NCBI RefSeq assembly: GCF_947496515.1
Contig: NZ_CANMDB010000004.1
Location: 1 to 64,000, forward strand
Source of the DNA: an uncultured Roseobacter sp.
GTDB lineage: Bacteria > Pseudomonadota > Alphaproteobacteria > Rhodobacterales > Rhodobacteraceae
Direction of reading: 5' to 3'
DNA: 64,000 bases
Made by a program: the position numbers and the translations under genes. Every line of letters starts with the position of its first letter. Position 1 is the first letter of the stretch. Below are positions 1 to 64,000 of the stretch, piece by piece. Below the pieces are notes generated by a model. That model made no database searches, had not been told where the DNA came from, and saw only the letters and a list, made by a program, of their open reading frames with translations.

Positions 1-701
1 GTGTCTCGGCACTGGCGCTCATGGCCAGCGTTCAGGGGCTCGCTGGCCATACCGCCGGCCTTTTGAAACAGGCGGGTAGCCTCGCGGGCGGTGGCGGTCC
101 AGGCCTCGGGACGTTTGCCAGTACCGTGGCATCGTCTGCGCTCGGCTTCCATGACGCGCTCGGCCTCGGCAGCCGCGGCGATGTGGTCGGCGGCGCGTCG
201 AACCGCCCCGACGCAGGCCGCGGGCTCGGCGATGCGGGCACCGGCGTGGGTGAGGCTGCGGCGAGCCTGTTTCCCATGGGCGGGATCAAGAACACCATCG
301 TCGGCGCGTTTCGGTCGGACACCATCGGCGTGGCTCGCGCCGAACAGATCGGCACCAGCAAGGTCACGAATGTCGGGCAGACGCAGGTTACCAATGTCGG
401 CAAGGAGCAGAAAACCACTGTTGGTCGAAAGATAGATGTGGAGGTTGGCGAGCTCTACCGGCTCATTACCCACGACACGTTCCACGGCGGAGCGAAAACC
501 TGGGAAATCTTCTCCGATGACAAGATCCTGCTCTCAACCCCCGGCGGCTACATCGAGTTGAACAAATCGGGCATTCGTTTGCATGCCAAGCGCATCGACA
601 TCGAGGGCAATGCCATCAACTTCGCGAAGGGTGGGCCCGGCGAGGGCGCGTCATGCCTGCGGAAAGCGGCTCAATCTGCAGCGCCGTTTGTGCGAATGTG
701 A
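1..701 (+). CDS. vgrG: VgrG C-terminal part (T6SS spike), cut by window edge
   Basis: The reading frame is open from base 3, so the gene starts outside the window. The visible part has a Gly/Ala-rich stretch, then about 100 residues of short beta repeats (TNVGQTQVTNVGKEQKTTVG) followed by LLSTPGGYIELNKSGIRLHA and IDIEGNAINF. This is the typical distal gp5-like beta-helix of VgrG, the trimeric spike that punctures target cells in type VI secretion. The next genes (DUF4123 adaptor, putative effector, PAAR) form the usual VgrG cargo cassette. The last residues after INFAKGGPGEG look atypical and may be a divergent tail that contacts the adaptor. The family is clear; the full length and any fused effector domain cannot be judged here. 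Confidence 0.85.
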   Translation, partial: VSALALMASVQGLAGHTAGLLKQAGSLAGGGGPGLGTFASTVASSALGFHDALGLGSRGDVVGGASNRPDAGRGLGDAGTGVGEAAASLFPMGGIKNTIVGAFRSDTIGVARAEQIGTSKVTNVGQTQVTNVGKEQKTTVGRKIDVEVGELYRLITHDTFHGGAKTWEIFSDDKILLSTPGGYIELNKSGIRLHAKRIDIEGNAINFAKGGPGEGASCLRKAAQSAAPFVRM

Positions 702-712
702 GAGGGCTGAAG

Positions 713-1714
713 ATGCCGCCAGTTATCTGGGACGTTCTGATGACGTCGAAGGAACCGAGTTTTGCTGTCGTAGATGGTGCGCAGTTTCCGGACCTGCCCG
801 CGCTGATTGCATCGGCTCGGCTCGAGGCGTGGCCTCTCTACCGCAATGATGATCCTCAAGAACGCGCTGCTGCCCCGCACATGATTGGCCTCAGTCGCTT
901 CGCTGGAGAAGAGGATCTTTCGGTCGACGCGTTGCCTAGTGCAGATGTAATCAATGTGCTTCGCGATGCACTCGGCGATACACCGGCCATGGTCGTGTGG
1001 CAGGGATGCGCACATGCAACGCTTTTCCAGCACCTGCGTGGACTGAATATGGTCGAGGTGCCGAGGGGTACTGACACACCCGTTGGGCCCGATTATGCTA
1101 TGCTCGATCCCAGCAAGCCCACTGCCCAAGCCAGCGGTGCCAAGGTTGACGGTCGTGGCGAGTATGAGTTGATCCTGTTCCGGCATGCAGATCCGAATGT
1201 GATCGCGCAGATATTGCCTGCGCTCGACCTGCCCGGGTGGGCGAGATTTTTGGGTCGGACGAATGGCTTGGCATATACACCCGCGGACGATTGGTCGGAT
1301 GAAGCAGGAACGCATGTTGCACCCCGTCCGGGCGGCCTGCCCGAAACACAGCGCGGTTGGTTGCGCCTGGAACGAGAAACGCTGGAGCGGATGGCAGAAG
1401 TGCGTCTGGATCGATCCGCACGGCGTATTGCGCGCTATCTTCGCAAGCATGCGGCAACTCCGACCAAAGGAATTGATGATCAAGCGCTCGTGAAGCGCGC
1501 GCGTGGCTACATCGACGAAGCACGGGACTACGGCGTGCAGACCGAGGCAGGTATGGGCCGTTGGTCTTACATGCAGATCACGACGCGTGACGGCATGCTC
1601 ACGGATCCATCGGTTCGGTCCGTGATGTCCGCGCAGGATCCGTCGATGACGCCCGACGAGCGCGTCAAGCTCCTCCTGCGCATGAGCGCCACATCAACGG
1701 CGGGAACGATCTGA
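713..1714 (+). CDS. DUF4123 domain protein, T6SS effector adaptor
   Basis: A 333-residue protein if it starts at the ATG at 713, which follows a GAGAGG ribosome site overlapping the vgrG stop; an in-frame start at 653 would run inside vgrG. The N-terminal half (FAVVDGAQFPDLPALIASA, LYRNDDP, then MVVWQG and YELILFRHADPNVIAQILPAL) matches the DUF4123 pattern. DUF4123 proteins (Tap/TEC chaperones) load a specific effector onto the VgrG tip and are generally encoded between vgrG and the effector gene, exactly as here. The C-terminal 130 residues are basic and predicted helical (ERETLERMAEVRLDRSARRI). The stop codon overlaps the next start by one base (TGATG), so translation of adaptor and effector is probably coupled. 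Confidence 0.8.
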   Translation: MPPVIWDVLMTSKEPSFAVVDGAQFPDLPALIASARLEAWPLYRNDDPQERAAAPHMIGLSRFAGEEDLSVDALPSADVINVLRDALGDTPAMVVWQGCAHATLFQHLRGLNMVEVPRGTDTPVGPDYAMLDPSKPTAQASGAKVDGRGEYELILFRHADPNVIAQILPALDLPGWARFLGRTNGLAYTPADDWSDEAGTHVAPRPGGLPETQRGWLRLERETLERMAEVRLDRSARRIARYLRKHAATPTKGIDDQALVKRARGYIDEARDYGVQTEAGMGRWSYMQITTRDGMLTDPSVRSVMSAQDPSMTPDERVKLLLRMSATSTAGTI

Positions 1715-2319
1715 TGCCATTGGTTCTCGCGCCTGCTGCTCCAATCGCTTGGGGGGCCATCGTCAAAGGAGCCGCTTACATCGGTTCTGCCGCAGCGGCG
1801 GCCTGGGGTGTCAACCAAGCCGTTGAGGCGATCTCGGCAGACGATGGCGCCGCCCAGGACCTCGACGAAGATACGCCGGTCGCGGTGACATGTGCGACAT
1901 GCGCGCAGAGCCCCTGCGCGCATCTTGCTTGCGGTGCACCAGGCTCGACATATCGTGGCGGCGCGCACGGGTGCGTCGGACGCCCAGCCATGAAGGCCCT
2001 TCCTGATGGGGCGATACATAGCCACCACACACCCGCTGATCATTATTCGCATCTGCCCACACCCGTCGGTCCATCTGTCCAGTTGGCTGCAAGCGATCAC
2101 CGAAATACATCGTCATACGGAAGGCGGGTGCATGGGCCACGTTACGCGCCTCAACGTCAGGCTCTAGCATCTGGGAGGACTATGGAGGCTATTTTTTATG
2201 ATGTCGCAGATATTCGCAATGTTGCTCGCGAGGCAGGCGATCCAACTCGATACGATGCCGCGATATCACAGATGCTAGGCTATGCCGAGTGTCTCCACGC
2301 ACATGGAATAATTCGATAG
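1714..2319 (+). CDS. Putative T6SS nuclease effector, SHH-motif toxin domain
   Basis: A 201-residue protein. Residues 1-50 hold a hydrophobic Ala/Gly-rich helix (IVKGAAYIGSAAAAAWGV) of the sort that docks small effectors on PAAR/VgrG. A Cys-rich segment follows (CATCAQSPCAHLACGAPG), then YRGGAHGC, IHSHHTPADHYSHLP, SDHRNTSSYGR and a C-terminal VADIRNVA...YDAAISQMLGYAECL block. The HSHH...DHR arrangement resembles the His-rich HNH/EndoVII-like nuclease domains of polymorphic toxins (SHH type); this is recognised by pattern, not by search. It sits between a DUF4123 adaptor and candidate immunity genes, as expected for a secreted toxin. Catalysis and target (DNA or RNA) are inferred. Confidence 0.6.
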   Translation: MPLVLAPAAPIAWGAIVKGAAYIGSAAAAAWGVNQAVEAISADDGAAQDLDEDTPVAVTCATCAQSPCAHLACGAPGSTYRGGAHGCVGRPAMKALPDGAIHSHHTPADHYSHLPTPVGPSVQLAASDHRNTSSYGRRVHGPRYAPQRQALASGRTMEAIFYDVADIRNVAREAGDPTRYDAAISQMLGYAECLHAHGIIR

Positions 2320-2343
2320 ATACTAAAGCAGTGAGGCTTGAAT

Positions 2344-2961
2344 ATGAAAGACGAGGATTGGATCATTTACCCGCTTCAGGGTCTTGGGCATCTGCGATTT
2401 GGTATGAACCGAGCCAATATTGAGGCTCTAAGTTCCGTTTACGGTTCGATTACGTACGACTCCGGGACCGTCGATCGCGTAGCAATCGCTAACGACACGC
2501 TAGCAAAATTTGGGCACTTCTTCTCGGATGATGTCAGAAGCAATATTGAACAGAATCATATTCCCCAGATCGCAACCGATCCCCGCACGCTTCTCACGCT
2601 TTCTAATCACTCTCTGCAAGTCGATCTTTTTGACGATACGGTGTGCGGCATCACCATTTACCAAGATCACTCGCAGGTTTCTCTGGACGGTCAGAATATC
2701 TTCACGATGGAGCAAGGCCGAGCCCTAGAATTCCTCGAACGCCTGAACGGGAGGCCCGGCTACTATGTTGGCCAATCGGCGCGTTTCGACGGGCTTGCTC
2801 TTGAACTCTTTGGTTTTTCTGAAGCGGGCGAAGGACCCAACGATCCAATCACGCCAGGTGCTAAACTTACCCAAGATCAGAGTCCCTGCAGCATCTGGAT
2901 CGGGGCGGAGCCAAACCCACTCAACGATCCTACGGTTCGCTGGAGAGAACACACTTGGTAG
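2344..2961 (+). CDS. Probable immunity protein for the adjacent effector
   Basis: A 205-residue soluble, acidic protein. The ATG at 2344 is preceded by GTGAGG; a TTG two codons upstream is less likely. No domain is recognised with confidence. The opening IYPLQGLGHLRFGMNRANIEAL resembles the start of several small bacterial proteins read as immunity factors (a GLG.lrFGM motif before a helix). It begins 25 bases after the effector gene and is visibly AT-richer than vgrG and the adaptor, both common for immunity genes acquired with a toxin. The role is inferred from position only. Confidence 0.5.
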   Translation: MKDEDWIIYPLQGLGHLRFGMNRANIEALSSVYGSITYDSGTVDRVAIANDTLAKFGHFFSDDVRSNIEQNHIPQIATDPRTLLTLSNHSLQVDLFDDTVCGITIYQDHSQVSLDGQNIFTMEQGRALEFLERLNGRPGYYVGQSARFDGLALELFGFSEAGEGPNDPITPGAKLTQDQSPCSIWIGAEPNPLNDPTVRWREHTW

Positions 2962-3284
2962 GCGATGCGTGCTTCGTTGTCGGGGTTTCGGTTTACAATG
3001 AAGAAGGTCGTTCTCAGATTTTCACCCCGGATGAGGATGCGATGGATGACAAGATACTTTGGGCGGCGCGGTTGATGGAGCCACTTCAAGCGGCAACCCT
3101 ACTCGACGCGCATCCTGTCGATATTCCGCAATGCTGCCACCACTTGATGTTCAAAACATTTCGGTCGAACGATAAAGCGCTCGCTGACGTTCTGTACCCG
3201 ACATTCGTAAGCAGCGATCAGCCGGATGCCACGCTTCCCACGTTTGGACGGGGCACCAAAAGCAACTCGGTTTCAGTCCAATAA
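2955..3284 (+). CDS. Small hypothetical protein overlapping the candidate immunity gene
   Basis: A frame of 109 residues starting at a TTG at 2955 that overlaps the preceding stop by 7 bases in another frame; the next in-frame ATG is near 3042, so the real product may be shorter. It has the composition of a real soluble protein (DEDAMDDKILWAARLMEP, DIPQCCHHLMFKTF) and ends 11 bases before the PAAR start. It could be a second immunity protein, or the displaced C-terminal part of the preceding gene after a frameshift. No family is recognised. Confidence 0.4.
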   Translation: MVGDACFVVGVSVYNEEGRSQIFTPDEDAMDDKILWAARLMEPLQAATLLDAHPVDIPQCCHHLMFKTFRSNDKALADVLYPTFVSSDQPDATLPTFGRGTKSNSVSVQ

Positions 3285-3295
3285 GGAGAACATTG

Positions 3296-3580
3296 ATGAG
3301 CAAGCCCCTCGCACTTCTCGGTCACGACCACACATGTCCCAGGCGCGGCCACCGTGGTGGTCCGATCGTATCGACCGGCCAAAGTTACGTGACTGTCGAT
3401 GGTGTTCCTATCGCGACGGTTTCAGACAAGCTGATCTGCACGGGACCACCAACCACGGACAGTGTCACGAGCGGCTCCTCACTCGTCACCATTGATGGGA
3501 AGCCAGTCGCCCGGATAGGGGATAGCTGCGCGCACGGCGGGACCATCGTGGAGGGTGTTTCTTGGATCACGTCAGGCTGA
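3296..3580 (+). CDS. PAAR domain protein, T6SS spike tip
   Basis: A 94-residue protein made almost entirely of one PAAR domain. It has the repeated pattern HTCPRRGHRGGPIVSTG, VTVDGVPIATVSDKLICTGPP, LVTIDGKPVARIGDSCAHGG, with Cys/His residues that in this family bind zinc at the cone tip. PAAR proteins cap VgrG and sharpen the spike. The ATG at 3296 has an AAGGAGA site 8 bases upstream; a TTG one codon earlier is less likely. There is no effector fused at either end, so the toxin of this cassette must be the separate protein at 1714-2319. It is the last gene of the cassette; IS remnants begin about 30 bases later. Confidence 0.88.
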   Translation: MSKPLALLGHDHTCPRRGHRGGPIVSTGQSYVTVDGVPIATVSDKLICTGPPTTDSVTSGSSLVTIDGKPVARIGDSCAHGGTIVEGVSWITSG

Positions 3581-3612
3581 TCCAATTTCTTGCTTTTGGT
3601 GCCAAAAAACGG

Positions 3613-3851
3613 GCCTTGTTGCACAAATTGGCTGAGGGCCGGACTTCCCCTTTCCCCAGACGGATTTATTCTTCGGCCAGCGTGTTGGGTATGCCAAGCG
3701 CGGTGTAGCCGTTCAACACTGCGATGCGGACCTGTAGTTCCGCGACTTGGCGATCAAAGTCTCTAGCCATCAAGGACTGACCAAGCAGCTTGATGCAGTT
3801 CATCTTGGTTTCGACACGGCTTCTGTGGTGATAGCCGTTGACCTTCGCCCA
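3613..3851 (-). pseudogene. IS5-family transposase C-terminal fragment with terminal repeat
   Basis: Read on the minus strand, DHWAKVNGYHHRSRVETKMN, then ARDFDRQVAELQVRIAVLNG and a stop at 3666, is the characteristic C-terminus of IS5-group DDE transposases, including the YxxR...E segment (YHHRSRVE) that carries the catalytic glutamate. Just beyond the stop, GGGCCTTGTTGCACAAA at 3613-3629 looks like an IS5-family terminal inverted repeat, so the right-hand end of the element is probably intact. The first three quarters of the transposase are missing; the fragment is fused in frame to an IS3-type remnant. It is not functional. Confidence 0.7.
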
Positions 3852-3908
3852 ATGATCCAGGCCATTGCAAACTGGAATTTTCCACCTTTGAATGGACGAC
3901 TTGACCTT

Positions 3909-4235
3909 TGACCTTCCCCCAGCATTAGGCCGGTTTGATCTGGAATCTTCCGGTTGGTTTTGAATGTTGAGCGGCAGCGTGGAGACCGCAACAGTCTCAA
4001 GCGCTGGCGAGGTGGTTTTCGTCAAGAACTCCGTTGGGGATAGATATCCGAGCGCCCAGTGCGGGCGCACGGTGTTGTAGTGGTGGCGCCAGCGACGGAT
4101 CTCCTCGCGGGCATGGCGCAAGGAGCGGAACCAGTGCAGGTTGAGGCATTCGTCGCGGAATTTACCGTTGAAGCTTTCGACGAAGGCGTTCTGGACCAGC
4201 TTGCCCGGGTCGATAAACCAACGATAGATTTGCGT
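3909..4235 (-). pseudogene. IS3-family OrfB (integrase core) C-terminal fragment
   Basis: On the minus strand the frame reads WFIDPGKLVQNAFVESFNGK, then FRDECLNLHWF, HHYNTVRPHWALGYLSPTEF. This is the C-terminal end of the IS3-family rve/DDE integrase core, including the last catalytic Glu in FVESFNG. Homology begins abruptly near 4235, so the N-terminal catalytic Asp residues and OrfA are gone. TGACCTTCCCCC near 3909 may be one terminal inverted repeat. The IS5-like fragment lies immediately distal. The fragment is dead and marks nested insertion and deletion. Confidence 0.75.
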
Positions 4236-4411
4236 CGAGACTTATGCTGGCCAATTTGCGGTCGGTATGGCGCAACTGTGCGGCTACTGGATCGAAAAAC
4301 CTTGTCCTGGCCCGCGTCATTGAAACCGAAACGGACAAGGACGCCATTGCTGAGTGCATCCCGCACGCAGCCACGATCGTTTGCCAGTTGCAAGCCGGTG
4401 ATGAGACGGTA

Positions 4412-4464
4412 GCAAAGCCAGCCAGGGCGGAGACCTCAGATATCGCAGCCCTGACTGGCTTTGC
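4412..4464. repeat. 17-bp imperfect inverted repeat in the IS junk region
   Basis: GCAAAGCCAGCCAGGGC at 4412-4428 is mirrored at 4448-4464 with one mismatch, separated by 19 bases. It lies between the IS3 remnant and the recombinase remnant, in sequence (about 4236-4550) for which no coding homology is recognised. It could be a transposon end pair or an RNA hairpin; there is no T-run to suggest a terminator. Confidence 0.5.
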
Positions 4465-4554
4465 GGGGTAGGGAAAAGAGTGCTTTTGCAGTGTTGAAAT
4501 GTGTATCGATGTGTCTGACGTCAGACATGCGTCAAGTGACAGGCCATTGTTCTC

Positions 4555-5280
4555 CGACAGGCGCACGACGGTTGGTGTCCAACTTCTGTCCAGACCGGTT
4601 TTGATCTCGCGCGCATTGAGGTCCGCGACGATTTCAGCCTCGGCTTGACCATCGTGGACAAAACTCTGGAAAATCTGGTTCACAACGGTGATCTCTTCGT
4701 CAGGTCATGGTACGAGCGTCACGCGATCAGTTTGAATGCTATTATGCTCACCTCGGGATAGAATGCCTTTCGTGTTGCTCGCATCATCAATCAGCATGCG
4801 CCTTAGACCAAATCCCGGCGCACCACCTTGACGGTAAACCAGTTCAATCAGGCGGGACTGACCTGCGAAAACCTTTTGCGACAGCTCTCTGCTGTATTCA
4901 CCAGCCATCGCGCGCTTCAGGCCTTTGACGACAGTTAACATCGTACTGCCATCGTTTTCGAATTGCTCGGCGCAGTATTCGACTGAAATGCCTGCGCGCT
5001 TGCAGGCATACTCGTAGTAGGCGCTTTCGTCGGCGTCCTGGAAACGACCCCAGCGGCTGACGTATTAGACCAAAACTGTCTTGAAATCGGCGTGACCGCT
5101 CTCGATATCGTCGATCAACTGCGTAAGGCCAGCGCGGCCTTGAATGCGCAAACCGCTTTTCCCAGCATCAGAGTATGTCTTGATGATCTGATACCCGCGC
5201 TCATCGGCATATCGTTGGATCGCATCCGCCTGGTTTTCTGTCGAGTAGCGCTGATGCTCGGTCGACATGCGCACATATTG
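4555..5280 (-). pseudogene. Serine recombinase (resolvase/integrase family), two in-frame stops
   Basis: One continuous minus-strand frame encodes a serine recombinase: N-terminal resolvase domain YVRMSTEHQRYSTENQADAI with the catalytic Ser in RMSTEHQRYS, then DAGKSGLRIQGRAGLTQLID, VSRWGRFQDADESAYYEYAC, GEYSRELSQKV and the recombinase domain up to LNAREIKTGLDRSWTPTVVR. It carries TAA at 5067-5065, where the family has VYDVSRWGR, and TGA at 4707-4705, probably from a Gly codon. Homology stops near 4555, before any C-terminal zinc-ribbon or coiled-coil part. A stop also precedes the first residues, leaving GTG or ATG near 5274 as the only start. Remnant of an integrated element. Confidence 0.8.
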
Positions 5281-5422
5281 CGCTGCTTTGCGGCGATTTT
5301 CTTCTTATTGATCAGCATCTAGCCAGCTCAATGTTGTTGTCCTCCATCATCCAAATTCTTAAACCTGCGCGGTTCGTTTGCGACTCCTTGTTCCACATTT
5401 TTAGCATGGGAAGGGCAGCAAG

Positions 5423-5806
5423 ATGTTTCCGAAGACAGGCAACACTTTTCGAAATGGAAGCACAAAAGAGAACGTGCAGATAGAATACCGTGACGCAGTT
5501 TTGAGGGCATTAACGAGTGAGTTGGGCGGCACTCACCAGGCGACCAAGACAGCGATGCGGTGGACAGGCGTAAGCGAGCGGACAGCAAGAAACCGGATTT
5601 CGGGCACGCATGCGCCGGCAGGAGAGCATCTGGTCGAGCTGATGAGAAACTCTGACGCCGTATTTTTAGCGGTGCTCTCTCTGGCGGGACGCGGCGAGGC
5701 GCATGTGTTTGCCAGCCTGGATGTGGTCAGAGCGGAACTTGAAACCATGCTGAAAGTAATTGGTGCGCTTCAAGAGCAGGGATACCCACTCAGAACGGGG
5801 AATTGA
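5423..5806 (+). CDS. Small DNA-binding-like protein of a mobile element
   Basis: A 127-residue protein with a weak GGAAGG site upstream of the ATG. The central segment ALTSELGGTHQATKTAMRWT, then GVSERTARNRISGTHAPAGE and HLVELMRN, reads as a helix-turn-helix with a downstream helix. Similar small proteins (VSERTAkNW..GthgP.GEHL pattern) are often found near recombinases in alphaproteobacterial islands and probably act as element regulators or excision factors. It is divergent from the broken serine recombinase upstream, suggesting the two belonged to the same element. The frame is intact and may be the one surviving gene. The family name and function are unproven. Confidence 0.55.
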   Translation: MFPKTGNTFRNGSTKENVQIEYRDAVLRALTSELGGTHQATKTAMRWTGVSERTARNRISGTHAPAGEHLVELMRNSDAVFLAVLSLAGRGEAHVFASLDVVRAELETMLKVIGALQEQGYPLRTGN

Positions 5807-6354
5807 CTAAAATTTCGGATTTTGCCCTTGAATGGCAGTTTTATGGGGTCATGAATGGCAAAACCACATACAATTTCAAAATCCGGGTTGAATGAATTCA
5901 AAGGCTTACAAAAGTGAAATGGCAATACTATGGGCCAATCTAAGCAGGTGTAGATTAGCCCACAGTTTTTCCTTTCTTGCACAATGAATTGCCATTCATT
6001 GCATCATAGTTCGGATATTTTGCCAGTTCTCTTAGATTGGGGTCGCCGAATTGCTGTAAGGATGCCATTTGGGTACGTGCGAGAGTTGGATATGCTTAGA
6101 GCGGTTCCTTGCGACCCTCAAGCGTACCGTCGGAGTGCAGCAGCAGCAGCCCGCATTCCGACCGTTCGTTGCGATTGGAAAACCGGCAAGCTAGCGAATT
6201 CACAGTTTGAGTTGTTTGATCGTATGAATGGATCAAGTGACAGTTCCTGATCCCTCGATCCACGTTGTCAGTTGTGCCCATGCCATGCGTTTGAAGCATT
6301 CAAGTGTTTGCTCAGTTCATTTGAGCCGTGTGTGATGCTTCGGTCATCGGGTCA
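5807..6354. other. AT-rich gap with no supported gene
   Basis: Distinctly AT-richer than the rest of the window. It has TGAATGGCA-like direct repeats near 5829 and 5851 and a perfect 7-bp inverted repeat AATGAAT-TGCC-ATTCATT at about 5984-6001. An 88-codon frame at 5984-6250 has no ribosome site and low-complexity translation; it is not called. Probably remnant mobile DNA. Confidence 0.5.
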
Positions 6355-6810
6355 TCAGTAGCTATTTGCCATTGCCAAATTCACGAACTGCGAAGCAATC
6401 GTGGTGACTGCAAAAAGCAAAACCAGAGAAGCGAACGGCTGAGCTCTGAAGGTGTCCTGCGCTTTTTTGTTACACACGACTGCCAGGATAGCATGGGCTG
6501 TAAATGCCGCAAGAGTGCCCATTAGAAAGGCTCCGAACAGTGCGGCGCCCAACGAGATGAGTGCAGGGCCGGCAGCTGGATTTAGCTGAAGTAGTCCTGC
6601 GGTCACCAGCACCGAAGAAACGAGGGGGTAGACGAAATGCCATTCGATGATCTCGCGTGAAGACGCTGTCGCGAGGTCAGGCATCAGTATGTATGCGCAA
6701 AGTGCGTAGGCAAATATTGTGAACCATGGAACGGCAGGATGCCCTGGAAATACAGAAAGGCCCAAAAGAACTATGGCGCCCATAAATGTTGCTAGAGTCT
6801 TTAGATTCAT
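6355..6810 (-). CDS. Small multi-pass membrane protein, unknown function
   Basis: A 151-residue protein with an AAGGAAA ribosome site just before the ATG. It shows about four hydrophobic stretches: residues 5-22 (LATFMGAIVLLGLSVFPG), 29-45, 62-75 and 82-118 (LISLGAALFGAFLMGTLAAF then AHAILAVV), plus a final one at about 130-148. No family is recognised. It is flanked by the AT-rich gap and the broken HNH gene, within the mobile region, but its own frame is intact. It could be an accessory cargo gene, possibly an inner-membrane immunity or exclusion protein; that is speculation. Confidence 0.6.
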   Translation of the reverse strand: MNLKTLATFMGAIVLLGLSVFPGHPAVPWFTIFAYALCAYILMPDLATASSREIIEWHFVYPLVSSVLVTAGLLQLNPAAGPALISLGAALFGAFLMGTLAAFTAHAILAVVCNKKAQDTFRAQPFASLVLLFAVTTIASQFVNLAMANSY

Positions 6811-6991
6811 TGATCGGTTTCCTTTATTGTTGCTTTCGTTCTGCGACGCAGACCGGAAGAGCCTACCCCGTGGCCTTTCTTGGCATCAAACAAGAGTCCA
6901 ATCGGCGCATCTAGGTTGGGTCCTGTCCAATTCGTTCATTGGGTGGTTTGGCGGGTTGGCAGCTTGATCCTTTGCCGCCATCCTCCGAGTC

Positions 6992-7648
6992 ATGGCATTT
7001 GGCGTTTTCATCCACCGAACTGCCTCTATTTATGACGACGTGCCGTCGGAGCGATATCAGTTTCCAAAGCAGTATCTGACGCGCGTTCAGCAATGTGAGG
7101 GTGACTGGATCGTCTATCTCGAGCCTAGCAAGGTCAGGCACACCAAGGGCTATTTCGCTGTCGCCAAAGTGCAGGATATCATTCCTGATCCCCGGGATGC
7201 AGACATGCACTTGGCGGTCATTGAACCGGGCACATATCTGGATTTGGCGATCCAGTGCCGTTTCGCTATGAGCACGAGGTTGTCGAGTATGGTCTGCTCA
7301 ATGATTTCGGTGAGATTTCCGGAAGGGCTCAGGCTGCTGTACGGCCGCTAGCACCAACTGACTTCGCCAGGATCGTCGAGCTAGGTCTTGGGACAGATCA
7401 TGACATCCTTCCTCGGGTCGGTCAGGCCAGCGACACTGGCGGGTTCAAAGAAGACCAAACCCCTTTTCAGTTGCCAGCCGCCAGAGAAGGCATCAATCAA
7501 CTCACCAGCAGGGCTGTCCGCGACCGCAATTTCCGCAAGACTGTCCTCCGCGCTTACGGCGAACGCTGCGCGATCACCGGTCTGCGTCTTATCAACGGTG
7601 GTGGACGCGCAGAGGTGGAAGCTGCACACATCCCGGAAGTCGCCGCGG
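6992..7648 (+). pseudogene. HNH endonuclease (restriction-like), frameshifted and truncated
   Basis: The first frame reads FGVFIHRTASIYDDVPSERY, then YLTRVQQCEGDWIVYLEPSK and AVIEPGTYLD. The protein then continues one frame over from about 7243 as FGDPVPFRYEHEVVEYGLLN, ISGRAQAAVRPLAP and finally VLRAYGERCAITGLRLINGG plus VEAAHI, the HNH_2 core with its Cys and His. The shift is explained by loss of one T in a T-run at 7243-7245. After AAHIPEV the expected second half of the HNH motif (a WMFDRGLI-type block) is absent, so the 3' end is also lost. Homologues are predicted methylation-dependent or restriction-like nucleases. Not functional as it stands. Confidence 0.75.
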
Positions 7649-8136
7649 CACCGCCCCTTACGCAAGCCACCAAATTTCTCCACGATGCCGCGCGCCTGAC
7701 CTTTCCTGTCCATAGCGATGCGACCGAGACGCTCGCCAGCCGACACGAGAAGGCGCAGCCGGTCGTTACGACCGCAAAGTTCGCGCGAGAGCCATATCGA
7801 CAGTGGCCCAGCCTGATGCGTGAAGTGAGATCGTGGCGACGATCTCATCCGGATCCGTCACACAATCACACTCACGCAGGCTCGTGCCATCTCCTTGCAG
7901 AACACAAACCGCGCAATTGGTCTACCAGACATCCGGCCCACCGTAACGCCTGTTGGCTCTCTCCTTCAGCTCGCGATGTCCGAGATACGACAATCGCCCA
8001 TCTCAATGCCCTTGAAGCTCATTCCAGCAGATGCCCAAGGTCAACTTTTCGCGCGGTGCCACCACCCATGCCTTCCCATGCTCCGCGTCTGCAAACGTTA
8101 ATGCCCTCCACCGCGCGACCTCTTAACCCCGCCCCG
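7649..8136. other. Junction sequence between the mobile region and murD, no gene called
   Basis: Both strands keep long frames here (for example the plus frame continuing to 8217), but the translations have no recognisable motif, are biased in composition and lack start signals. The sequence from the HNH break to about 8100 is probably the far boundary of the island. The dcw-cluster promoter region begins after it. Confidence 0.5.
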
Positions 8137-8188
8137 TACCGACCTGCGCACCGTCGCGATACCGACAAAATACCGACGTCATACCGAC
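8137..8188 (+). repeat. Array of five TACCGAC heptamers, mostly 11-bp spaced, upstream of murD
   Basis: TACCGAC occurs at 8137, 8160, 8171 and 8182, with a degenerate copy CACCGTC at 8149. The last three spacings are exactly 11 bp, about one helical turn, so all copies face one side of the DNA. The array ends about 150 bases before the murD start. A second array of the same motif and orientation precedes the gene at 33837-34208. It is most simply read as a multi-copy binding site for an unidentified regulator. Three TTAACC half-sites lie nearby (8123, 8213, 8274), which could be CtrA half-sites. Confidence 0.7.
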
Positions 8189-8338
8189 GTGGCTTTTCGG
8201 CGCAAAAACCCTGTTAACCACGGCGCGGGCAGCTGAGTCGCCAAGACCGGTGCCCGCAGTCTGCGCGCGGCACGTTAACCGCCTTGCCCCCGGCGCGCGG
8301 GGGCGGCAGTGTCGCGGCACGCAGCAAGGAGAGCGTCC

Positions 8339-9730
8339 GTGATTCCGGTCAGAGGTATGCAAGGGCAGCAGGTTGCCGTTCTGGGTCTCGGGCGTTCGGG
8401 GCTGAGCGCCGCGCGCGCGCTCGCGGCAGGTGGCGCGACGCCGCTGTGCTGGGATGACAATCCGGACGCGCGGACCCGTGCCGAGACCGACGGCTTCACC
8501 TTCAGGCCCCTCAAAACCCCTGCCGATTTCGAGGGCGTGACGCGGTTGATCGTCAGCCCCGGCATCCCGCATCTCTACCCCGCGCCCAACCCGGTTGTGG
8601 CAAAAGCGCTGGCTGCCGGCGTGCCGATCGACAACGATATTGGCCTTTTCTTTCAATCCCTTGCGACCGGGGCCTGGAACAGGCTCGACGTTACCCCCCG
8701 GGTCGTCGCAGTGACCGGCTCCAATGGCAAGTCCACCACCTCGGCCCTCATCCACCACATCCTCAGTCAGGCGGACCGCCCCTGTCAGCTGGCGGGCAAC
8801 ATCGGGCGCGGCGTGCTGGATCTCGACCCGCCGGGGGAGGGCGCGGTGGTCGTGCTGGAGCTCTCCAGCTACCAGACCGAGCTTGCCCGCAGCCTGACGC
8901 CGGATGTGGCTGTCTTCACCAATCTCTCGCCCGATCATCTCGACCGGCACGGCGGTATGGGCGGCTATTTCGCCGCCAAGCGCCGGCTTTTTGCCGAAGG
9001 CGGCCCCGACCGCGCCATCATCGGTGTCGACGAGCCGGAGGGCCAGTTCCTCGCAGGGCAACTGGCCGAAGGCCCGGGGGACGCGCGTGTCATCCGCCTG
9101 TCCGTGACCCACAAGCTCACCGGACCCGGCTGGCAAGTCTCTGCCCGTAAAGGGTTTTTATCCGAATACCGCAAGAGCCGTCAGATCGCCTCCATCGACC
9201 TGCGCGGGATCGCGGGATTGCCGGGCGTGCATAATCACCAGAACGCCTGCGCCGCCTATGCCGCCTGCCGATCCTTAGGGATCGCGCCCAAACTGATCGA
9301 GGCGGGGCTGCATAGTTTCGACGGGCTCGCCCATCGCAGCCAGTTGGTCGGGGAGCGTGACGGGGTGCGGTTCGTCAATGACAGCAAGGCCACAAATGTC
9401 GATGCCGCGGCCAAGGCGTTGGCGGCCTTCCCGCGCGTCCGCTGGATCTGCGGCGGGTTGGAAAAGGAAGGGGGGGTGGCTGCGCTCGCCCATGTCGCCT
9501 CCGTGGTCAAGGCCTACGTGATTGGGCGCGAGGCGGCGGGCTTTGCGCTGCAACTGACCGCGCCGTCCGAAGTCTGCGGGACCATGGAGACAGCCGTCGC
9601 CCGCGCGGTGGCCGAGGCCGAACCGGGCGATGTTATCCTGCTGGCACCGGCGGCGGCGAGCTTTGATCAATACGATAACTTTGAGCGGCGCGGAGACGAC
9701 TTCGTGGCCCAGGTGCAGAAGTATCTGTGA
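8339..9730 (+). CDS. murD: UDP-N-acetylmuramoyl-L-alanine--D-glutamate ligase
   Basis: Cytoplasmic Mur ligase that adds D-Glu to UDP-MurNAc-L-Ala in peptidoglycan precursor synthesis. It shows an N-terminal Rossmann domain ([20 protein letters not shown]), the ATP loop [13 protein letters not shown], the central-domain motifs LELSSYQTE and [13 protein letters not shown], and the C-terminal [13 protein letters not shown] and [19 protein letters not shown]. The start is GTG at 8339 with AAGGAGA upstream, giving MIPVRGMQG..., the N-terminus typical of roseobacter MurD (463 residues); an ATG at 8309 has no ribosome site. It is the first dcw gene after the mobile region. The usual upstream neighbours mraY and murF are not in the window. 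Confidence 0.97.
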
Positions 9731-9748
9731 GACCCGAACCGCGCGTGT

Positions 9749-10924
9749 TCAGATGGCAAGCGCCCGCGCCGCGGCCATCGCCGAGGACCAGGCCCATTGA
9801 AAGTTGTAACCACCCAGCCAGCCCGTGACATCCACGGCCTCGCCGATAAAGAACAGGCCTGGAACCGTCTTTGTTTCCAATGTCTTGGCCTGAAGCGCAT
9901 CCGTGTCCACTCCGCCGAGCGTCACCTCGGCCGTGCGGTAGCCTTCGGTCCCGCCGGGGATCAGCGACCAACCCGACAGCCCGTCGCAGAGCGCGCGCAG
10001 CCGCTTGTCAGACTGATCCGCGATATTGCCGCTCAGCCCCAGATCCTCCGTCAGATAGGCCACCAGCCGCGCGGGCAGATGCATACCCAGCTCCGTGGTC
10101 AGCTTGCGGCGGCCCGACTGCCCCCGCTGCTCCCGCAGTAGCGTGTAGAGGTCCGTACCGGGCGTAAGATTGATGGAGACGGGCGTGCTCTCCTGCCAGT
10201 AGGAAGACGCCTGCAGGACCGCTGGCCCCGACAGTCCCCGGTGGGTAAAGAGCAAGGCTTCGTCAAAGCTTTGTTCGCCAGCGGTGATCCTGACATTCGT
10301 GGCCAATCCCGCGAGGTCGGCAAATCGGCCTTCGGGAAAAGTAAAGGGGACCAGACCCGCGCGGGTCGGCGTGACGGGCAGTCCGAACTGCGCTGCCAGA
10401 TCATAGGCAAAGCCGGTGGCACCCATCTTGGGGATGGATTTGCCACCAGTGGCGATCACCAGCCGGTCTGCGCGCACTCGCCGGGTCCTGCCATCCGCTA
10501 TCATGTTGAACTCAAAGCCATCCGACGTCTTTGCAAAGTCACTGGCGGAAGTTTGCAAACACAACTCCACCCCGTTCTGCTGCAGCATCCCGCGCAGCAT
10601 GGCGATGATGTCTTTGGCGGAGTGATCGCAAAACAGCTGACCCAGGGTCTTTTCGTGCCAGGCGATGCCGCGGCGATCCACCAGGTCGATGAAGTCCCAT
10701 TGCGTGTAGCTCGCCAGCGCCGATTTGGCGAAATGCGGGTTGCCACAGATAAAGGCCTGCGGGTCCGTATGCAGGTTTGTGAAATTGCATCGGCCACCAC
10801 CGGAGATGCGAATTTTTTCGCCCGGTGCGCGGGCGTGATCGATCAGCAGAACGCGCCCTCCGGCATGTGCTGCACACATCATGCCCGCGGCACCTGCGCC
10901 AATTATTGCGGTATCAACCTGCAT
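9749..10924 (-). CDS. HI0933/YhiN-type FAD-dependent oxidoreductase
   Basis: A 391-residue flavoprotein of the HI0933-like family, whose substrate is unknown. The dinucleotide-binding start VDTAIIGAGAAGMMCAAHAG is followed by the family signature KIRISGGGRCNFTN and, later, LVIATGGKSIPKMGATGFAY, and at the C-terminus FFIGEAVDVTGWLGGYNFQW. The start at 10924 places the GxGxxG motif near the N-terminus; an upstream in-frame ATG at 10960 would add 12 unrelated residues. It lies antisense between murD (18 bases, convergent) and ftsW (135 bases, divergent), interrupting the dcw reading direction. Confidence 0.88.
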   Translation of the reverse strand: MQVDTAIIGAGAAGMMCAAHAGGRVLLIDHARAPGEKIRISGGGRCNFTNLHTDPQAFICGNPHFAKSALASYTQWDFIDLVDRRGIAWHEKTLGQLFCDHSAKDIIAMLRGMLQQNGVELCLQTSASDFAKTSDGFEFNMIADGRTRRVRADRLVIATGGKSIPKMGATGFAYDLAAQFGLPVTPTRAGLVPFTFPEGRFADLAGLATNVRITAGEQSFDEALLFTHRGLSGPAVLQASSYWQESTPVSINLTPGTDLYTLLREQRGQSGRRKLTTELGMHLPARLVAYLTEDLGLSGNIADQSDKRLRALCDGLSGWSLIPGGTEGYRTAEVTLGGVDTDALQAKTLETKTVPGLFFIGEAVDVTGWLGGYNFQWAWSSAMAAARALAI

Positions 10925-11059
10925 GGCGCGCCAACTGGCGTGAAATCGCACCGGGTGCAAGTGTTCAGGCTGGCGTCGGAGCCGAAATCGCGCTATGCTG
11001 ATCGCGTAGATCCCGAAAAGGGACGCATCGAGGCAGAGTAGCAGTTCAAGGCAGATCCC

Positions 11060-12226
11060 ATGACGGAAATGGTCTATGGCGCCGTGCCGCCGCGTGACGG
11101 CGAGCCGATCCTTCCCAAATGGTGGCGGACCATCGACACATGGAGCATGTCGTGCATTCTCATGCTGTTTGCGGTCGGGTTGCTGCTGGGGCTTGCGGCC
11201 TCACCGCCGCTCGCGGCCAAGAATGGGTTTGACCCGTTTCACTATGTCCAGCGGCAGGCGGCCTTTGGCGGGATCGCCCTGCTGGCCATGATCATCACCT
11301 CCATGATGTCGCCGGTGCTGGTGCGCAGGCTGGCGGTTGTAGGGTTCCTGGTGGCCTTCGTGGCCCTCGCGCTGCTGCCCTTTTTCGGAACGGATTTCGG
11401 CAAGGGAGCGGTACGCTGGTACGGGTTGGGGTTTGCCGCGGTGCAGCCGTCCGAATTCCTCAAGCCGGGTTTTGCGGTGGTCGGCGCCTGGATGATGGCG
11501 GCGTCTTTTGATCCCAACGGCCCGCCGGGGCGGCTGTGGTCTTTGTTGCTCTGTCTGGTGATCGTGGCGATGCTGATCCTGCAACCGGATTTCGGGCAGG
11601 CCTGTCTGGTTCTGTTTGCCTGGGGCGTGATGTATTTCGTGGCGGGGGCGCCGATGATCCTGCTGGTCGGGATGGCGGGGCTCGCGCTCTTTGCCGGCAC
11701 GCTGGCCTACGCCAATTCGGAACATTTCGCCCGCCGCATCGACGGGTTCCTGACACCGGACGTGGACCCGCGCACACAGCTTGGCTACGCCACCAATGCC
11801 ATACAGGAGGGCGGGTTTTTCGGTGTCGGCGTTGGCGAAGGGCAGGTGAAATGGTCGCTGCCCGATGCTCATACTGATTTCATCATCGCCGTGGCGGCAG
11901 AGGAATACGGGCTGGTGCTCGTGCTGGCGGTGATCGCGCTTTATGCCACGGTCGTGCTGCGCTCGCTCCTGCGGCTGATGCGCGAACGCGACCCCTTCAT
12001 CCGGCTGGCCGGTACGGGGCTAGCCTGCACGCTGGGGGTTCAGGCGATGATCAACATCGGCGTGGCGGTGCGGCTGCTGCCTGCAAAGGGGATGACCTTG
12101 CCCTTTGTCAGCTACGGTGGCTCCTCGATCATCGCGAGCGGCATTGCCGTGGGCATGCTGCTGGCCTTCACCCGGACGCGGCCGCAGGGCGAGATCAGCG
12201 ATATTCTCCGCGGGCGTCTGTCGTGA
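11060..12226 (+). CDS. ftsW: FtsW, septal peptidoglycan glycosyltransferase
   Basis: SEDS-family polytopic membrane protein (388 residues, about 10 helices) that polymerises septal glycan from lipid II together with FtsI. Visible family signatures are [29 protein letters not shown], the large periplasmic loop [20 protein letters not shown], and [20 protein letters not shown] then PFVSYGGSS. The essential Asp of SEDS proteins corresponds to the one in QPDFGQ or in the loop. The stop overlaps the murG start by 4 bases, so translation is coupled. A 135-base gap to the divergent flavoprotein gene should hold the promoter of this sub-operon. Confidence 0.96.
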
Positions 12227-13323
12227 GCAGGCCCTTTCTGCTGATCGCGGCCGGCGGCACCGGTGGGCATATGTTCCCTGCACAGGCACTGGCGGAGACG
12301 ATGCTGGCGCGCGGCTGGCGGGTGAAGCTGTCGACCGACGCGCGCGGCGCGCGCTATACCAAAGGCTTTCCCCACTCCACAGAGATCGAGCAGATCAGCA
12401 GCGCCACACCCGCACGCGGCGGGCCGCTGGCGCGTCTGCTGGTCGCCCCGCGGATCGCGCTTGGGACGCTAGGTGCGCTGTGGTCCTTTTTTCGCGACCG
12501 CCCGACGGTGGTGGTGGGCTTTGGCGGCTATCCGACGATCCCGGCACTGGCCGCGGCAACGGTGATGAAACTGCCCCGCATGATCCATGAACAAAACGGC
12601 ATCCTGGGTCGGGTGAACCGCGGCTTCGCGACCTGCGTGGATGCCATCGCCTGCGGCACCTGGCCCACGGATCTGCCCGAGGGCGTCGCCGCTGTCCATA
12701 CCGGCAACCCGGTGCGCCGCGCGGTGCTGGAACGGTCCGAGGCGGGCTATATCTCGCCGGGCGACTACCCCATGTCTCTTCTGGTGATCGGCGGCAGCCA
12801 GGGCGCGCGGGTGCTCAGCGATGTGATCCCGCCTGCCATCGCCGCCCTGCCGATGGAGATGCTGGGCAACATCCGCGTCAGTCACCAGGCGCGTGACGAG
12901 GATCTGGAGCGCGTGGAGGCGTTCTACGCCCAGAACGGCATTTCAGCCGAGGTCGCCCCTTTCTTTCACGACATCCCGCGCCGGATGACCGAGGCACAGC
13001 TGGTGATCAGTCGGGCGGGCGCGTCCTCGGTCGCGGATCTGTCGGTGATCGGGCGGCCCTCCATCCTGGTCCCCTTTGCCGCCGCCACGGGCGATCACCA
13101 GACGGCCAACGCACGGGGGCTGGTGGAGGCGGGAGGCGCCATCCTGATCCCGGAAAGCCGGCTCGAAGTGCAGGCCGTCGCGGAGCAGATCGCAATGGTG
13201 CTGGACAATCCCGATGCAGCGATGCAGATGGCGCGCTCCGCCGCGGGCTTTGGCAAGCCCGATGCCACGGAGGCGCTGGCGCAGATGGTCACGGAACTGG
13301 CCGAGGAAAGGCAGATCACATGA
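12223..13323 (+). CDS. murG: UDP-N-acetylglucosamine--undecaprenyl-PP-MurNAc-pentapeptide transferase
   Basis: Peripheral inner-membrane GT28 glycosyltransferase that converts lipid I to lipid II, the substrate of FtsW. It starts at GTG 12223 within the ftsW stop (GTGA). The N-terminal G-loop is [20 protein letters not shown]; the acceptor-side segment is [16 protein letters not shown] then [14 protein letters not shown]. The UDP-GlcNAc side has [38 protein letters not shown] and [14 protein letters not shown]. The length of 366 is normal. It overlaps murC by 4 bases. Confidence 0.97.
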
Positions 13324-14726
13324 GTGCGGCAACCAAACTGCCCGGAGACGTGGGCCCTATCCATTTCGTCGGGATCGGCGGGATCGGCATGTCGGGGATC
13401 GCGGAGGTGCTGCTTAACCACGGCTATACCGTTCAGGGCTCGGATCTGAGGGCGACCCCCATCACCGAACGGCTGGCGGAACTGGGCGCGCATATCTTCG
13501 AGGGGCAGAGCGCCGAGAACGTGGCGAATGCCGAGGTCGTCGTGATCTCCTCCGCCATCAAACCGGGCAACGCCGAGCTTGATACAGCGCGCGCGCGTGG
13601 CCTGCCGGTGGTGCGACGGGCCGAGATGCTGGCAGAGCTCATGCGGCTCAAATCCAACATCGCCGTCGCGGGCACCCACGGCAAGACGACGACGACGACG
13701 ATGGTGGCCACGCTGCTTGATGCCGGTCAGTTCGACCCCACGGTGGTCAACGGTGGCATCATCCACGCCTACGGCTCCAACGCGCGGGCGGGCGAGGGCG
13801 AGTGGATGGTGGTCGAGGCCGACGAGAGCGACGGCACCTTTAACCGGCTGCCCGCGACCATCGCGATTGTGACCAACATCGACCCCGAGCACATGGAGCA
13901 TTGGGGCGATTTCGACACGCTGCGGCAGGGGTTTCTGGATTTCGTCTCCAACATTCCCTTCTACGGGCTCGCCGTCTGCTGCACCGATCATCCGGAAGTG
14001 CAGGCGCTGGTGGGCAAGATCACCGACCGCCGCGTGGTCACCTACGGGTTCAATGCGCAGGCCGACGTGCGGGCCGTGAACCTGACCTACAAGGCCGGTG
14101 TGGCGCATTTCGACATCGCTCTGCAGGCCGAGGACATCGTGATCGAGGGTTGCAGCCTGCCGATGCCGGGGGATCACAACGTCTCCAACGCGCTGTCGGC
14201 GGTGGCTGTGGCGCGCCATCTGGGCATGAAGGGCGAACAGATCCGCAGTGCTCTCGCGGGTTTCGGAGGGGTCAACCGGCGCTTTACCCGCGTGGGCGAG
14301 GTGGAGGGCGTGACCATCATCGACGACTACGGCCACCACCCGGTAGAGATCGCCGCGGTCCTCAAGGCCGCGCGACAGGCGACCGAAGGCCGGGTGATCG
14401 CCGTGCATCAGCCGCATCGCTATTCGCGCCTGTCCAGCCTTTTTGATGATTTTTGCGCATGTTTCAACGATGCCGATGTGGTGGGCATCGCCGAGGTCTA
14501 CGCCGCCGGAGAAGACCCCATCGAGGGCGCCAGCCGCGATGATCTGGTGGCCGGGCTCATCCGCCACGGCCACCGGCACGCGCGCGCCGTTGTGGGCGAG
14601 GATGATCTGGAACGGCTGGTCCGCGAACAGTCCCGCCCGGGCGATATGGTGGTCTGCCTTGGTGCGGGGACGATCAGCGCTTGGGCCAACGGATTGCCCG
14701 CGCGCCTGCAGAAAGGAGCCGCCTGA
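13320..14726 (+). CDS. murC: UDP-N-acetylmuramate--L-alanine ligase
   Basis: First amino-acid-adding Mur ligase (468 residues), cytoplasmic. The N-terminal dinucleotide-like motif is [20 protein letters not shown]; the ATP loop is [40 protein letters not shown] then [12 protein letters not shown] is the central-domain signature, and [11 protein letters not shown] with [11 protein letters not shown] the C-terminal one. ATG overlaps the murG stop by 4 bases. It is followed 25 bases later by a small DUF2484 membrane gene and then murB, so the operon continues. Confidence 0.97.
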
Positions 14727-14751
14727 TGCGCGCCTGCGGGAGCAGGGCCGG

Positions 14752-14982
14752 ATGGTAAGCCCGCCGCTTGTCCTCGCCGTGCTTTGGGTGGTGCTGGCCA
14801 ACCTGCGGGGCGCCCGGCCCATCGTGGACCAGCGATGGCATGCGACACTGGTGCTGGTGGTCGTGGGCATCCCCATTCTGGGCTATGTCACGTGGCTGCA
14901 CGGTCCCTGGGTGGGGCTTTTGGTCTTTGCGGGCGGTGTATCGACCCTGCGTTGGCCGTTGCTGCGTGGCCGGGGGCGGTGA
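14752..14982 (+). CDS. DUF2484 family small membrane protein
   Basis: A 76-residue protein with two or three hydrophobic helices: [34 protein letters not shown] and [18 protein letters not shown]. The spacing and the [13 protein letters not shown] segment fit DUF2484, a family I know only from Rhodobacterales dcw clusters between murC and murB. The ATG at 14752 lies 25 bases after the murC stop, and the TGA overlaps the murB ATG by one base, so it is fully embedded in the operon. Function unknown; position suggests a role in envelope growth or division. Confidence 0.75.
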
Positions 14983-15920
14983 TGGCGCAGATGCCGCCGG
15001 TGCGGGGGCGGCTGAACGCGAACCGCAGTCTCAGCGATCTGACATGGCTGCGGGTTGGCGGCCCGGCAGATTGGCTGTTCCAACCGGCTGACCTGAAGGA
15101 TCTGAGCGATTTTCTGCGCGCCTTGCCAGACGATGTCCCTGTCTTTCCCATGGGCGTCGGCTCCAACCTCATCGTGCGCGATGGCGGTCTGCGCGCCGTA
15201 GTGATCCGGCTCGGTCGTGGCTTCAACGAGATCGAGATCAACGGCACGCGGGTGACCGCCGGTGCTGCTGCGCTCGATGCCCATGTGGCCCGACGAGCGG
15301 CAGAGGCGGGGCTGGATCTGACTTTTCTGAGGACCATCCCGGGCAGTATCGGCGGTGCCGTGCGGATGAATGCGGGCTGCTACGGCAGTTACATGGCCGA
15401 TCATCTGGTCTCTGCACAGGCCGTCAGCCGGGCGGGGGAGGTGGTGACGCTCACGGCAGCGGATCTGGCGTTTTCCTATCGGCAAAGCCATCTGCCCGAG
15501 GGGTGGGTCCTGACCGGGGCAACCCTTGAGGCCGCACAGGCGGATCCCGCGGCACTTGAGCAACGGATGGCTGATCAACTCGCCGCCCGTGACGCCAGCC
15601 AGCCTACCAAGGACCGCAGCGCAGGCTCCACCTTTCGCAATCCGGCGGGGTTTTCCTCAACCGGTCGCGCCGATGATGTGCATGATCTCAAAGCGTGGAA
15701 AGTGATCGAGGATGCGGGGCTGCGGGGCGCGCGGCTTGGCGGTGCGCAGATGAGCGAGAAACACCCCAACTTCCTGATCAACACCGGGCAAGCGACCGCC
15801 GCCGACCTGGAAGCCCTGGGTGAGCAGGTGCGAAAAAAGGTTTACGGCCAAAGCGGTATCACGCTAGAATGGGAAATCATGCGGATTGGCGAGCGGGCCT
15901 TGGACGCGCCTGAGAATTAA
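14982..15920 (+). CDS. murB: UDP-N-acetylenolpyruvoylglucosamine reductase
   Basis: FAD- and NADPH-dependent reductase forming UDP-MurNAc (312 residues). It shows [20 protein letters not shown], the FAD-binding [36 protein letters not shown] and [21 protein letters not shown] contains the catalytic Ser that protonates the substrate; [20 protein letters not shown] holds the late catalytic Glu region. The ATG at 14982 overlaps the DUF2484 stop; a longer in-frame extension to 14784 would overlap that gene and is rejected. The TAA stop lies within a CtrA-type site. Confidence 0.97.
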
Positions 15921-15933
15921 CCGGCGATTAACC
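15917..15933 (+). promoter_or_regulatory. CtrA-type binding site (TTAA-N7-TTAACC) upstream of ddl-ftsQA
   Basis: TTAA at 15917-15920, seven bases, then TTAACC at 15928-15933: a full match to the alphaproteobacterial CtrA consensus. It overlaps the murB stop and lies about 120 bases before ddl. In Caulobacter CtrA controls division genes of this cluster; whether it activates or represses here cannot be told. Confidence 0.65.
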
Positions 15934-16051
15934 AAGCTGCTGTCAGACTGCGGATAAGAAACAAGACGGTGAACCGGCGCAAAAGCCGGACATATATCAA
16001 AAAGAGCCCTCAACCGGGCTGGCAAAAAAGCGCCCGAAACCGGCGCGCATA

Positions 16052-16984
16052 ATGAGGCACCAAGTGGGTCAGTCGAGCAGGACACCCCAGCGTGTAGCGG
16101 TTCTGATGGGCGGCCCTTCGGCGGAGCGCGAAGTGTCCCTGTCAAGCGGGTCGGCCTGTGCCGAGGCGCTGCGCACGCAAGGGTATGACGTGATCGAGGT
16201 CGATGCAGGCCGCGATCTGGCGGCTGTGCTGGAGCAGTCAGCGCCCGACGCCGTGCTCAACTGCCTTCATGGCCGCTGGGGCGAGGATGGCTGCGTGCAG
16301 GGCCTGCTGGAATGGCTCTCCATCCCCTATTCTCACTCCGGGGTGCTCTCCTCGGCGCTGGCCATGGACAAGGAGCGCAGCAAGGCTGCTTTCGCCGCCG
16401 CGGGCCTGCCGGTGATGCAAAGCGTCATCGCCGCCGCAGACGACGTGCGCGCGGGCCACGTGATGGATCCCCCTTATGTGGTCAAACCCAATAACGAAGG
16501 CTCCTCCGTCGGCATCTATCTGGTGCATGAGGACAGCAACGGCCCGCCGCAACTCTCCCCGGATATGCCGGATCAGGTGATGGTCGAGGCCTTCGCCCCG
16601 GGGCGCGAGTTGACCACCACCGTGCTTGGAAACCGGGCGCTGACCGTGACGGACATCCTGACCGATGGCTGGTACGACTACGATGCCAAATACAAGCCCG
16701 GTGGCTCCCGCCATGTGGTGCCCGCCGAGGTGCCGCAGGACATCTTTGATCTGTGTCTCGACTACGCGCTGCGGGCCCATGCGGTTCTCGGATGCCGGGG
16801 CGTCAGCCGCACTGATTTTCGCTGGGACGAGGCGCGCGGGGCGGCGGGGCTGATCCTGCTGGAGACCAATACCCAGCCGGGCATGACGTCGACCTCCCTG
16901 ACGCCCGAGCAGGCCGCGGCGTGCGGGATGAGCTTTCCTGAGCTTTGCGCCTGGATGGTGGAGGATGCCTCATGCGATCGCTGA
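16052..16984 (+). CDS. ddl: D-alanine--D-alanine ligase
   Basis: ATP-grasp enzyme (310 residues) joining two D-Ala for the peptidoglycan stem. The opening RVAVLMGGPSAEREVSLSSG is the D-Ala binding signature; LNCLHGRWGEDGCVQGLLEW then IPYSHSGVLSSALAMDKERS; the ATP-grasp core is PPYVVKPNNEGSSVGIYLV; the metal/substrate site is GVSRTDFRWDE then LLETNTQPGMTSTSLTPEQA. The ATG at 16052 lacks a strong ribosome site but gives the usual length. It is separated from murB by 131 bases holding a CtrA-type site, so it probably starts a new transcript ddl-ftsQ-ftsA. Its end overlaps ftsQ by 13 bases. Confidence 0.96.
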   Translation: MRHQVGQSSRTPQRVAVLMGGPSAEREVSLSSGSACAEALRTQGYDVIEVDAGRDLAAVLEQSAPDAVLNCLHGRWGEDGCVQGLLEWLSIPYSHSGVLSSALAMDKERSKAAFAAAGLPVMQSVIAAADDVRAGHVMDPPYVVKPNNEGSSVGIYLVHEDSNGPPQLSPDMPDQVMVEAFAPGRELTTTVLGNRALTVTDILTDGWYDYDAKYKPGGSRHVVPAEVPQDIFDLCLDYALRAHAVLGCRGVSRTDFRWDEARGAAGLILLETNTQPGMTSTSLTPEQAAACGMSFPELCAWMVEDASCDR

Positions 16985-17847
16985 GGCACCGCCCGACCAC
17001 CCGCATGGACCCCGCTCCCTCCCGCTGGGCCTGGCGAATGCAGCGGCTGATGCTCACGCCAGCCTTTCTGCTGGCACTGCGCGTGGGCCTGCCGCTGGCG
17101 CTGATTGCAGGCGGGGCAGGCTGGTGGCTGTCGGATCCACGCAACCTGCAAGGGCTGCGCGATACGGTTGCGGAGGCCCGCGCCAGTTTCGAGACGCGGC
17201 CAGAGTTCATGGTGCATCTGATGGCCATCGACGGCGGGGACGACGCGTTGGCCGCCGACATCCGCGAAATTGTGCCGCTCGATTTCCCCGTCAGCTCTTT
17301 CGATCTCAACCTCGGCGAGATCCGGGAACGGGTTGCAGAGCTCGCCCCGGTCAAGAGCGCGGGCGTACGGATCCGTCCCGGCGGCGTGCTGCAGATCGAG
17401 GTGACGCCGCGCCAGCCGGTGGCGATCTGGCGCGGCCGCGATGGTCTGGTGCTGGTGGACGTGACGGGGACGCATGTGGGGCTGCTGCCCAAACGTCGCG
17501 CACGCGCGGATTTGCCGGTGCTCGCTGGCAAGGGCGCCGACAGTGCCGTGCCAGAAGCGCTCAGCCTGATACGCGCCGCTGCCCCGCTGGGAGAGCGGTT
17601 GCGCGGTCTTGTGCGCATGGGCGAGCGGCGGTGGGACGTGGTGCTTGACCGTGATCAGCGGATCCTGCTGCCCGAAGAAGCGCCGATTGAAGCGCTTGAG
17701 CGGGTCATCGCACTCGATGCGGCGCAGGACATGCTGAACCGCGATGTCACTCGGGTGGACATGCGTCTTGGCGCGCGTCCAACCCTGCAGATGAGCGCAC
17801 AGGCGGCCACCCTGTGGTGGGAAATCAAGAAGGCGTCAGACAGATAG
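16972..17847 (+). CDS. ftsQ: Cell division protein FtsQ
   Basis: Bitopic inner-membrane divisome protein (291 residues) linking FtsB/FtsL to later proteins. It has a basic cytoplasmic start (RSLRHRPTTRMDPAPSRWAW), one transmembrane helix around residues 38-56 (ALRVGLPLALIAGGAGWWL), a POTRA domain with VSSFDLNLGEIRERVAELAP then VKSAGVRIRPGGVLQIEV, and the beta domain PRQPVAIWRGRDGLVLVDV. The start at 16972 has a GGAGG site within ddl; the ATG at 17005 is an alternative. Confidence 0.93.
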   Translation: MRSLRHRPTTRMDPAPSRWAWRMQRLMLTPAFLLALRVGLPLALIAGGAGWWLSDPRNLQGLRDTVAEARASFETRPEFMVHLMAIDGGDDALAADIREIVPLDFPVSSFDLNLGEIRERVAELAPVKSAGVRIRPGGVLQIEVTPRQPVAIWRGRDGLVLVDVTGTHVGLLPKRRARADLPVLAGKGADSAVPEALSLIRAAAPLGERLRGLVRMGERRWDVVLDRDQRILLPEEAPIEALERVIALDAAQDMLNRDVTRVDMRLGARPTLQMSAQAATLWWEIKKASDR

Positions 17848-17848
17848 A

Positions 17849-19183
17849 ATGATGGATTTATACGAAAGCCAGCGCCAGATGCGCAACATGCGCAAGGCCG
17901 CCATGCAGCGCGGGGTGGTCGCGATCCTGGACGTGGGCAGTTCCAAGATTTCCTGCCTCGTCCTGCGGTTCGATGGTCAGGCGGATCCGTCGAGCGAGGG
18001 CGAGATCGGCTCTCTCGCCGGGCAGTCGCGCTTTCGGGTGATCGGCGCGGCCACCACCCGCTCGCGCGGCGTGCGCTTCGGCGAGATCTGTGCCATGCCC
18101 GAGACCGAACGCGCGATCCGCACCGCTCTTCAAGGGGCGCAGAAGATGGCTGGCATCCGCGTCGATCACGTCATCGCCTGTTTTTCCGGGGCGGATCCGC
18201 GCTCCTACGGGCTTGACGCCCAGATCCCGCTGGAAAGCACCTCGGTGGAGGAACGCGATGTCGCCCGCGCGCTGGCTGCTTGCGATGTGCCCGACTATGG
18301 CGCGGGGCGCGAGGTGCTGCACGCGCAGCCCGTGAACTTTGCGCTTGATCACCGCTCTGGCCTGCGGGACCCGCGCGGTCAGGTGGGCAATACGCTGGCG
18401 GTGGACATGCATATGCTCACCGTCGATGGTGCGGCGATCCAGCATCTGGCCCATTGTATCAAGCGTTGTGATCTGGAGCTCGCGGGCATCGCATCCTCGG
18501 CCTATGCCAGCGGGATTTCGGCGCTGGTGGAGGATGAACAGGAGCTGGGCGCTGCCTGCATCGATCTGGGCGGTGGCGCCACGGGCGTGTCGATTTTCAT
18601 CAAGAAACACATGATCTATGCGGATTCCGTGCGCATGGGCGGCGATCACGTGACGGGTGATATCTCAATGGGATTGCAGGTGCCCATGGGCATGGCCGAA
18701 CGGATCAAGACGATGCATGGCGGCGTGCATGCCACCGGCATGGACGACCGCGAGATGATCGAGATCGGTGGCGATACCGGTGATTTCGAGCATGACCGCC
18801 GCACTGCCAGCCGGGCGGAGGTGATCGGCATTATGCGCCCCCGGGTCGAGGAGATCCTCGAAGAGGTGCGCGCGCGGCTCGATGCCGCCGGGTTTGACCA
18901 CCTGCCCAGCCAGCAGATCGTGCTCACCGGGGGCGGCAGCCAGATCCCCGGGCTCGACGGGTTGGCGAGCAAGATCCTGGGCCAGCAGGTCCGGCTGGGT
19001 CGCCCTCTGCGAGTTCATGGTCTGCCGCAGGTGGCGACGGGTCCCAGCTTTGCCTCCGTTGTCGGGCTGACGCTCTTTGCAGCACACCCGCAGGACGAAT
19101 GGTGGGATTTCGACATTCCCGCCGACAGCTACCCTAACCGCTCGCTGCGCCGGGCCGTGCGTTGGTTCCGCGAAAATTGGTGA
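17849..19183 (+). CDS. ftsA: Cell division protein FtsA
   Basis: Actin-like ATPase (444 residues) that tethers FtsZ to the membrane. It shows the phosphate loop VAILDVGSSKISCLVLRFDG, the 1C/SHS2 region, AACIDLGGGATGVSIFIKKH (second phosphate loop), IVLTGGGSQIPGLDGLASKI (adenosine motif) and a C-terminal amphipathic membrane-targeting helix RRAVRWFRENW. Two consecutive ATGs (17849, 17852) sit right after the ftsQ TAG. A long loop about 65 residues in (GQADPSSEGEIGSLAGQSRF) is common in alphaproteobacterial FtsA. Confidence 0.96.
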   Translation: MMDLYESQRQMRNMRKAAMQRGVVAILDVGSSKISCLVLRFDGQADPSSEGEIGSLAGQSRFRVIGAATTRSRGVRFGEICAMPETERAIRTALQGAQKMAGIRVDHVIACFSGADPRSYGLDAQIPLESTSVEERDVARALAACDVPDYGAGREVLHAQPVNFALDHRSGLRDPRGQVGNTLAVDMHMLTVDGAAIQHLAHCIKRCDLELAGIASSAYASGISALVEDEQELGAACIDLGGGATGVSIFIKKHMIYADSVRMGGDHVTGDISMGLQVPMGMAERIKTMHGGVHATGMDDREMIEIGGDTGDFEHDRRTASRAEVIGIMRPRVEEILEEVRARLDAAGFDHLPSQQIVLTGGGSQIPGLDGLASKILGQQVRLGRPLRVHGLPQVATGPSFASVVGLTLFAAHPQDEWWDFDIPADSYPNRSLRRAVRWFRENW

Positions 19184-19529
19184 TCGCAGGGAATCGCCGT
19201 GACGCAGGGGCAGGGGTGTGTTATTATTGATGTTAACGGTCCCCAGAGGCCGACAGGCGACCGAGCAGGTGCCCCAAGTACGAACACATGAAGATCCGGT
19301 CTTTGGCCGGACCCACTGTCATGCGCGGTTTTTGGTGTGTCGTTGGGCGGAATACGCAACATCTTGCCGACCCAGACAGCCCAGAGCGGTCTTGACAGCC
19401 AGATTCCCCATATTTTGTGGTAAAAATGCGTTTTTCGCGTGACGCTTTCGCGCTCAGAGCGTAGGATCACGGCGGAGTAGGCACCCAAAACACCCGCGAA
19501 TGCGGGGCAGCAGCACAGGCGGATATCAC
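19184..19529 (+). promoter_or_regulatory. ftsZ: ftsZ upstream region with GTTAAC half-site
   Basis: 346 bases without a gene between ftsA and ftsZ, so ftsZ very likely has its own promoter. It contains ATGTTAACGG near 19230 (a CtrA-like half-site with no second half at N7) and a TTGACA at about 19395 as a possible -35 element with no convincing -10 at the right distance. Confidence 0.45.
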
Positions 19530-21122
19530 ATGACCCTCACCCTCACGATGCCCGGACAGGCAGACCTCAGACCCCGTATCACCGTTTTCGGTGTGGGCGG
19601 GGCCGGTGGCAACGCGGTCAACAACATGATCGAGAAAGCGCTCGACGGGGTCGAGTTTGTCGTCGCCAACACGGACGCTCAGGCGCTGCAGCAGGCGAAA
19701 TCGGACAACCGCGTACAACTGGGCATCAAGGTTACCGAAGGGCTGGGCGCAGGCGCGCGCGCCGCGGTGGGCGCTGCCGCCGCCGAGGAAAGCATTGAGC
19801 AGATCGTCGATCACCTGGCCGGCGCGCATATGTGTTTTATCACCGCCGGGATGGGCGGTGGCACCGGCACCGGCGCAGCGCCCATTATCGCGCAGGCCGC
19901 GCGGGAGCTTGGGGTTCTGACCGTGGGCGTTGTGACCAAACCGTTCCAGTTCGAGGGCGCCAAACGGATGCGCCAGGCCGAAGACGGCGTCGAGGCGCTG
20001 CAAAAGGTCGTCGATACGCTAATCATCATTCCCAACCAGAACCTCTTTCGGCTGGCCAACGAGAAAACGACCTTCACGGAGGCGTTCTCCATGGCGGACG
20101 ATGTGCTCTATCAAGGCGTCAAGGGCGTCACCGACCTGATGGTGCGGCCGGGCCTGATCAACCTCGACTTTGCCGATGTGCGCGCCGTGATGGACGAGAT
20201 GGGCAAGGCCATGATGGGCACGGGCGAATCCGACGGTGAAGATCGCGCCGTGCAGGCCGCCGAGAAAGCCATCGCCAACCCGCTGCTGGATGAGATCAGC
20301 CTGCGGGGCGCCAAGGGTGTTCTGATCAACATCACCGGCGGACACGACCTGACGTTGTTTGAGCTGGACGAGGCCGCCAACCGCATCCGCGAGGAGGTGG
20401 ACCCGGAGGCCAACATCATCGTCGGCTCGACCCTCGACACCGATATGGGTGGCACCATGCGCGTCAGCGTTGTCGCCACCGGTATTGATGCAGCGGATGT
20501 GAACACCGATATGCCGGTGCCGCGTCGCCCGCTGTCCCAGCCCCTGCAGCCCGCGATGACCGAGGTGGCCGAAGAGCCCACGCCGGAGATCGCCGCCGAG
20601 ACGGTAGAGGTGCCATTTGATGATGTCGCCGCGGAGCGGACCGAAGAGCCCTCGCTTTTCGAGACATTGGACGACATGCCAGCGGAGCCGGCGATGCCTG
20701 CCGTGGCAGAGGCCGAGGATGATCTGCCTGCTCCCGCTTATCAGCCGCAGGTCGCAGCCTTTGAACCCAACCGCATTGATGACCCGGTGGCGCCGGACGC
20801 CTTTGTCGCACCCCGTGCTGCGGGCACACCGTCGCCCGAAGCCATGGCGCGCCTGCGGGCCGCCGCGCAAAAGGCAGCGCCTCAATCGGTGCAACGCCCG
20901 ACAGATCCTCACTCGGGTCAAGAGGAACGGCCGCGCTTTGGCATCAACTCCCTGATCAACCGCATGACAGGTCAGGGTGAGGGGGGAGCGGCACCCGCGC
21001 CACGTCAGCAACCGCCCGTACAACAGCGGCCATCGGCTGCCGCGCCGCGTGTTCAGGATGCAACCGACGCCGACCAGGACCGGATCGAGATCCCGGCCTT
21101 TCTGCGGCGTCAGGCAAACTAG
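19530..21122 (+). CDS. ftsZ: Cell division protein FtsZ
   Basis: Tubulin-like GTPase forming the Z ring (530 residues). It shows [20 protein letters not shown], the tubulin signature [20 protein letters not shown], and [17 protein letters not shown]. The T7-loop/synergy region is followed by a Pro/Ala/Glu-rich linker of about 180 residues (from [12 protein letters not shown]), unusually long compared with enterobacterial FtsZ but normal for alphaproteobacteria. The conserved C-terminal peptide is [13 protein letters not shown], which binds FtsA. The ATG at 19530 ([10 protein letters not shown]) has an AGGCGGA site; an ATG 30 bases upstream would add an atypical extension. A strong terminator follows at 21247. 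Confidence 0.97.
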
Positions 21123-21246
21123 GACATCCGGGCCGACAGCGGGCATCGGTTGCCGGAGAACACGTTGGTCATCCTAACGGTGGGCCACCCAATTCCCGGC
21201 CCGTTAACCAAAGATGCCACTCGGACCCATCACGAAAACCGTTCCA

Positions 21247-21271
21247 GGGCCGCATTACTGCGGCCCTTTTT
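21247..21271 (+). terminator. Rho-independent terminator after ftsZ
   Basis: Perfect 7-bp stem GGGCCGC / GCGGCCC around ATTACT, followed by five Ts. It ends the ftsZ transcript and separates it from lpxC. A TTAACC half-site lies just upstream near 21205. Confidence 0.88.
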
Positions 21272-21432
21272 AATATAATTATCAGTGTTGTAGGGGGTCA
21301 CCAGCGTGTTTGCGCCTAAATGTAACAGAAGTGTTTCAGTCGGTTGCAAAGATTTAATTGAGGCGGGGGTGCCCTCTCCATAGGTACGATAGCAACCGGA
21401 CCGAAGAGTCCATCTTACATTGTGGGGCCACC

Positions 21433-22356
21433 GTGCAAACGACGCTTAAATCACCGATCAGCTTTTCTGGACGTGGCCTGCATACAGGCCGCACCGCCAC
21501 CGTTACGATCCGCCCGGCGACAGCCGAGCATGGTATCTGGTTCGCGCGCACCGACGTTGCCGTCGGCGACCGGCTGATCGCCGCTCGCTGGGACGCGGTG
21601 CTGCGCTCGCCTTTGTGCACCAAACTCGAGAACCGCGCAGGACTGCAGGTCTCGACCGTGGAACATCTGATGGCAGCGCTGGCAGGGTGCGGCGTGCACA
21701 ACGCACTGATTGAAATCGACGGACCCGAGGTGCCGATCCTGGACGGCTCCGCTGCGCCCTTCGTACGTGGCATCATGCAGCGTGGCTTGCGGATCCTGCG
21801 CGCGCCGGTACGGGCCTTTGAGGTTCTGAAAGAGGTGCGTGTCGAGGATGGTGACGCCTCCGCAACACTCTGCCCGTCCGAGACCCTGCGCATCGACTTC
21901 GAGATCGACTTTGCTGACACCGCGATTGGCCGTCAGGAAAAGACGCTTGTGATGAACAACGGGGCCTTCGCCCGTGAGCTCTGCGACAGCCGGACCTTCT
22001 GCCGACAGTCCGACGTGCTGGCAATGCAGGCGAACGGGCTCGCGTTGGGTGGGGCATCCGGTGAGAACGCGGTGGTCTTTGACGGCGACAAGGTGCTGAG
22101 CCCGGGTGGCCTGCGCCATCGCGATGAGCCCGTACGGCACAAGATGCTCGACGCTCTGGGTGATCTTGCACTGGCCGGTGTGCCTTTGCTGGGCCACTAC
22201 CGGGGTGTGCGTGCGGGGCACTCGCTGACCAACACCTTGCTGCGTCAGCTTTTTGCCACGCCGGATGCGGTGCGGATGGTGGTTTGTGACCCTCTGCAGG
22301 CGCGGCGGTTGCCCGGTTTCGGCCTCGTTTGGGATGAAATCCCCGCCGTCGCCTGA
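21433..22356 (+). CDS. lpxC: UDP-3-O-acyl-N-acetylglucosamine deacetylase
   Basis: Zinc deacetylase committing to lipid A synthesis (307 residues). It shows LKSPISFSGRGLHTGRTATV, the zinc/catalytic motif STVEHLMAALAGCGVHNALI then EIDGPEVPILDGSAAPFV, PVRHKMLDALGDLALAG (zinc His and Asp) and RAGHSLTNTLLRQL (catalytic His). The start is GTG at 21433 giving MQTTLKSPISF, the usual roseobacter N-terminus; the frame is open back to 21358 but that extension is non-homologous. It is preceded by about 160 bases of promoter space after the ftsZ terminator. Position after ftsZ is the standard proteobacterial order. Confidence 0.96.
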   Translation: MQTTLKSPISFSGRGLHTGRTATVTIRPATAEHGIWFARTDVAVGDRLIAARWDAVLRSPLCTKLENRAGLQVSTVEHLMAALAGCGVHNALIEIDGPEVPILDGSAAPFVRGIMQRGLRILRAPVRAFEVLKEVRVEDGDASATLCPSETLRIDFEIDFADTAIGRQEKTLVMNNGAFARELCDSRTFCRQSDVLAMQANGLALGGASGENAVVFDGDKVLSPGGLRHRDEPVRHKMLDALGDLALAGVPLLGHYRGVRAGHSLTNTLLRQLFATPDAVRMVVCDPLQARRLPGFGLVWDEIPAVA

Positions 22357-22524
22357 GAGCGTGTCGTGACGCACAGACTGCCGCCCAGCGACCATGCGCG
22401 TTGCGCCGCCCCACAACCCATCACAAACCCCGCAAAGAACGTTTTGCATCCCGAACTTCTATGCTACCACCAGCCGGAAGACGCGCGGATGAGTGGCGCG
22501 AGGACGTGAGAAGGGTGGCGGGGC

Positions 22525-23397
22525 ATGGTTAGGCTTGGGTCGCGAAAGCGGTTGATCGCGGTTGTGGCGATCATTGCATCATTGGCCGCGTGCAGTGGCG
22601 GTCGCGATGCGGGCCGTTCCGGAGGATCTTTCTTCAACCCCGAAGAAATCCCGTTGGAGACCTATTCGCCCGAGCAGATCTTTGAACGGGGCGAGTTCGA
22701 GCTGACCCGTAACCAGCCCGATGATGCGGCGTTCTTCTTTGCCGAGATCGAGCGGCTATATCCCTACTCGGACTGGGCGCGGCGTGCGCTGATCATGCAG
22801 GCGTTTTCCTACCACCGCGATCAGGATTACCCCAACAGCCGCTCCGCCGCGCAGCGCTTTATCGACTTCTACCCCGAGGATGATGATGCCGCCTATGCTC
22901 AGTACCTGCTGGCGCTCAGCTATTACGACCAGATTGACGAAGTGGGGCGCGATCAGGGGCTCACCTTTCAGGCGCTGCAATCCCTGCGCGAGGTGATCGA
23001 ACGCTATCCCGACAGTGAATACGCCCGCGCGGCGATCCTCAAGTTCGACCTCGCCTTTGATCACCTGGCAGGCAAGGAAATGGAGATCGGGCGCTATTAC
23101 CTGCGACGCTCACACTACACTGCGGCCATCAACCGCTTCCGCGTGGTGGTCGAGGATTTCCAGACCACGACCCACACACCCGAGGCGCTGCACCGGTTGG
23201 TCGAGGCGTATCTGTCGCTCGGGCTGACCGATGAGGCACGGACGGCGGGGGCGATCCTGGGCTTCAACTATCGCTCGACAGACTGGTATGAGGACAGCTT
23301 CGCGCTGCTCACAGGTCAGGGGCTCACACTGGAGGCGGCGGGCGACAGCTGGCTGCGACAGATCTACCGTCAGACGGTGCGGGGCGATTGGCTTTGA
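22525..23397 (+). CDS. bamD: Outer-membrane assembly lipoprotein BamD
   Basis: A lipoprotein of the BAM complex that inserts outer-membrane beta-barrels (290 residues). The N-terminal signal RLIAVVAIIASLAAC ends in a lipobox LAAC with Cys at residue 22. Tetratricopeptide-like repeats follow: IFERGEFELTRNQPDDAAFF, AEIERLYPYSDWARRALIMQ, YPDSEYARAAILKFDLAFDH and YYLRRSHYTAAINRF. It is 26 bases upstream of recN; bamD-recN adjacency is common in alphaproteobacteria. Confidence 0.94.
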   Translation: MVRLGSRKRLIAVVAIIASLAACSGGRDAGRSGGSFFNPEEIPLETYSPEQIFERGEFELTRNQPDDAAFFFAEIERLYPYSDWARRALIMQAFSYHRDQDYPNSRSAAQRFIDFYPEDDDAAYAQYLLALSYYDQIDEVGRDQGLTFQALQSLREVIERYPDSEYARAAILKFDLAFDHLAGKEMEIGRYYLRRSHYTAAINRFRVVVEDFQTTTHTPEALHRLVEAYLSLGLTDEARTAGAILGFNYRSTDWYEDSFALLTGQGLTLEAAGDSWLRQIYRQTVRGDWL

Positions 23398-23423
23398 CCC
23401 GTCAGCGGTAGCGGGTGAGGCCG

Positions 23424-25073
23424 ATGCTGCTTGGACTTGATATCACGGATATGTTGATCATCGACCGGCTCGAATTGCGCTTCGAGCCGGGGTTGAACGT
23501 GCTGACCGGAGAGACGGGTGCAGGCAAATCCATCCTGCTGGATTCGCTCGGGTTTGTGCTGGGCTGGCGCGGTCGCGCCGATCTGGTGCGTCAGGGTGCG
23601 GCCCAAGGGGAGGTTACCGCCTGGTTTGATGTGTCCCCCGATCATCCCGCCCGCGGGGTCCTCGAGGCGGCAGGTCTGCCCGCGGGGGACGAACTGCTGC
23701 TGCGGCGGGTCAATACCGCGGACGGGCGCAAGACGGCCTGGGTCAATGACCGGCGCTGTTCGGGCGAGCTCTTGCGTCAACTCTCCGACACGCTGGTGGA
23801 ACTGCACGGCCAGCACGATGACCGGGGCCTGCTGAACCCGCGCGGTCACCGGGCGATCCTCGACAGTTTCGGTGGCACGGCTGAGGTGCGGGCCGTCTGC
23901 CGGCGCACCTGGGGTGCCAAGCTGACGGCGGCGCGCGCCCTTGCCGAGGCCGAGGCTGCGGTCGCAGCCATCCGCGAGGAGGAAGACTATCTGCGTCACG
24001 CGGTGGCGGAGCTGGACGGCCTGGCGCCAGAGCCGGGCGAGGAAGCGACCCTCGACCACCGCCGCCGCACCATGCAGAACGCGGAAAAGACAGTATCGGA
24101 CGTGCGCCGCGCCCAAGATATGCTGACCGGGCAGGGGGCCGAGACGGCCCTCAACGATGCGCTGCGTTGGTTGGAAGGGGCAGCAGAGCAAGCGGATGGT
24201 ACGCTGGAGGCGCCGATGCAGGCGCTGTCGCGCGCGCTCGTGGAACTGGATGAGGCGACGGGCGGTATCGCCGCGGTGATCGAGGGGCTGACCTTTGACG
24301 CCACGGATCTGGAGATGACCGAGGAGCGGCTTTTCGCCATCCGGGCGCTGGCACGTAAACATGAGGTGCTGCCCGATGATCTGGCGGAGTTCGCCGGGAC
24401 ACTGCGCGCCAAACTGGCGGCACTGGAGGCGGGGGATGCCGATCTCGCCCGGTTGAGGACAACGCTGACCGAGGCAGAAGCCCGCTATGCCGACGCCGCA
24501 GCAACGCTGACCGCCGCCCGGCAGGCTGCCGCCCAAAGGCTGGACCGTGCCGTGGAAACCGAACTCGCGCCGCTGAAAATGGAACGCGCGGTCTTTGAGA
24601 CACGCATCGCACCTGACCAGCCGGGACCGGATGGTGCTGACGAGGTGGCCTTTACCGTTGCAACCAACCCCGGCGCACCAGCGGGACCTTTGGGCAAGAT
24701 CGCCTCGGGCGGGGAACTCAGCCGCTTTCTGCTGGCCCTCAAGGTGTGCCTGACCAAGGATCAGCGCGAGCTGACCATGATCTTTGACGAGATCGACCGC
24801 GGGGTAGGCGGTGCGACGGCCAATGCCGTGGGGCGGAGGCTTGCGTCGCTGGCCGATGGGGGCCAGGTTCTGGTGGTCACCCACAGTCCGCAGGTCGCGG
24901 CACTTGGTGCACATCACTGGCGCGTGTCGAAAAGCGTGAACGGCGGGGTTACCACCTCGACGGTGACGGCCCTGCCTCAGGATCAGCGCGTCGATGAAAT
25001 CGCGCGGATGCTATCGGGCGATACAATCACCGAAGAGGCCCGCGGCGCGGCGCGCGCGCTCCTCGCCGGGTGA
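23424..25073 (+). CDS. recN: DNA repair protein RecN
   Basis: SMC-like ATPase acting in double-strand break repair (549 residues). Walker A is VLTGETGAGKSILLDSLGFV, a QHDD motif appears in ELHGQHDDRGLL, the central region is coiled coil (ARALAEAEAAVAAIREEEDY and others), the ABC signature is IASGGELSRFLLALK, and Walker B is MIFDEIDRGVGGATANAVG. The ATG at 23424 follows GGTGAGG; an ATG three codons upstream is weaker. No GTTC-N7-GTTC box was seen directly upstream, so SOS control is not evident. It is probably cotranscribed with bamD. Confidence 0.95.
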   Translation: MLLGLDITDMLIIDRLELRFEPGLNVLTGETGAGKSILLDSLGFVLGWRGRADLVRQGAAQGEVTAWFDVSPDHPARGVLEAAGLPAGDELLLRRVNTADGRKTAWVNDRRCSGELLRQLSDTLVELHGQHDDRGLLNPRGHRAILDSFGGTAEVRAVCRRTWGAKLTAARALAEAEAAVAAIREEEDYLRHAVAELDGLAPEPGEEATLDHRRRTMQNAEKTVSDVRRAQDMLTGQGAETALNDALRWLEGAAEQADGTLEAPMQALSRALVELDEATGGIAAVIEGLTFDATDLEMTEERLFAIRALARKHEVLPDDLAEFAGTLRAKLAALEAGDADLARLRTTLTEAEARYADAAATLTAARQAAAQRLDRAVETELAPLKMERAVFETRIAPDQPGPDGADEVAFTVATNPGAPAGPLGKIASGGELSRFLLALKVCLTKDQRELTMIFDEIDRGVGGATANAVGRRLASLADGGQVLVVTHSPQVAALGAHHWRVSKSVNGGVTTSTVTALPQDQRVDEIARMLSGDTITEEARGAARALLAG

Positions 25074-25492
25074 TACCGGAGTTTGAGTCACACATCCTGG
25101 CCGACCGACGCCGAGCCATGCTGTTCCTGAAGCATCGAGCCTTTTAGCATGCGGTCTCAAGACTGAGACACGCCCCATTTCGCTCAAAGCACCCGCGCAC
25201 CAGACACTGTTGCACAGCACCCTCCCGCCCCCGTCAAACCGGAGGTTTGCCTTTGGGTCGGCGCTTCTGCGGCGCTGTTGGATGTCTCAGATTTGCCGCC
25301 CGTTGCCATGCATGCGCGATTGGCGAAGTCTCAAGGATTATGTGCGATACCCGCTGGCGCGAGGTCCTGCGTACCTGCGACCTCCTGCGATCAGAAATCG
25401 ATCGTACCCCGCATTGTGATGCCCTTGGTGGATGTTCTTTGTTGCGGACCCCGCACCCTGCGCTCTAGACAGAGGCCAGCCAGAGAAAAGTC
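25074..25492. other. Intergenic region recN-clcA, no gene seen
   Basis: Holds a small perfect hairpin GTCTCA-AGAC-TGAGAC at 25154-25169 without a T-run. Several short frames here have no ribosome site or recognisable product. It should contain the promoter of the CLC channel gene. Confidence 0.5.
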
Positions 25493-27178
25493 ATGTCCAG
25501 CCCCGATCGATCCCGCCTTTCCCAACAGCTAGAGATCGCGCTGACCACGTGCCGGGACGGGCTGCGGCTGCTGCGCCACCGCGGACCCAACCAGATCCAG
25601 TTCTGGTTCATCGCTCTGGTTGTGGGTGTTGCTGCGGGTTTTGCGGCGCTGTTTTTCCGTAAGGGCGTCAACAGCTTGCAGACCTACCTCTATGGCACCG
25701 AGGACGTACGGCTGCTGCATAGTTTCGCGCAATCGCTGCCGTGGTATCTGGTGCTGATCATCCCGATTTGCGGCGGGTTGGTCGTGGGGCTGATCCTGCA
25801 TCACTTTACCAACGACGCGCGCGCGCGGTCCGTGGCCGATGTGATCCACGGTGCCGCCATGCATGACGGTCGGGTGGAAGCACGGGCCGGGCTCGCCTCC
25901 GCGCTGGCCTCGATGATCACGCTGGGCACGGGAGGCTCAACGGGTCGCGAAGGACCGGTCGTGCACCTCGCTGCCGTCATCTCCACCTGGGTCAACCGGC
26001 GCATCCACGCCGACGGCATCACCGGGCGCGACCTCCTGGGCTGCGCGGTGGCCGCGGCAGTCTCCGCCAGCTTCAACGCGCCCATCGCGGGGGCGCTCTT
26101 TGCGTTGGAGGTGGTGCTGCGCCACTTTGCCGTCCACGCCTTTGCCCCGATTGTCATCGCGAGCGCCGCGGGCACGGTGATCAACCGGCTGGAATTCGGC
26201 GGCGTGACCGAATTCACGCTGGCGACGACAAATCAGGTGCAATTCTATCAGGAGATGCCCGCCTACCTGCTGCTGGGTCTGGTCTGCGGGCTCATTGCCG
26301 TGGCGCTGATGAAGGCGATCTTCTGGGCGGATGATTTCGGCACCCGTGTGCAGACCCGCACCGGCATTCCGCGCTGGCTGCGGCCCGCCTTTGCGGGTGC
26401 CATGCTGGGGGGCATAGCGATCTACTACCCGCATATCATCGGCGTTGGCTACGAGACCACGTCGCTGGCCCTGACAGGCCAGCTGGCCCTCTGGAATGCC
26501 ATCGTCTTTGCGGTGCTCAAGACCATTGCGGTGGCCATCACCATGGCAGGCCGGATGGGCGGCGGCGTCTTTTCCCCCTCCCTGATGCTGGGGGCGCTGT
26601 CGGGGTTGAGCTTTGGGCTGATCGCCACCAGCGTCTTTCCCGATGTTTCCAGCTCGCTGACGCTCTATGCGCTGGCGGGCATGGGGGCGGTTGCCGCTGC
26701 CGTGCTGGGCGCGCCGATCTCCACGACGTTGATTGTTTTTGAGCTGACCGGTGACTGGCAGACGGGTCTTGCCGTGATGGTCGCGGTCTCCATGTCCACG
26801 GCTGTCGCCTCGAAACTGGTGCACCGCAGCTTCTTCTTGACCCAACTGGAACGGCGCGGCATTCATCTTGCCGCCGGGCCGCAAGCCTATCTGCTGGCGA
26901 TGTTCCGGGTGGGGACCGTCATGCGCCCGCCAGACCATCCGCGCGCCGCCCAGGAAGATGCCTGCTGGGAGATGATCGGCGACGGTGTCTACATCGACAC
27001 CAATGCAACGCTGGAATCAGCCATGCCCATGTTCGAAAGCGGTGTGCGGTTCATCCCCGTCGTCAGTCTCAGCGCCGACGCGGCCCCACCGGAGCTACAG
27101 GGCGCGCTCTTCCATGTGGACGCGCTGAAGGTCTACAACCGGGCCTTGGCCGCCACGGCAGCCGAGGAGCATTCCTGA
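25493..27178 (+). CDS. CLC-family chloride channel or antiporter
   Basis: Polytopic membrane protein (561 residues, at least ten hydrophobic segments). It shows the CLC signature GTGGSTGREGPVVHLAAVIS (GREGP at residues 151-155, with the gating Glu), GRMGGGVFSPSLMLGALSGL (the GxFxP motif) and AAAVLGAPISTTLIVFELTG. The first selectivity motif, GSGIP in classic members, is replaced by ARSVADV, as in several bacterial CLC subgroups. The C-terminal 100 residues (FRVGTVMRPPDHP, then FESGVRFIPVV) look like a degenerate CBS pair. The sequence does not distinguish a channel from an H+/Cl- exchanger. Confidence 0.9.
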   Translation: MSSPDRSRLSQQLEIALTTCRDGLRLLRHRGPNQIQFWFIALVVGVAAGFAALFFRKGVNSLQTYLYGTEDVRLLHSFAQSLPWYLVLIIPICGGLVVGLILHHFTNDARARSVADVIHGAAMHDGRVEARAGLASALASMITLGTGGSTGREGPVVHLAAVISTWVNRRIHADGITGRDLLGCAVAAAVSASFNAPIAGALFALEVVLRHFAVHAFAPIVIASAAGTVINRLEFGGVTEFTLATTNQVQFYQEMPAYLLLGLVCGLIAVALMKAIFWADDFGTRVQTRTGIPRWLRPAFAGAMLGGIAIYYPHIIGVGYETTSLALTGQLALWNAIVFAVLKTIAVAITMAGRMGGGVFSPSLMLGALSGLSFGLIATSVFPDVSSSLTLYALAGMGAVAAAVLGAPISTTLIVFELTGDWQTGLAVMVAVSMSTAVASKLVHRSFFLTQLERRGIHLAAGPQAYLLAMFRVGTVMRPPDHPRAAQEDACWEMIGDGVYIDTNATLESAMPMFESGVRFIPVVSLSADAAPPELQGALFHVDALKVYNRALAATAAEEHS

Positions 27179-27247
27179 CGCCGTCGCAGCGTATCGCCGA
27201 TGTGTCTGTGGATGGCATGCCGCGGGATCCGATCCTGCAGGCGCTGC

Positions 27248-27592
27248 TCAGATCTCTTCGACGGTGATCCCATCCGCGCCGGAAAAAGCCAAATGGTCCT
27301 TGATCTCCGCCACGGCGGCCTTGGGATCCTCATACGACCACGCCACATTGGACAGGGTCGTGCTCTTCGTCACCACGGAGAAATAGCTGGCGTCGCCCTT
27401 GTGCGGGCAACGGGTCGATTTATCCGTCCTGTCCAGAAACGCCATCGCGATGTCATCGCGCGGGAAGTAGATGACGGGCGGATAGCTGCCTTCGGTTAGT
27501 TCAAGCGCCGCACTGCTCTCGCCCAGCACAGCCCCGCCCGCGCGCACGCTCCAGGTCCCTTCCGCTTTGCGGATCGTGATGTGATCGGCCAT
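27248..27592 (-). CDS. DUF427 domain protein
   Basis: A 114-residue protein consisting of one DUF427 domain: GTWSVRAGGAVLGESSAALE, YPPVIYFPRDDI, RCPHKGDASYFSVV and VAWSYEDPKAAVAEIKDHLA then FSGADGITVEE. The CPHKG motif and the last block are diagnostic. The family has a compact beta fold; its biochemical role is not established. It is the last gene of the leftward run from cobS through cobT and aminopeptidase P. Confidence 0.88.
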   Translation of the reverse strand: MADHITIRKAEGTWSVRAGGAVLGESSAALELTEGSYPPVIYFPRDDIAMAFLDRTDKSTRCPHKGDASYFSVVTKSTTLSNVAWSYEDPKAAVAEIKDHLAFSGADGITVEEI

Positions 27593-27648
27593 GACGTCTC
27601 TCCCCCTGACGCGTTATCTATCGGCGCCATGACAAAAACGTGACGGTC

Positions 27649-29439
27649 TCACAAAGGCGCAGTTGCCTCATCCAACCATGTTTTCGCCTGTGGTGATAGG
27701 CGCGGCCCGATTTTTTCCGCAACTTCGGCATGATAGCGGTTCAGCCAGTCACGCTCTGCACCGCTCAGCATCGCGATGACGATCAGCCGCCGGTCAATGG
27801 GCGCAAAGGTCAGCGTGCGCCAGTCGAGCATCCGGCGGTGATCATCGCCACCGGGCAGATCCGGCGCTTCCCGTACAACGATCAGGTTCTCGATGCGAAT
27901 ACCAAACGCTCCTTCGCGGTAGTAGCCGGGCTCGTTGGACAGGATCATGCCGGGTTCCAGTGGCACGTGGCTGGTGCGTGCAAGCCGCTGCGGCCCCTCA
28001 TGCACACTCAGATACGCGCCGACCCCATGCCCCAGCCCGTGGTCGAAATCCTGGCCTGCCATCCACAATGGGAGACGCCCGATAGCCTCGATATCGCGCC
28101 CGGCCAGACCCACGGGCCAGCGCAACCGGCTCATAGCGATCATCCCCTGCAGCACTCGGGTAAAGGCCGCACAGGCCTCTGGCGGCGGCGTGCCGATGGG
28201 AATGGTCCGGGTGATGTCGGTGGTCCCGTCGAGATATTGCCCCCCGCTGTCGAGCACCAGCAGATGCCCTGTCTCCAGGGTCCGGTCCGTCTCCTCGGTG
28301 ACGCGGTAATGCATGATCGCCCCATGCGGACCCGTCCCCGCGATGGTCTCGAAGCTGATCTCCTGCAGGGCATTGTCCCGCCGCCGGAGTGCCTCCAACT
28401 CGGTCACCACCTGCGTCTCGGTCACACTGCCCACTGGCTGCGCATCAAGCCATGCCAGCAGCTCCACCACCGCTGCCCCATCCCTCAGATGCGCACGCGC
28501 CGCGCCCTCGATCTCGGCCGCGTTCTTGCGCGCCTTGGGCAGCGCACAGGGATCGCCCTCAAAGACCGCACGATCCCCCAACAGCTCGGCCAGGGCAAAG
28601 GGCACCGTAGCCCGGTCGACGCGCACGGATCCCTCCAGCGCCGCAACCGCCGCAGTCAGGGCCTCTGGCGGATGACAGCGTACCGCCTCGCCCAGATGCG
28701 CCCGAACCTCCGACAGCTTCTCCGCCGCCATGAAAAGATCGACCGAGCTATCATCATGCAGCACCGCAAACCCATGGGCCACCGGGTTGCGCGGTACGTC
28801 CGAGCCGCGAATGTTCAACAGCCAGCAGATCGAATCCGGCAAGGTGATCAGCGCCGATCGATGTTCCGCTGCGCGCAGCTCCTCCGCCAGCCGCGTGCGT
28901 TTCGCGTCATGGCTTTCCCCGGCAAATTCAAGGGGATGCACAGACACCGCGCCGAGCGGCGGTCCGGGCTGATCCTCCCAGATCCGGTCCACCAGATTGG
29001 CGCTCTGCCGCAAGGTGACAGCACTGCCCTCCAGCGCCTTGCGCAGCGCCTCAATCTGCCCTGCACTGTGCAACCAGGGATCAAAACCCACGACGCCACC
29101 CTCTGCCAGGTGATCCGTCAACCAGGCAGCAAGCCCTACCTCGGGCCAGGGGACCGGCGAAAACACTGCCGCCACCTGGCGTTTGACCTGCGTCCGGTAG
29201 CGACCGTCGATGAACACCCCGGCCACGTCCCGCAGTACCGCGCAAAACCCTGCCGACCCGGTAAATCCCGTCAACCACCCCAGCCGCTCGTCCCGCGGCG
29301 CCACGTACTCCCCCTGATGCGCATCCGCCCGCGGTACCAGAAACCCGTCCAGCCCCTCCGCCGCCATGACCTCGCGCAGAGCGGCGAGCCGCGGCGGCCC
29401 CTGTTCCGGTCTCGCGGTGACCTCGAAAGACTGGAACAT
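27649..29439 (-). CDS. Aminopeptidase P family (Xaa-Pro) metallopeptidase
   Basis: A 596-residue M24 peptidase of the long APP1 type: two creatinase-like N-terminal domains (LREVMAAEGLDGFLVPRADA, GSAGFCAVL, VFIDGRYRTQVKRQV) and a pita-bread catalytic domain. Metal ligands are visible in LVLDSGGQYLDGTTDITRTI (two Asp), FDHGLGHGVGAYLSVHEGP (His) and MILSNEPGYYREGAFGIRIE (two Glu). It removes N-terminal residues preceding proline, probably in the cytoplasm since no signal peptide is seen. It follows cobT by 51 bases on the same strand. Confidence 0.93.
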   Translation of the reverse strand: MFQSFEVTARPEQGPPRLAALREVMAAEGLDGFLVPRADAHQGEYVAPRDERLGWLTGFTGSAGFCAVLRDVAGVFIDGRYRTQVKRQVAAVFSPVPWPEVGLAAWLTDHLAEGGVVGFDPWLHSAGQIEALRKALEGSAVTLRQSANLVDRIWEDQPGPPLGAVSVHPLEFAGESHDAKRTRLAEELRAAEHRSALITLPDSICWLLNIRGSDVPRNPVAHGFAVLHDDSSVDLFMAAEKLSEVRAHLGEAVRCHPPEALTAAVAALEGSVRVDRATVPFALAELLGDRAVFEGDPCALPKARKNAAEIEGAARAHLRDGAAVVELLAWLDAQPVGSVTETQVVTELEALRRRDNALQEISFETIAGTGPHGAIMHYRVTEETDRTLETGHLLVLDSGGQYLDGTTDITRTIPIGTPPPEACAAFTRVLQGMIAMSRLRWPVGLAGRDIEAIGRLPLWMAGQDFDHGLGHGVGAYLSVHEGPQRLARTSHVPLEPGMILSNEPGYYREGAFGIRIENLIVVREAPDLPGGDDHRRMLDWRTLTFAPIDRRLIVIAMLSGAERDWLNRYHAEVAEKIGPRLSPQAKTWLDEATAPL

Positions 29440-29490
29440 ACCGCTCTCCTCATCTTGCCAAATAAACTCCCCGCGGAGCGTCCCGCAGCC

Positions 29491-31368
29491 TCAACCCGCG
29501 CGCCGCATGCCCATCACGCGCGCGCGCGCCCGCGGGTCACTGTCAAAGAGCGCCGCCAGCTGCTCGGTCATCGCCCCCGCCAACTGATCCACATCGGTGA
29601 TCGTCACGGCGCGATCATAATAGCGCGTCACATCATGGCCGATCCCGATGGCGAGCAATTCCACCGCGCGCCGTTTCTCGACCATGGCGATCACATCACG
29701 CAGGTGTTTCTCCAGGTAATTCGCGGGGTTGACCGACAGCGTGCTGTCATCCACCGGCGCCCCGTCGGAGATCACCATGAGGATCTTGCGCGCCTCGTGC
29801 CGCGCCATCATCCGCCGGTGCGCCCATTCCAGCGCCTCCCCGTCGATGTTCTCCTTCAGCAGGCCTTCCTTCATCATCAGCCCCAGATTGGGCCGGGTCC
29901 GACGCCAGGGCGCATCCGCTGATTTATAGACGATATGGCGCAAATCGTTCAGCCGCCCCGGACCCTGCGGTCGCCCCGCGGCCAGCCACGCCTCGCGCGC
30001 CTGCCCACCTTTCCACGCCCGTGTGGTAAAGCCCAGGATCTCCACCTTGACGTTGCAGCGCTCCAGCGTGCGCGCCAGCACATCCGCACAGATCGCCGCG
30101 ATCGAAATAGGCCGACCGCGCATGGAGCCGGAGTTGTCCAGCAGCAGCGTCACCACCGTGTCGCGGAACTCGGTATCCTTCTCCACCTTGAAGCTCAGCG
30201 GTGTCGTCGGATTGGCCACCACCCGCGCCAGCCGCCCGGCATCGAGCATGCCTTCTTCGAGATCGAACTCCCAAGACCTGTTCTGCTGCGCCTGCAACCG
30301 CCGCTGCAGCTTATTCGCCAGCCGGCTCACCGCGCCTTTCAACGGCTCCAACTGCTGATCTAGATAGGCGCGCAGCCGCTCCAGTTCCGCAGGCTCAGCC
30401 AGCTCTTCCGCGCCGATTTCCTCATCAAAATCAGATAGGTACACGAGATAGTTCGGGTCGGCGTCGGACGCAGGCGGTGGGGCAGGCGGCTCCATCGGGG
30501 CCTCGCCCTCGGGCATCTCTGCCTCTTCGCCCATCTCCTGGTCGGCCATGTCATCCATGGAGACCTGGGCCTGGCTCGCGTCCTGCTGCTCTTCCTGGGA
30601 CTGCTCCGGGCTGCCCTCGGCTTCTTCCTCGTCCTGATCGTCCTGACCGGTGCTGTCGGGCTCGCTGTCGTCCTCCGAGCCCTCTTCGGCCTCTTCCTCT
30701 GTATCCTCGTCGATCTGATCCGGGTCATCGCCCAGCTGATCGCCGTAGCCGAGATCGCTGATCATCTGACGGGCAAAGCGGGCAAAGGCGGACTGATCGC
30801 TCAGTGTCTCGTCCAGATTGTCGAGCGTCCCGCCGCACTGATCCTCGATAAAGCCGCGCCACAGCTCCATGACGTTCTGAGCACCGGAGGGCAGATCGCG
30901 CCCCGTGGCCAGATGCCGGATGAGGTAGCCCGCCGCCGTGGCCAGCGGCGCGTCCGCGGCCTGGCTCACCTGATCGTAACCCTTGCGCATTGCCTCATGG
31001 CCGATCTTGGCGTCGATGTTGCCAGCCGTCCCGGGCATGTCCCGCGCGCCCATTGCCTCGCAGCGCGCCGTCTCCATCGCCTCGTAGAGATCGCGGGCCA
31101 TGTCGCCCTGCGGTGCATATTTCGCATGGGTCTGCCCGTTGTGATAGCGCCGGTTCAGCGCCAGCGCATCCGCCGTGCCCCGCGCGAGCAGCACCTCGTC
31201 CCGCGTCATCCGGCGCGAGACCTGCGGCAGCCGCATCGCATCCCCCGACAGCCCCGCAGGATCGACGGAATAGGAAACCGTCAACTCCGGGTCATTCGCC
31301 ATGACCTTGGTCGCTTCGCCAAGCGCCTTCTTGAAGGCATCGGCCGGGTTGTCGGAGGGTTTGGTCAT
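29491..31368 (-). CDS. cobT: Cobaltochelatase subunit CobT
   Basis: The 625-residue VWA-domain subunit of aerobic cobaltochelatase, which with CobS forms the ATPase chaperone for CobN in cobalamin synthesis. The N-terminal domain ([20 protein letters not shown]) is followed by a very acidic linker ([20 protein letters not shown]) and a C-terminal VWA domain with MIDAS motif [20 protein letters not shown]. Its start overlaps the small upstream gene by 4 bases (ATGA), and cobS lies just beyond. CobN is not in the window. Confidence 0.94.
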
Positions 31369-31745
31369 CTCAACTCCTGGAGTTCCGGTTGCGCCGCCCC
31401 ATAGTCTTCGCAGGTTTCACTGAGGGTTTCAAAGACTTCGCGGCTCTGGCGGTCCTGTGCGTAGATGGTAGCTTCCATCAGCAGTGCCATCAACGGCCGC
31501 TGCTGGGCGATGAACCTGTCCACCTCGGTCTGGTCGCCCAGACGCAGAGCCACTGCGCGAAAAGCCTGCGCAAGCTCTACATCGTCGGGTTGACCATCAA
31601 GAAACTTGGACCACTGCGCGTAGTCCGCATAGCCGAACCAAAAGGCCGCACATTGTGCCGCGGGGTAGAGGGGCTCATCCGAAGCAGCCACAGGCCCAAC
31701 GGATAAGCAAACAGCGCATGCTGCGGAAGGAAAGAAACTGCGCAT
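31365..31745 (-). CDS. Small exported hypothetical protein between cobS and cobT
   Basis: A 126-residue protein with a Sec-type signal peptide ([20 protein letters not shown], cleavage likely after VAA) and a mature helical part with three Cys ([36 protein letters not shown]). It starts 15 bases after cobS and overlaps cobT by 4 bases, so it is translationally linked to the cobaltochelatase genes although CobS and CobT are cytoplasmic. No family is recognised. It may simply be carried in the operon or respond to the same metal or vitamin demand. Confidence 0.7.
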
Positions 31746-31760
31746 TATGACCGCATCGGC

Positions 31761-32747
31761 CTAGCCAAGGCTCACACTTGCTGCACTCTCGGGCAGTTCC
31801 TCGTCAAACAGACGCTGGTAGAATTCCGCGACGGTCTGACGTTCCAGTTCATCACATTTGTTGAGGAATGAGAGCCGGAAAGCGTAGCCGATGTTGCGGA
31901 AGATCTCAGCGTTCTGGGCCCAGGCGATCACCGTGCGGGGGCTCATGACGGTGCTCAGATCGCCGTTCATAAAGGCCGTGCGGGTCAGGTCCGCCACAGT
32001 GACCATCTGCTTGACGATCTTGCGGCCCTTTTCGGTGTTGTAGTGCGGGTTCTTGCTCAGCACGATGGCCGTTTCCGCGTCGATGCTGAGGTAGTTGAGC
32101 GTGGCAACGAGGCTCCAGCGGTCCATCTGGCCCTGGTTGATCTGCTGCGTCCCGTGATAGAGCCCTGTCGTATCGCCCAGGCCCACAGTGTTTGCCGTGG
32201 CGAAGATGCGGAAATAGGGGTGGGGCGTGATCACCTGGTTCTGGTCGAGCAGGGTCAGCTTGCCGTCCACCTCCAGCACGCGCTGGATCACGAACATCAC
32301 ATCCGCCCGGCCCGCGTCATATTCATCAAAGACGATCGCGGTGGGATTTCGCAAGGCCCAAGGGAGAATTCCCTCTTGAAAATCAGTAACTTGCTTTCCG
32401 TCCTTCAACTTGATCGCATCCTTGCCGATCAGGTCGATCCGGCTGATGTGACTGTCGAGGTTGACGCGGACGGCGGGCCAGTTGAGACGCGCGGCCACCT
32501 GTTCGATGTGGGTCGATTTGCCCGTCCCGTGATAGCCCTGCACCATCACGCGGCGGTTGTGGGCGAAGCCTGCGAGGATGGCCAGTGTCGTGTCCGGGTC
32601 GAACTTGTAGGTGCTGTCAACGTCGGGCACACGGTCGCTGCGATCCGCGAAACCCTTGACCACCATATCTGTGTCGATGCCAAAGACGTCGCGGACGTGA
32701 ACCTCTTCGGTGGGCTTTGTGTTGATGTCCAGTGCGCCGTCGGCCAT
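31761..32747 (-). CDS. cobS: Cobaltochelatase subunit CobS
   Basis: MoxR-related AAA+ ATPase subunit of aerobic cobaltochelatase (328 residues). Walker A is [20 protein letters not shown], Walker [21 protein letters not shown], and sensor-type segments [20 protein letters not shown] and MDRWSLV follow. The N-terminus contains [15 protein letters not shown], typical of CobS. It heads the leftward run cobS - small exported protein - cobT. No B12 riboswitch was recognised in the 120-base gap before it. Confidence 0.95.
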
Positions 32748-32868
32748 GAGGTCTCACCCTTGTCGAAATGTGGAAACCGGACCGATGTGGCCCGCGGTCA
32801 TCCGTGCAACATAAAGCAGCGAGGTGCAAGGGAAAGGGGCCGTCCAGTTTGGGGAAATGGTAGCGCCA

Positions 32869-33495
32869 TCAGTCCTTGAAATTACGGCTGCCCTTGATCT
32901 GATCCCAGGCCCAGACGACCTCTTGCAACTGCTCTTCCTGGCTGCGGTCGCCGCCGTTCATATCGGGGTGCAACACCTTGATCAGCGCCTTGTAGGCCTT
33001 GCGCACCTCGGGCTTGGTCCAGGTGTCCTTGGCCTCCAGGATTTCCAGTGCGCGGCGTTCGGTGGGCGGCAGGCGGCGGCCCGCCTGTGCACCGCGGCCG
33101 GGGTTCTGCGTGGCATTCGCACCCAGCACCTGATGCGGATCCTCGATGCCCAGCCGCGCCCAGGCGCGCGCTTCCGGATCGCCCAGCGGTTTGGTGTTCC
33201 GCTCCCAGACTTTATCCTTTGACATCTGGGCGTTGAGCTCCGCCTCCGTGGTGCCGTCAAAGAAGTTCCATTTCAGATTATACTCCCGCACGTGAGCCTG
33301 ACAGAACCAATAATAGTCATCCAGCACGTCGGGCGCCTTGGGCGCGCGGTACTTGCCCGGCTCGTTACAGCCTTCCTTGTCGCAGATCCGGGTCGAGGTC
33401 TCGGACGCCCCCGACATGCCCCGCCTGCCACGGGGATTTTTCTTTTTGGAGGACGACACGGACATGTCGAAACCGAAAGGATCAGGTTTGGGCAT
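32869..33495 (-). CDS. DnaJ domain-containing protein
   Basis: A 208-residue protein with a C-terminal J-domain: DPEARAWARLGIEDPHQVLG, then TKPEVRKAYKALIKVLHPDM with the HPD motif, NGGDRSQEEQLQEVVWAWDQ. The N-terminal 100 residues hold CDKEGCNEPGKYRAP and a Trp/Tyr-rich segment DDYYWFCQAHVREYNLKWNF with Cys pairs that could bind zinc. It probably stimulates a DnaK-type chaperone; the specific client is unknown. Divergent from bolA (74 bases) and upstream of cobS on the same strand, an arrangement shared by other Rhodobacterales. Confidence 0.9.
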   Translation of the reverse strand: MPKPDPFGFDMSVSSSKKKNPRGRRGMSGASETSTRICDKEGCNEPGKYRAPKAPDVLDDYYWFCQAHVREYNLKWNFFDGTTEAELNAQMSKDKVWERNTKPLGDPEARAWARLGIEDPHQVLGANATQNPGRGAQAGRRLPPTERRALEILEAKDTWTKPEVRKAYKALIKVLHPDMNGGDRSQEEQLQEVVWAWDQIKGSRNFKD

Positions 33496-33569
33496 ATTGG
33501 CACCTATACGAGTCGAGGCCGCTTAGTTTAGACTGCCACCAGATAGAGGGAAGGGGGCAGCGCGAAAAA

Positions 33570-33827
33570 ATGTCCAGACGTCAGCAGATTGAAGATCGGT
33601 TGCGGGATGCGTTTGCACCGGAGCGGCTGGAGGTGGTGGACGACAGCGAAAGTCACCGCGGTCATTCAGGGTATCCCGAGGGGGGTGAAAGCCACTTTAA
33701 CGTGGCGATCCGGGCGCCGCAGTTCAAGGAGATGAACCGGCTTGCGCGGCATCGGGCGATCCACGCAGCATTGGGTCCTCAACTGATGGCGGAGATCCAC
33801 GCGCTGGCAATTGATGTAAGCGCTTAG
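33570..33827 (+). CDS. BolA family protein
   Basis: An 85-residue protein of one BolA/KH-like domain: IEDRLRDAFAPERLEVVDDS, ESHRGHSGYPEGGESHFNVA and LARHRAIHAALGPQLMAEIH, with the His ligand in RHRAIH that in the family coordinates Fe-S clusters with monothiol glutaredoxins. A long GYPEGGE insert after the SH motif is seen in alphaproteobacterial BolA1. It probably takes part in iron-sulfur or envelope-related regulation. Transcribed away from the DnaJ gene; it converges with the DUF4177 gene 9 bases later. Confidence 0.9.
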   Translation: MSRRQQIEDRLRDAFAPERLEVVDDSESHRGHSGYPEGGESHFNVAIRAPQFKEMNRLARHRAIHAALGPQLMAEIHALAIDVSA

Positions 33828-33836
33828 GAGCGCCCG

Positions 33837-34208
33837 TTAATCCGCTGATTTTTCGCCTTTTACCGGGATCAGGGATCCGTCCGGGACGCGCAGTTCCGGG
33901 CCGGGATCAGCGGCGCGTTCAGCGCGTGGTGCTGCGGGTTCAGCCGGTAACCGGAGGGCGGGCCGGTCTGCCTGATCGACCGGTTTGCGAAAGACCAGAA
34001 GATTGCGCCAGTTGGTCGTGGTGGAGGCAAACCCTGCACGCTCCTGCGAGGGGAGCGCCTCGGCCCGCTGATACTCCCACCCGTCGCGCGCCATCTCGTT
34101 CAGCACCTCTTCGACAGCGTGGGCAAAGCGCGCCTCGGGTGTCTTGATCCCGCGGGCCTTGAGACCTTTGGCGGGGGCGGCGATCACCTTGTATTGATAG
34201 TCTGTCAT
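33837..34208 (-). CDS. DUF4177 domain protein
   Basis: A 123-residue protein. The N-terminal 75 residues (YQYKVIAAPAKGLKARGIKT, ARFAHAVEEVLNEMARDGWE, YQRAEALPSQ, TTNWRNLLVFRK) match DUF4177, a small alpha/beta domain of unknown function. The rest is a Pro/Ala/Glu-rich tail. It is preceded 49 bases upstream by the second array of 11-bp-spaced TACCGAC heptamers, which points to dedicated regulation shared with the murD region. Confidence 0.8.
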   Translation of the reverse strand: MTDYQYKVIAAPAKGLKARGIKTPEARFAHAVEEVLNEMARDGWEYQRAEALPSQERAGFASTTTNWRNLLVFRKPVDQADRPALRLPAEPAAPRAERAADPGPELRVPDGSLIPVKGEKSAD

Positions 34209-34256
34209 GGCCGTCTCCGGTCCGGTTTGAGGGGCGCCGAGGGCCGGTTTTGCGGC

Positions 34257-34307
34257 GTCGGTGCAGTGTCGGTATCACGTCGGTAAAACGTCGGTATCAC
34301 GTCGGTG
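34257..34307 (-). repeat. Second array of 11-bp-spaced TACCGAC-type heptamers
   Basis: On the plus strand GTCGGT(A/G) occurs at 34257, 34268, 34279, 34290 and 34301, spaced exactly 11 bp; read toward the downstream gene this is TACCGAC or CACCGAC. The array lies between the end of gatB and the DUF4177 gene start (34208). It resembles the array at 8137-8188 in motif, period, copy number, orientation to the gene and A/T content of the spacers. Confidence 0.75.
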
Positions 34308-34334
34308 CGTAGCGCACGCCGGTCTCAGCCGTCG

Positions 34335-35846
34335 TTAACCTTTGAGCTTTTGCGCGACCAGTTGGTTGACCGCCTTGGGATTTGCCTTGCCGCCGGTGGC
34401 TTTCATCACCTGACCGACGAACCAGCCCGCAAGCTTGGGGTTCTCTTGGGCCTTGGCCACCTGATCGGGGTTGGCGGCGATGATCTCGTCCACGGCTGCC
34501 TCGATCGCGCCGGTGTCGGTGACTTGCTTCATGCCGCGCGCCTCGACGATCTGCGCCGGATCCCCGCCTTCGGTGTAGACGATCTCGAACAGCTCCTTGG
34601 CGATCTTGCCGGAGATGGCGTCCGAGGCGATGAGGTCGATCACCCCCCCCAGTTGCGCGGGCGAGACCGGGCTGTCGGTCATCTCGCGCTCGTCTTTCTT
34701 GAGACGGCCGAAAAGCTCGTTGATGACCCAGTTCGCGGCCATCTTGCCATCGCGACCGGCAGCCACTGCCTCGAAATACCCCGCCGAGGCCAGATCGGCC
34801 GTCAGCACGGAGGCGTCGTAGTCGCTCAGACCGAAATCGGCGATAAAGCGCGCCTTCTTGGCGTCGGGCAGTTCCGGCAGGCTGTCCCGGATGTCATCGA
34901 CCCAGGCCTGCTCCAGCTCCAGCGGCAAAAGATCGGGATCGGGGAAGTAGCGGTAATCATGCGCCTCTTCCTTGGAGCGCATGGAGCGCGTCTCGTTCCG
35001 GTCGGGATCGTAGAGCCGGGTTTCCTGATCGACGGTGCCGCCCGCTTCGACGATGGCGATCTGGCGCCGGGCCTCCACGTCGATCGCTTGCTGGATAAAC
35101 CGCATGGAGTTCATGTTCTTGATCTCGCAGCGGGTGCCGAGATGGCTGAAATCCTGCGTGGCCTGATATTTCTCATATTGACCGGGGCGGCAGATGGAGA
35201 CGTTGACGTCCGCGCGCATGGCACCCGACTGCATGTCGCCGTTGCAGGTGCCTAAGTATCGCAGGATCTGGCGCAGCTTGGCCAGATAGGCGGCGGCCTC
35301 TTCCGGGCCGCGGATGTCGGGGCGCGAGACGATCTCCATCAGGGCGACGCCGGTGCGGTTGAGATCCACAAAGGACATATTGGGGTCCATGTCGTGGATG
35401 CTCTTGCCCGCATCCTGTTCCAGATGGATGCGTTCGACCCGCACGAGGCGGGCCTTGCCGTCGCCCATTTCCACCAGCACTTCGCCTTCGCCGACGATGG
35501 GGTGGTAGAGCTGGCTGATCTGGTAGCCCTGCGGCAGGTCCGGGTAAAAGTAGTTTTTCCGGTCAAAGGCAGAGGTCAGGTGGATCTCGGCCTTGAGGCC
35601 CAGCCCGGTGCGCACCGCCTGTTCGACGCAGTATTCATTGATCGTGGGCAACATGCCGGGCATCGCCGCGTCCACGAAAGACACGTTGCTGTTGGGCTCT
35701 GCACCGAATTTGGTGGAGGCAGCGGAGAAGAGCTTGGCCGCACTTGTGACCTGGGCGTGCACTTCCATCCCGATGACCAGTTCCCAATCGTGCTTGGCAC
35801 CGGCAATGGTTTTCGGGGTGGGGGTCTCGTAGGTGAGATCGAGCAT
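34335..35846 (-). CDS. gatB: Aspartyl/glutamyl-tRNA amidotransferase subunit B
   Basis: Kinase subunit of GatCAB (503 residues), which converts misacylated Glu-tRNA(Gln) and Asp-tRNA(Asn) to the amides. It shows [81 protein letters not shown] and [19 protein letters not shown], plus the C-terminal YqeY-like tail ([20 protein letters not shown]). The length is normal. gatA and gatC are not adjacent. Its 3' end is 28 bases from the heptamer array. Confidence 0.96.
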
Positions 35847-35942
35847 CGCGGTCCCTTGTCAGCTATCACGGGGTCGGGGCTCGGTTTAGGCCAGCAACGC
35901 AGGTGCTGCAAGCCTTCTGTCAGAGTGGCGCTGACGCGTGGA

Positions 35943-36413
35943 TCAGCGCCCGTTGGGCAGATCGCGCCAGCGCAGTTCCGTCCGCCCGATATCGGGCAGG
36001 GCAACCCGGGGCAGGAGCCGCGCATCGCTGGTGAAGTTCGGTGCGATCCGCACCACGATCAGGCAGCTGAACGGCTTTGACATATCCGCCGTGACCGTGT
36101 CGTGACCGGCATTGGGGGCGATGGTCACGATCTGCGCGCCTGCCTCGGGTGAGGGTTGCACGAGCCCGGGGGTTTCCAGGACGATGGCACCGTGGATCCG
36201 GCCGATGGCGTCGTAGATTGGCAGATGCTGGCCTGTCAGGTCAAAATAGCTTTGGGCGCACTGCAACATCCGCGCCTTGAGCGCGTGCATCCGGGCCAGA
36301 GGATCATCGGATGGATCCTCGGTCGTCCAGTTGCCGGTCGTGGTTGCCTGGCGGTGCCAGTCGATCCAATCGCCGCTGTCCCAATGGGCGGCGTCTGCGG
36401 GGATGTTGCTCAT
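35943..36413 (-). CDS. Conserved-looking hypothetical soluble protein
   Basis: A 156-residue protein starting at 36413 (MSNIPADAAHWDSGDWIDWH) behind GAAAGGACG; an ATG 10 codons upstream is less likely. No signal or membrane segment. Visible features are a Trp-rich start, a helix LARMHALKARMLQCAQSYFD and a beta-rich second half (AIVLETPGLVQPSP, CLIVVRIAPNF). No family is recognised. It lies 96 bases upstream of gatB on the same strand and could be cotranscribed. Confidence 0.6.
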   Translation of the reverse strand: MSNIPADAAHWDSGDWIDWHRQATTTGNWTTEDPSDDPLARMHALKARMLQCAQSYFDLTGQHLPIYDAIGRIHGAIVLETPGLVQPSPEAGAQIVTIAPNAGHDTVTADMSKPFSCLIVVRIAPNFTSDARLLPRVALPDIGRTELRWRDLPNGR

Positions 36414-36780
36414 GGTGCGTCCTTTCCCGTGTTCTTGCCTCACGCGTTGGTCTCAGGTCTCGATGATTGGGGGTGCCGACATTCCTGCAGGCGTCCCAGA
36501 GGACACATGCGTTACTGCGGCTGGCGTGAAAGACCCCCCTTTCACCGACCCGCTCATGCCCTCGCCGTTCCGATACCGATACATTGTGGCTAAAACATGG
36601 CAGCGTCGTAGTCTTACCGCTTTCGGGAGGGCTCTGGCAGAGTGAATAGGCGGTGTTTGTTCACGAGTTGTTTCGGATGTTTCAGGGTTTTCGCCTGTGA
36701 CGAGAGTGGCTTTGCGTGCTTCTATGATGGCGCGAAGTCCGGCGCTTGCGCATTGCCTGTTCCGTATCGCATAGAACGGT
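36414..36780. other. Intergenic region, no gene seen
   Basis: Divergent gap between the hypothetical gene (minus) and the transglycosylase-like gene (plus). Frames crossing it are antisense shadows or lack start signals. It presumably contains both promoters. Confidence 0.5.
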
Positions 36781-37425
36781 ATGCGATTTGTCCTGAGCCT
36801 CCTTGCCATGTTGATCTGGGTGCCTGTTCCGGTGGTGATGGCGCCATCGGGGGTGCAGGCGGAGCCGCAGGCCCTGCCTCCGATGCGTTGGCGGCACAAA
36901 CAACGCCGCGAGCTGTGGAATGCGGCGGCGCTGGCGGCCTTGCGGGCCCACGGTCAGCCACTGACAGCGATGGTGCCTGGGGATATGGACAGCTGGTGCC
37001 CGGGGTATGCTGCGGCAGACCGGCCCGGGCGCGAGGCGTTCTGGGTGGGGTTCATGTCGGCGTTGGCCAAACACGAGAGCACCTATCGACCGGCTGCCGT
37101 CGGCGGAGGCGGGCGGTGGCACGGGCTGCTGCAGATCTCGCCTGCGACGGCGCGCGGTTACGGGTGCCGCGCGCGCAGCGGTGCCGATCTGCGGGTGGGC
37201 GGCGAGAACCTGAGCTGTGCGATCCGTATCATGGCGGTGACCGTGCCGCGTGATGGGGTCATCGTCGGTAACGATGGTCGCTGGCGCGGGGTGGCGGCGG
37301 ACTGGGGGCCCTTGCGGGTTGCGTCGAAACGGCGCGACATTGCCGGGTGGCTGCGGGCTCAGCCCTATTGTGCGGCGCCGGTGAAACGACCGAAGCTGCG
37401 CAAGTCGCAGCGTGAGGAGCGGTAG
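36781..37425 (+). CDS. Lytic transglycosylase-like (SLT domain) exported protein
   Basis: A 214-residue protein with a signal peptide (RFVLSLLAMLIWVPVPVVMA) and an SLT-like lysozyme fold: FMSALAKHESTYRPAAVGGG has the catalytic-position Glu in KHEST, followed by WHGLLQISPATARGYGC, the GLLQI motif. A basic tail (KRPKLRKSQREER) ends it. Such periplasmic enzymes cleave the glycan strand. Four Cys suggest disulfides. A fairly short, stand-alone member with no LysM or other binding domain; activity is inferred from motifs. Confidence 0.8.
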   Translation: MRFVLSLLAMLIWVPVPVVMAPSGVQAEPQALPPMRWRHKQRRELWNAAALAALRAHGQPLTAMVPGDMDSWCPGYAAADRPGREAFWVGFMSALAKHESTYRPAAVGGGGRWHGLLQISPATARGYGCRARSGADLRVGGENLSCAIRIMAVTVPRDGVIVGNDGRWRGVAADWGPLRVASKRRDIAGWLRAQPYCAAPVKRPKLRKSQREER

Positions 37426-37598
37426 GCAGGGGTGATCCGGTGAGCGCCGCTGTGCGGAGGGATGCCGTGTCTGGCTCGGGTTGCGAAGGCCGGGGCCGAT
37501 GATGGCAGCGCGCTACAGGGCTGCGTTCAAGGCCAGTAAGGGGGGCGATCAGGCACTGTACCGGCAGTCAAGCGGCGATGGTCCGCGTGACGATTGGA

Positions 37599-38339
37599 TT
37601 AACGCCCTCCGGTGACGTCAAGCGTCGAGCCGGTGATGTAGCTCGCCTCCTCCGACAGCAGCCAGAGCACGGGGCGGGCGATTTCCTCGGCCGTGCCCTT
37701 GCGCTGCATCGGTACCATATGCGCCAGCTTGTCGGCGCGCCCCGGCTCGCCGCCCTTGGCGTGGATCGGGGTTTCGATCAGGCCGGGGCGGACGGCCATG
37801 ACGCGGATGTTGTCTGCAGCAACTTCGTCTGACAACCCTTTGGTAAAGCAGTCAATTGCAGCCTTGGAGGCGGCATAGTCCAGATATTGCTTGCCCGAGC
37901 CGAGACGCGCTGCTGCAGAAGAGATGTTGACGATCACGCCGCCCTCGCCCTGGGCCTGCATCCGCAGAACGGCCTCTTTCGCGACCAGCATCGCGCCGAT
38001 GACGTTGATGTCGAACATGCGCCGCAGGCGGGCGTGATCCATCTGCGTCAGGGTGGCGGTCTGATCGACGATGCCCGCGTTGTTGATGAGCGCGTCGAGC
38101 CGCCTGAATTCCGCGTCGATCGCGGCAAAAACGCCGTTGATCTCTGCCGGGTCAGCCACATCGCCGCGGCAGAGCAGGACGCGGGCACCATCGGCGCGAC
38201 AGGCGTCGGCAACGGCGTTGGCCTCAGCCTCACTGTTGCGATAATTCAGAGCGATATCATAGCCTTGCCGGGCCGCACCCCGGGCGCAGGCGGCGCCGAT
38301 GCCGGTGGAGCCGCCGGTGATGAGCAGAACGGGTCGCAT
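37599..38339 (-). CDS. SDR family oxidoreductase
   Basis: A 246-residue classical short-chain dehydrogenase. NAD(P) motif TGGSTGIGAACARGAARQGY, structural NNAG in DALINNAGIVDQ, catalytic Ser in VNISSAAARLGSGKQ, YxxxK in YLDYAASKAAI, and the C-terminal GSTLDVTGGR. Arg/Asn after the second strand (NYRNSEAEAN) suggests NADP. Substrate unknown. It starts 3 bases after pepN ends, so it is in the same transcript. Confidence 0.88.
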   Translation of the reverse strand: MRPVLLITGGSTGIGAACARGAARQGYDIALNYRNSEAEANAVADACRADGARVLLCRGDVADPAEINGVFAAIDAEFRRLDALINNAGIVDQTATLTQMDHARLRRMFDINVIGAMLVAKEAVLRMQAQGEGGVIVNISSAAARLGSGKQYLDYAASKAAIDCFTKGLSDEVAADNIRVMAVRPGLIETPIHAKGGEPGRADKLAHMVPMQRKGTAEEIARPVLWLLSEEASYITGSTLDVTGGR

Positions 38340-38342
38340 AGG

Positions 38343-40886
38343 TCAGCTCCCTCTGATACGGGTCAGCATTTCGGTGGTGTCGCGGGACAGATCCGGCAGC
38401 ACAAGGATGCGGTCGAGCTCCGCGGCGATCAGGGCCTGGCGGTCCGCGTCATACCGTTTCCAGGTCTGGAAGACGGCGCACATGCGCGCTGTGGTCTGCG
38501 GGTTCACCGGATCGAGCCGGATCAGCCAGTCGGCCACAAAGCGGTAGCCCGAGCCGTCGGCCCGGTGAAAGCCTGCGTGATGCGTCGCGGCAGCGCCCAA
38601 AACAGCGCGGAAGCGGTTGGGGTTCTTCCAGTTGAAATCCGGGTGTTTGGTGAGCGCTTCGGCCGTGGCAATGACGGCGTCGGGGGCGGCTTGCATCACC
38701 TGCAGGCCAAACCACTTGTCCATCACCAGACGGTCGGATTTCCATTGCACCTCAAAGGCTTCCAGCGCGTTCTTGCCAGCGTTCTCGCGTAGCAGGATGG
38801 CGAGGGCGGCGAGCTGCTGTGTCATGTTGTCTGCGGCATCATACTGCGCCTGCGCACGGTCGGGCCCGTCGATCCGGCTGAGCAGCGACAGGGCCGCATT
38901 AGCCAGCGCCCGCTGCCCGGTCTGCTCGGCGTCGGGGCGGTAGCTTTCGGTCACCTGATGGCTGTCAAAAAGCCCCGGCAACAGATCGGCGAGACGCTGC
39001 GCCTGAGCGGCGCGTATGCTCTCGCTCGCGGACCAGATCGCATCGGGGTCGGGCACCTCGCCTGCGTCATGCAGCGCGCGGGCGAGATCGGACTGGCTGG
39101 GCAGACCCAGCATCAGTGCGCGGTACGCAGGGTCAAGCTGCGCGTCGCCCATCACCGCGTGGAGCCCGTCGAGATAGGCGGCGTCCGGTGCCGCGCTGCC
39201 CCGGATCATGGCAAGGAGGCTGTCCTTGGCCAGGGCGCGGGCCGCTTCCCAGCGGTTGAAGGGGTCGGTGTCATGGGCCAGCAGGAAGGGCGCGTGGTGC
39301 TGCGTACCCTCCAGAACCACAGGCGCGGAAAAGCCGCGCAGGACCGACGGGATCGGGCGCTCGGCCAGCCCCTCAAAGGTGAAGGACTGTGTCGCCTCCG
39401 TGAGTTCGAGCACCTGGCTGGGCACGACCTCGGCGCCCTGGGGTGACAGCAGGCCCGTGACGATGGGGATGACCTGCGGTTTCGGGGCGGGCGTTGCGGT
39501 CGTGGGTTTCAGATTTTGCGTGAACGTCAGGGTGTAAACCCCTGATGCCCAACCCTCTTCCATCTTGACGTTGGGTGTGCCGGCCTGACTGTACCAGCGC
39601 TTGAACTGGCTGAGATCGCGGCCCGTCACATCCTCGAAGACCGTCAGCCAATCCTCGATGGTGCAGGCCTGCCCGTCGTGCCGGTCAAAATAGAGGGTGA
39701 GCGCCTGCGCATAGGCCTCGGCGCCCACGAGGCGGCGCAGCATGCCGATGACCTCGGCGCCTTTTTCGTAGACGGTGGCGGTGTAGAAATTGTTGATCTC
39801 CTGAAAGCTCTCTGGCCGGACGGGATGCGCCAGCGGGCCCTGATCCTCGGCGAACTGACGCGCGCGGAGGTCGATCACATCCGAGATCCGCTTGACCGGC
39901 GCAGAGCGCATGTCACAGGTGAACTGGCTGTCGCGAAAGACGGTCAGCCCCTCCTTGAGACAGAGCTGGAACCAGTCGCGACAGGTGATGCGATTCCCGG
40001 TCCAGTTGTGGAAATACTCATGAGCGATGATTGCCTCGATCCGCTCGAAATTGGTGTCTGTCGAGGTCTCCGGCGAGGACAACACGGCGGCGGAGTTGAA
40101 AATGTTCAAGCCCTTGTTCTCCATCGCGCCCATGTTGAAGTCATCGACGGCCACGATGTTGAAAATCTCCAAGTCGTATTCCCGGCCGTAGACGTCTTCG
40201 TCCCATTTCATGCTGTCCTTGAGCGCCTGCATGCCAAAGGCGCATTTGCCTTCGTCACCGGGCCGCACGTACAGGTTGAGCTCGACATCCGCGCCGGACC
40301 GGGTGGTAAAGCTGTCCAAGTGGGCCACCAGATCGCCCGCCACCAGTGCGAAGAGATAGGCGGGTTTGGGCCAGGGGTCCTGCCACTCCGCCCGGCCCTC
40401 GGACTGCGCCCGCGGGTTGCCATTGGACAAAAGCACCGGGTGCGGACCGTTGATGGTGACGGTAAAGACGCTCATCACATCGGGGCGGTCAGGGTAGTAG
40501 GTGATCTTGCGGAACCCTTCGGCCTCGCATTGGGTGCAATACATGCCGTTGGACATGTAGAGCCCTTCGAGGGCGGTGTTGCCCTGGGGGTCGATTTCCA
40601 CCTCGGCCTCCCAGACAAAGGGCGCGGCGGGCACCGGGCAGGTCAGCCCCTCGGGCGTGATGTCAGGGTGAACCGCGGTGCCATCGATGCGGGCGGCCTT
40701 CAGGGTCAGGTTCTCGCCGTGCAGGAACATCTGCTCCGGTGCTCCCGGTTTGGGCACAAAGGCGATGCGGCTTTTGACGCGGGTCGCCGTGGGGTTCAGA
40801 TCAAATTCCAGCGCGACGGAGGTGACCTCAAACCCGAAGGGCGTGTAGTCTTTGAGGTAGATCGTCTGGGGGGCGGCATCGCGCAT
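38343..40886 (-). CDS. pepN: Aminopeptidase N
   Basis: M1 zinc aminopeptidase (847 residues). Exopeptidase motif MGAMENKGLNIFNSAAVLSS, zinc site IIAHEYFHNWTGNRITCRDW then FQLCLKEGLTVFRDSQF with the third-ligand Glu. N-terminal beta domain (IYLKDYTPFGFEVTSVALEF) and long C-terminal helical domain as in E. coli PepN. The start is set at 40886 (MRDAAPQTIYL), matching the family; the frame is open to 41045 but that part overlaps the divergent small gene. Acts in cytoplasmic peptide turnover. Confidence 0.95.
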   Translation of the reverse strand: MRDAAPQTIYLKDYTPFGFEVTSVALEFDLNPTATRVKSRIAFVPKPGAPEQMFLHGENLTLKAARIDGTAVHPDITPEGLTCPVPAAPFVWEAEVEIDPQGNTALEGLYMSNGMYCTQCEAEGFRKITYYPDRPDVMSVFTVTINGPHPVLLSNGNPRAQSEGRAEWQDPWPKPAYLFALVAGDLVAHLDSFTTRSGADVELNLYVRPGDEGKCAFGMQALKDSMKWDEDVYGREYDLEIFNIVAVDDFNMGAMENKGLNIFNSAAVLSSPETSTDTNFERIEAIIAHEYFHNWTGNRITCRDWFQLCLKEGLTVFRDSQFTCDMRSAPVKRISDVIDLRARQFAEDQGPLAHPVRPESFQEINNFYTATVYEKGAEVIGMLRRLVGAEAYAQALTLYFDRHDGQACTIEDWLTVFEDVTGRDLSQFKRWYSQAGTPNVKMEEGWASGVYTLTFTQNLKPTTATPAPKPQVIPIVTGLLSPQGAEVVPSQVLELTEATQSFTFEGLAERPIPSVLRGFSAPVVLEGTQHHAPFLLAHDTDPFNRWEAARALAKDSLLAMIRGSAAPDAAYLDGLHAVMGDAQLDPAYRALMLGLPSQSDLARALHDAGEVPDPDAIWSASESIRAAQAQRLADLLPGLFDSHQVTESYRPDAEQTGQRALANAALSLLSRIDGPDRAQAQYDAADNMTQQLAALAILLRENAGKNALEAFEVQWKSDRLVMDKWFGLQVMQAAPDAVIATAEALTKHPDFNWKNPNRFRAVLGAAATHHAGFHRADGSGYRFVADWLIRLDPVNPQTTARMCAVFQTWKRYDADRQALIAAELDRILVLPDLSRDTTEMLTRIRGS

Positions 40887-40993
40887 GGGGCACCTGTTGC
40901 TGAGAGAAAAGGGAACGAACCGAGCAGGCCCGACGTTAGTCTCATGAATGAAGCGCGGCAAGCGATGACCGCGTATGGCTTTGAGGAGAAAAT

Positions 40994-41176
40994 ATGTCTG
41001 CCCCTGACACGAATATCGAACGGCAAGCGACGCGGCATTGGCCATCCATCATCGGCATCTGCGTGGCACTTTGCGTCGGCGTTGCATTGGGCCTGAGCGT
41101 CGCTTCTGTGCTTGATTTAAACGGACCGCAAATGACGGAGGCATCGACAGGCGCGACCCCGGCGGCGACCGAGTAA
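40994..41176 (+). CDS. Single-helix small membrane protein
   Basis: A 60-residue protein with a strong GAGGAGA site just before the ATG. A short polar N-terminus is followed by one hydrophobic helix (SIIGICVALCVGVALGLSVA) and an Ala/Thr-rich tail. Divergent from pepN by 107 bases and 15 bases upstream of the DUF2256 gene. No family is recognised. Ribosome site and composition support a real gene. Confidence 0.6.
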   Translation: MSAPDTNIERQATRHWPSIIGICVALCVGVALGLSVASVLDLNGPQMTEASTGATPAATE

Positions 41177-41191
41177 GGCGGGGATTGCCCA

Positions 41192-41338
41192 ATGCGTCGC
41201 AAGGGAGACTTGCCGGAAAAGACCTGTCCGGTCTGCGGCCGGCCTTTCACGTGGCGCAAGAAGTGGGAAAAGGTCTGGGACGAGGTGCGCTATTGTTCTG
41301 AGCGGTGTCGCAGGGCCCGAAAAACGGTCGCTGACTGA
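41192..41338 (+). CDS. DUF2256 zinc-ribbon-like small protein
   Basis: A 48-residue protein: [20 protein letters not shown] then [20 protein letters not shown]. The CPVCGRPF...YCSERCR pattern is the four-Cys signature of DUF2256. It probably binds one zinc; function unknown. It is in the same direction as the one-helix protein before it and the malate synthase after it. Confidence 0.85.
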
Positions 41339-41411
41339 GGTCAGCGGCCTTTGTTGTCTCTGGCCTCGTTTCCCCGTACATCTTCGAAAAATGCGAAGGA
41401 AGATGTGAGGA

Positions 41412-43562
41412 ATGGCGCGGATGACGGGGTATCAGGACAAGAACGGGTTGCAGATTGCGGAACCGCTCGTCTCCTTTCTGGAGGAACAGGCGCTGCCGGG
41501 TACGGGTGTTGACGTGTCGGGCTTCTGGCAGGGTTTTGCGGATCTGGTCGGCGACATGACGGTGGAGAACAGGGCCTTGCTGGACACACGCGCCCGGTTG
41601 CAGGATCAGATCGACATCTGGCACCTGCAACAGCGTGACACACCGCACGATCACGAGGCCTATTGCGATTTTCTGCGTGAGATCGGGTATCTGGTCGAGG
41701 ATGGCGACGATTTCGAGATCGACACGGCGAATGTGGATGACGAGATCGCGCGCGTACCCGGGCCGCAGCTGGTAGTGCCGATCACCAATGCCCGCTATGC
41801 GCTGAATGCGGCCAACGCGCGCTGGGGCAGCTTGTACGATGGGTTCTACGGCACCGACGCCATGGGCAGCGCGCCGGCGCCGGGCGGCTACGATCAGGGC
41901 CGAGGTGCGCGGGTCGTGGCCCGCGCACGCGTTTTCCTCGATGAGGCCTTTCCGGTCACCCGCACGAGCCATGCGGACGCCAGACGGTACTACGTGCACA
42001 AGGGCGCGCTGCTGGTGGATGATCAGTTCCTGATGCGGCCCGAGCAATTCGTGGGCTACACCGGCAACCCCAAGGCACCCGAGAGCATCGTGCTGCGCAA
42101 CAACGGGTTGCACGTCATCCTGCGGTTTGACCGGGCGCATCCCATCGGCAGCCGCGATCAGGCGGGGCTGGCGGATGTCATTCTGGAAAGCGCTGTCTCG
42201 GCGATCATGGATTGCGAGGATTCCGTTGCCTGTGTGGATGCCGAGGACAAGGTCACGGCCTATGCCAACTGGCTTGGGCTGATGAAGGGCGACTTGCGCG
42301 AAAGTTTTGAGAAGGGTGGCAAGACGGTGACGCGGGCGCTGAACCCCGACCGGATGTTGACCGCGCCGGACGGAGGCGAGGTGACGCTGAAGGGCCGGGC
42401 GCTCATGCTGGTGCGGAATGTCGGTCATCTGATGACAAATCCGGCGATCCGTGATGCCGAGGGCCACGAGATCTTCGAGGGTGTGATGGACGCGGTGGTG
42501 ACCACGCTGATCGCCATGCATGATCTGCAGCGGGAGGGCGGCAATTCGTTAACCGGCTCCGTCTATGTGGTCAAACCCAAGATGCACGGACCCGAGGAGG
42601 TGGCCTTTACCGACCGGCTGTTTACGCGGGTCGAGGCGATGCTGGGGCTGCCGCAGAATACTGTCAAGCTGGGCATCATGGACGAGGAGCGGCGCACCTC
42701 CGTCAACCTCAAGGAGTGTATCCGGGCCGCGAAGTCCCGGGTCGCCTTTATCAATACCGGATTTCTGGACCGGACGGGTGACGAGATCCATACCTCGATG
42801 GAGGCCGGGCCCTTTAGCCGCAAGGACTTCATCAAGCGCAAGGCCTGGATCGGTGCTTACGAGGATCAGAACGTGGACATCGGCCTGGAATGTGGGCTGA
42901 GCGGACGCGCGCAGATCGGCAAGGGGATGTGGGCGATGCCTGATCTGATGGCGGCGATGATCGAGCAGAAGATCGAGCACCCGAAGGCGGGTGCCAACTG
43001 CGCTTGGGTGCCCAGCCCCACGGCGGCCACGCTGCACGCGCTGCATTACCACAAGGTGGATGTCTTTGCCGTGCAGGAGCGGCTGCGCGCGGGCGGGCGC
43101 CGGGCCTATGTGGATTCGGTGCTGAGCATTCCGCTGGCCACCTACCAGAAATGGACGGAGGATCAGAAGCTGCGCGAAGTGGAGAACAACGCGCAGGGCA
43201 TCCTGGGCTACGTGGTGCGCTGGATCGATCAGGGGGTTGGCTGCTCCAAAGTGCCGGATATGAAAGGCGTCGGGTTGATGGAAGACCGTGCCACCTGCCG
43301 GATTTCCGCCCAGCACATCGCCAACTGGCTGCATCACGGGGTGGTCGACGGCCAGCAGGTGATGGCCGCGCTGCGCAAGATGGCGGCGGTCGTGGATGAG
43401 CAGAATGCGGACGATCCGTCCTACCGGCCCATGGCGCCGGGATTTGACGGGATCGCGTTTCAGGCGGCCTGCGATCTGGTGTTCAAGGGGCGCGAACAGC
43501 CGTCTGGCTACACGGAACCTGTGTTGCACGCGCGGCGTCTTGAGTTGAAGGCACAGGCCTGA
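41412..43562 (+). CDS. glcB: Malate synthase G
   Basis: Condenses glyoxylate and acetyl-CoA to malate (716 residues, isoform G length). It shows [80 protein letters not shown] (catalytic Asp/Glu region), [40 protein letters not shown], and [21 protein letters not shown] GlcG-like gene follows 52 bases later, as in glycolate (glc) operons, so glyoxylate use is the likely context. Confidence 0.97.
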
Positions 43563-43614
43563 GCGCTGACAGGGCTTTGCCCGGGTCTTTGGAAAAAGGA
43601 AAAAAGGAACAGAC

Positions 43615-44040
43615 ATGACAATCTCATTGAGAAAAGCGCGCACGATTATCCGCAAGGCCCAGGAAAAGGGGCGGGAGCTGGACCTGAAACCCCTGTCGGT
43701 CGTGGTGCTGGACGCGGGCGGCCATGTGCAGGCATTCGAGCGCGAGGATGGTGCGTCGCCGGGCCGGTTCAACATCGCCTTTGGCAAGGCCTTTGGGTCG
43801 GTGATGCTGGGGATACCCGGCTCTGCCCAGATGGCGCGTGCCGAAAGCCAGGCCTATTTCATGGCGGCGGTCAACGGAGCCTACGACGGCAAGGTGATCC
43901 CGGTGCCGGGCGGTGTGTTGCTGCGCGACCGCAAGGGGGCTGTGATCGGCGCCGTGGGTGTCACGGGCGATACCTCTGACAACGATGTGCTTGCCGCGGT
44001 GGCGGGGATTGAGGCAGCGGGGCTTACTGCGGAGGCATAA
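43615..44040 (+). CDS. GlcG/HbpS family protein
   Basis: A 141-residue protein of the GlcG/HbpS family (former DUF336): SLRKARTIIRKAQEKGRELD, PLSVVVLDAGGHVQAFERED, GKAFGSVMLGIPGSAQMARA and PVPGGVLLRDRKGAVIGAVG then VTGDTSDNDVLAAVAGIEAA. Some members bind heme or sense redox; enterobacterial GlcG is encoded next to glcB and its role is unclear. A strong ribosome site (AAAGGAAAAAAGGAAC) precedes the ATG. Cotranscription with glcB is likely. Confidence 0.88.
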   Translation: MTISLRKARTIIRKAQEKGRELDLKPLSVVVLDAGGHVQAFEREDGASPGRFNIAFGKAFGSVMLGIPGSAQMARAESQAYFMAAVNGAYDGKVIPVPGGVLLRDRKGAVIGAVGVTGDTSDNDVLAAVAGIEAAGLTAEA

Positions 44041-44142
44041 TCGCCTTTTCTGCAGGCGCGCACAGGGCGTTGCGCGGTGACGAACTGTTCACCCCTTCTG
44101 TGCAAGGGTATAGAGGGTCAAACAGCGACAGAGGGATTTTTC

Positions 44143-44919
44143 ATGACGCGGCCGGTCGTCGGGATTTTTTGCAATCACTATCTGCTGAACGATGAATATC
44201 CCGTTCACGCAGGTGGGACGATGAATTCCGAGGCGATTGCGGAGGTGTCAGGCTGCGTGCCCTTCATGATCCCCACCGATCCGCGGTTTGTCTCGGTGCC
44301 TGAATTGCTGGCGCATTGCGACGGGTTTCTCTTTACCGGCGGGCGGCCCAATGTGCACCCGGAGGAATACGGCGAGGCGGAGACGGAGGCGCATGGTGCC
44401 TTTGACCGGGACCGCGATGCACTGGCCCTGCCGCTGATCCGCGCCTGTGTGGAGCGTGGCCAGCCGTTTTTCGGGATCTGCCGGGGCTTTCAGGAGGTGA
44501 ACGTGGCGATGGGCGGCTCGCTCTATCCGGAAATCCGCGATCTGCCGGGCCGTATGAACCACCGGATGCCGCCCGACGGCACGCTGGAGGAAAAGTTTGA
44601 GCTGCGTCATCCCGTGACCTTTACGGAGGGCGGGATTTTCCACCGGTTGATGGGCGCGCGCGAGGTGATGACCAACACGCTGCACGGTCAGGGGATCAAG
44701 GAGCCCGGGGCGCGCATCGTGGTGGATGGCACCGCGCCCGACGGCACGCCCGAGGCGATCTTTGTACGGGATGCGCCGGGGTTTTGCCTGTCGGTGCAGT
44801 GGCACCCGGAGTACCGCGCCGCGGAGGATCCGGTGTCGCGGCCGCTTTTTGCCGCCTTCGGTGAGGCGACGCGCGCGTGGTCCGAGGGTCAGCGCCCGCG
44901 TCCGGCCGAGGTCGCTTAG
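44143..44919 (+). CDS. Peptidase C26 / gamma-glutamyl-GABA hydrolase-like amidotransferase
   Basis: A 258-residue class I glutamine-amidotransferase-like hydrolase. Nucleophile Cys in PFFGICRGFQEVNVAMGGSL, His/Glu in LSVQWHPEYRA, and the substrate-side motifs FTGGRPNVHPEEYGE and NTLHGQGIKE. This pattern fits the PuuD group, which hydrolyses gamma-glutamyl amides such as gamma-glutamyl-GABA. The ATG at 44143 behind GAGGGA gives the usual N-terminus (RPVVGIFCNHYLL). No other putrescine-pathway gene is nearby, so the substrate is uncertain. Confidence 0.85.
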   Translation: MTRPVVGIFCNHYLLNDEYPVHAGGTMNSEAIAEVSGCVPFMIPTDPRFVSVPELLAHCDGFLFTGGRPNVHPEEYGEAETEAHGAFDRDRDALALPLIRACVERGQPFFGICRGFQEVNVAMGGSLYPEIRDLPGRMNHRMPPDGTLEEKFELRHPVTFTEGGIFHRLMGAREVMTNTLHGQGIKEPGARIVVDGTAPDGTPEAIFVRDAPGFCLSVQWHPEYRAAEDPVSRPLFAAFGEATRAWSEGQRPRPAEVA

Positions 44920-44927
44920 CGCGGTCA

Positions 44928-44947
44928 GCGCCTTCGGGCGCGTTTTT
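44928..44947 (+). terminator. Rho-independent terminator after the C26 hydrolase gene
   Basis: GCGCC-TTCG-GGCGC stem with a stable TTCG tetraloop, then G and five Ts, 8 bases after the stop codon at 44919. Confidence 0.88.
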
Positions 44948-45430
44948 CGACAGATCTGGTTGTACCAGTCCGGCACGGCGCGGCGCTGGTCGCCCGGACT
45001 GCGCCGAGGATTGACGTTTGAAGTGACGTATTTGTCTCGCGGTGTTGTGGAGGGCTTGGTTTTCTGTTGGCGCGTTGGGTGTGTCGATTTCGGGTTACGC
45101 TTCGGCTTCCCGCGGGGCCAGCCAGATGCGGTGGGCGGGTCAGGAGTGTGGGAGATCGGAGACCCTCGCGTCAAGCGCGAGGGTGCGGCGCGCTTGGTTG
45201 GCTGGCCCGTGAGAGCCTTTTCCGCTGGGCAGAGGGACGGGTTGAGACGCCGTTTTCAAAGCGGGGGCCGTCTGACCCTGCGGTGGGGAGGTCTGGTGCC
45301 AGGCGCGTCGTGAACCTGCTCTCGACCTGGTGCCAATCATCGGTGCGACGCTTTTGGGGTCTGGTGTGCATCATCTCGGGCGTCCTGGCGCTCTCAAGGC
45401 GTCACCGGGTGGTGTCACCCCGGCCTGCGG
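44948..45430. other. Gene-free gap with two hairpins
   Basis: Contains an 8-bp inverted repeat CAGTCCGG ... CCGGACTG (44966-44973 and 44994-45001) and a perfect 9-bp stem ACCCTCGCG / CGCGAGGGT (45162-45184). Frames here are open only because of base composition; no protein is supported. Confidence 0.55.
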
Positions 45431-46183
45431 TCAGATCTGGCCGCCCGCGATTTCGATGGCCTGGCCGTTGACGCTTTCCGCACCGGGTTGCACCAGCCAG
45501 CGGGCGGCAGCGGCGACTTCCTCGGGCGCGATGAGCCGGTTGTGGCGGTTGGCGGAGATCATCATCGCTCGCGCCTTGTCCTCGCTGATGCCCGCGCGTT
45601 CCGAGATCGAGACGGTGTTCCGGGTCACGATGTCCGTGTCCACATAGGCGGGGCAGAGTGCGTTGAAGGTGATGTCGCGGCCTGCGTAATCCTCCGACAG
45701 CGCGCGGATGAGCCCGATCATCCCGTGTTTGGAGGCGGTATAGCAGGCGGCCCCCTGCAGCCCGCGCACACCGGCGATGGAGGCCACTGCGATCACCCGG
45801 CCCCAGCCCGCGTCCCGCATGCCCGGCAGGCACGCGCGGATCGTGGCAAAGGCACCGTCGAGGTTCGTGGCCATCATATTGCGCCAGAACGCCATGTCGG
45901 TCTTGTGGAGCGCGCGGCCCTCGGCGATCCCGGCATTGGGCACGCAGATGGTGATCGGTCCGCGGGCGGCTGTGGCTTCTGCCACGCCCGCGTCCACGGC
46001 GGCCTCGTTGCGCACATCCATGACCAGAGGGTGCAGACCTTCGGTCGCCGCCTCGGCCAGAACATCGCCGCGCCGCCCGGTGATCGTGACCTGGGCGCCG
46101 TCCTCCGCCAGCATGCGCGCAATGGCCAGGCCAATGCCGCTGCCGCCGCCGGTAACCAGCGCGTGTCTGCCTGTGAGTGACAT
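45431..46183 (-). CDS. SDR family oxidoreductase, 3-hydroxyacyl/3-hydroxybutyrate dehydrogenase-like
   Basis: A 250-residue classical SDR. HALVTGGGSGIGLAIARMLA, PNAGIAEGRALHKTDMAFWR, VASIAGVRGLQGAACYTASK (catalytic Ser, Tyr, Lys), NALCPAYVDTDIVTRNTVSI, and EEVAAAARWLVQPGAESVNG then QAIEIAGGQ. The CPAYVDT and late NGQAIEIAGG pattern is that of 3-hydroxybutyrate dehydrogenases and related 3-hydroxyacyl-CoA SDRs. The start at 46183 (MSLTGRHALV) is the conserved one; the frame runs open upstream without homology. Substrate uncertain. Confidence 0.85.
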   Translation of the reverse strand: MSLTGRHALVTGGGSGIGLAIARMLAEDGAQVTITGRRGDVLAEAATEGLHPLVMDVRNEAAVDAGVAEATAARGPITICVPNAGIAEGRALHKTDMAFWRNMMATNLDGAFATIRACLPGMRDAGWGRVIAVASIAGVRGLQGAACYTASKHGMIGLIRALSEDYAGRDITFNALCPAYVDTDIVTRNTVSISERAGISEDKARAMMISANRHNRLIAPEEVAAAARWLVQPGAESVNGQAIEIAGGQI

Positions 46184-46259
46184 TGCGTCCTCCCTTGGTT
46201 TTCGGCAGGGTGGCGCAGCGGTGCGCACCATGCAAGCGACGATCGGAAAGGGCAGGGCA

Positions 46260-46709
46260 ATGAAGTGGTTAGATATGCCGCCGCTGTGGCTGGTGGTCTT
46301 TGCCGCACTCGCCTGGGCGCAGGCGCAGTTTCTGCCACTTGGGCTGAGCCTCCGGCATCCGGTGACATTGTTGCTGGCGGGGGTGCTCGTTGGTGGCGGT
46401 GTGGTGCTGACGGTTCTGGCCGCATTGGAGTTTCGCAAGCACAAGACGACGATCGTCCCGCATGAGACACCGGCCGTGCTGATCCAGTCGGGCATCTTTG
46501 CACGCTCGCGCAATCCGATCTACCTGGCGGATGTCTTGCTGCTGACCGGGCTGTGCCTGTGGTGGGATGCGGTGCCGGCGCTGGCCTTGGTGCCGGTGTT
46601 CGTCTGGGTGCTGGAGCGGCGCTTTATCCTGCCCGAAGAGAAACGGATGCGTCGCACCTTCCGGGCAGATTTTGCGCGATATGAGCAAAAAGTGCGCCGG
46701 TGGCTTTGA
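46260..46709 (+). CDS. Isoprenylcysteine carboxyl methyltransferase-like membrane protein
   Basis: A 149-residue membrane protein with about four helices (PPLWLVVFAALAWAQAQFLP and others). C-terminal ICMT/PEMT signature: GIFARSRNPIYLADVLLLTG and EERRFILPEE-like segment ERRFILPEEKRMRRTFRADF then ARYEQKVRRWL. The family binds S-adenosylmethionine and methylates prenylated or lipid substrates; the bacterial substrate is unknown. Divergent from the SDR gene by 76 bases. Confidence 0.83.
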   Translation: MKWLDMPPLWLVVFAALAWAQAQFLPLGLSLRHPVTLLLAGVLVGGGVVLTVLAALEFRKHKTTIVPHETPAVLIQSGIFARSRNPIYLADVLLLTGLCLWWDAVPALALVPVFVWVLERRFILPEEKRMRRTFRADFARYEQKVRRWL

Positions 46710-46834
46710 TTTCTTTTCATTTATTGCGCGGTGTCCCGACCCCGGTGCTTGTGCCTGCGCATTCTGCACGGTAGTGGACTTCGTGGGTCTCAGCACCATT
46801 TTGGGCAAAAAAGCATCGAACGGGGGAGCTTCAA

Positions 46835-48409
46835 TTGAAGATCGGAACACCAAAAGAGAGTTTTGAGGGTGAGGCGCGGGTCGCGATGACCCCCGACAGT
46901 GCAGGGCAGCTTCAGAAACTGGGCCACAGCTGCATGATCGAGGCGGGCGCGGGCTTGCGCGCGGGCTTTACCGACGCGGACTATGAGGCCGCGGGCGTCG
47001 AGATCGCCAAGACCCCCGCTGCGCTCTGGAAAGCGGCGGATGTGGTAGCCAAGGTGCGGGTGCCCGACGAGGCGGAGATGAAACGCCTGCGTGCGGGTCA
47101 GACGCTGATTTCCTTCTTCAGCCCTGTCGCGGACGAGGCCAAGATGCAGGCTGCGGCCAAAAAAGGCGCGACCGTCATCGCGATGGAGATGATCCCGCGG
47201 ATCAGCCGCGCGCAGAAGATGGATGCGCTGAGCTCCATGGCCAATATTGCGGGCTACCGGGCCGTGATCGAGGCGGGCAATAATTTCGGTCGCTTCTTTA
47301 CCGGACAGATTACCGCCGCAGGCAAGGTGCCACCCGCCAAGGTCCTGGTGGTCGGTGCCGGTGTGGCCGGGCTCGCCGCCATCGGGACGTCGACCTCGCT
47401 GGGCGCGATCACCTACGCCTTTGACGTGCGGCCCGAGGTGGCCGAGCAGGTGGAGAGCATGGGGGCGGAATTCGTCTATCTGGATTTCGAGGAAGAGCAG
47501 CAGGACGGCTCAAGCTCGGGGGGCTATGCCTCTGTTTCCTCACCCGAATTCCGCGAAGCACAGCTGGCCAAGTTCCGCGAGCTGGCGCCGGAGGTGGACA
47601 TCGTGATCACCACCGCGCTGATCCCCAACCGCGAGGCGCCGGAGCTTTGGACCGAGGATATGGTCAAGGCGATGAAGCCCGGATCGGTGATCGTCGATCT
47701 GGCCGCGGAAAAGGGCGGTAACTGCAAGCTGACGGTCAAGGACGAGAAGATCGTGACGGAGAACGGGGTGACGATTGTCGGCTACACAGATTTCCCAAGC
47801 CGCATGGGCACCCAGGCCTCCAGCCTTTATGCCACCAACATCCGGCACCTGATGACCGATCTGACGCCCGAAAAGGATGGTGAGATCGTGCACAACATGG
47901 AGGATGACGTGATCCGCGGGGCGACCATCGCCCACGACAAGGAGGTCACCTATCCGCCGCCCCCGCCCAAGGTGGCGGCCATCGCGGCGGCCCCGAAGAA
48001 GGAAAAAGCCAAGGAGCTGACGGCGGAGGAAAAGCGCGCCAACGAGGTCGCGGCCTTCAAGAAGCAGACCCAGACTCAAGTGGGTCTGCTGGCTGTCGGC
48101 GGGGCGCTGGTCCTGGCCGTGGGCCTGATCGCCCCGGCGAGCTTCATGCAGCATTTCATCGTCTTTGTGCTGTCGGTCTTTATCGGCTTCCAGGTGATCT
48201 GGGGCGTGGCGCACAGCCTGCACACACCTCTCATGGCTGTCACGAATGCGATCTCCTCGATCATCATTCTGGGCGCGCTCATTCAGATCGGGTCAAGCTC
48301 GCTCTTGATCACGGCGCTGGCGGCGCTGTCGGTCTTCATGGCGGCCATCAACATCTTCGGTGGCTTCCTCGTCACCCGGCGCATGCTCGCCATGTTCCAG
48401 AAATCGTAA
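46835..48409 (+). CDS. pntA: NAD(P) transhydrogenase subunit alpha
   Basis: Proton-pumping transhydrogenase subunit (524 residues) carrying the NAD-binding domain I and the first membrane helices. It shows KIGTPKESFEGEARVAMTPD, ISRAQKMDALSSMANIAGYR, KVLVVGAGVAGLAAIGTSTS, and TTALIPNREAPELW. A basic/acidic linker with PPPPPKV leads to about four C-terminal helices (LLAVGGALVLAVGLIAPASF). It is the fused E. coli-type alpha subunit rather than the split form found in many alphaproteobacteria. The start is TTG at 46835 behind GGGGGAGC; no ATG gives this N-terminus. Confidence 0.95.
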   Translation: MKIGTPKESFEGEARVAMTPDSAGQLQKLGHSCMIEAGAGLRAGFTDADYEAAGVEIAKTPAALWKAADVVAKVRVPDEAEMKRLRAGQTLISFFSPVADEAKMQAAAKKGATVIAMEMIPRISRAQKMDALSSMANIAGYRAVIEAGNNFGRFFTGQITAAGKVPPAKVLVVGAGVAGLAAIGTSTSLGAITYAFDVRPEVAEQVESMGAEFVYLDFEEEQQDGSSSGGYASVSSPEFREAQLAKFRELAPEVDIVITTALIPNREAPELWTEDMVKAMKPGSVIVDLAAEKGGNCKLTVKDEKIVTENGVTIVGYTDFPSRMGTQASSLYATNIRHLMTDLTPEKDGEIVHNMEDDVIRGATIAHDKEVTYPPPPPKVAAIAAAPKKEKAKELTAEEKRANEVAAFKKQTQTQVGLLAVGGALVLAVGLIAPASFMQHFIVFVLSVFIGFQVIWGVAHSLHTPLMAVTNAISSIIILGALIQIGSSSLLITALAALSVFMAAINIFGGFLVTRRMLAMFQKS

Positions 48410-48422
48410 GGGGTAGGGGATC

Positions 48423-49919
48423 ATGGAATTCGGATTTACGATTGCGGCCTATGCGGTCGCGGCGGTTCTCTTCATCCTGAGCCTTGGCGGGCTGTCCAAT
48501 CAGGAAAGCGCGAAACGCGCGGTATGGTACGGGATCGCCGGCATGGCGATTGCGGTGCTGGCGACGCTGATCGGCCCCGGTCAAGGGCTGGGGGTGGTCT
48601 CGATCATCCTGCTCGCTCTGGGTGCAGCGGTAGGCTACCAGCTGGCCACCAAGGTGCAGATGACCCAGATGCCAGAGTTGGTGGCGATCATGCACAGCCT
48701 GGTGGGCTTGGCCGCGGTCTTTGTCGGTTTCAATGCCGACATTATGATCAACGCCATCAGTGCGCTTTACGCCGAGAACGGCGGCGTGCTGGGGGCCGTG
48801 GGCCCTGGCGGCTACACTGCCATCGGCCTGCCCGCAGCGGTCTACGACGAGCTGTCCTCCTTTGGTCAGCTCATCGCCAAGAAAACGGGCGTCGAGATCG
48901 GTATCCTGCGGGTCGAACTGGTGCTGGGCATCTGGATCGGGGCCGTGACCTTTACCGGGTCGGTCATCGCCTACGGCAAGCTGGCGGGCAAGGTGGACAC
49001 CTCCGCCAAGAAGCTGCCGGGTGGGCATCTGCTGAACGCGGGCGCAGCGGCGCTGTCGCTGATCTTTGCCATCATGTATCTGGGTGGATCAGGCAGCTGG
49101 ACGTTGGTGCTGCTGACGTTGCTGGCGCTCTTTATCGGCTATCACCTGATCATGGGCATCGGCGGCGCCGATATGCCCGTGGTCGTCTCCATGCTCAACA
49201 GCTATTCCGGCTGGGCGGCGGCGGCCATCGGCTTCTCGCTTGGCAACGATCTGCTGATCGTGGTTGGCGCGCTGGTGGGCTCTTCGGGGGCGATCCTCAG
49301 CTACATCATGTGCAAGGCGATGAATCGGTCGTTCGTGTCGGTGATCCTGGGTGGCTTCGGCGGCCCGGCGGGCGAGCAGCAGGCGGTCGAGGGCGAACAG
49401 ATCGCCATCGAGGCCGATGGTGTGGCCAGCGCGCTGAACGAGGCTGACAGCGTGATCATCATTCCAGGCTACGGCATGGCGGTGGCGCAGGCGCAAACGG
49501 CTGTCAGCGAGCTTGTAAAGAAGCTGCGGGCGGCGGGCAAGACCGTGCGTTTTGCCATCCACCCGGTGGCCGGGCGCTTGCCGGGGCACATGAACGTGCT
49601 GCTGGCGGAAGCCAAGGTGCCCTATGACATCGTGCTGGAGATGGACGAGATCAACGAGGATTTCCCGGACACGGATGTGGCCATCGTGATCGGCTCCAAT
49701 GATATCGTGAACCCCGCGGCACAGGATGATCCCAACAGCCCCATCGCGGGCATGCCGGTGCTGGAATGCTGGAAGGCCAAGCAGGTGTTCGTCTCCAAGC
49801 GCGGGCAGGGCACCGGCTATTCGGGCATCGAGAACCCGCTGTTCTTCAAGGAGAATACGCGGATGTTCTACGGTGACGCCAAAGCGTCTCTGGACAAGCT
49901 GCTGCCGATGATCGACTAG
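48423..49919 (+). CDS. pntB: NAD(P) transhydrogenase subunit beta
   Basis: Membrane subunit with NADP-binding domain III (498 residues). Eight or nine helices from [20 protein letters not shown]; conserved His region [20 protein letters not shown]; domain [83 protein letters not shown]. It begins 13 bases after pntA and is followed by a strong terminator. Uses the proton gradient to reduce NADP with NADH. Confidence 0.96.
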
Positions 49920-49940
49920 TCTCGGTACAAACGAAAAAAG

Positions 49941-49974
49941 AGCCGCGCGCGTCACTGACGTGGGCGGCTTTTTT
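49941..49974 (+). terminator. Rho-independent terminator after pntB
   Basis: Outer stem AGCCGC (49941-49946) / GCGGCT (49964-49969), inner stem CGTCA-C-TGACG, then six Ts. A-run upstream makes it potentially bidirectional. Confidence 0.9.
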
Positions 49975-50202
49975 GTGACCTGTCGATGCCGGTGTACAGT
50001 CAGGTTCCAACATTCGAGAGGTCACCCCCGGCCCCAAGGCCGGGCAGCCACCGACCCTCCTCGATGGAGGGGAGGGGGCTTCCCCCGTTTGCCCTGAGCG
50101 TCTTATGGCAGCGGACGCGCGCCGCGCCGATGGCGCAAAGCCGGGGCCGGGCGCCCTGTGGCGCAGATCCGGCGCGCATCGCCAAGACACCGATCCGGCA
50201 CG

Positions 50203-50237
50203 AAAAAAGCCGCCCCGCTTTCTCAGCCGGGGCGGCT
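50203..50237 (-). terminator. Rho-independent terminator after gltA
   Basis: On the minus strand AGCCGCCCCG / CGGGGCGGCT stem (10 bp, loop of about 10) followed by a T-run (plus-strand A-run at 50203-50208), 23 bases after the gltA stop. Confidence 0.9.
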
Positions 50238-50259
50238 TGATTGCGCGGACGCATCCGGG

Positions 50260-51555
50260 TCAGCGTGTTTCGATATCGCTGTAGTTCCGCTCTGTCTCAC
50301 CGAGGTAGAGCTGCCGCGGACGGCCGATCTTGTTCTGCGGATCTGCGATCATCTCTTTCCACTGGGAGATCCAGCCCACCGTCCGGCTCAGCGCAAAGAT
50401 CGGCGTGAACATCGACGTCGGGAAACCCATCGCCTCCAGAATGATGCCGGAGTAGAAATCCACATTCGGGAAGAGCTTCTTGTCCGCAAAATAGGGATCC
50501 GCAAGTGCGGCTGCCTCAAGCTCCTTGGCAACCTGCAGGATGGGTTTATCCTCGACCCCGAGCAGATCCAGCACCTCATCGGCGGATTGCTTCATCACCT
50601 TGGCGCGGGGATCGAAGTTCTTGTAGACCCGGTGGCCAAAGCCCATCAGGCGGAACGGATCCTCTTTGTCCTTGGCGCGCGCGATAAACTCCGGGATGCG
50701 ATCAGGCGTGCCAATCTCGTTGAGCATCTCCAGACAGGCCTGGTTTGCCCCACCGTGGGCCGGACCCCAGAGGCAGGCGATACCGGCCGCGATGCAGGCA
50801 AAGGGGTTCGCCCCTGACGACGACGCGAGCCGTACCGTGGAGGTGGAGGCGTTCTGCTCGTGATCCGCGTGCAGGGTAAAGATCCGGTCCATGGCGCGGC
50901 TGAGGATCGGGTTGACCTCGTAGTCCTCCGCCGGGACGGAAAAGCACATGCGCAGGAAATTGGACGCATAGTCCAGATCGTTGCGCGGATAGACGAAGGG
51001 CTGACCGATGGAATACTTGTAGGCCCAGGCGGCGATCGTCGGCATCTTGGCGATCAGCCGGTGGCTGGCGATCTCGCGCTGGCGCTCGTCGGAGATGTCG
51101 GTGCTGTCGTGATAGAAGGCCGACATCGCGCCCACAACGCCCACCATGATCGCCATCGGGTGCGCGTCGCGCCGGAATCCGCGGAAGAAATTCACCATCT
51201 GCTCATGCAGCATGGTGTGATGGGTGATGTTCAGCTCGAACTCTTCCAGCTGTGCTGCCGACGGCAGTTCCCCGTAGAGCAGCAGATAGCACACTTCCAG
51301 ATAATGCGAGTTACCCGCCAGCTGGTCGATGGGATAGCCCCGGTGCAAGAGCTCGCCCTTGTCGCCATCGATAAAGGTGATGGTGCTGTCGCAGCTGGCG
51401 GTGGAGGTAAAGCCCGGATCATAGGTAAAGACGCCCGCCTGCGCATAGAGCTTGCGGATATCGACCACATCGGGCCCGGCTGTCGGCGAAAAGATCGGCA
51501 GATCATAGCTCTGGCCGTCGATGCTCAGCGTGGCTGATTTGGTGCTTTCGGTCAT
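50260..51555 (-). CDS. gltA: Citrate synthase (type II)
   Basis: First TCA-cycle enzyme (431 residues). It shows [32 protein letters not shown], catalytic His regions in [18 protein letters not shown] and [20 protein letters not shown], and the Asp-containing [20 protein letters not shown]. The start at 51555 ([10 protein letters not shown]) is behind AGGAAGGACCTCC-like sequence; the upstream open frame is non-homologous. It heads the conserved gltA-gltX-comEC-lexA neighbourhood and is followed by a terminator. Confidence 0.96.
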
Positions 51556-51648
51556 GGGAGGTCCTTCCTGTCTGTCGCGCGGGCAGGCCCGCCATAGGCG
51601 CGCGGCACGAAGGTCTGATGCCCCCGGACCGGCCATTTCATCGCAGGT

Positions 51649-53058
51649 TTACCCCGCTTGTTGCGCTGCATCCGTCAGTCGGGCTTGCGTCTCGTCACGC
51701 CCCAGAACCAGCATCATGTCGAAAACCGAGGGCGTGACGGCCCGCCCTGCGAGCGCTGCACGCAAAGGCCCGGCGAGTTTCCCGAATTTCGTCCCTTTGC
51801 TGTCGGCAAAAGCGTTCAGGATCGCCTCCAGACTTTCTCTGGTCCAGCTATCAGTTTGCAGCTGCGGCGTCAATTCCTTCAACATCTCGCGGGCGTCCGT
51901 ATCGAGTGCCTTGGCGGCCTTCTCATCCGCAATCACCGGGCGCGACGCGAGCGCAAACTGCGCTTTTTCAAGGAGTTCCGGGAATGTCTTCGCCCGTTCC
52001 TTGACGCTGTACATGGCCAGCAGCAGCCGAGCTTCCTGCTTTGGCGTCAAGGGCGGCTGACCCGCGGCTGCGCGGTATTCCGCGATTTCTTTCTGCAATG
52101 CGGCATCCTTCATGATAGCGATATGCTGGCCTGACAGGTTTTCCAGCTTTTTGAGATCAAAGCGCGCGGGGCTCTTGCCGATGCCGCCCAGATCGAACCA
52201 CTCTTGTGCCTGCTCATCTGTGAAGAATTCGTTATCGCCGTGGCTCCATCCCAGCCGGGCCAGATAATTCCGCATGCCCGCGGCCGGGTAGCCCATCGCC
52301 TGGTATTCCTGTGCGCCGAGCGCCCCGTGCCGCTTGCTGAGCTTCTTGCCATCGGGCCCGTGAATGAGCGGAATATGCGCCCAGACGGGCACGTCCCAGC
52401 CCATGGCCTCGTAGATCATCATCTGCCGTGCCGCATTGTTGAGGTGATCGTCCCCGCGGATCACATGGGTCACGCCCATGTCGTGATCGTCCACCACCAC
52501 GGCGAGCATATAGACGGGCGTGCCGTCCGACCGCAGCAGCACCATATCGTCAAGCTGCGCATTGTTGATCGTGACGTCGCCCTGCACCGTGTCTCGGATC
52601 ACCGTCTCGCCCGATTGCGGCGCCTTGATCCGGATCACGAAAGGCGCATTCGGGTGGGTTACCGGATCCGCGTCGCGCCAGGGGGAGCGGTAAAGTGTAC
52701 TGGTGCCTGCCGCCCCTGCCGCCTCACGAAATTCGGTGATCTCTTCGGGTGTGGCAAAACATTTGTAGGCCTTCTTCCGGGCCAGCAGATCCTGCGCCAC
52801 CTCGGCATGGCGGGCGGCGTTTTCGAACTGGCTGATGATCTCGCCATCGTGGTCGAGGCCCAGCCACGCCATGCCTTGCAGGATCGCCTGCGTTGCCTCC
52901 GGCGTCGAACGCGAGCGGTCTGTGTCCTCGATGCGCAAGAGAAACTTCCCGCCGCGTCCGCGCGCGTAGAGCCAATTGAACAGCGCCGTGCGCGCGCCGC
53001 CGATATGCAGAAATCCGGTGGGCGAGGGGGCGAAACGGGTCACAATGGGCGCGGACAT
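51649..53058 (-). CDS. gltX: Glutamyl-tRNA synthetase
   Basis: Class I synthetase (469 residues). HIGH-type motif [20 protein letters not shown] (HIGG), [20 protein letters not shown], the KMSKS-type loop [20 protein letters not shown], and HIPLIHG. C-terminal anticodon-binding helices are complete ([17 protein letters not shown]). It lies 93 bases upstream of gltA on the same strand and is divergent from comEC by 91 bases. No second glutamyl-tRNA synthetase gene is seen; gatB elsewhere in the window implies that Gln-tRNA or Asn-tRNA is made by transamidation. Confidence 0.96.
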
Positions 53059-53149
53059 TTGAGGGAATTTACCTTTCCGTAACCATGAGCGGCATAACTC
53101 TAGGCTGTCTGTCTACCCAGTGCCGGGGGCAGGGGCAAGGAGGGGACGC

Positions 53150-55195
53150 GTGACACGGATCGGGGCCGTTCTGTTGCACCAGCGCGGCGCGTTTTTCGAA
53201 TGGGTGCCAGTGTGCCTGGCCATCGGCATCGGGTGCTATTTCCTGTTGCGGTTCGAGCCTGCCGGTCCTTTTCTGCTGAGTGTCGGCGCGGCGGCCTTGG
53301 TGCTGCTGATCGTCGCGCGCTGGTTGGGAGAGGCCGTAGCACCGCTGGCGATGGGTCTCGTGCTGGTGGCCTGTGGGTTTTTGCTGGCCGCGCATCGGGC
53401 TCATGATGTGGCGAGCCCGGTGATGAGCTGGCGCTACTACGGCCCCGTCGAGGGGCGCATCGTGCATCTGGATCGCAGCAGTTCCGACGCGCTGCGGCTG
53501 ACATTGGATCAGGTGGTGCTGGAGCGCACGTCTCCTGCGCGCACGCCGGAACGGGTGCGGATCTCGATGCACGGGGATCAGAGCCTCAGCGTGGCCCCAG
53601 AGCCGGGCTTGCGGGTCATGACCACGGCGCATCTGTCGCCGCCGGGCGGTCCGGTGGAGCCCGGTGGCTTTGATTTCCAGCGGCACGCCTGGTTCGGCCA
53701 GCTGGGCGGCGTGGGCTACAGCCGGGTGCCGCTGCTGGCCATCGCGCGCCCCGCCGACGACCGGATCGAACTGGCCGTCTTTCGCGTCCGTATGGCGGTG
53801 GCCGCGCGGATGATGGAGGTGCTGCCGGGCGATACAGGCGGCTTTGCGGTGGCGGTGACCACGGGTGCGCGCAGTTCGATCAGCCAGGAGGCGCTGGAGG
53901 ACCTGCGGGCCAGCAATCTTGCGCATTTACTGGCGATTTCGGGGCTGCACATGGGGCTGCTCACGGGGTTTGTCTTTGCGCTCCTGCGGATCGTGATCGC
54001 GCTCATTCCGCCTCTCGCGCTCCGTGCGCCGGGGCGCAAGCTGGCCGCCGGTGGCGCGCTGGTCGTGGCGGCGGGGTATCTGGCGCTCTCGGGTGGCAAT
54101 GTCGCGACGGAGCGGGCGTTCATCATGGTCGCCGTCGCCCTGGGCGCCGTAATGCTCGACCGCCGCGCGATCTCGCTGCGGGCGGTGGCCATTGCGGCAA
54201 CCATCGTGCTGCTGCTGCGGCCCGAGGCACTGCTAGGCCCCGGGTTTCAGATGTCCTTTGCCGCCACGACTGCGCTGGTTGCCGTCTTCGGCTACATGCG
54301 GGACCGCCGCCTGTCGATGGGACCGAAATGGGCCAAGCCGGTGGTTGCCGTCCTGATTTCTTCGGGCGTGGCAGGGCTGGCAACGGCGCCCATCGGGGCT
54401 GCGCATTTCAACGCGATCTCGCATTATGGGCTGATCGCAAACCTGACCTCGGTGCCGATGATGGGCACGGTGGTGATCCCGGCGGCGGTGTTGGCGCTGG
54501 TGCTGGCGCCCTTTGGGCTGGACTGGCTGGGCCTGTGGATCATGGGCGCGGGCCTGAAGTGGATCCTCGCCGTGGGCAGCTTTGTGGCCGGGCTGGATGG
54601 CGCACGGTCCTTCGTGCCGGGGCCAGGGGTCGCGGTGCTGCCGCTGATCGCACTCGGGTTTCTGTGGCTGTGCCTGTGGCAAGGGCGCAGCCGCAGTCTG
54701 GGTGTGCTGCCGGTGATCGTGGCCTTCTGGCTTTGGGCGACGGGCGACCGGCCCGTTGGCCTGATCGCGGAGAATGGTGCGCTGGTGGGTGTCATGACGC
54801 CCGAGGGCCGCGCGCTCAGCAAGCCGAAAGGCGCCGGTTTCGTTGCCCGCAACTGGCTGGAGAACGATGGCGATGCGAGCGACCAGCCCACCGCTGCCGA
54901 CCGCTGGCCAGAGAGCCGTCAGGCGGTCTTGCCCGGTGGGGTGGAACTTACCCATCTGGCGGGGAAAAAGGCTGTGACCGGGTTTCAGGGATGTGACGCG
55001 GGTCAGATCGTGGTGGCCAACCAGCCTTTGCCAAAAGGCGCGTCCGGCTGTCTGCTCTTTGACCCGAACCGGTTGCGCGATACCGGTGCGATATCGCTGG
55101 TTGATCGAGGCGGAGAGGTGGCGCTGATTTCCACAAGGGACCTTACCGGTGACAGGCTGTGGACGCCCTGGTACCGCCCGAAAAGGCGTGACTGA
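53150..55195 (+). CDS. comEC: ComEC/Rec2 family DNA uptake channel
   Basis: Polytopic inner-membrane protein (681 residues) of the ComEC/Rec2 family, which moves single-stranded DNA into the cell during transformation. N-terminal helices and DUF4131-like OB domain (WRYYGPVEGRIVHLDRSSSD), then the competence domain with LAHLLAISGLHMGLLTGFVF and LSGGNVATERAFIMVAVALG, GPGFQMSFAATTALV, and HYGLIANLTSVPMMG. A C-terminal globular part (LIAENGALVGVMTPEGRALS) lacks the metal motifs of the beta-lactamase domain found in Gram-positive ComEC. GTG at 53150 with AAGGAGGGG upstream. Confidence 0.93.
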   Translation: MTRIGAVLLHQRGAFFEWVPVCLAIGIGCYFLLRFEPAGPFLLSVGAAALVLLIVARWLGEAVAPLAMGLVLVACGFLLAAHRAHDVASPVMSWRYYGPVEGRIVHLDRSSSDALRLTLDQVVLERTSPARTPERVRISMHGDQSLSVAPEPGLRVMTTAHLSPPGGPVEPGGFDFQRHAWFGQLGGVGYSRVPLLAIARPADDRIELAVFRVRMAVAARMMEVLPGDTGGFAVAVTTGARSSISQEALEDLRASNLAHLLAISGLHMGLLTGFVFALLRIVIALIPPLALRAPGRKLAAGGALVVAAGYLALSGGNVATERAFIMVAVALGAVMLDRRAISLRAVAIAATIVLLLRPEALLGPGFQMSFAATTALVAVFGYMRDRRLSMGPKWAKPVVAVLISSGVAGLATAPIGAAHFNAISHYGLIANLTSVPMMGTVVIPAAVLALVLAPFGLDWLGLWIMGAGLKWILAVGSFVAGLDGARSFVPGPGVAVLPLIALGFLWLCLWQGRSRSLGVLPVIVAFWLWATGDRPVGLIAENGALVGVMTPEGRALSKPKGAGFVARNWLENDGDASDQPTAADRWPESRQAVLPGGVELTHLAGKKAVTGFQGCDAGQIVVANQPLPKGASGCLLFDPNRLRDTGAISLVDRGGEVALISTRDLTGDRLWTPWYRPKRRD

Positions 55196-55246
55196 TCCGC
55201 TTGTGTCGAAGATCTACGTCTTGCTCTCGCGCAGCCGCTAGGCGCT

Positions 55247-55270
55247 GGAACGCTTTTCGAAAAGCGTTCC
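55247..55270. repeat. Perfect 24-bp palindrome with CGCTTTTCGAAAAGCG core
   Basis: A perfect inverted repeat centred on TTCGAA, 52 bases after comEC. As RNA it would form a long stem on either strand. A second copy of the core lies 64 bases downstream. Confidence 0.75.
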
Positions 55271-55334
55271 GCCCCGCACCTGGGCGGTGCTTCAGAAGTT
55301 CATGTCTGGATTCGAGCGATAGCCGACAGGTTCA

Positions 55335-55354
55335 CGCGCTTTTCGAAAAGCGCG
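55335..55354. repeat. Perfect 20-bp palindrome sharing the same core
   Basis: CGCGCTTTTCGAAAAGCGCG, 22 bases from the lexA stop on the minus strand. With the copy at 55247-55270 it separates the convergent comEC and lexA genes and could act as a bidirectional terminator, or be a repeated extragenic element. Confidence 0.75.
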
Positions 55355-55375
55355 CGGGCGCGGGGATCAGAGGGT

Positions 55376-56077
55376 TCAGTAGGTGCGGATCAGTCCGACC
55401 AGCTTGCCCTGAACCTTGACCTGATCCTCGTTGAAGATACGGGTCTCGTAGGCGGGGTTTGCTGCCTCCAGCGCGATGGCCGAGCCCTTGCGGATGTAGC
55501 GTTTCAGCGTCGCTTCGTGATCCTCGACCAGAGCGACTACGATATCGCCATTGTCCGCCGCACTGGTCTCGCGGATCACCACGACATCACCATCGTTGAT
55601 GCCTGCGTCGATCATTGAATCGCCCCGGACCTCCAGCGCATAGTGCTCGCCGGAGCCGGACAGCATCTGCCCCGGTACCGCGACGCTGTTGGCCGCATGG
55701 TTAATCGCCTCGATGGGCACACCGGCGGCGATCCGCCCGACCAGCGGGACCTCCGTTGCAAAGGCGCTGCTGACCGACTGCGCGCCACCGGGCATCGGCT
55801 GATCGGGTTTGTCGCCGTCGATCACCGTGGGCGAGAAGCCTCCGCCAGGCTGGCCGCCCAGGCTTTCGGGCAATTTCACGATCTCGATCGCGCGGGCACG
55901 GTGTGCCAGCCTGCGAATGAACCCCCGTTCCTCCAGCGCCGTGATCAGCCGGTGGATGCCAGATTTTGACCGCAGGTCGAGCGCCTCTTTCATCTCGTCG
56001 AAACTGGGGGGCACCCCATCCCGCTGTAACCGTTTGTGAATGAATTCGAGTAGATCCAACTGCTTCTTAGTGAGCAT
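55376..56077 (-). CDS. lexA: LexA repressor
   Basis: SOS repressor/self-cleaving protease (233 residues). N-terminal winged helix ([40 protein letters not shown]) binds the SOS box; cleavage site Ala-Gly in [12 protein letters not shown]; catalytic Ser in [16 protein letters not shown] and Lys in [12 protein letters not shown] Gly/Pro-rich linker of about 30 residues between the domains is typical of alphaproteobacteria. A GTTC-N7-GTTC box 43 bases upstream implies autoregulation. Follows moeA on the same strand. Confidence 0.96.
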
Positions 56078-56119
56078 GTTCGTCCTCCGAGGGAATTGTT
56101 TTGCGCTCGATTGCCCTTT

Positions 56120-56134
56120 GTTCTAGGGATGTTC
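56120..56134 (-). promoter_or_regulatory. lexA: SOS box (GTTC-N7-GTTC) of lexA
   Basis: GTTC TAGGGAT GTTC on the plus strand, an exact match to the alphaproteobacterial LexA-binding consensus, located in the 85-base gap between moeA and lexA, 43 bases from the lexA start. It shows lexA has its own SOS-controlled promoter inside the trp-moa string. Confidence 0.85.
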
Positions 56135-56162
56135 CCCTTTTGTGTCAACGGTTTCATAACAC

Positions 56163-57335
56163 TCAGAGCGGCAGGTAGGACACCAGCGCGCCTGCCGCCC
56201 GCGCGGGGTCGAGGGGCGGGCGTACCACCAGCGCATTGGCCTGCGCCAACACGCTGAGGAGCGAGCTGTCCTGCCGGTCAAAGACCGTGAGCCCCGCCTC
56301 GCCCAGATGCGCGCGCATGTAGTGCTCGCGCGGTCCGTTGGCGGCGATACCGGCGGCAAGCGGTGCTTCCCGGCGCGGGGCGGGTGCGGCGTCCAGCCCC
56401 AGCATTGCGCGGATCATGGGCAGCACAAAGATGGTGCCGCAGACCATGGCGGAGACGGGATTGCCCGGCAGGCCGATCATCGGCACATCGCCCAACCGCC
56501 CGGCCATGAGCGGTTTGCCGGGCCGCATCGCCACCTTGTAAAAGGACTGCGCCATCCCCAGCTGCGCCGCCACCGGGGCCACCAGATCGTGATCGCCAAC
56601 CGAGGCGCCGCCGATGGTCACGATCAGATCCGCGCTGGCCGCGAGGCCAAAGGCCGTCGTGAGCGAGGCGGAGGTATCGCGGGCGATGGGCAAGAGCCGG
56701 GTCCGTGCACCTGCAGCCTCCAGCTGGGCGGCAAGGCCAAAGCTGTTGGAGGCGATGATCTGGTCGGGGCCGGGGGTCTCGCCGGGCATGACCAACTCGT
56801 CGCCCGTGGCCAGGATCGCGACGACAGGTTGGCGGAAGACAGGGACCGCGGCGATATTCATGGCCGCCAGCAGCGCCACATCCGACGGGCCGAGCCGTCG
56901 GGGCGCGGCCATCGGGTCGCCTGCGCTGAAATCACCACCGGCGGGACGGATGTTGTCTTTGGTGTCCAGATCGCGGTTGAGCGTGATCACATCGCCGCGG
57001 CGGGTGACATCTTCCTGAATGACGATGAAGTCGGTCTGGGCCGGCACCGGCGCACCCGTAAAGATGCGCACCGCCTGTCCCGGACCGACGGTTCCTGCAA
57101 ACCCGTGCCCGGCGGCGGCCTCGCCCACCACCTTGAACATCGCGTCGGGCTCCGCCTCCGCCCGCCGCAGCGCGTAGCCATCCATGGAGGACGCATCAAA
57201 CGGCGGCTGGGTGCGGGTCGCCGCGACATCCCGCGCTAGGACCCGACCGGCAGCGGCGCGCAACGGGACGGTTTGGACCCCCAGCGGTGTCACCAGCGCA
57301 AAAAGATGCGCCAGCGCCTCGCTCACCGGGATCAT
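56163..57335 (-). CDS. moeA: Molybdopterin molybdenumtransferase
   Basis: Inserts molybdenum into adenylylated molybdopterin (390 residues). It shows [76 protein letters not shown], and [21 protein letters not shown]-terminal domain IV is complete. Overlaps moaC by 4 bases. Its presence next to moaC means both molybdenum-cofactor genes ride in the trp string. Confidence 0.95.
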
Positions 57336-57811
57336 GGTGCCTCGTACCGGCCGGATTTACCCCCGTCCTTCAGGGTCACGCGCAGATCGTCGATCCGCAT
57401 GGATTTATCGACCGCCTTCGTCATGTCGTAGATGGTCAGAGCCGCGACAGAGGCCGCCGTCAGCGCCTCCATCTCCACGCCCGTCTGTCCGGTGGTCTTG
57501 ACCGTCGCCTCGATCCGGTATCCGGGCAGGTCGGGGGTTTCGGCGAAATCGACGGCGACCTTGGTAAGGGGCAGTGGATGGCATAGCGGGATGAGATCCG
57601 CCGTGCGCTTGGCCGCCATGATACCCGCCAGCCGGGCTACCCCCAGCACGTCGCCCTTTTTGGCGCGGCCCTCACGGATGATCGCAAAGGTCTCGGGCTG
57701 CATGGTGATCTGCGCGCAGGCGGTTGCAATGCGGTCTGTCACGGGCTTGGCCCCCACATCGACCATCTGCGCGGCACCGTCGGCGTCGAAATGCGTGAGC
57801 TTGCCGGTCAC
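57332..57811 (-). CDS. moaC: Cyclic pyranopterin monophosphate synthase
   Basis: Second enzyme of molybdenum cofactor synthesis (159 residues). It shows [40 protein letters not shown] and [20 protein letters not shown] then [10 protein letters not shown]. The start is GTG at 57811, directly after the trpC stop (TAA, one base apart), so translation is coupled. Length normal. Confidence 0.95.
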
Positions 57812-58624
57812 TTACATGCCGCCAGCGGTCATCGGGTTGGCGAGCAGACGGCGCGTTGCGTCCTCCACGTTGTGCTGCCGCATCAGGCTCTCGCCAATCA
57901 GGAACATGCGCGCTCCGTAACGGGCCAGATCGGCCAGGTCTTCGGGGGTGGAGAGGCCGGATTCCGTCACGATCAGCCGGTCTTCGGGCACCCCGCGCGA
58001 CAGCTGGCGCGTGGTGTCGAGCGATGTCTCGAAGGTCTTGAGATTGCGGTTGTTGATCCCGATTAGGCGGCTTTTCAACCGGCTCGCGCGCTCCAGCTCT
58101 TCGGCGTCGTGGACTTCCAGCAGCGCATCCATGCCCCAGCGGGTGGCGGCGTCTTCCAGCTCATCGGCCTGGGCGTCGCTGACAGAGGCCATGATGATCA
58201 GGATGCAATCGGCACCAAGCGCGCGCGCCTCCGCCACCTGATAGGGATCGTACATGAAATCCTTGCGCAGCACCGGCAGATCACACGCGCCCCGGGCCTC
58301 GGGCAGATAGGACTTCGCGCCCTGAAAGCTGGGGGTGTCCGTCAGCACGGACAGGCACGCAGCCCCACCTTCGGCATAGGCTTGGGCAAGGGCGGCGGGA
58401 TCGAAGTCTGCGCGGATCAACCCTTTGGACGGGCTGGCTTTCTTGATCTCGGCGATCAGCCCGTAGCCTTGGATGCTCGCGTGGTGCAGCGCATCGGCAA
58501 AGGGGCGCACGGGCCCTGCCTCCCGCGCTTCCGCCTCCACATCGTCAAGCGGTTTGGCGGCCTTGTCGGCGGCGATCTCATCGAGCTTGTAGGCCTTGAT
58601 CTTGTCGAGAATGGTCTCTGTCAT
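57812..58624 (-). CDS. trpC: Indole-3-glycerol phosphate synthase
   Basis: TIM-barrel enzyme of tryptophan synthesis (270 residues). It shows [105 protein letters not shown]. The ATG at 58624 overlaps the ung stop by 4 bases. trpF is not fused and not adjacent. Confidence 0.96.
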
Positions 58625-59286
58625 GCGCACTCCACCGGGTTGGTCCAGTTTATGGCGCGCGCGCCCCGGGCCTGCAACCATACATTGGTACGGCTGAACG
58701 GACCTGAGCCGAAAAATCCCCGTCGCGCCGAGAGCGGCGAGGGATGAGCTGTCTCTATCTTGAGGTTGGCGGCGGGGTCCACGTCGCGCGCGGCTTTATG
58801 CGCGTCCGCTCCCCAGAGCAGATAGGCGCGAGGGCTGTCGGCGAGCCGTGTCAGCACCTGCGCTGTCAGCCGCTGCCAGCCGAGTTTTGCGTGCCCCTTG
58901 GGCGTGCCTGCGGGCACGGTCAGCACGGTATTGAGCAAGAGCACGCCCTGATCCGACCAAAACCCCAGGTCAGCGGTGGGCGGAGAGGCCCCCAGATCGG
59001 ACCGCAGTTCCTTGAAGATATTGCCCAGTGAGCGCGGCAGCGGGCGGACGGAGGCATCGGCGGAGAAGGCAAGCCCGTGTGCGTGACCGGGTGTGGGGTA
59101 GGGGTCCTGTCCGAGGATGATGACCTGAACGTCGTCTGGGGCAAGCTCCGCCAGCGCGCGAAAGATCTGCGGTGCGGGCGGCAGGACCTCGCGCGGATCG
59201 GCGTCGAGCTCTGCCGCGATGCGCGGCCAATCCTGCGCAAAGAACGGCAGGTCGGACCAGGCGGCTGGCGGGGCAGGCGCGCTCAC
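58621..59286 (-). CDS. ung: Uracil-DNA glycosylase (family 1)
   Basis: Removes uracil from DNA (221 residues). Water-activating motif [20 protein letters not shown] with catalytic Asp, second motif [20 protein letters not shown] with catalytic His; [20 protein letters not shown] between them. Length and motifs are of family 1. It overlaps trpD and trpC by 4 bases each, so a repair gene is fully embedded in the trp operon. Confidence 0.95.
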
Positions 59287-60302
59287 GCGCTTTGGGTGAT
59301 GCGGGCGACGGCCTCGATCTTGGCCCGGGCCGCGCCGCTGTCAATCGCCTCCGCGGCGCGGGCGACGCCGTCTTTCAGGTCCGGCACCGCATCGGCCACC
59401 AGCAAGGCCGCAGCCGCGTTCAGCAACACCGCATCGCGGTAGGCGGAGGGCTGCCCGTCCAACAAGGCCTTGAACGCGCGGGCGTTCTGTTCGGGTGTTC
59501 CGCCGACAATCGCCTCGAACGGATGCGGCGCAAGGCCAGCGTCTTCGGGGTGAACCTCGTGATCCGTCACGGTGCCATCGGGGTTCAGCGCGCTGATCCA
59601 CGACAGCCCGGTAATGGTGAGCTCATCGGTCCCGTCCGAGCCGTGGACCAGCCAGGCTTTCTCGGAGCCGAGCGTGTGCAGGGTCTCTGCCATGGGGCGG
59701 ATAAGATCACGCGAGAACGCCCCCGTTAGCTGCCGCTTGACCCCGGCGGGGTTGGTGAGAGGGCCGAGGATGTTGAAGATCGTGCGCGTCCCAAGCTCTG
59801 CCCGGGTGGGCATCACATGGGCAATCGCCGGATGGTGCATGGGTGCCATCATGAAACCGATGCCTGCCTCTTTCAGCGCACGCTCGACCACCTCCGCACC
59901 GACCATCACCTTGATGCCCATCTGGGTGAGCGCATCCGCCGCCCCTGATTTCGAGCTGAGGTTGCGGTTGCCATGCTTGGCGACCGTCACGCCCGCACCC
60001 GCGACCACAAAGGCGGTCGCCGTGGAGATGTTGAGCGTGCCCATGCCGTCGCCACCGGTGCCCACGATGTCCATGGCCCCCTCGGGCGCGCGCACGGCGT
60101 TGCATTTGGCGCGCATCACGGCGGCGGCGGCGGCGTATTCCTGAACCGTTTCACCGCGGGTGCGCAACGCCATCAGGAACCCGCCGATCTGGCTGGGGGT
60201 CGCCTCGCCCTCAAAGAGGATGGCAAAGGCGGCTTCTGCCTCCTCGGCGCTGAGCGGACCCGTGGCTGCCGCGCCGATCAGGGTCTTCAGCGCCTCGCTC
60301 AT
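59283..60302 (-). CDS. trpD: Anthranilate phosphoribosyltransferase
   Basis: Second step of tryptophan synthesis (339 residues). PRPP-binding motif [60 protein letters not shown] and [14 protein letters not shown]. Overlaps trpG and ung by 4 bases. Length normal. Confidence 0.96.
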
Positions 60303-60880
60303 GCGGCAACCGGCAGCGTGTCGAGGAAGGTTTTCAGCAGTGCGTGCCCGTGCTCGGAGCGGATCGATTCCGGGTGAAACTGGACCCCGTGGATCGGCAG
60401 ATCGCGGTGTTGCAGACCCATGATCGTGCCGTCGTCCAGTTCTGCGGTGATCTCCAGCGCATCCGGCAGGCTGTCGCGCGCAACGATCAGCGAATGGTAG
60501 CGCGTGGCCGCAAAGGGGGTGGGCAACCCGGCAAAGACGCCGCGGCCCGCGTGGGTGATCTGACCCAGCTTGCCATGCACGATCTCACCCGCCTGCACGA
60601 CCTGGCCGCCGAACACCTCGCCGATGGTCTGGTGACCGAGGCACACACCCATGAGCGGAATGCCTGTTTCCGCTGCCGCCAGCGTCAATTCCCGGCAGAT
60701 CCCCGCCTGTTCGGGCCGCCCCGGACCGGGGGACAGCAGGATCCCGCTGGGCCGCAGCGCCATGGCTTGTTGCACGTCAAGCGCATCGTTGCGATGCACG
60801 ACCACGTCGGTGCCGAGGCTGCCGACGTAATGCAGCAGGTTGTAGGTAAAACTGTCGTAGTTGTCGATCAGCAGCAGCAT
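60299..60880 (-). CDS. trpG: Anthranilate synthase glutamine amidotransferase component
   Basis: Supplies ammonia to TrpE (193 residues). It shows [39 protein letters not shown], catalytic Cys in [20 protein letters not shown], and His/Glu in [17 protein letters not shown]. The start at 60880 ([11 protein letters not shown]) is the family start; the open frame upstream is non-homologous. trpE is not seen in the window. First gene of the trpG-trpD-ung-trpC-moaC-moeA string. Confidence 0.96.
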
Positions 60881-61054
60881 GTTCAAAACTTCGATTTCAG
60901 GGCTGGAGGAAACGGGCTTTGGCGGGGTATATGTGGCGCATACTTGTTCAGGCTTGCGCAGCATCGTCAAGGCCCCCGAAAGCCGGGCAGCGGTGCAAAC
61001 CGGCGAGATCCACACGCAGCGGGCAACGTCGCGGGTAACGAGAGGGGAGCAGAG

Positions 61055-62761
61055 GTGGCAGGCGGTTTCGTGAAGGGCGCTCTCGTGGGGACGGTGGTCA
61101 GTGCTGCGGCTGCCGCAGTCGCTTCGGTCATTGCAGATGCGCCGATGCCGCCCGTGGTCACCGCCTCAGCCCCCGTGGCCCAGCCCGCACCGCAGGCCCC
61201 GACAGGCGCCGCCGCCGCCACATCGCAGGCCGACAGCGCGCCTGTCACGCCCGTTGAGGTGCCCAAGGCCACCTCGCCCGATGCGGATACGCTGGCAGCC
61301 GTGCGGCCCGATGATCTCCGGGCGCCTCGGGTGCCTCAGACAGGCGGGGTGGCGGCGCTGACCGAACCCACGCGCCCGACAGTTGACGCACCCGAGGCGC
61401 TGACGCAGCAGGACAGCCCGGCACGCCCCGCATCACCGGTGACACCGTTGGCCGTGCCCGAGGTTGCGGGCAACGTCGCGGTCTCGACGCAACCCGCCCC
61501 GCCGCCTGTCGCCGACCCGGTGGCACAGAGCGATCCGCCATTGGCAGAGAGCACCGCGCCACCGCAACCGCAAACCCCCACGACGGTCGAAACCGGGCCG
61601 CTTAGCGATGCCCCCGTGCCGGATCTTCCGGACCGGGGCGCACCGGCTGTTGCGTCCAGTGGCGCCACGCTCACACCCTCGGATCTGGCGATTTCGCTGG
61701 ATCCGGCGCAGCCCCCACAACCGGCGCTGCCACCCCAAAGCGGCGCGTTTGCCGCCGCCCCGCCGGAGCCGTCGGATATCCCGTCGCTCGAAGAAGATGT
61801 GGCCGCACCGCAACCGGCACGCGGCACCGTCGCGCTGCCGGGCGGGTCGCCGTCTGCGGTGCCGCAGGCCAGAGAAACCTTTGGTGCGGCACCAACCGAA
61901 GCGGTCCCTGATCTGGCCTCTGGCGATGTGCTGGCAGGGCTCGATGCGCCCGCGGGTGGTGGCGAAGAGCTGGCGCCGGACGTCGCCATCAATGCGCTGC
62001 CGGAATTGACGGATGTGCCCGTGACGGGTTTTGCGCCCACCGGGCAGCAGGGCATCGGCGCGCGTATCAGCCGTGAGCAGGACCCTCCGCTCGTCCGGTT
62101 TGCCGCCGAGGGTCCCGGGGCAGACGACCGCCCGCGCATGGCCATCGTTTTGCTGGATACCGGCGTGGACCTCGCCGGCTCGGGCATCAGCCCCGCGGCG
62201 CTCAGCCGGTTTCCCCATGCTGTCAGCGTCGCGGTGGACAGCCGCCTGCCGGATGCCAGCGACCGGATGGCTGCCTACCGCAAGGCGGGGCTGGAGGTGT
62301 TGACGACGCTTGATCTGGCCGCAGGCGCGGTGCCGGATGCCGCCGCCCGCGCGCTGTCAGAGGCGCTTGCCGCGGTCCCGGAGGCCGTCGGGGTGCTCGA
62401 AGGGGTGGGCGGTGGCGTGGACGGCTCGCCCGGGGTTGCCGCCAAGATTGCCAATGTCCTCGCAGATACCGGCCACGGGTTGATCACCCGGGAGGGCGCA
62501 GATGAGACGGCGCGTAAACTGGCGGTGAGCGCGGGCGTGCCCGCCGGTGTTGTCTTTCACGATCTTGATGGAAAGGGCCAGTCGCCGACGGTGATGGGGC
62601 GCTTTCTGGATCAGGCCGCGTTCCGCGCCACAAGACAGGACCGGGTCATCGTGCTGGGGCGCCTGCGGCCCGAGACGGTGACGGCGCTGCTGACCTGGGC
62701 ACAGCACGCACGTGCCCAGCGGGTGGCGCTGGTGCCTGTCTCGGCTGCGCTGCGCGAGTAA
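61055..62761 (+). CDS. Divergent polysaccharide deacetylase family protein, exported
   Basis: A 568-residue protein. The start is GTG at 61055 behind GAGGGGAGC. The N-terminus has one hydrophobic helix (GALVGTVVSAAAAAVASVIA) acting as a membrane anchor or signal. Next comes a Pro/Ala-rich, low-complexity linker of about 300 residues, then a C-terminal domain RPRMAIVLLDTGVDLAGSGI, HAVSVAVDSRLPDASDRMAA and VIVLGRLRPETVTALLTWAQ, which matches the divergent polysaccharide deacetylase (YibQ-like) family. Activity is unproven. Divergent from trpG by 174 bases; an upstream continuation of the frame is antisense to trpG and is excluded. Confidence 0.8.
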   Translation: MAGGFVKGALVGTVVSAAAAAVASVIADAPMPPVVTASAPVAQPAPQAPTGAAAATSQADSAPVTPVEVPKATSPDADTLAAVRPDDLRAPRVPQTGGVAALTEPTRPTVDAPEALTQQDSPARPASPVTPLAVPEVAGNVAVSTQPAPPPVADPVAQSDPPLAESTAPPQPQTPTTVETGPLSDAPVPDLPDRGAPAVASSGATLTPSDLAISLDPAQPPQPALPPQSGAFAAAPPEPSDIPSLEEDVAAPQPARGTVALPGGSPSAVPQARETFGAAPTEAVPDLASGDVLAGLDAPAGGGEELAPDVAINALPELTDVPVTGFAPTGQQGIGARISREQDPPLVRFAAEGPGADDRPRMAIVLLDTGVDLAGSGISPAALSRFPHAVSVAVDSRLPDASDRMAAYRKAGLEVLTTLDLAAGAVPDAAARALSEALAAVPEAVGVLEGVGGGVDGSPGVAAKIANVLADTGHGLITREGADETARKLAVSAGVPAGVVFHDLDGKGQSPTVMGRFLDQAAFRATRQDRVIVLGRLRPETVTALLTWAQHARAQRVALVPVSAALRE

Positions 62762-63912
62762 CGGGGTTATAGCCGGGGCCGTCTTCTAAGGGCAATGTGG
62801 GACATTCGGGGTCCTCACGTTTCAGTCTGTGTCAAAGTGGCGGTGAAGGTGGTCAAACGGTCCCGGCATGCGCTGACCTGTCAGATCACGTTGGCAATGA
62901 TCCTGCCCGTTGGGATCTTGGAGCGGGAAAACTGGACTGCCTGCCCGGTGGCCCGGCACGCGTCAGCGCAACAAGCGACCCGTTGGGTAGATGCGGATCT
63001 CGCCGGGCTTGATCTGAGAACGTGGCGGCCCTTGGATCTCAAAGGGCTAAGGCTTTAAGTTGATTTGCCCGCGCCCTCCACTGGGATCGAGGGGACCGCC
63101 GCTATGGTCGTCAATGCGCGCACTCAGGGAAAAGGCCGTATTGCCACGCGCGGCGATCTGCAAGAGTGCAAGCGATCAAGGCGCCCAGACGCCGTCCTGC
63201 GTCGCGGAGCAGAGATGTGTCATCAGATCTGTTTCAACGCCGGGATCACTTGGCGGTACTTTGGATCGCATGGCACCCGGTTGGTCACAGAAGGCCTCTG
63301 TCGAGCGCCCCGACAGTGTGCAAACCGATCCGTCGAGCCAACGGCCAAGCCTTGCCAGATGACGCGTAGCGCTGCATGTCCGGATACCCCAGATTTTGAT
63401 GCTCGTGTGCCGTCACGGCCATGTCGCGGATCCGGCCTTTGAGATACCCCAAGTCTGAGACAGGTCTTTGCTTCGCAGAGTATGACTTCCTCACATGTCG
63501 TCGCGTGCCTCTACAACCAGACAACCCTCGCAATTTTCGCGACCCACGTCCGCGCCCTCGGCTCGCGTGAGCAGTGTTGAGCCGACCGCGCAGTCGTTAG
63601 GGCGACGAACCGGTACATGGTCGTGGAGCGCGCCTTACTTCCTTGCGACCAACGGCCCGGCGGCGCCAACGGGTGGCTTGGGACCGAAACGTCCTTTGGT
63701 TCTGTCTGCCGGGATCTTGGGCGGTCTTGGGCGGTGTCGTATTGTCGACCGGTGATAAGGCGGACGGAGGTCAGCGAAGGCAGTAGAACCCGGACCGGGG
63801 TCAGGGTCAGCTGTGTCTGCTGGAAAAAGGCACCGGGGCAGAGGCTGCACTGCGCGCCATCTGTGCTGACGGATATGCAACGCCCCTTTGCCCGAAGAAC
63901 AGCGTGCCGAGC
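62762..63912. other. Gene-poor tail, no supported gene
   Basis: About 1.15 kb with no product recognised on either strand. Frames are short, lack ribosome sites and have translations of no recognisable family. Small direct repeats (GGGATCTTGGGCGGTCTTGG near 63713) occur. Probably decayed or spacer DNA. Confidence 0.5.
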
Positions 63913-64000
63913 TTAGGCTTTGCGGGTCCCTGTCTCGCCGGTGAAACGGGCGTACCAGGCACGAAACGCGGCCTCTTCCATCGGGTGACCAATCGCGAAC
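63913..64000 (-). CDS. 3' end of a minus-strand gene, cut by window edge
   Basis: Reading left from the edge, FAIGHPMEEAAFRAWYARFT then GETGTRKA and a TAA at 63915-63913. Only 28 residues are visible, too few to name the family; the helical EEAAFRAWYARFTGE reads like a real C-terminus. The gene continues beyond base 64000. Confidence 0.5.
   Translation of the reverse strand, partial: FAIGHPMEEAAFRAWYARFTGETGTRKA

Follow-up and report, generated by a model that had tools for sequence, protein, structure and literature searches.

The window analysed here, a stretch of 64,000 nucleotides that makes up positions 1-64000 of contig C4 in an uncultured Roseobacter genome (G000; 4.93 Mb in 61 contigs), carries two arrays of TACCGAC-type heptamers. 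Array 1 (8137..8188, plus strand) lies upstream of murD and consists of heptamers at 8137, 8149, 8160, 8171 and 8182, read from the sequence with spacings of 12, 11, 11 and 11 bp, the copy at 8149 being a degenerate CACCGTC. It sits in a frame of recurrent motifs that we call type B, with TTAACC on its left (8123..8128, plus strand) and GTTAACC on its right (8213..8219, plus strand), both placed by the frame consensus, followed by a strand-less GAGTC (8235..8239, read directly), a GANTC site at the place where other type-B frames hold GATTCG; GANTC is the methylation site of CcrM. The downstream murD (8339..9730, plus strand) has a GTG start at 8339, picked by eye, within an open frame listed from 8309, and NCBIfam TIGR01087 scores above its cut-off on the frame from 8357.

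Array 2 (34257..34307, minus strand) belongs to a second frame, type A, and lies between gatB upstream (34335..35846, minus strand, named by a family-library match) and a DUF4177-like gene downstream (33837..34208, minus strand), whose match to Pfam PF13783 at 24.5 bits falls just below the 25-bit cut-off. It holds five heptamers, every spacing being 11 bp and the first and last copies CACCGAC, and the strand-less GTTAAC of its frame (34334..34339, by frame consensus) overlaps the gatB stop codon. On re-reading, both arrays stand where the original prediction had placed them, with their heptamers phased as it described, about 150 bp before the murD GTG at 8339 and 49 bp before the ATG of the DUF4177-like gene at 34208. 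With up to two mismatches, the heptamer-pair pattern matched eight times in the window, seven times inside the two arrays and once elsewhere, compared with a mean of 0.11 and a maximum of 2 in 100 shuffles. The first 8 kb of the window are low in GC (0.53-0.58), and the proteins encoded at 21-1711 match DUF4123 (above cut-off) and, below cut-off, a C-terminal domain of the T4 gp5/VgrG type, a combination known from type VI secretion loci.

Across G000, TACCGAC-N4-TACCGAC was found 132 times with up to one mismatch, against a single match for the reversed control, and 69 times exactly, against none; the count of 11-bp-spaced pairs is therefore far beyond chance, and the matches listed collapse to about 45 arrays, each of which was fetched and read. 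The earlier picture of two such loci holds for both of them, but not as a pair standing alone, and the helically phased direct repeats that it described recur at matching places in relatives. A typical array reads CACCGAC-n4-TACCGAC-n4-TACCGAC-n4-TACCGAY, frequently with a fifth CACCGAC, and its spacers are biased to G(T/C)NA while varying freely from copy to copy. In the type-A frame, GTTAAC lies about 31 bp before the array and ACCGCGCGCCGCG immediately before it; in the type-B frame, TTAACC lies about 25 bp and an extra ACCGAC 12 bp before the array, and GTnGGnTTT..TGAAAACAGGCGTTAAC..GATTCG follows it, so that type-B frames reach well past the array itself. The two labels come from a simple score, with 2 of 100 arrays tied, and by eye the frame models omit 5 of 51 A arrays and 7 of 47 B arrays. 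GTTAAC and GANTC motifs are recurrent around the arrays, as in type-B frames such as window 8123-8239; they resemble CtrA and CcrM/GcrA sites and may link the array sites to the cell cycle. Seven array loci of 6 kb gave no Rfam match at gathering scores, and this, together with arrays that face both directions relative to genes, led us to set aside an RNA element.

Among 58 relatives, exact pairs occur in nine, all of the same genus, with 84 in G011. A sequence model of type-A arrays returned 45 arrays in G000, 57 in G011, 12 in G010, 11 in G018, 10 in G012 and 9 in G006, and at most five in each of the other 13 genomes of the genus, with none in G003, G005 and G009; since the search scored 150 of about 1,800-3,100 first-look candidates per genome, these counts may be low, and the weakest matches (E up to 0.04) are possibly chance. 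By flanking-protein similarity, 36 of the 45 G000 arrays fall in locus groups that hold an array in another congener, a figure that probably includes a few paralogous loci, which such grouping can join and of which group 12 looks like an example. A LivG-like site has an array in common to nine genomes. Upstream of murD, the conservation expected of a promoter operator did not materialise, an array being present in only 3 of 19 genus genomes (G000, G011 and, in degraded form, G006) and no recognisable one in the other 16.

Across the family, three-heptad arrays (one mismatch) occur in 26 of 394 Rhodobacteraceae genomes from 393 genera, with a maximum of 254 matches in G323, and the reversed control is present in two. 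Named genomes with a four-heptad array gave at least 112 stretches, and the 80 matches listed include Roseovarius, Salinihabitans, Silicimonas, Sedimentitalea, Boseongicola, Pseudooceanicola, Sulfitobacter, Shimia, Marivita, Pseudohalocynthiibacter and others; Salinihabitans flavidus and Pseudooceanicola antarcticus are examples of cultured species among them. Several of these arrays lie before the same genes as in our genome, namely lpd, the formate-dehydrogenase iron-sulphur subunit, cimA, leuD and chorismate mutase, the genes there being matched by eye on their first residues and those of G000 named by the family library. Some sites are thus probably ancient and have been lost often.

At fixed positions, congeners differ in the word itself. 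In G005, G007 and G009, the valS site carries GTGCAC repeated at 11 bp instead of TACCGAC, which predicted a second genome-wide set. With overlapping matches counted separately, GTGCAC-N5-GTGCAC-N5-GTGCAC (up to one mismatch) was found 20 times in G005, 20 in G007 and 23 in G009, three times in G016, twice in G011, once each in G001 and G004, and not at all in the remaining 12 of the 19 genomes, G000 included, while the reversed control gave none in any of the 19. In the same three GTGCAC-rich genomes, the TACCGAC model counts 0, 2 and 0 arrays, respectively. Gene context was read at 9 of the 16 GTGCAC loci returned, and eight of these nine coincide with a TACCGAC site of a relative: at the LivG-like ATPase (G004), an ABC permease (G005 and G009), a photolyase-like gene (G009), acpS-lepB (G005 and G016), cysS-cimA (G007) and, though farther off, a lipoprotein gene (G001). 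The ninth, in G011, does not coincide; this GTGCAC array in a TACCGAC genome (L422/L427, G011:C16:48453) lies between apparent ABC sugar-transporter genes.

Two intergenic sites document the exchange most closely. Upstream of lepB, the array is of TACCGAC in G000 and G011 and of GTGCAC in G005, G007 and G016, none being seen in the other 14 of the 19 genomes, and an alignment of four of the array-bearing genomes shows the GTTAA, CTGTTAA/GCGTTAA, GATTCG and CCGTTGCG-type blocks around the array to be common, wholly or nearly. In G006, a lone CAGTGCACAGCC in a decayed element at this site (L434) is possibly a relic of the GTGCAC word in an otherwise TACCGAC lineage. Upstream of cimA, G000, G006, G010 and G012 have TACCGAC and G007 has GTGCAC, and G009 combines one GTGCAC with a third word, (G)TCATAC, present as three units at 11 bp. 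In G007 the third word closes the cimA array and is also found in the lepB and cobN stretches; in G009 it takes the form TGTCATACGCC-TGTCATACGCA, which looks like a pho box. In single arrays upstream of lepB and cimA in G007 (L442 and L463), GTGCAC and GTCATAC units are mixed, so that both may be read by the same protein, unless one of them is replacing the other. A self-similarity scan of 94 loci from five gene searches, chosen for a G000 array at the place and with N ignored, placed 15 loci at lag 11, all of them these arrays, compared with 3, 6, 4 and 0 at lags 7-10 and 1, 0, 0 and 0 at lags 12-15.

The arrays are also polar with respect to strand composition. Over 6 kb (once 4.8 kb) around each of 140 arrays, GC skew read in the TACCGAC direction averages -0.067, the part not due to gene direction being -0.0747 +/- 0.0035, and at third codon positions TACCGAC stands on the locally C-rich strand in 137 of 140 arrays, a test whose composition classes are estimated from the same loci that it scores. 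An orientation set by a regulated gene downstream, as originally proposed, gives way to one that tracks local strand composition. In 1-kb bins at 20 G011 loci, skew lies at -0.05 to -0.12 upstream out to 9 kb and at 0 to -0.04 from 3 kb downstream onward. Around 26 arrays, third-position skew in genes within 10 kb upstream lies between -0.17 and -0.22 if the gene runs with the array and between +0.13 and +0.17 if it runs against it; beyond 4 kb downstream the corresponding values are -0.03 and +0.01, near the averages for contig C4 (-0.05 and +0.01). In a comparison of 26 arrays (20 of G011 and six of the seven on C4, array 1 being excluded), the 10 kb upstream have a C excess in 26 of 26, larger than that downstream in 24 of 26, and their mean was never reached in 20,000 resamplings of random points, all taken from contig C4. 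Skew is greatest 2-3 kb upstream, and a sharp step at the array is absent.

Array 1 agrees with the local skew at 3 kb and disagrees at 10 kb (+0.032); it adjoins the low-GC segment at the contig end. At window 26001-32000, a segment with no array at its edge, skew falls to -0.10 to -0.13 in an otherwise mostly positive contig. When five loci were compared across the genus, the array strand of orthologues bearing TACCGAC was, on average, richer in C than that of the rest at each locus (16 versus 71, Mann-Whitney p = 1.4e-5, uncorrected for kinship and with one locus of other words, G009 cimA, among the 71 counted as having none); the species are related, so the counts are not independent. Exceptions are a low skew in genomes lacking a TACCGAC array at cimA (G011, G014 and G018) and valS (G018), and a near-zero skew at G011 valS, where the array is present. 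Asymmetry is not clear at GTGCAC loci, five of eight being negative in the test of the 10 kb upstream and the seven in the genus comparison averaging +0.028. A search for a specific oligomer behind the skew found only general C-rich words.

Arrays, pitch, shared positions, word switch, polarity and one-sided asymmetry are all properties of the sequence itself, and the reading we favour, with a probability of roughly 0.55, is that the arrays are predicted binding arrays of a fast-evolving chromosome-marking protein with PhoB-like geometry. Each array would be covered by a row of protomers of what we infer to be one sequence-specific protein, one protomer per helical turn, on a footprint unit made of a 7-bp half-site and a 4-bp spacer. 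Such a protein would mark about 10-60 fixed chromosome positions, give them a direction and leave the neighbouring gene unswitched; it would change its word between sister species (TACCGAC, or GTGCAC mixed with GTCATAC) with the sites following, and the location, the 11-bp pitch and, at lepB, some of the surrounding frame would persist through the change. The 7+4 layout, combined with a third word that resembles a pho box, makes a winged helix of the PhoB/OmpR type the first guess for the protein. By eye, over the first 110 residues, no recurrent protein that could be the binder appears among the flanks of the 45 G000 loci; the regulators there are of the TetR, Lrp, LysR, XRE and Crp-like kinds.

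In TACCGAC genomes, a process would run from each site for about 10 kb toward the 5' side of the TACCGAC strand. The GTCGGTA strand appears to be left G- and T-rich, like a strand that is often single-stranded, and a leftward process exposing it would fit this composition. The asymmetry would then result from the site rather than precede it, and the site may load or start an oriented machine, be it a translocase, a polymerase or a DNA-transfer step; the one-sided trail favours such a machine. A fuller version, in which a chromosome-marking code is read by one DNA-binding protein as a word once per turn, is rewritten as the specificity of that protein changes, and sets off at each site a process running one way, with a strand-asymmetric mutation trail about 10 kb long, is put forward tentatively, as a possibility more likely wrong than right.

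Much of this geometry would also be expected if a response regulator of the PhoB/OmpR family governed a large regulon, with two-dimer arrays (a dimer taking two half-sites of 7 bp plus 4 bp) acting on neighbouring promoters and a recognition helix that has drifted, so that the operator word differs by species, an account that we hold to be rather unlikely. The operators of this family share with our arrays the tandem direct half-sites at about 11 bp, for which a cooperative oligomer is expected, and the 7+4 layout; the third word of G009, likened above to a pho box, fits as well, and many type-A arrays end about 14-40 bp before the start codon of tandem genes. CenR, an OmpR-family regulator of Rhodobacter sphaeroides, is described as reading TGA-N8-TGA, likewise with an 11-bp period (PMC9275681). 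That published box is another word, however, TGA being found here only in some spacers while TACCGAC is the conserved part, and CenR was rejected as the TACCGAC reader on that ground. The gene context departs further from such operators. For 98 arrays (45 of G000 and 53 from the 57 of G011), the setting is a tandem gene pair running with the array in 37 cases and against it in 19, a divergent gap in 14, a convergent gap in 19, the interior of a gene, as scored, in 8 and an edge in 1, distances and inside flags being approximate, as gene calls come from a home-made codon score, except for valS and cobN. In cobN the array, well inside the gene, is translated in frame in G000 as in G011, and G014 has a decayed form; in valS, likewise well inside, it adds 10 residues in G000, G010, G011 and G012. 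The flanking genes, read by eye at the 45 G000 loci and with 14 array neighbours (10 + 4) run against the family library, are mixed and mostly housekeeping, with no evident common theme. The proposal of promoter operators aimed at the downstream gene, and with it any simple promoter operator, is abandoned on these grounds: convergent arrays, arrays within genes and unrelated neighbours. Orientation tied to strand composition and not to the gene, positions not bound to promoters and a word that changes within the genus speak equally against the regulon.

Start signals for DNA transfer or packaging whose dialects differ by species, much like uptake sequences or a pac site, would explain other features, and we regard them as improbable. 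DNA would leave the array in one direction, part of it by way of a single-stranded stage, with C-to-T change on one strand, and alleles with good arrays would spread through more frequent transfer; the one-sided tract, about 10 kb long and weakening with distance, the dialects, the tolerance inside genes and the patchy occurrence in the family (26 of 394 genomes) all agree with this. Drive alone, though, would not predict a switch of word at unchanged sites, and of 36 viral-contig matches, 31 have a GC below 0.50 and only one, by eye, has spacers and a 3' flank as here. A BLAST search of plasmids and phages gave no match, with a low-complexity filter that may have masked the query; on these two results, a phage or plasmid origin was dismissed. 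A gene transfer agent packaging site was set aside as unlikely, the small terminase of the R. capsulatus agent reportedly being without a DNA-binding region and sequence specificity (PMC6854486). A dispersed mobile or copied repeat of the REP or MITE kind, with an incidental internal 11-bp repeat, we consider very improbable. Two G011 type-B copies at different loci (L112 and L121) are 92% identical over 201 bp, which points to recent copying or conversion, and type-B frames extend beyond the array; the acpS-lepB stretch is shorter and frame-less in G002, G008 and G015, and valS gains 10 residues. Against this, the cobN array adds no length compared with 11 of 15 arrayless orthologues, the other four being 1-2 residues shorter, positions are common to species and genera, the word changes at an unchanged site, and spacers differ freely.

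That the arrays are a replication-polarity signal like KOPS or Chi is, in our estimate, very improbable. Over the 140 loci, GGGNAGGG, the KOPS motif, has 149 copies on the strand opposite the array and 52 on the array strand; in G012 the array signs change at parS, and those of G010 are compatible with a change there. GGGNAGGG is described as polar in alphaproteobacterial replicons too (PMC13342612). The arrays resemble it in being polar and correlated with replication direction; they differ in word and number, and in a polarity that follows local skew and not the replichore. Contig C4 is instructive, because GGGNAGGG runs 77 to 7 in one direction, making the contig one replichore, yet four of its seven arrays are minus and three plus. 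The anti-replication arrays at 115742 and 296901 have reversed local skew, and two of the plus arrays sit at minima of the local skew. Array direction thus tracks local composition in the first place and replication to a limited extent, and strict replication polarity, suggested by G012 and G010, is contradicted by C4. Some 50 multi-copy arrays are also unlike a short, frequent motif; Chi is a single short motif with a one-sided effect on the 3'-ended strand, and the strand sign here appears, from composition, to be opposite to what resection would expose.

The arrays also differ from the other systems nearest to them. SlmA, Noc and MatP each have tens of dispersed palindromic sites with a stable word, read by one chromosome-organising protein; our sites are similarly in the tens but are phased direct repeats, polar and switching in word. 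In Neisseriaceae and Pasteurellaceae, DNA uptake sequences form dialects of species-specific single short words, which are preferentially taken up and are present in very large numbers, also in genes. Their dispersal over the chromosome, genes included, is shared by our arrays, but they number hundreds to thousands of copies, against phased arrays numbering 45 and 57 in the two richest congeners. The nearest printed case found is that of the TAACTGA direct repeats of Beggiatoaceae, which come in sets of 2-6 heptamers (PMC4679880); they too are many, mostly intergenic and patchy, with no neighbour pattern and with the binder unidentified, but the heptamers are apparently contiguous, in contrast to the 4-bp spacer and 11-bp pitch here, and a single word serves across phyla, mostly just upstream of start codons. 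In the open-licence literature searched, four array sequences are printed in no paper, and the papers listed on TACCGAC with direct repeats and related themes include nothing on such arrays, in keeping with the original remark, whose author knew of no described roseobacter operator of this form.

If true, a change of word between sister species at tens of sites, at unaltered location and pitch, would offer a rare example of co-evolution between a DNA-binding protein and a genome-wide set of its sites, and one readable from sequence alone. If the sites cause the asymmetry, Rhodobacteraceae would have an oriented chromosomal process that the direction of replication or of transcription does not explain. 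Two minor observations concern the wider searches. A GC-rich viral contig (L392, IMGVR_UViG_3300037791_000022) carries a type-B-like TACCGAC array at 7490 and may be phage or host flank. The reversed-control word CAGCCAT, spaced at 11 bp, gave seven matches in G187 and one in G253, and is perhaps another array word belonging to another genus.
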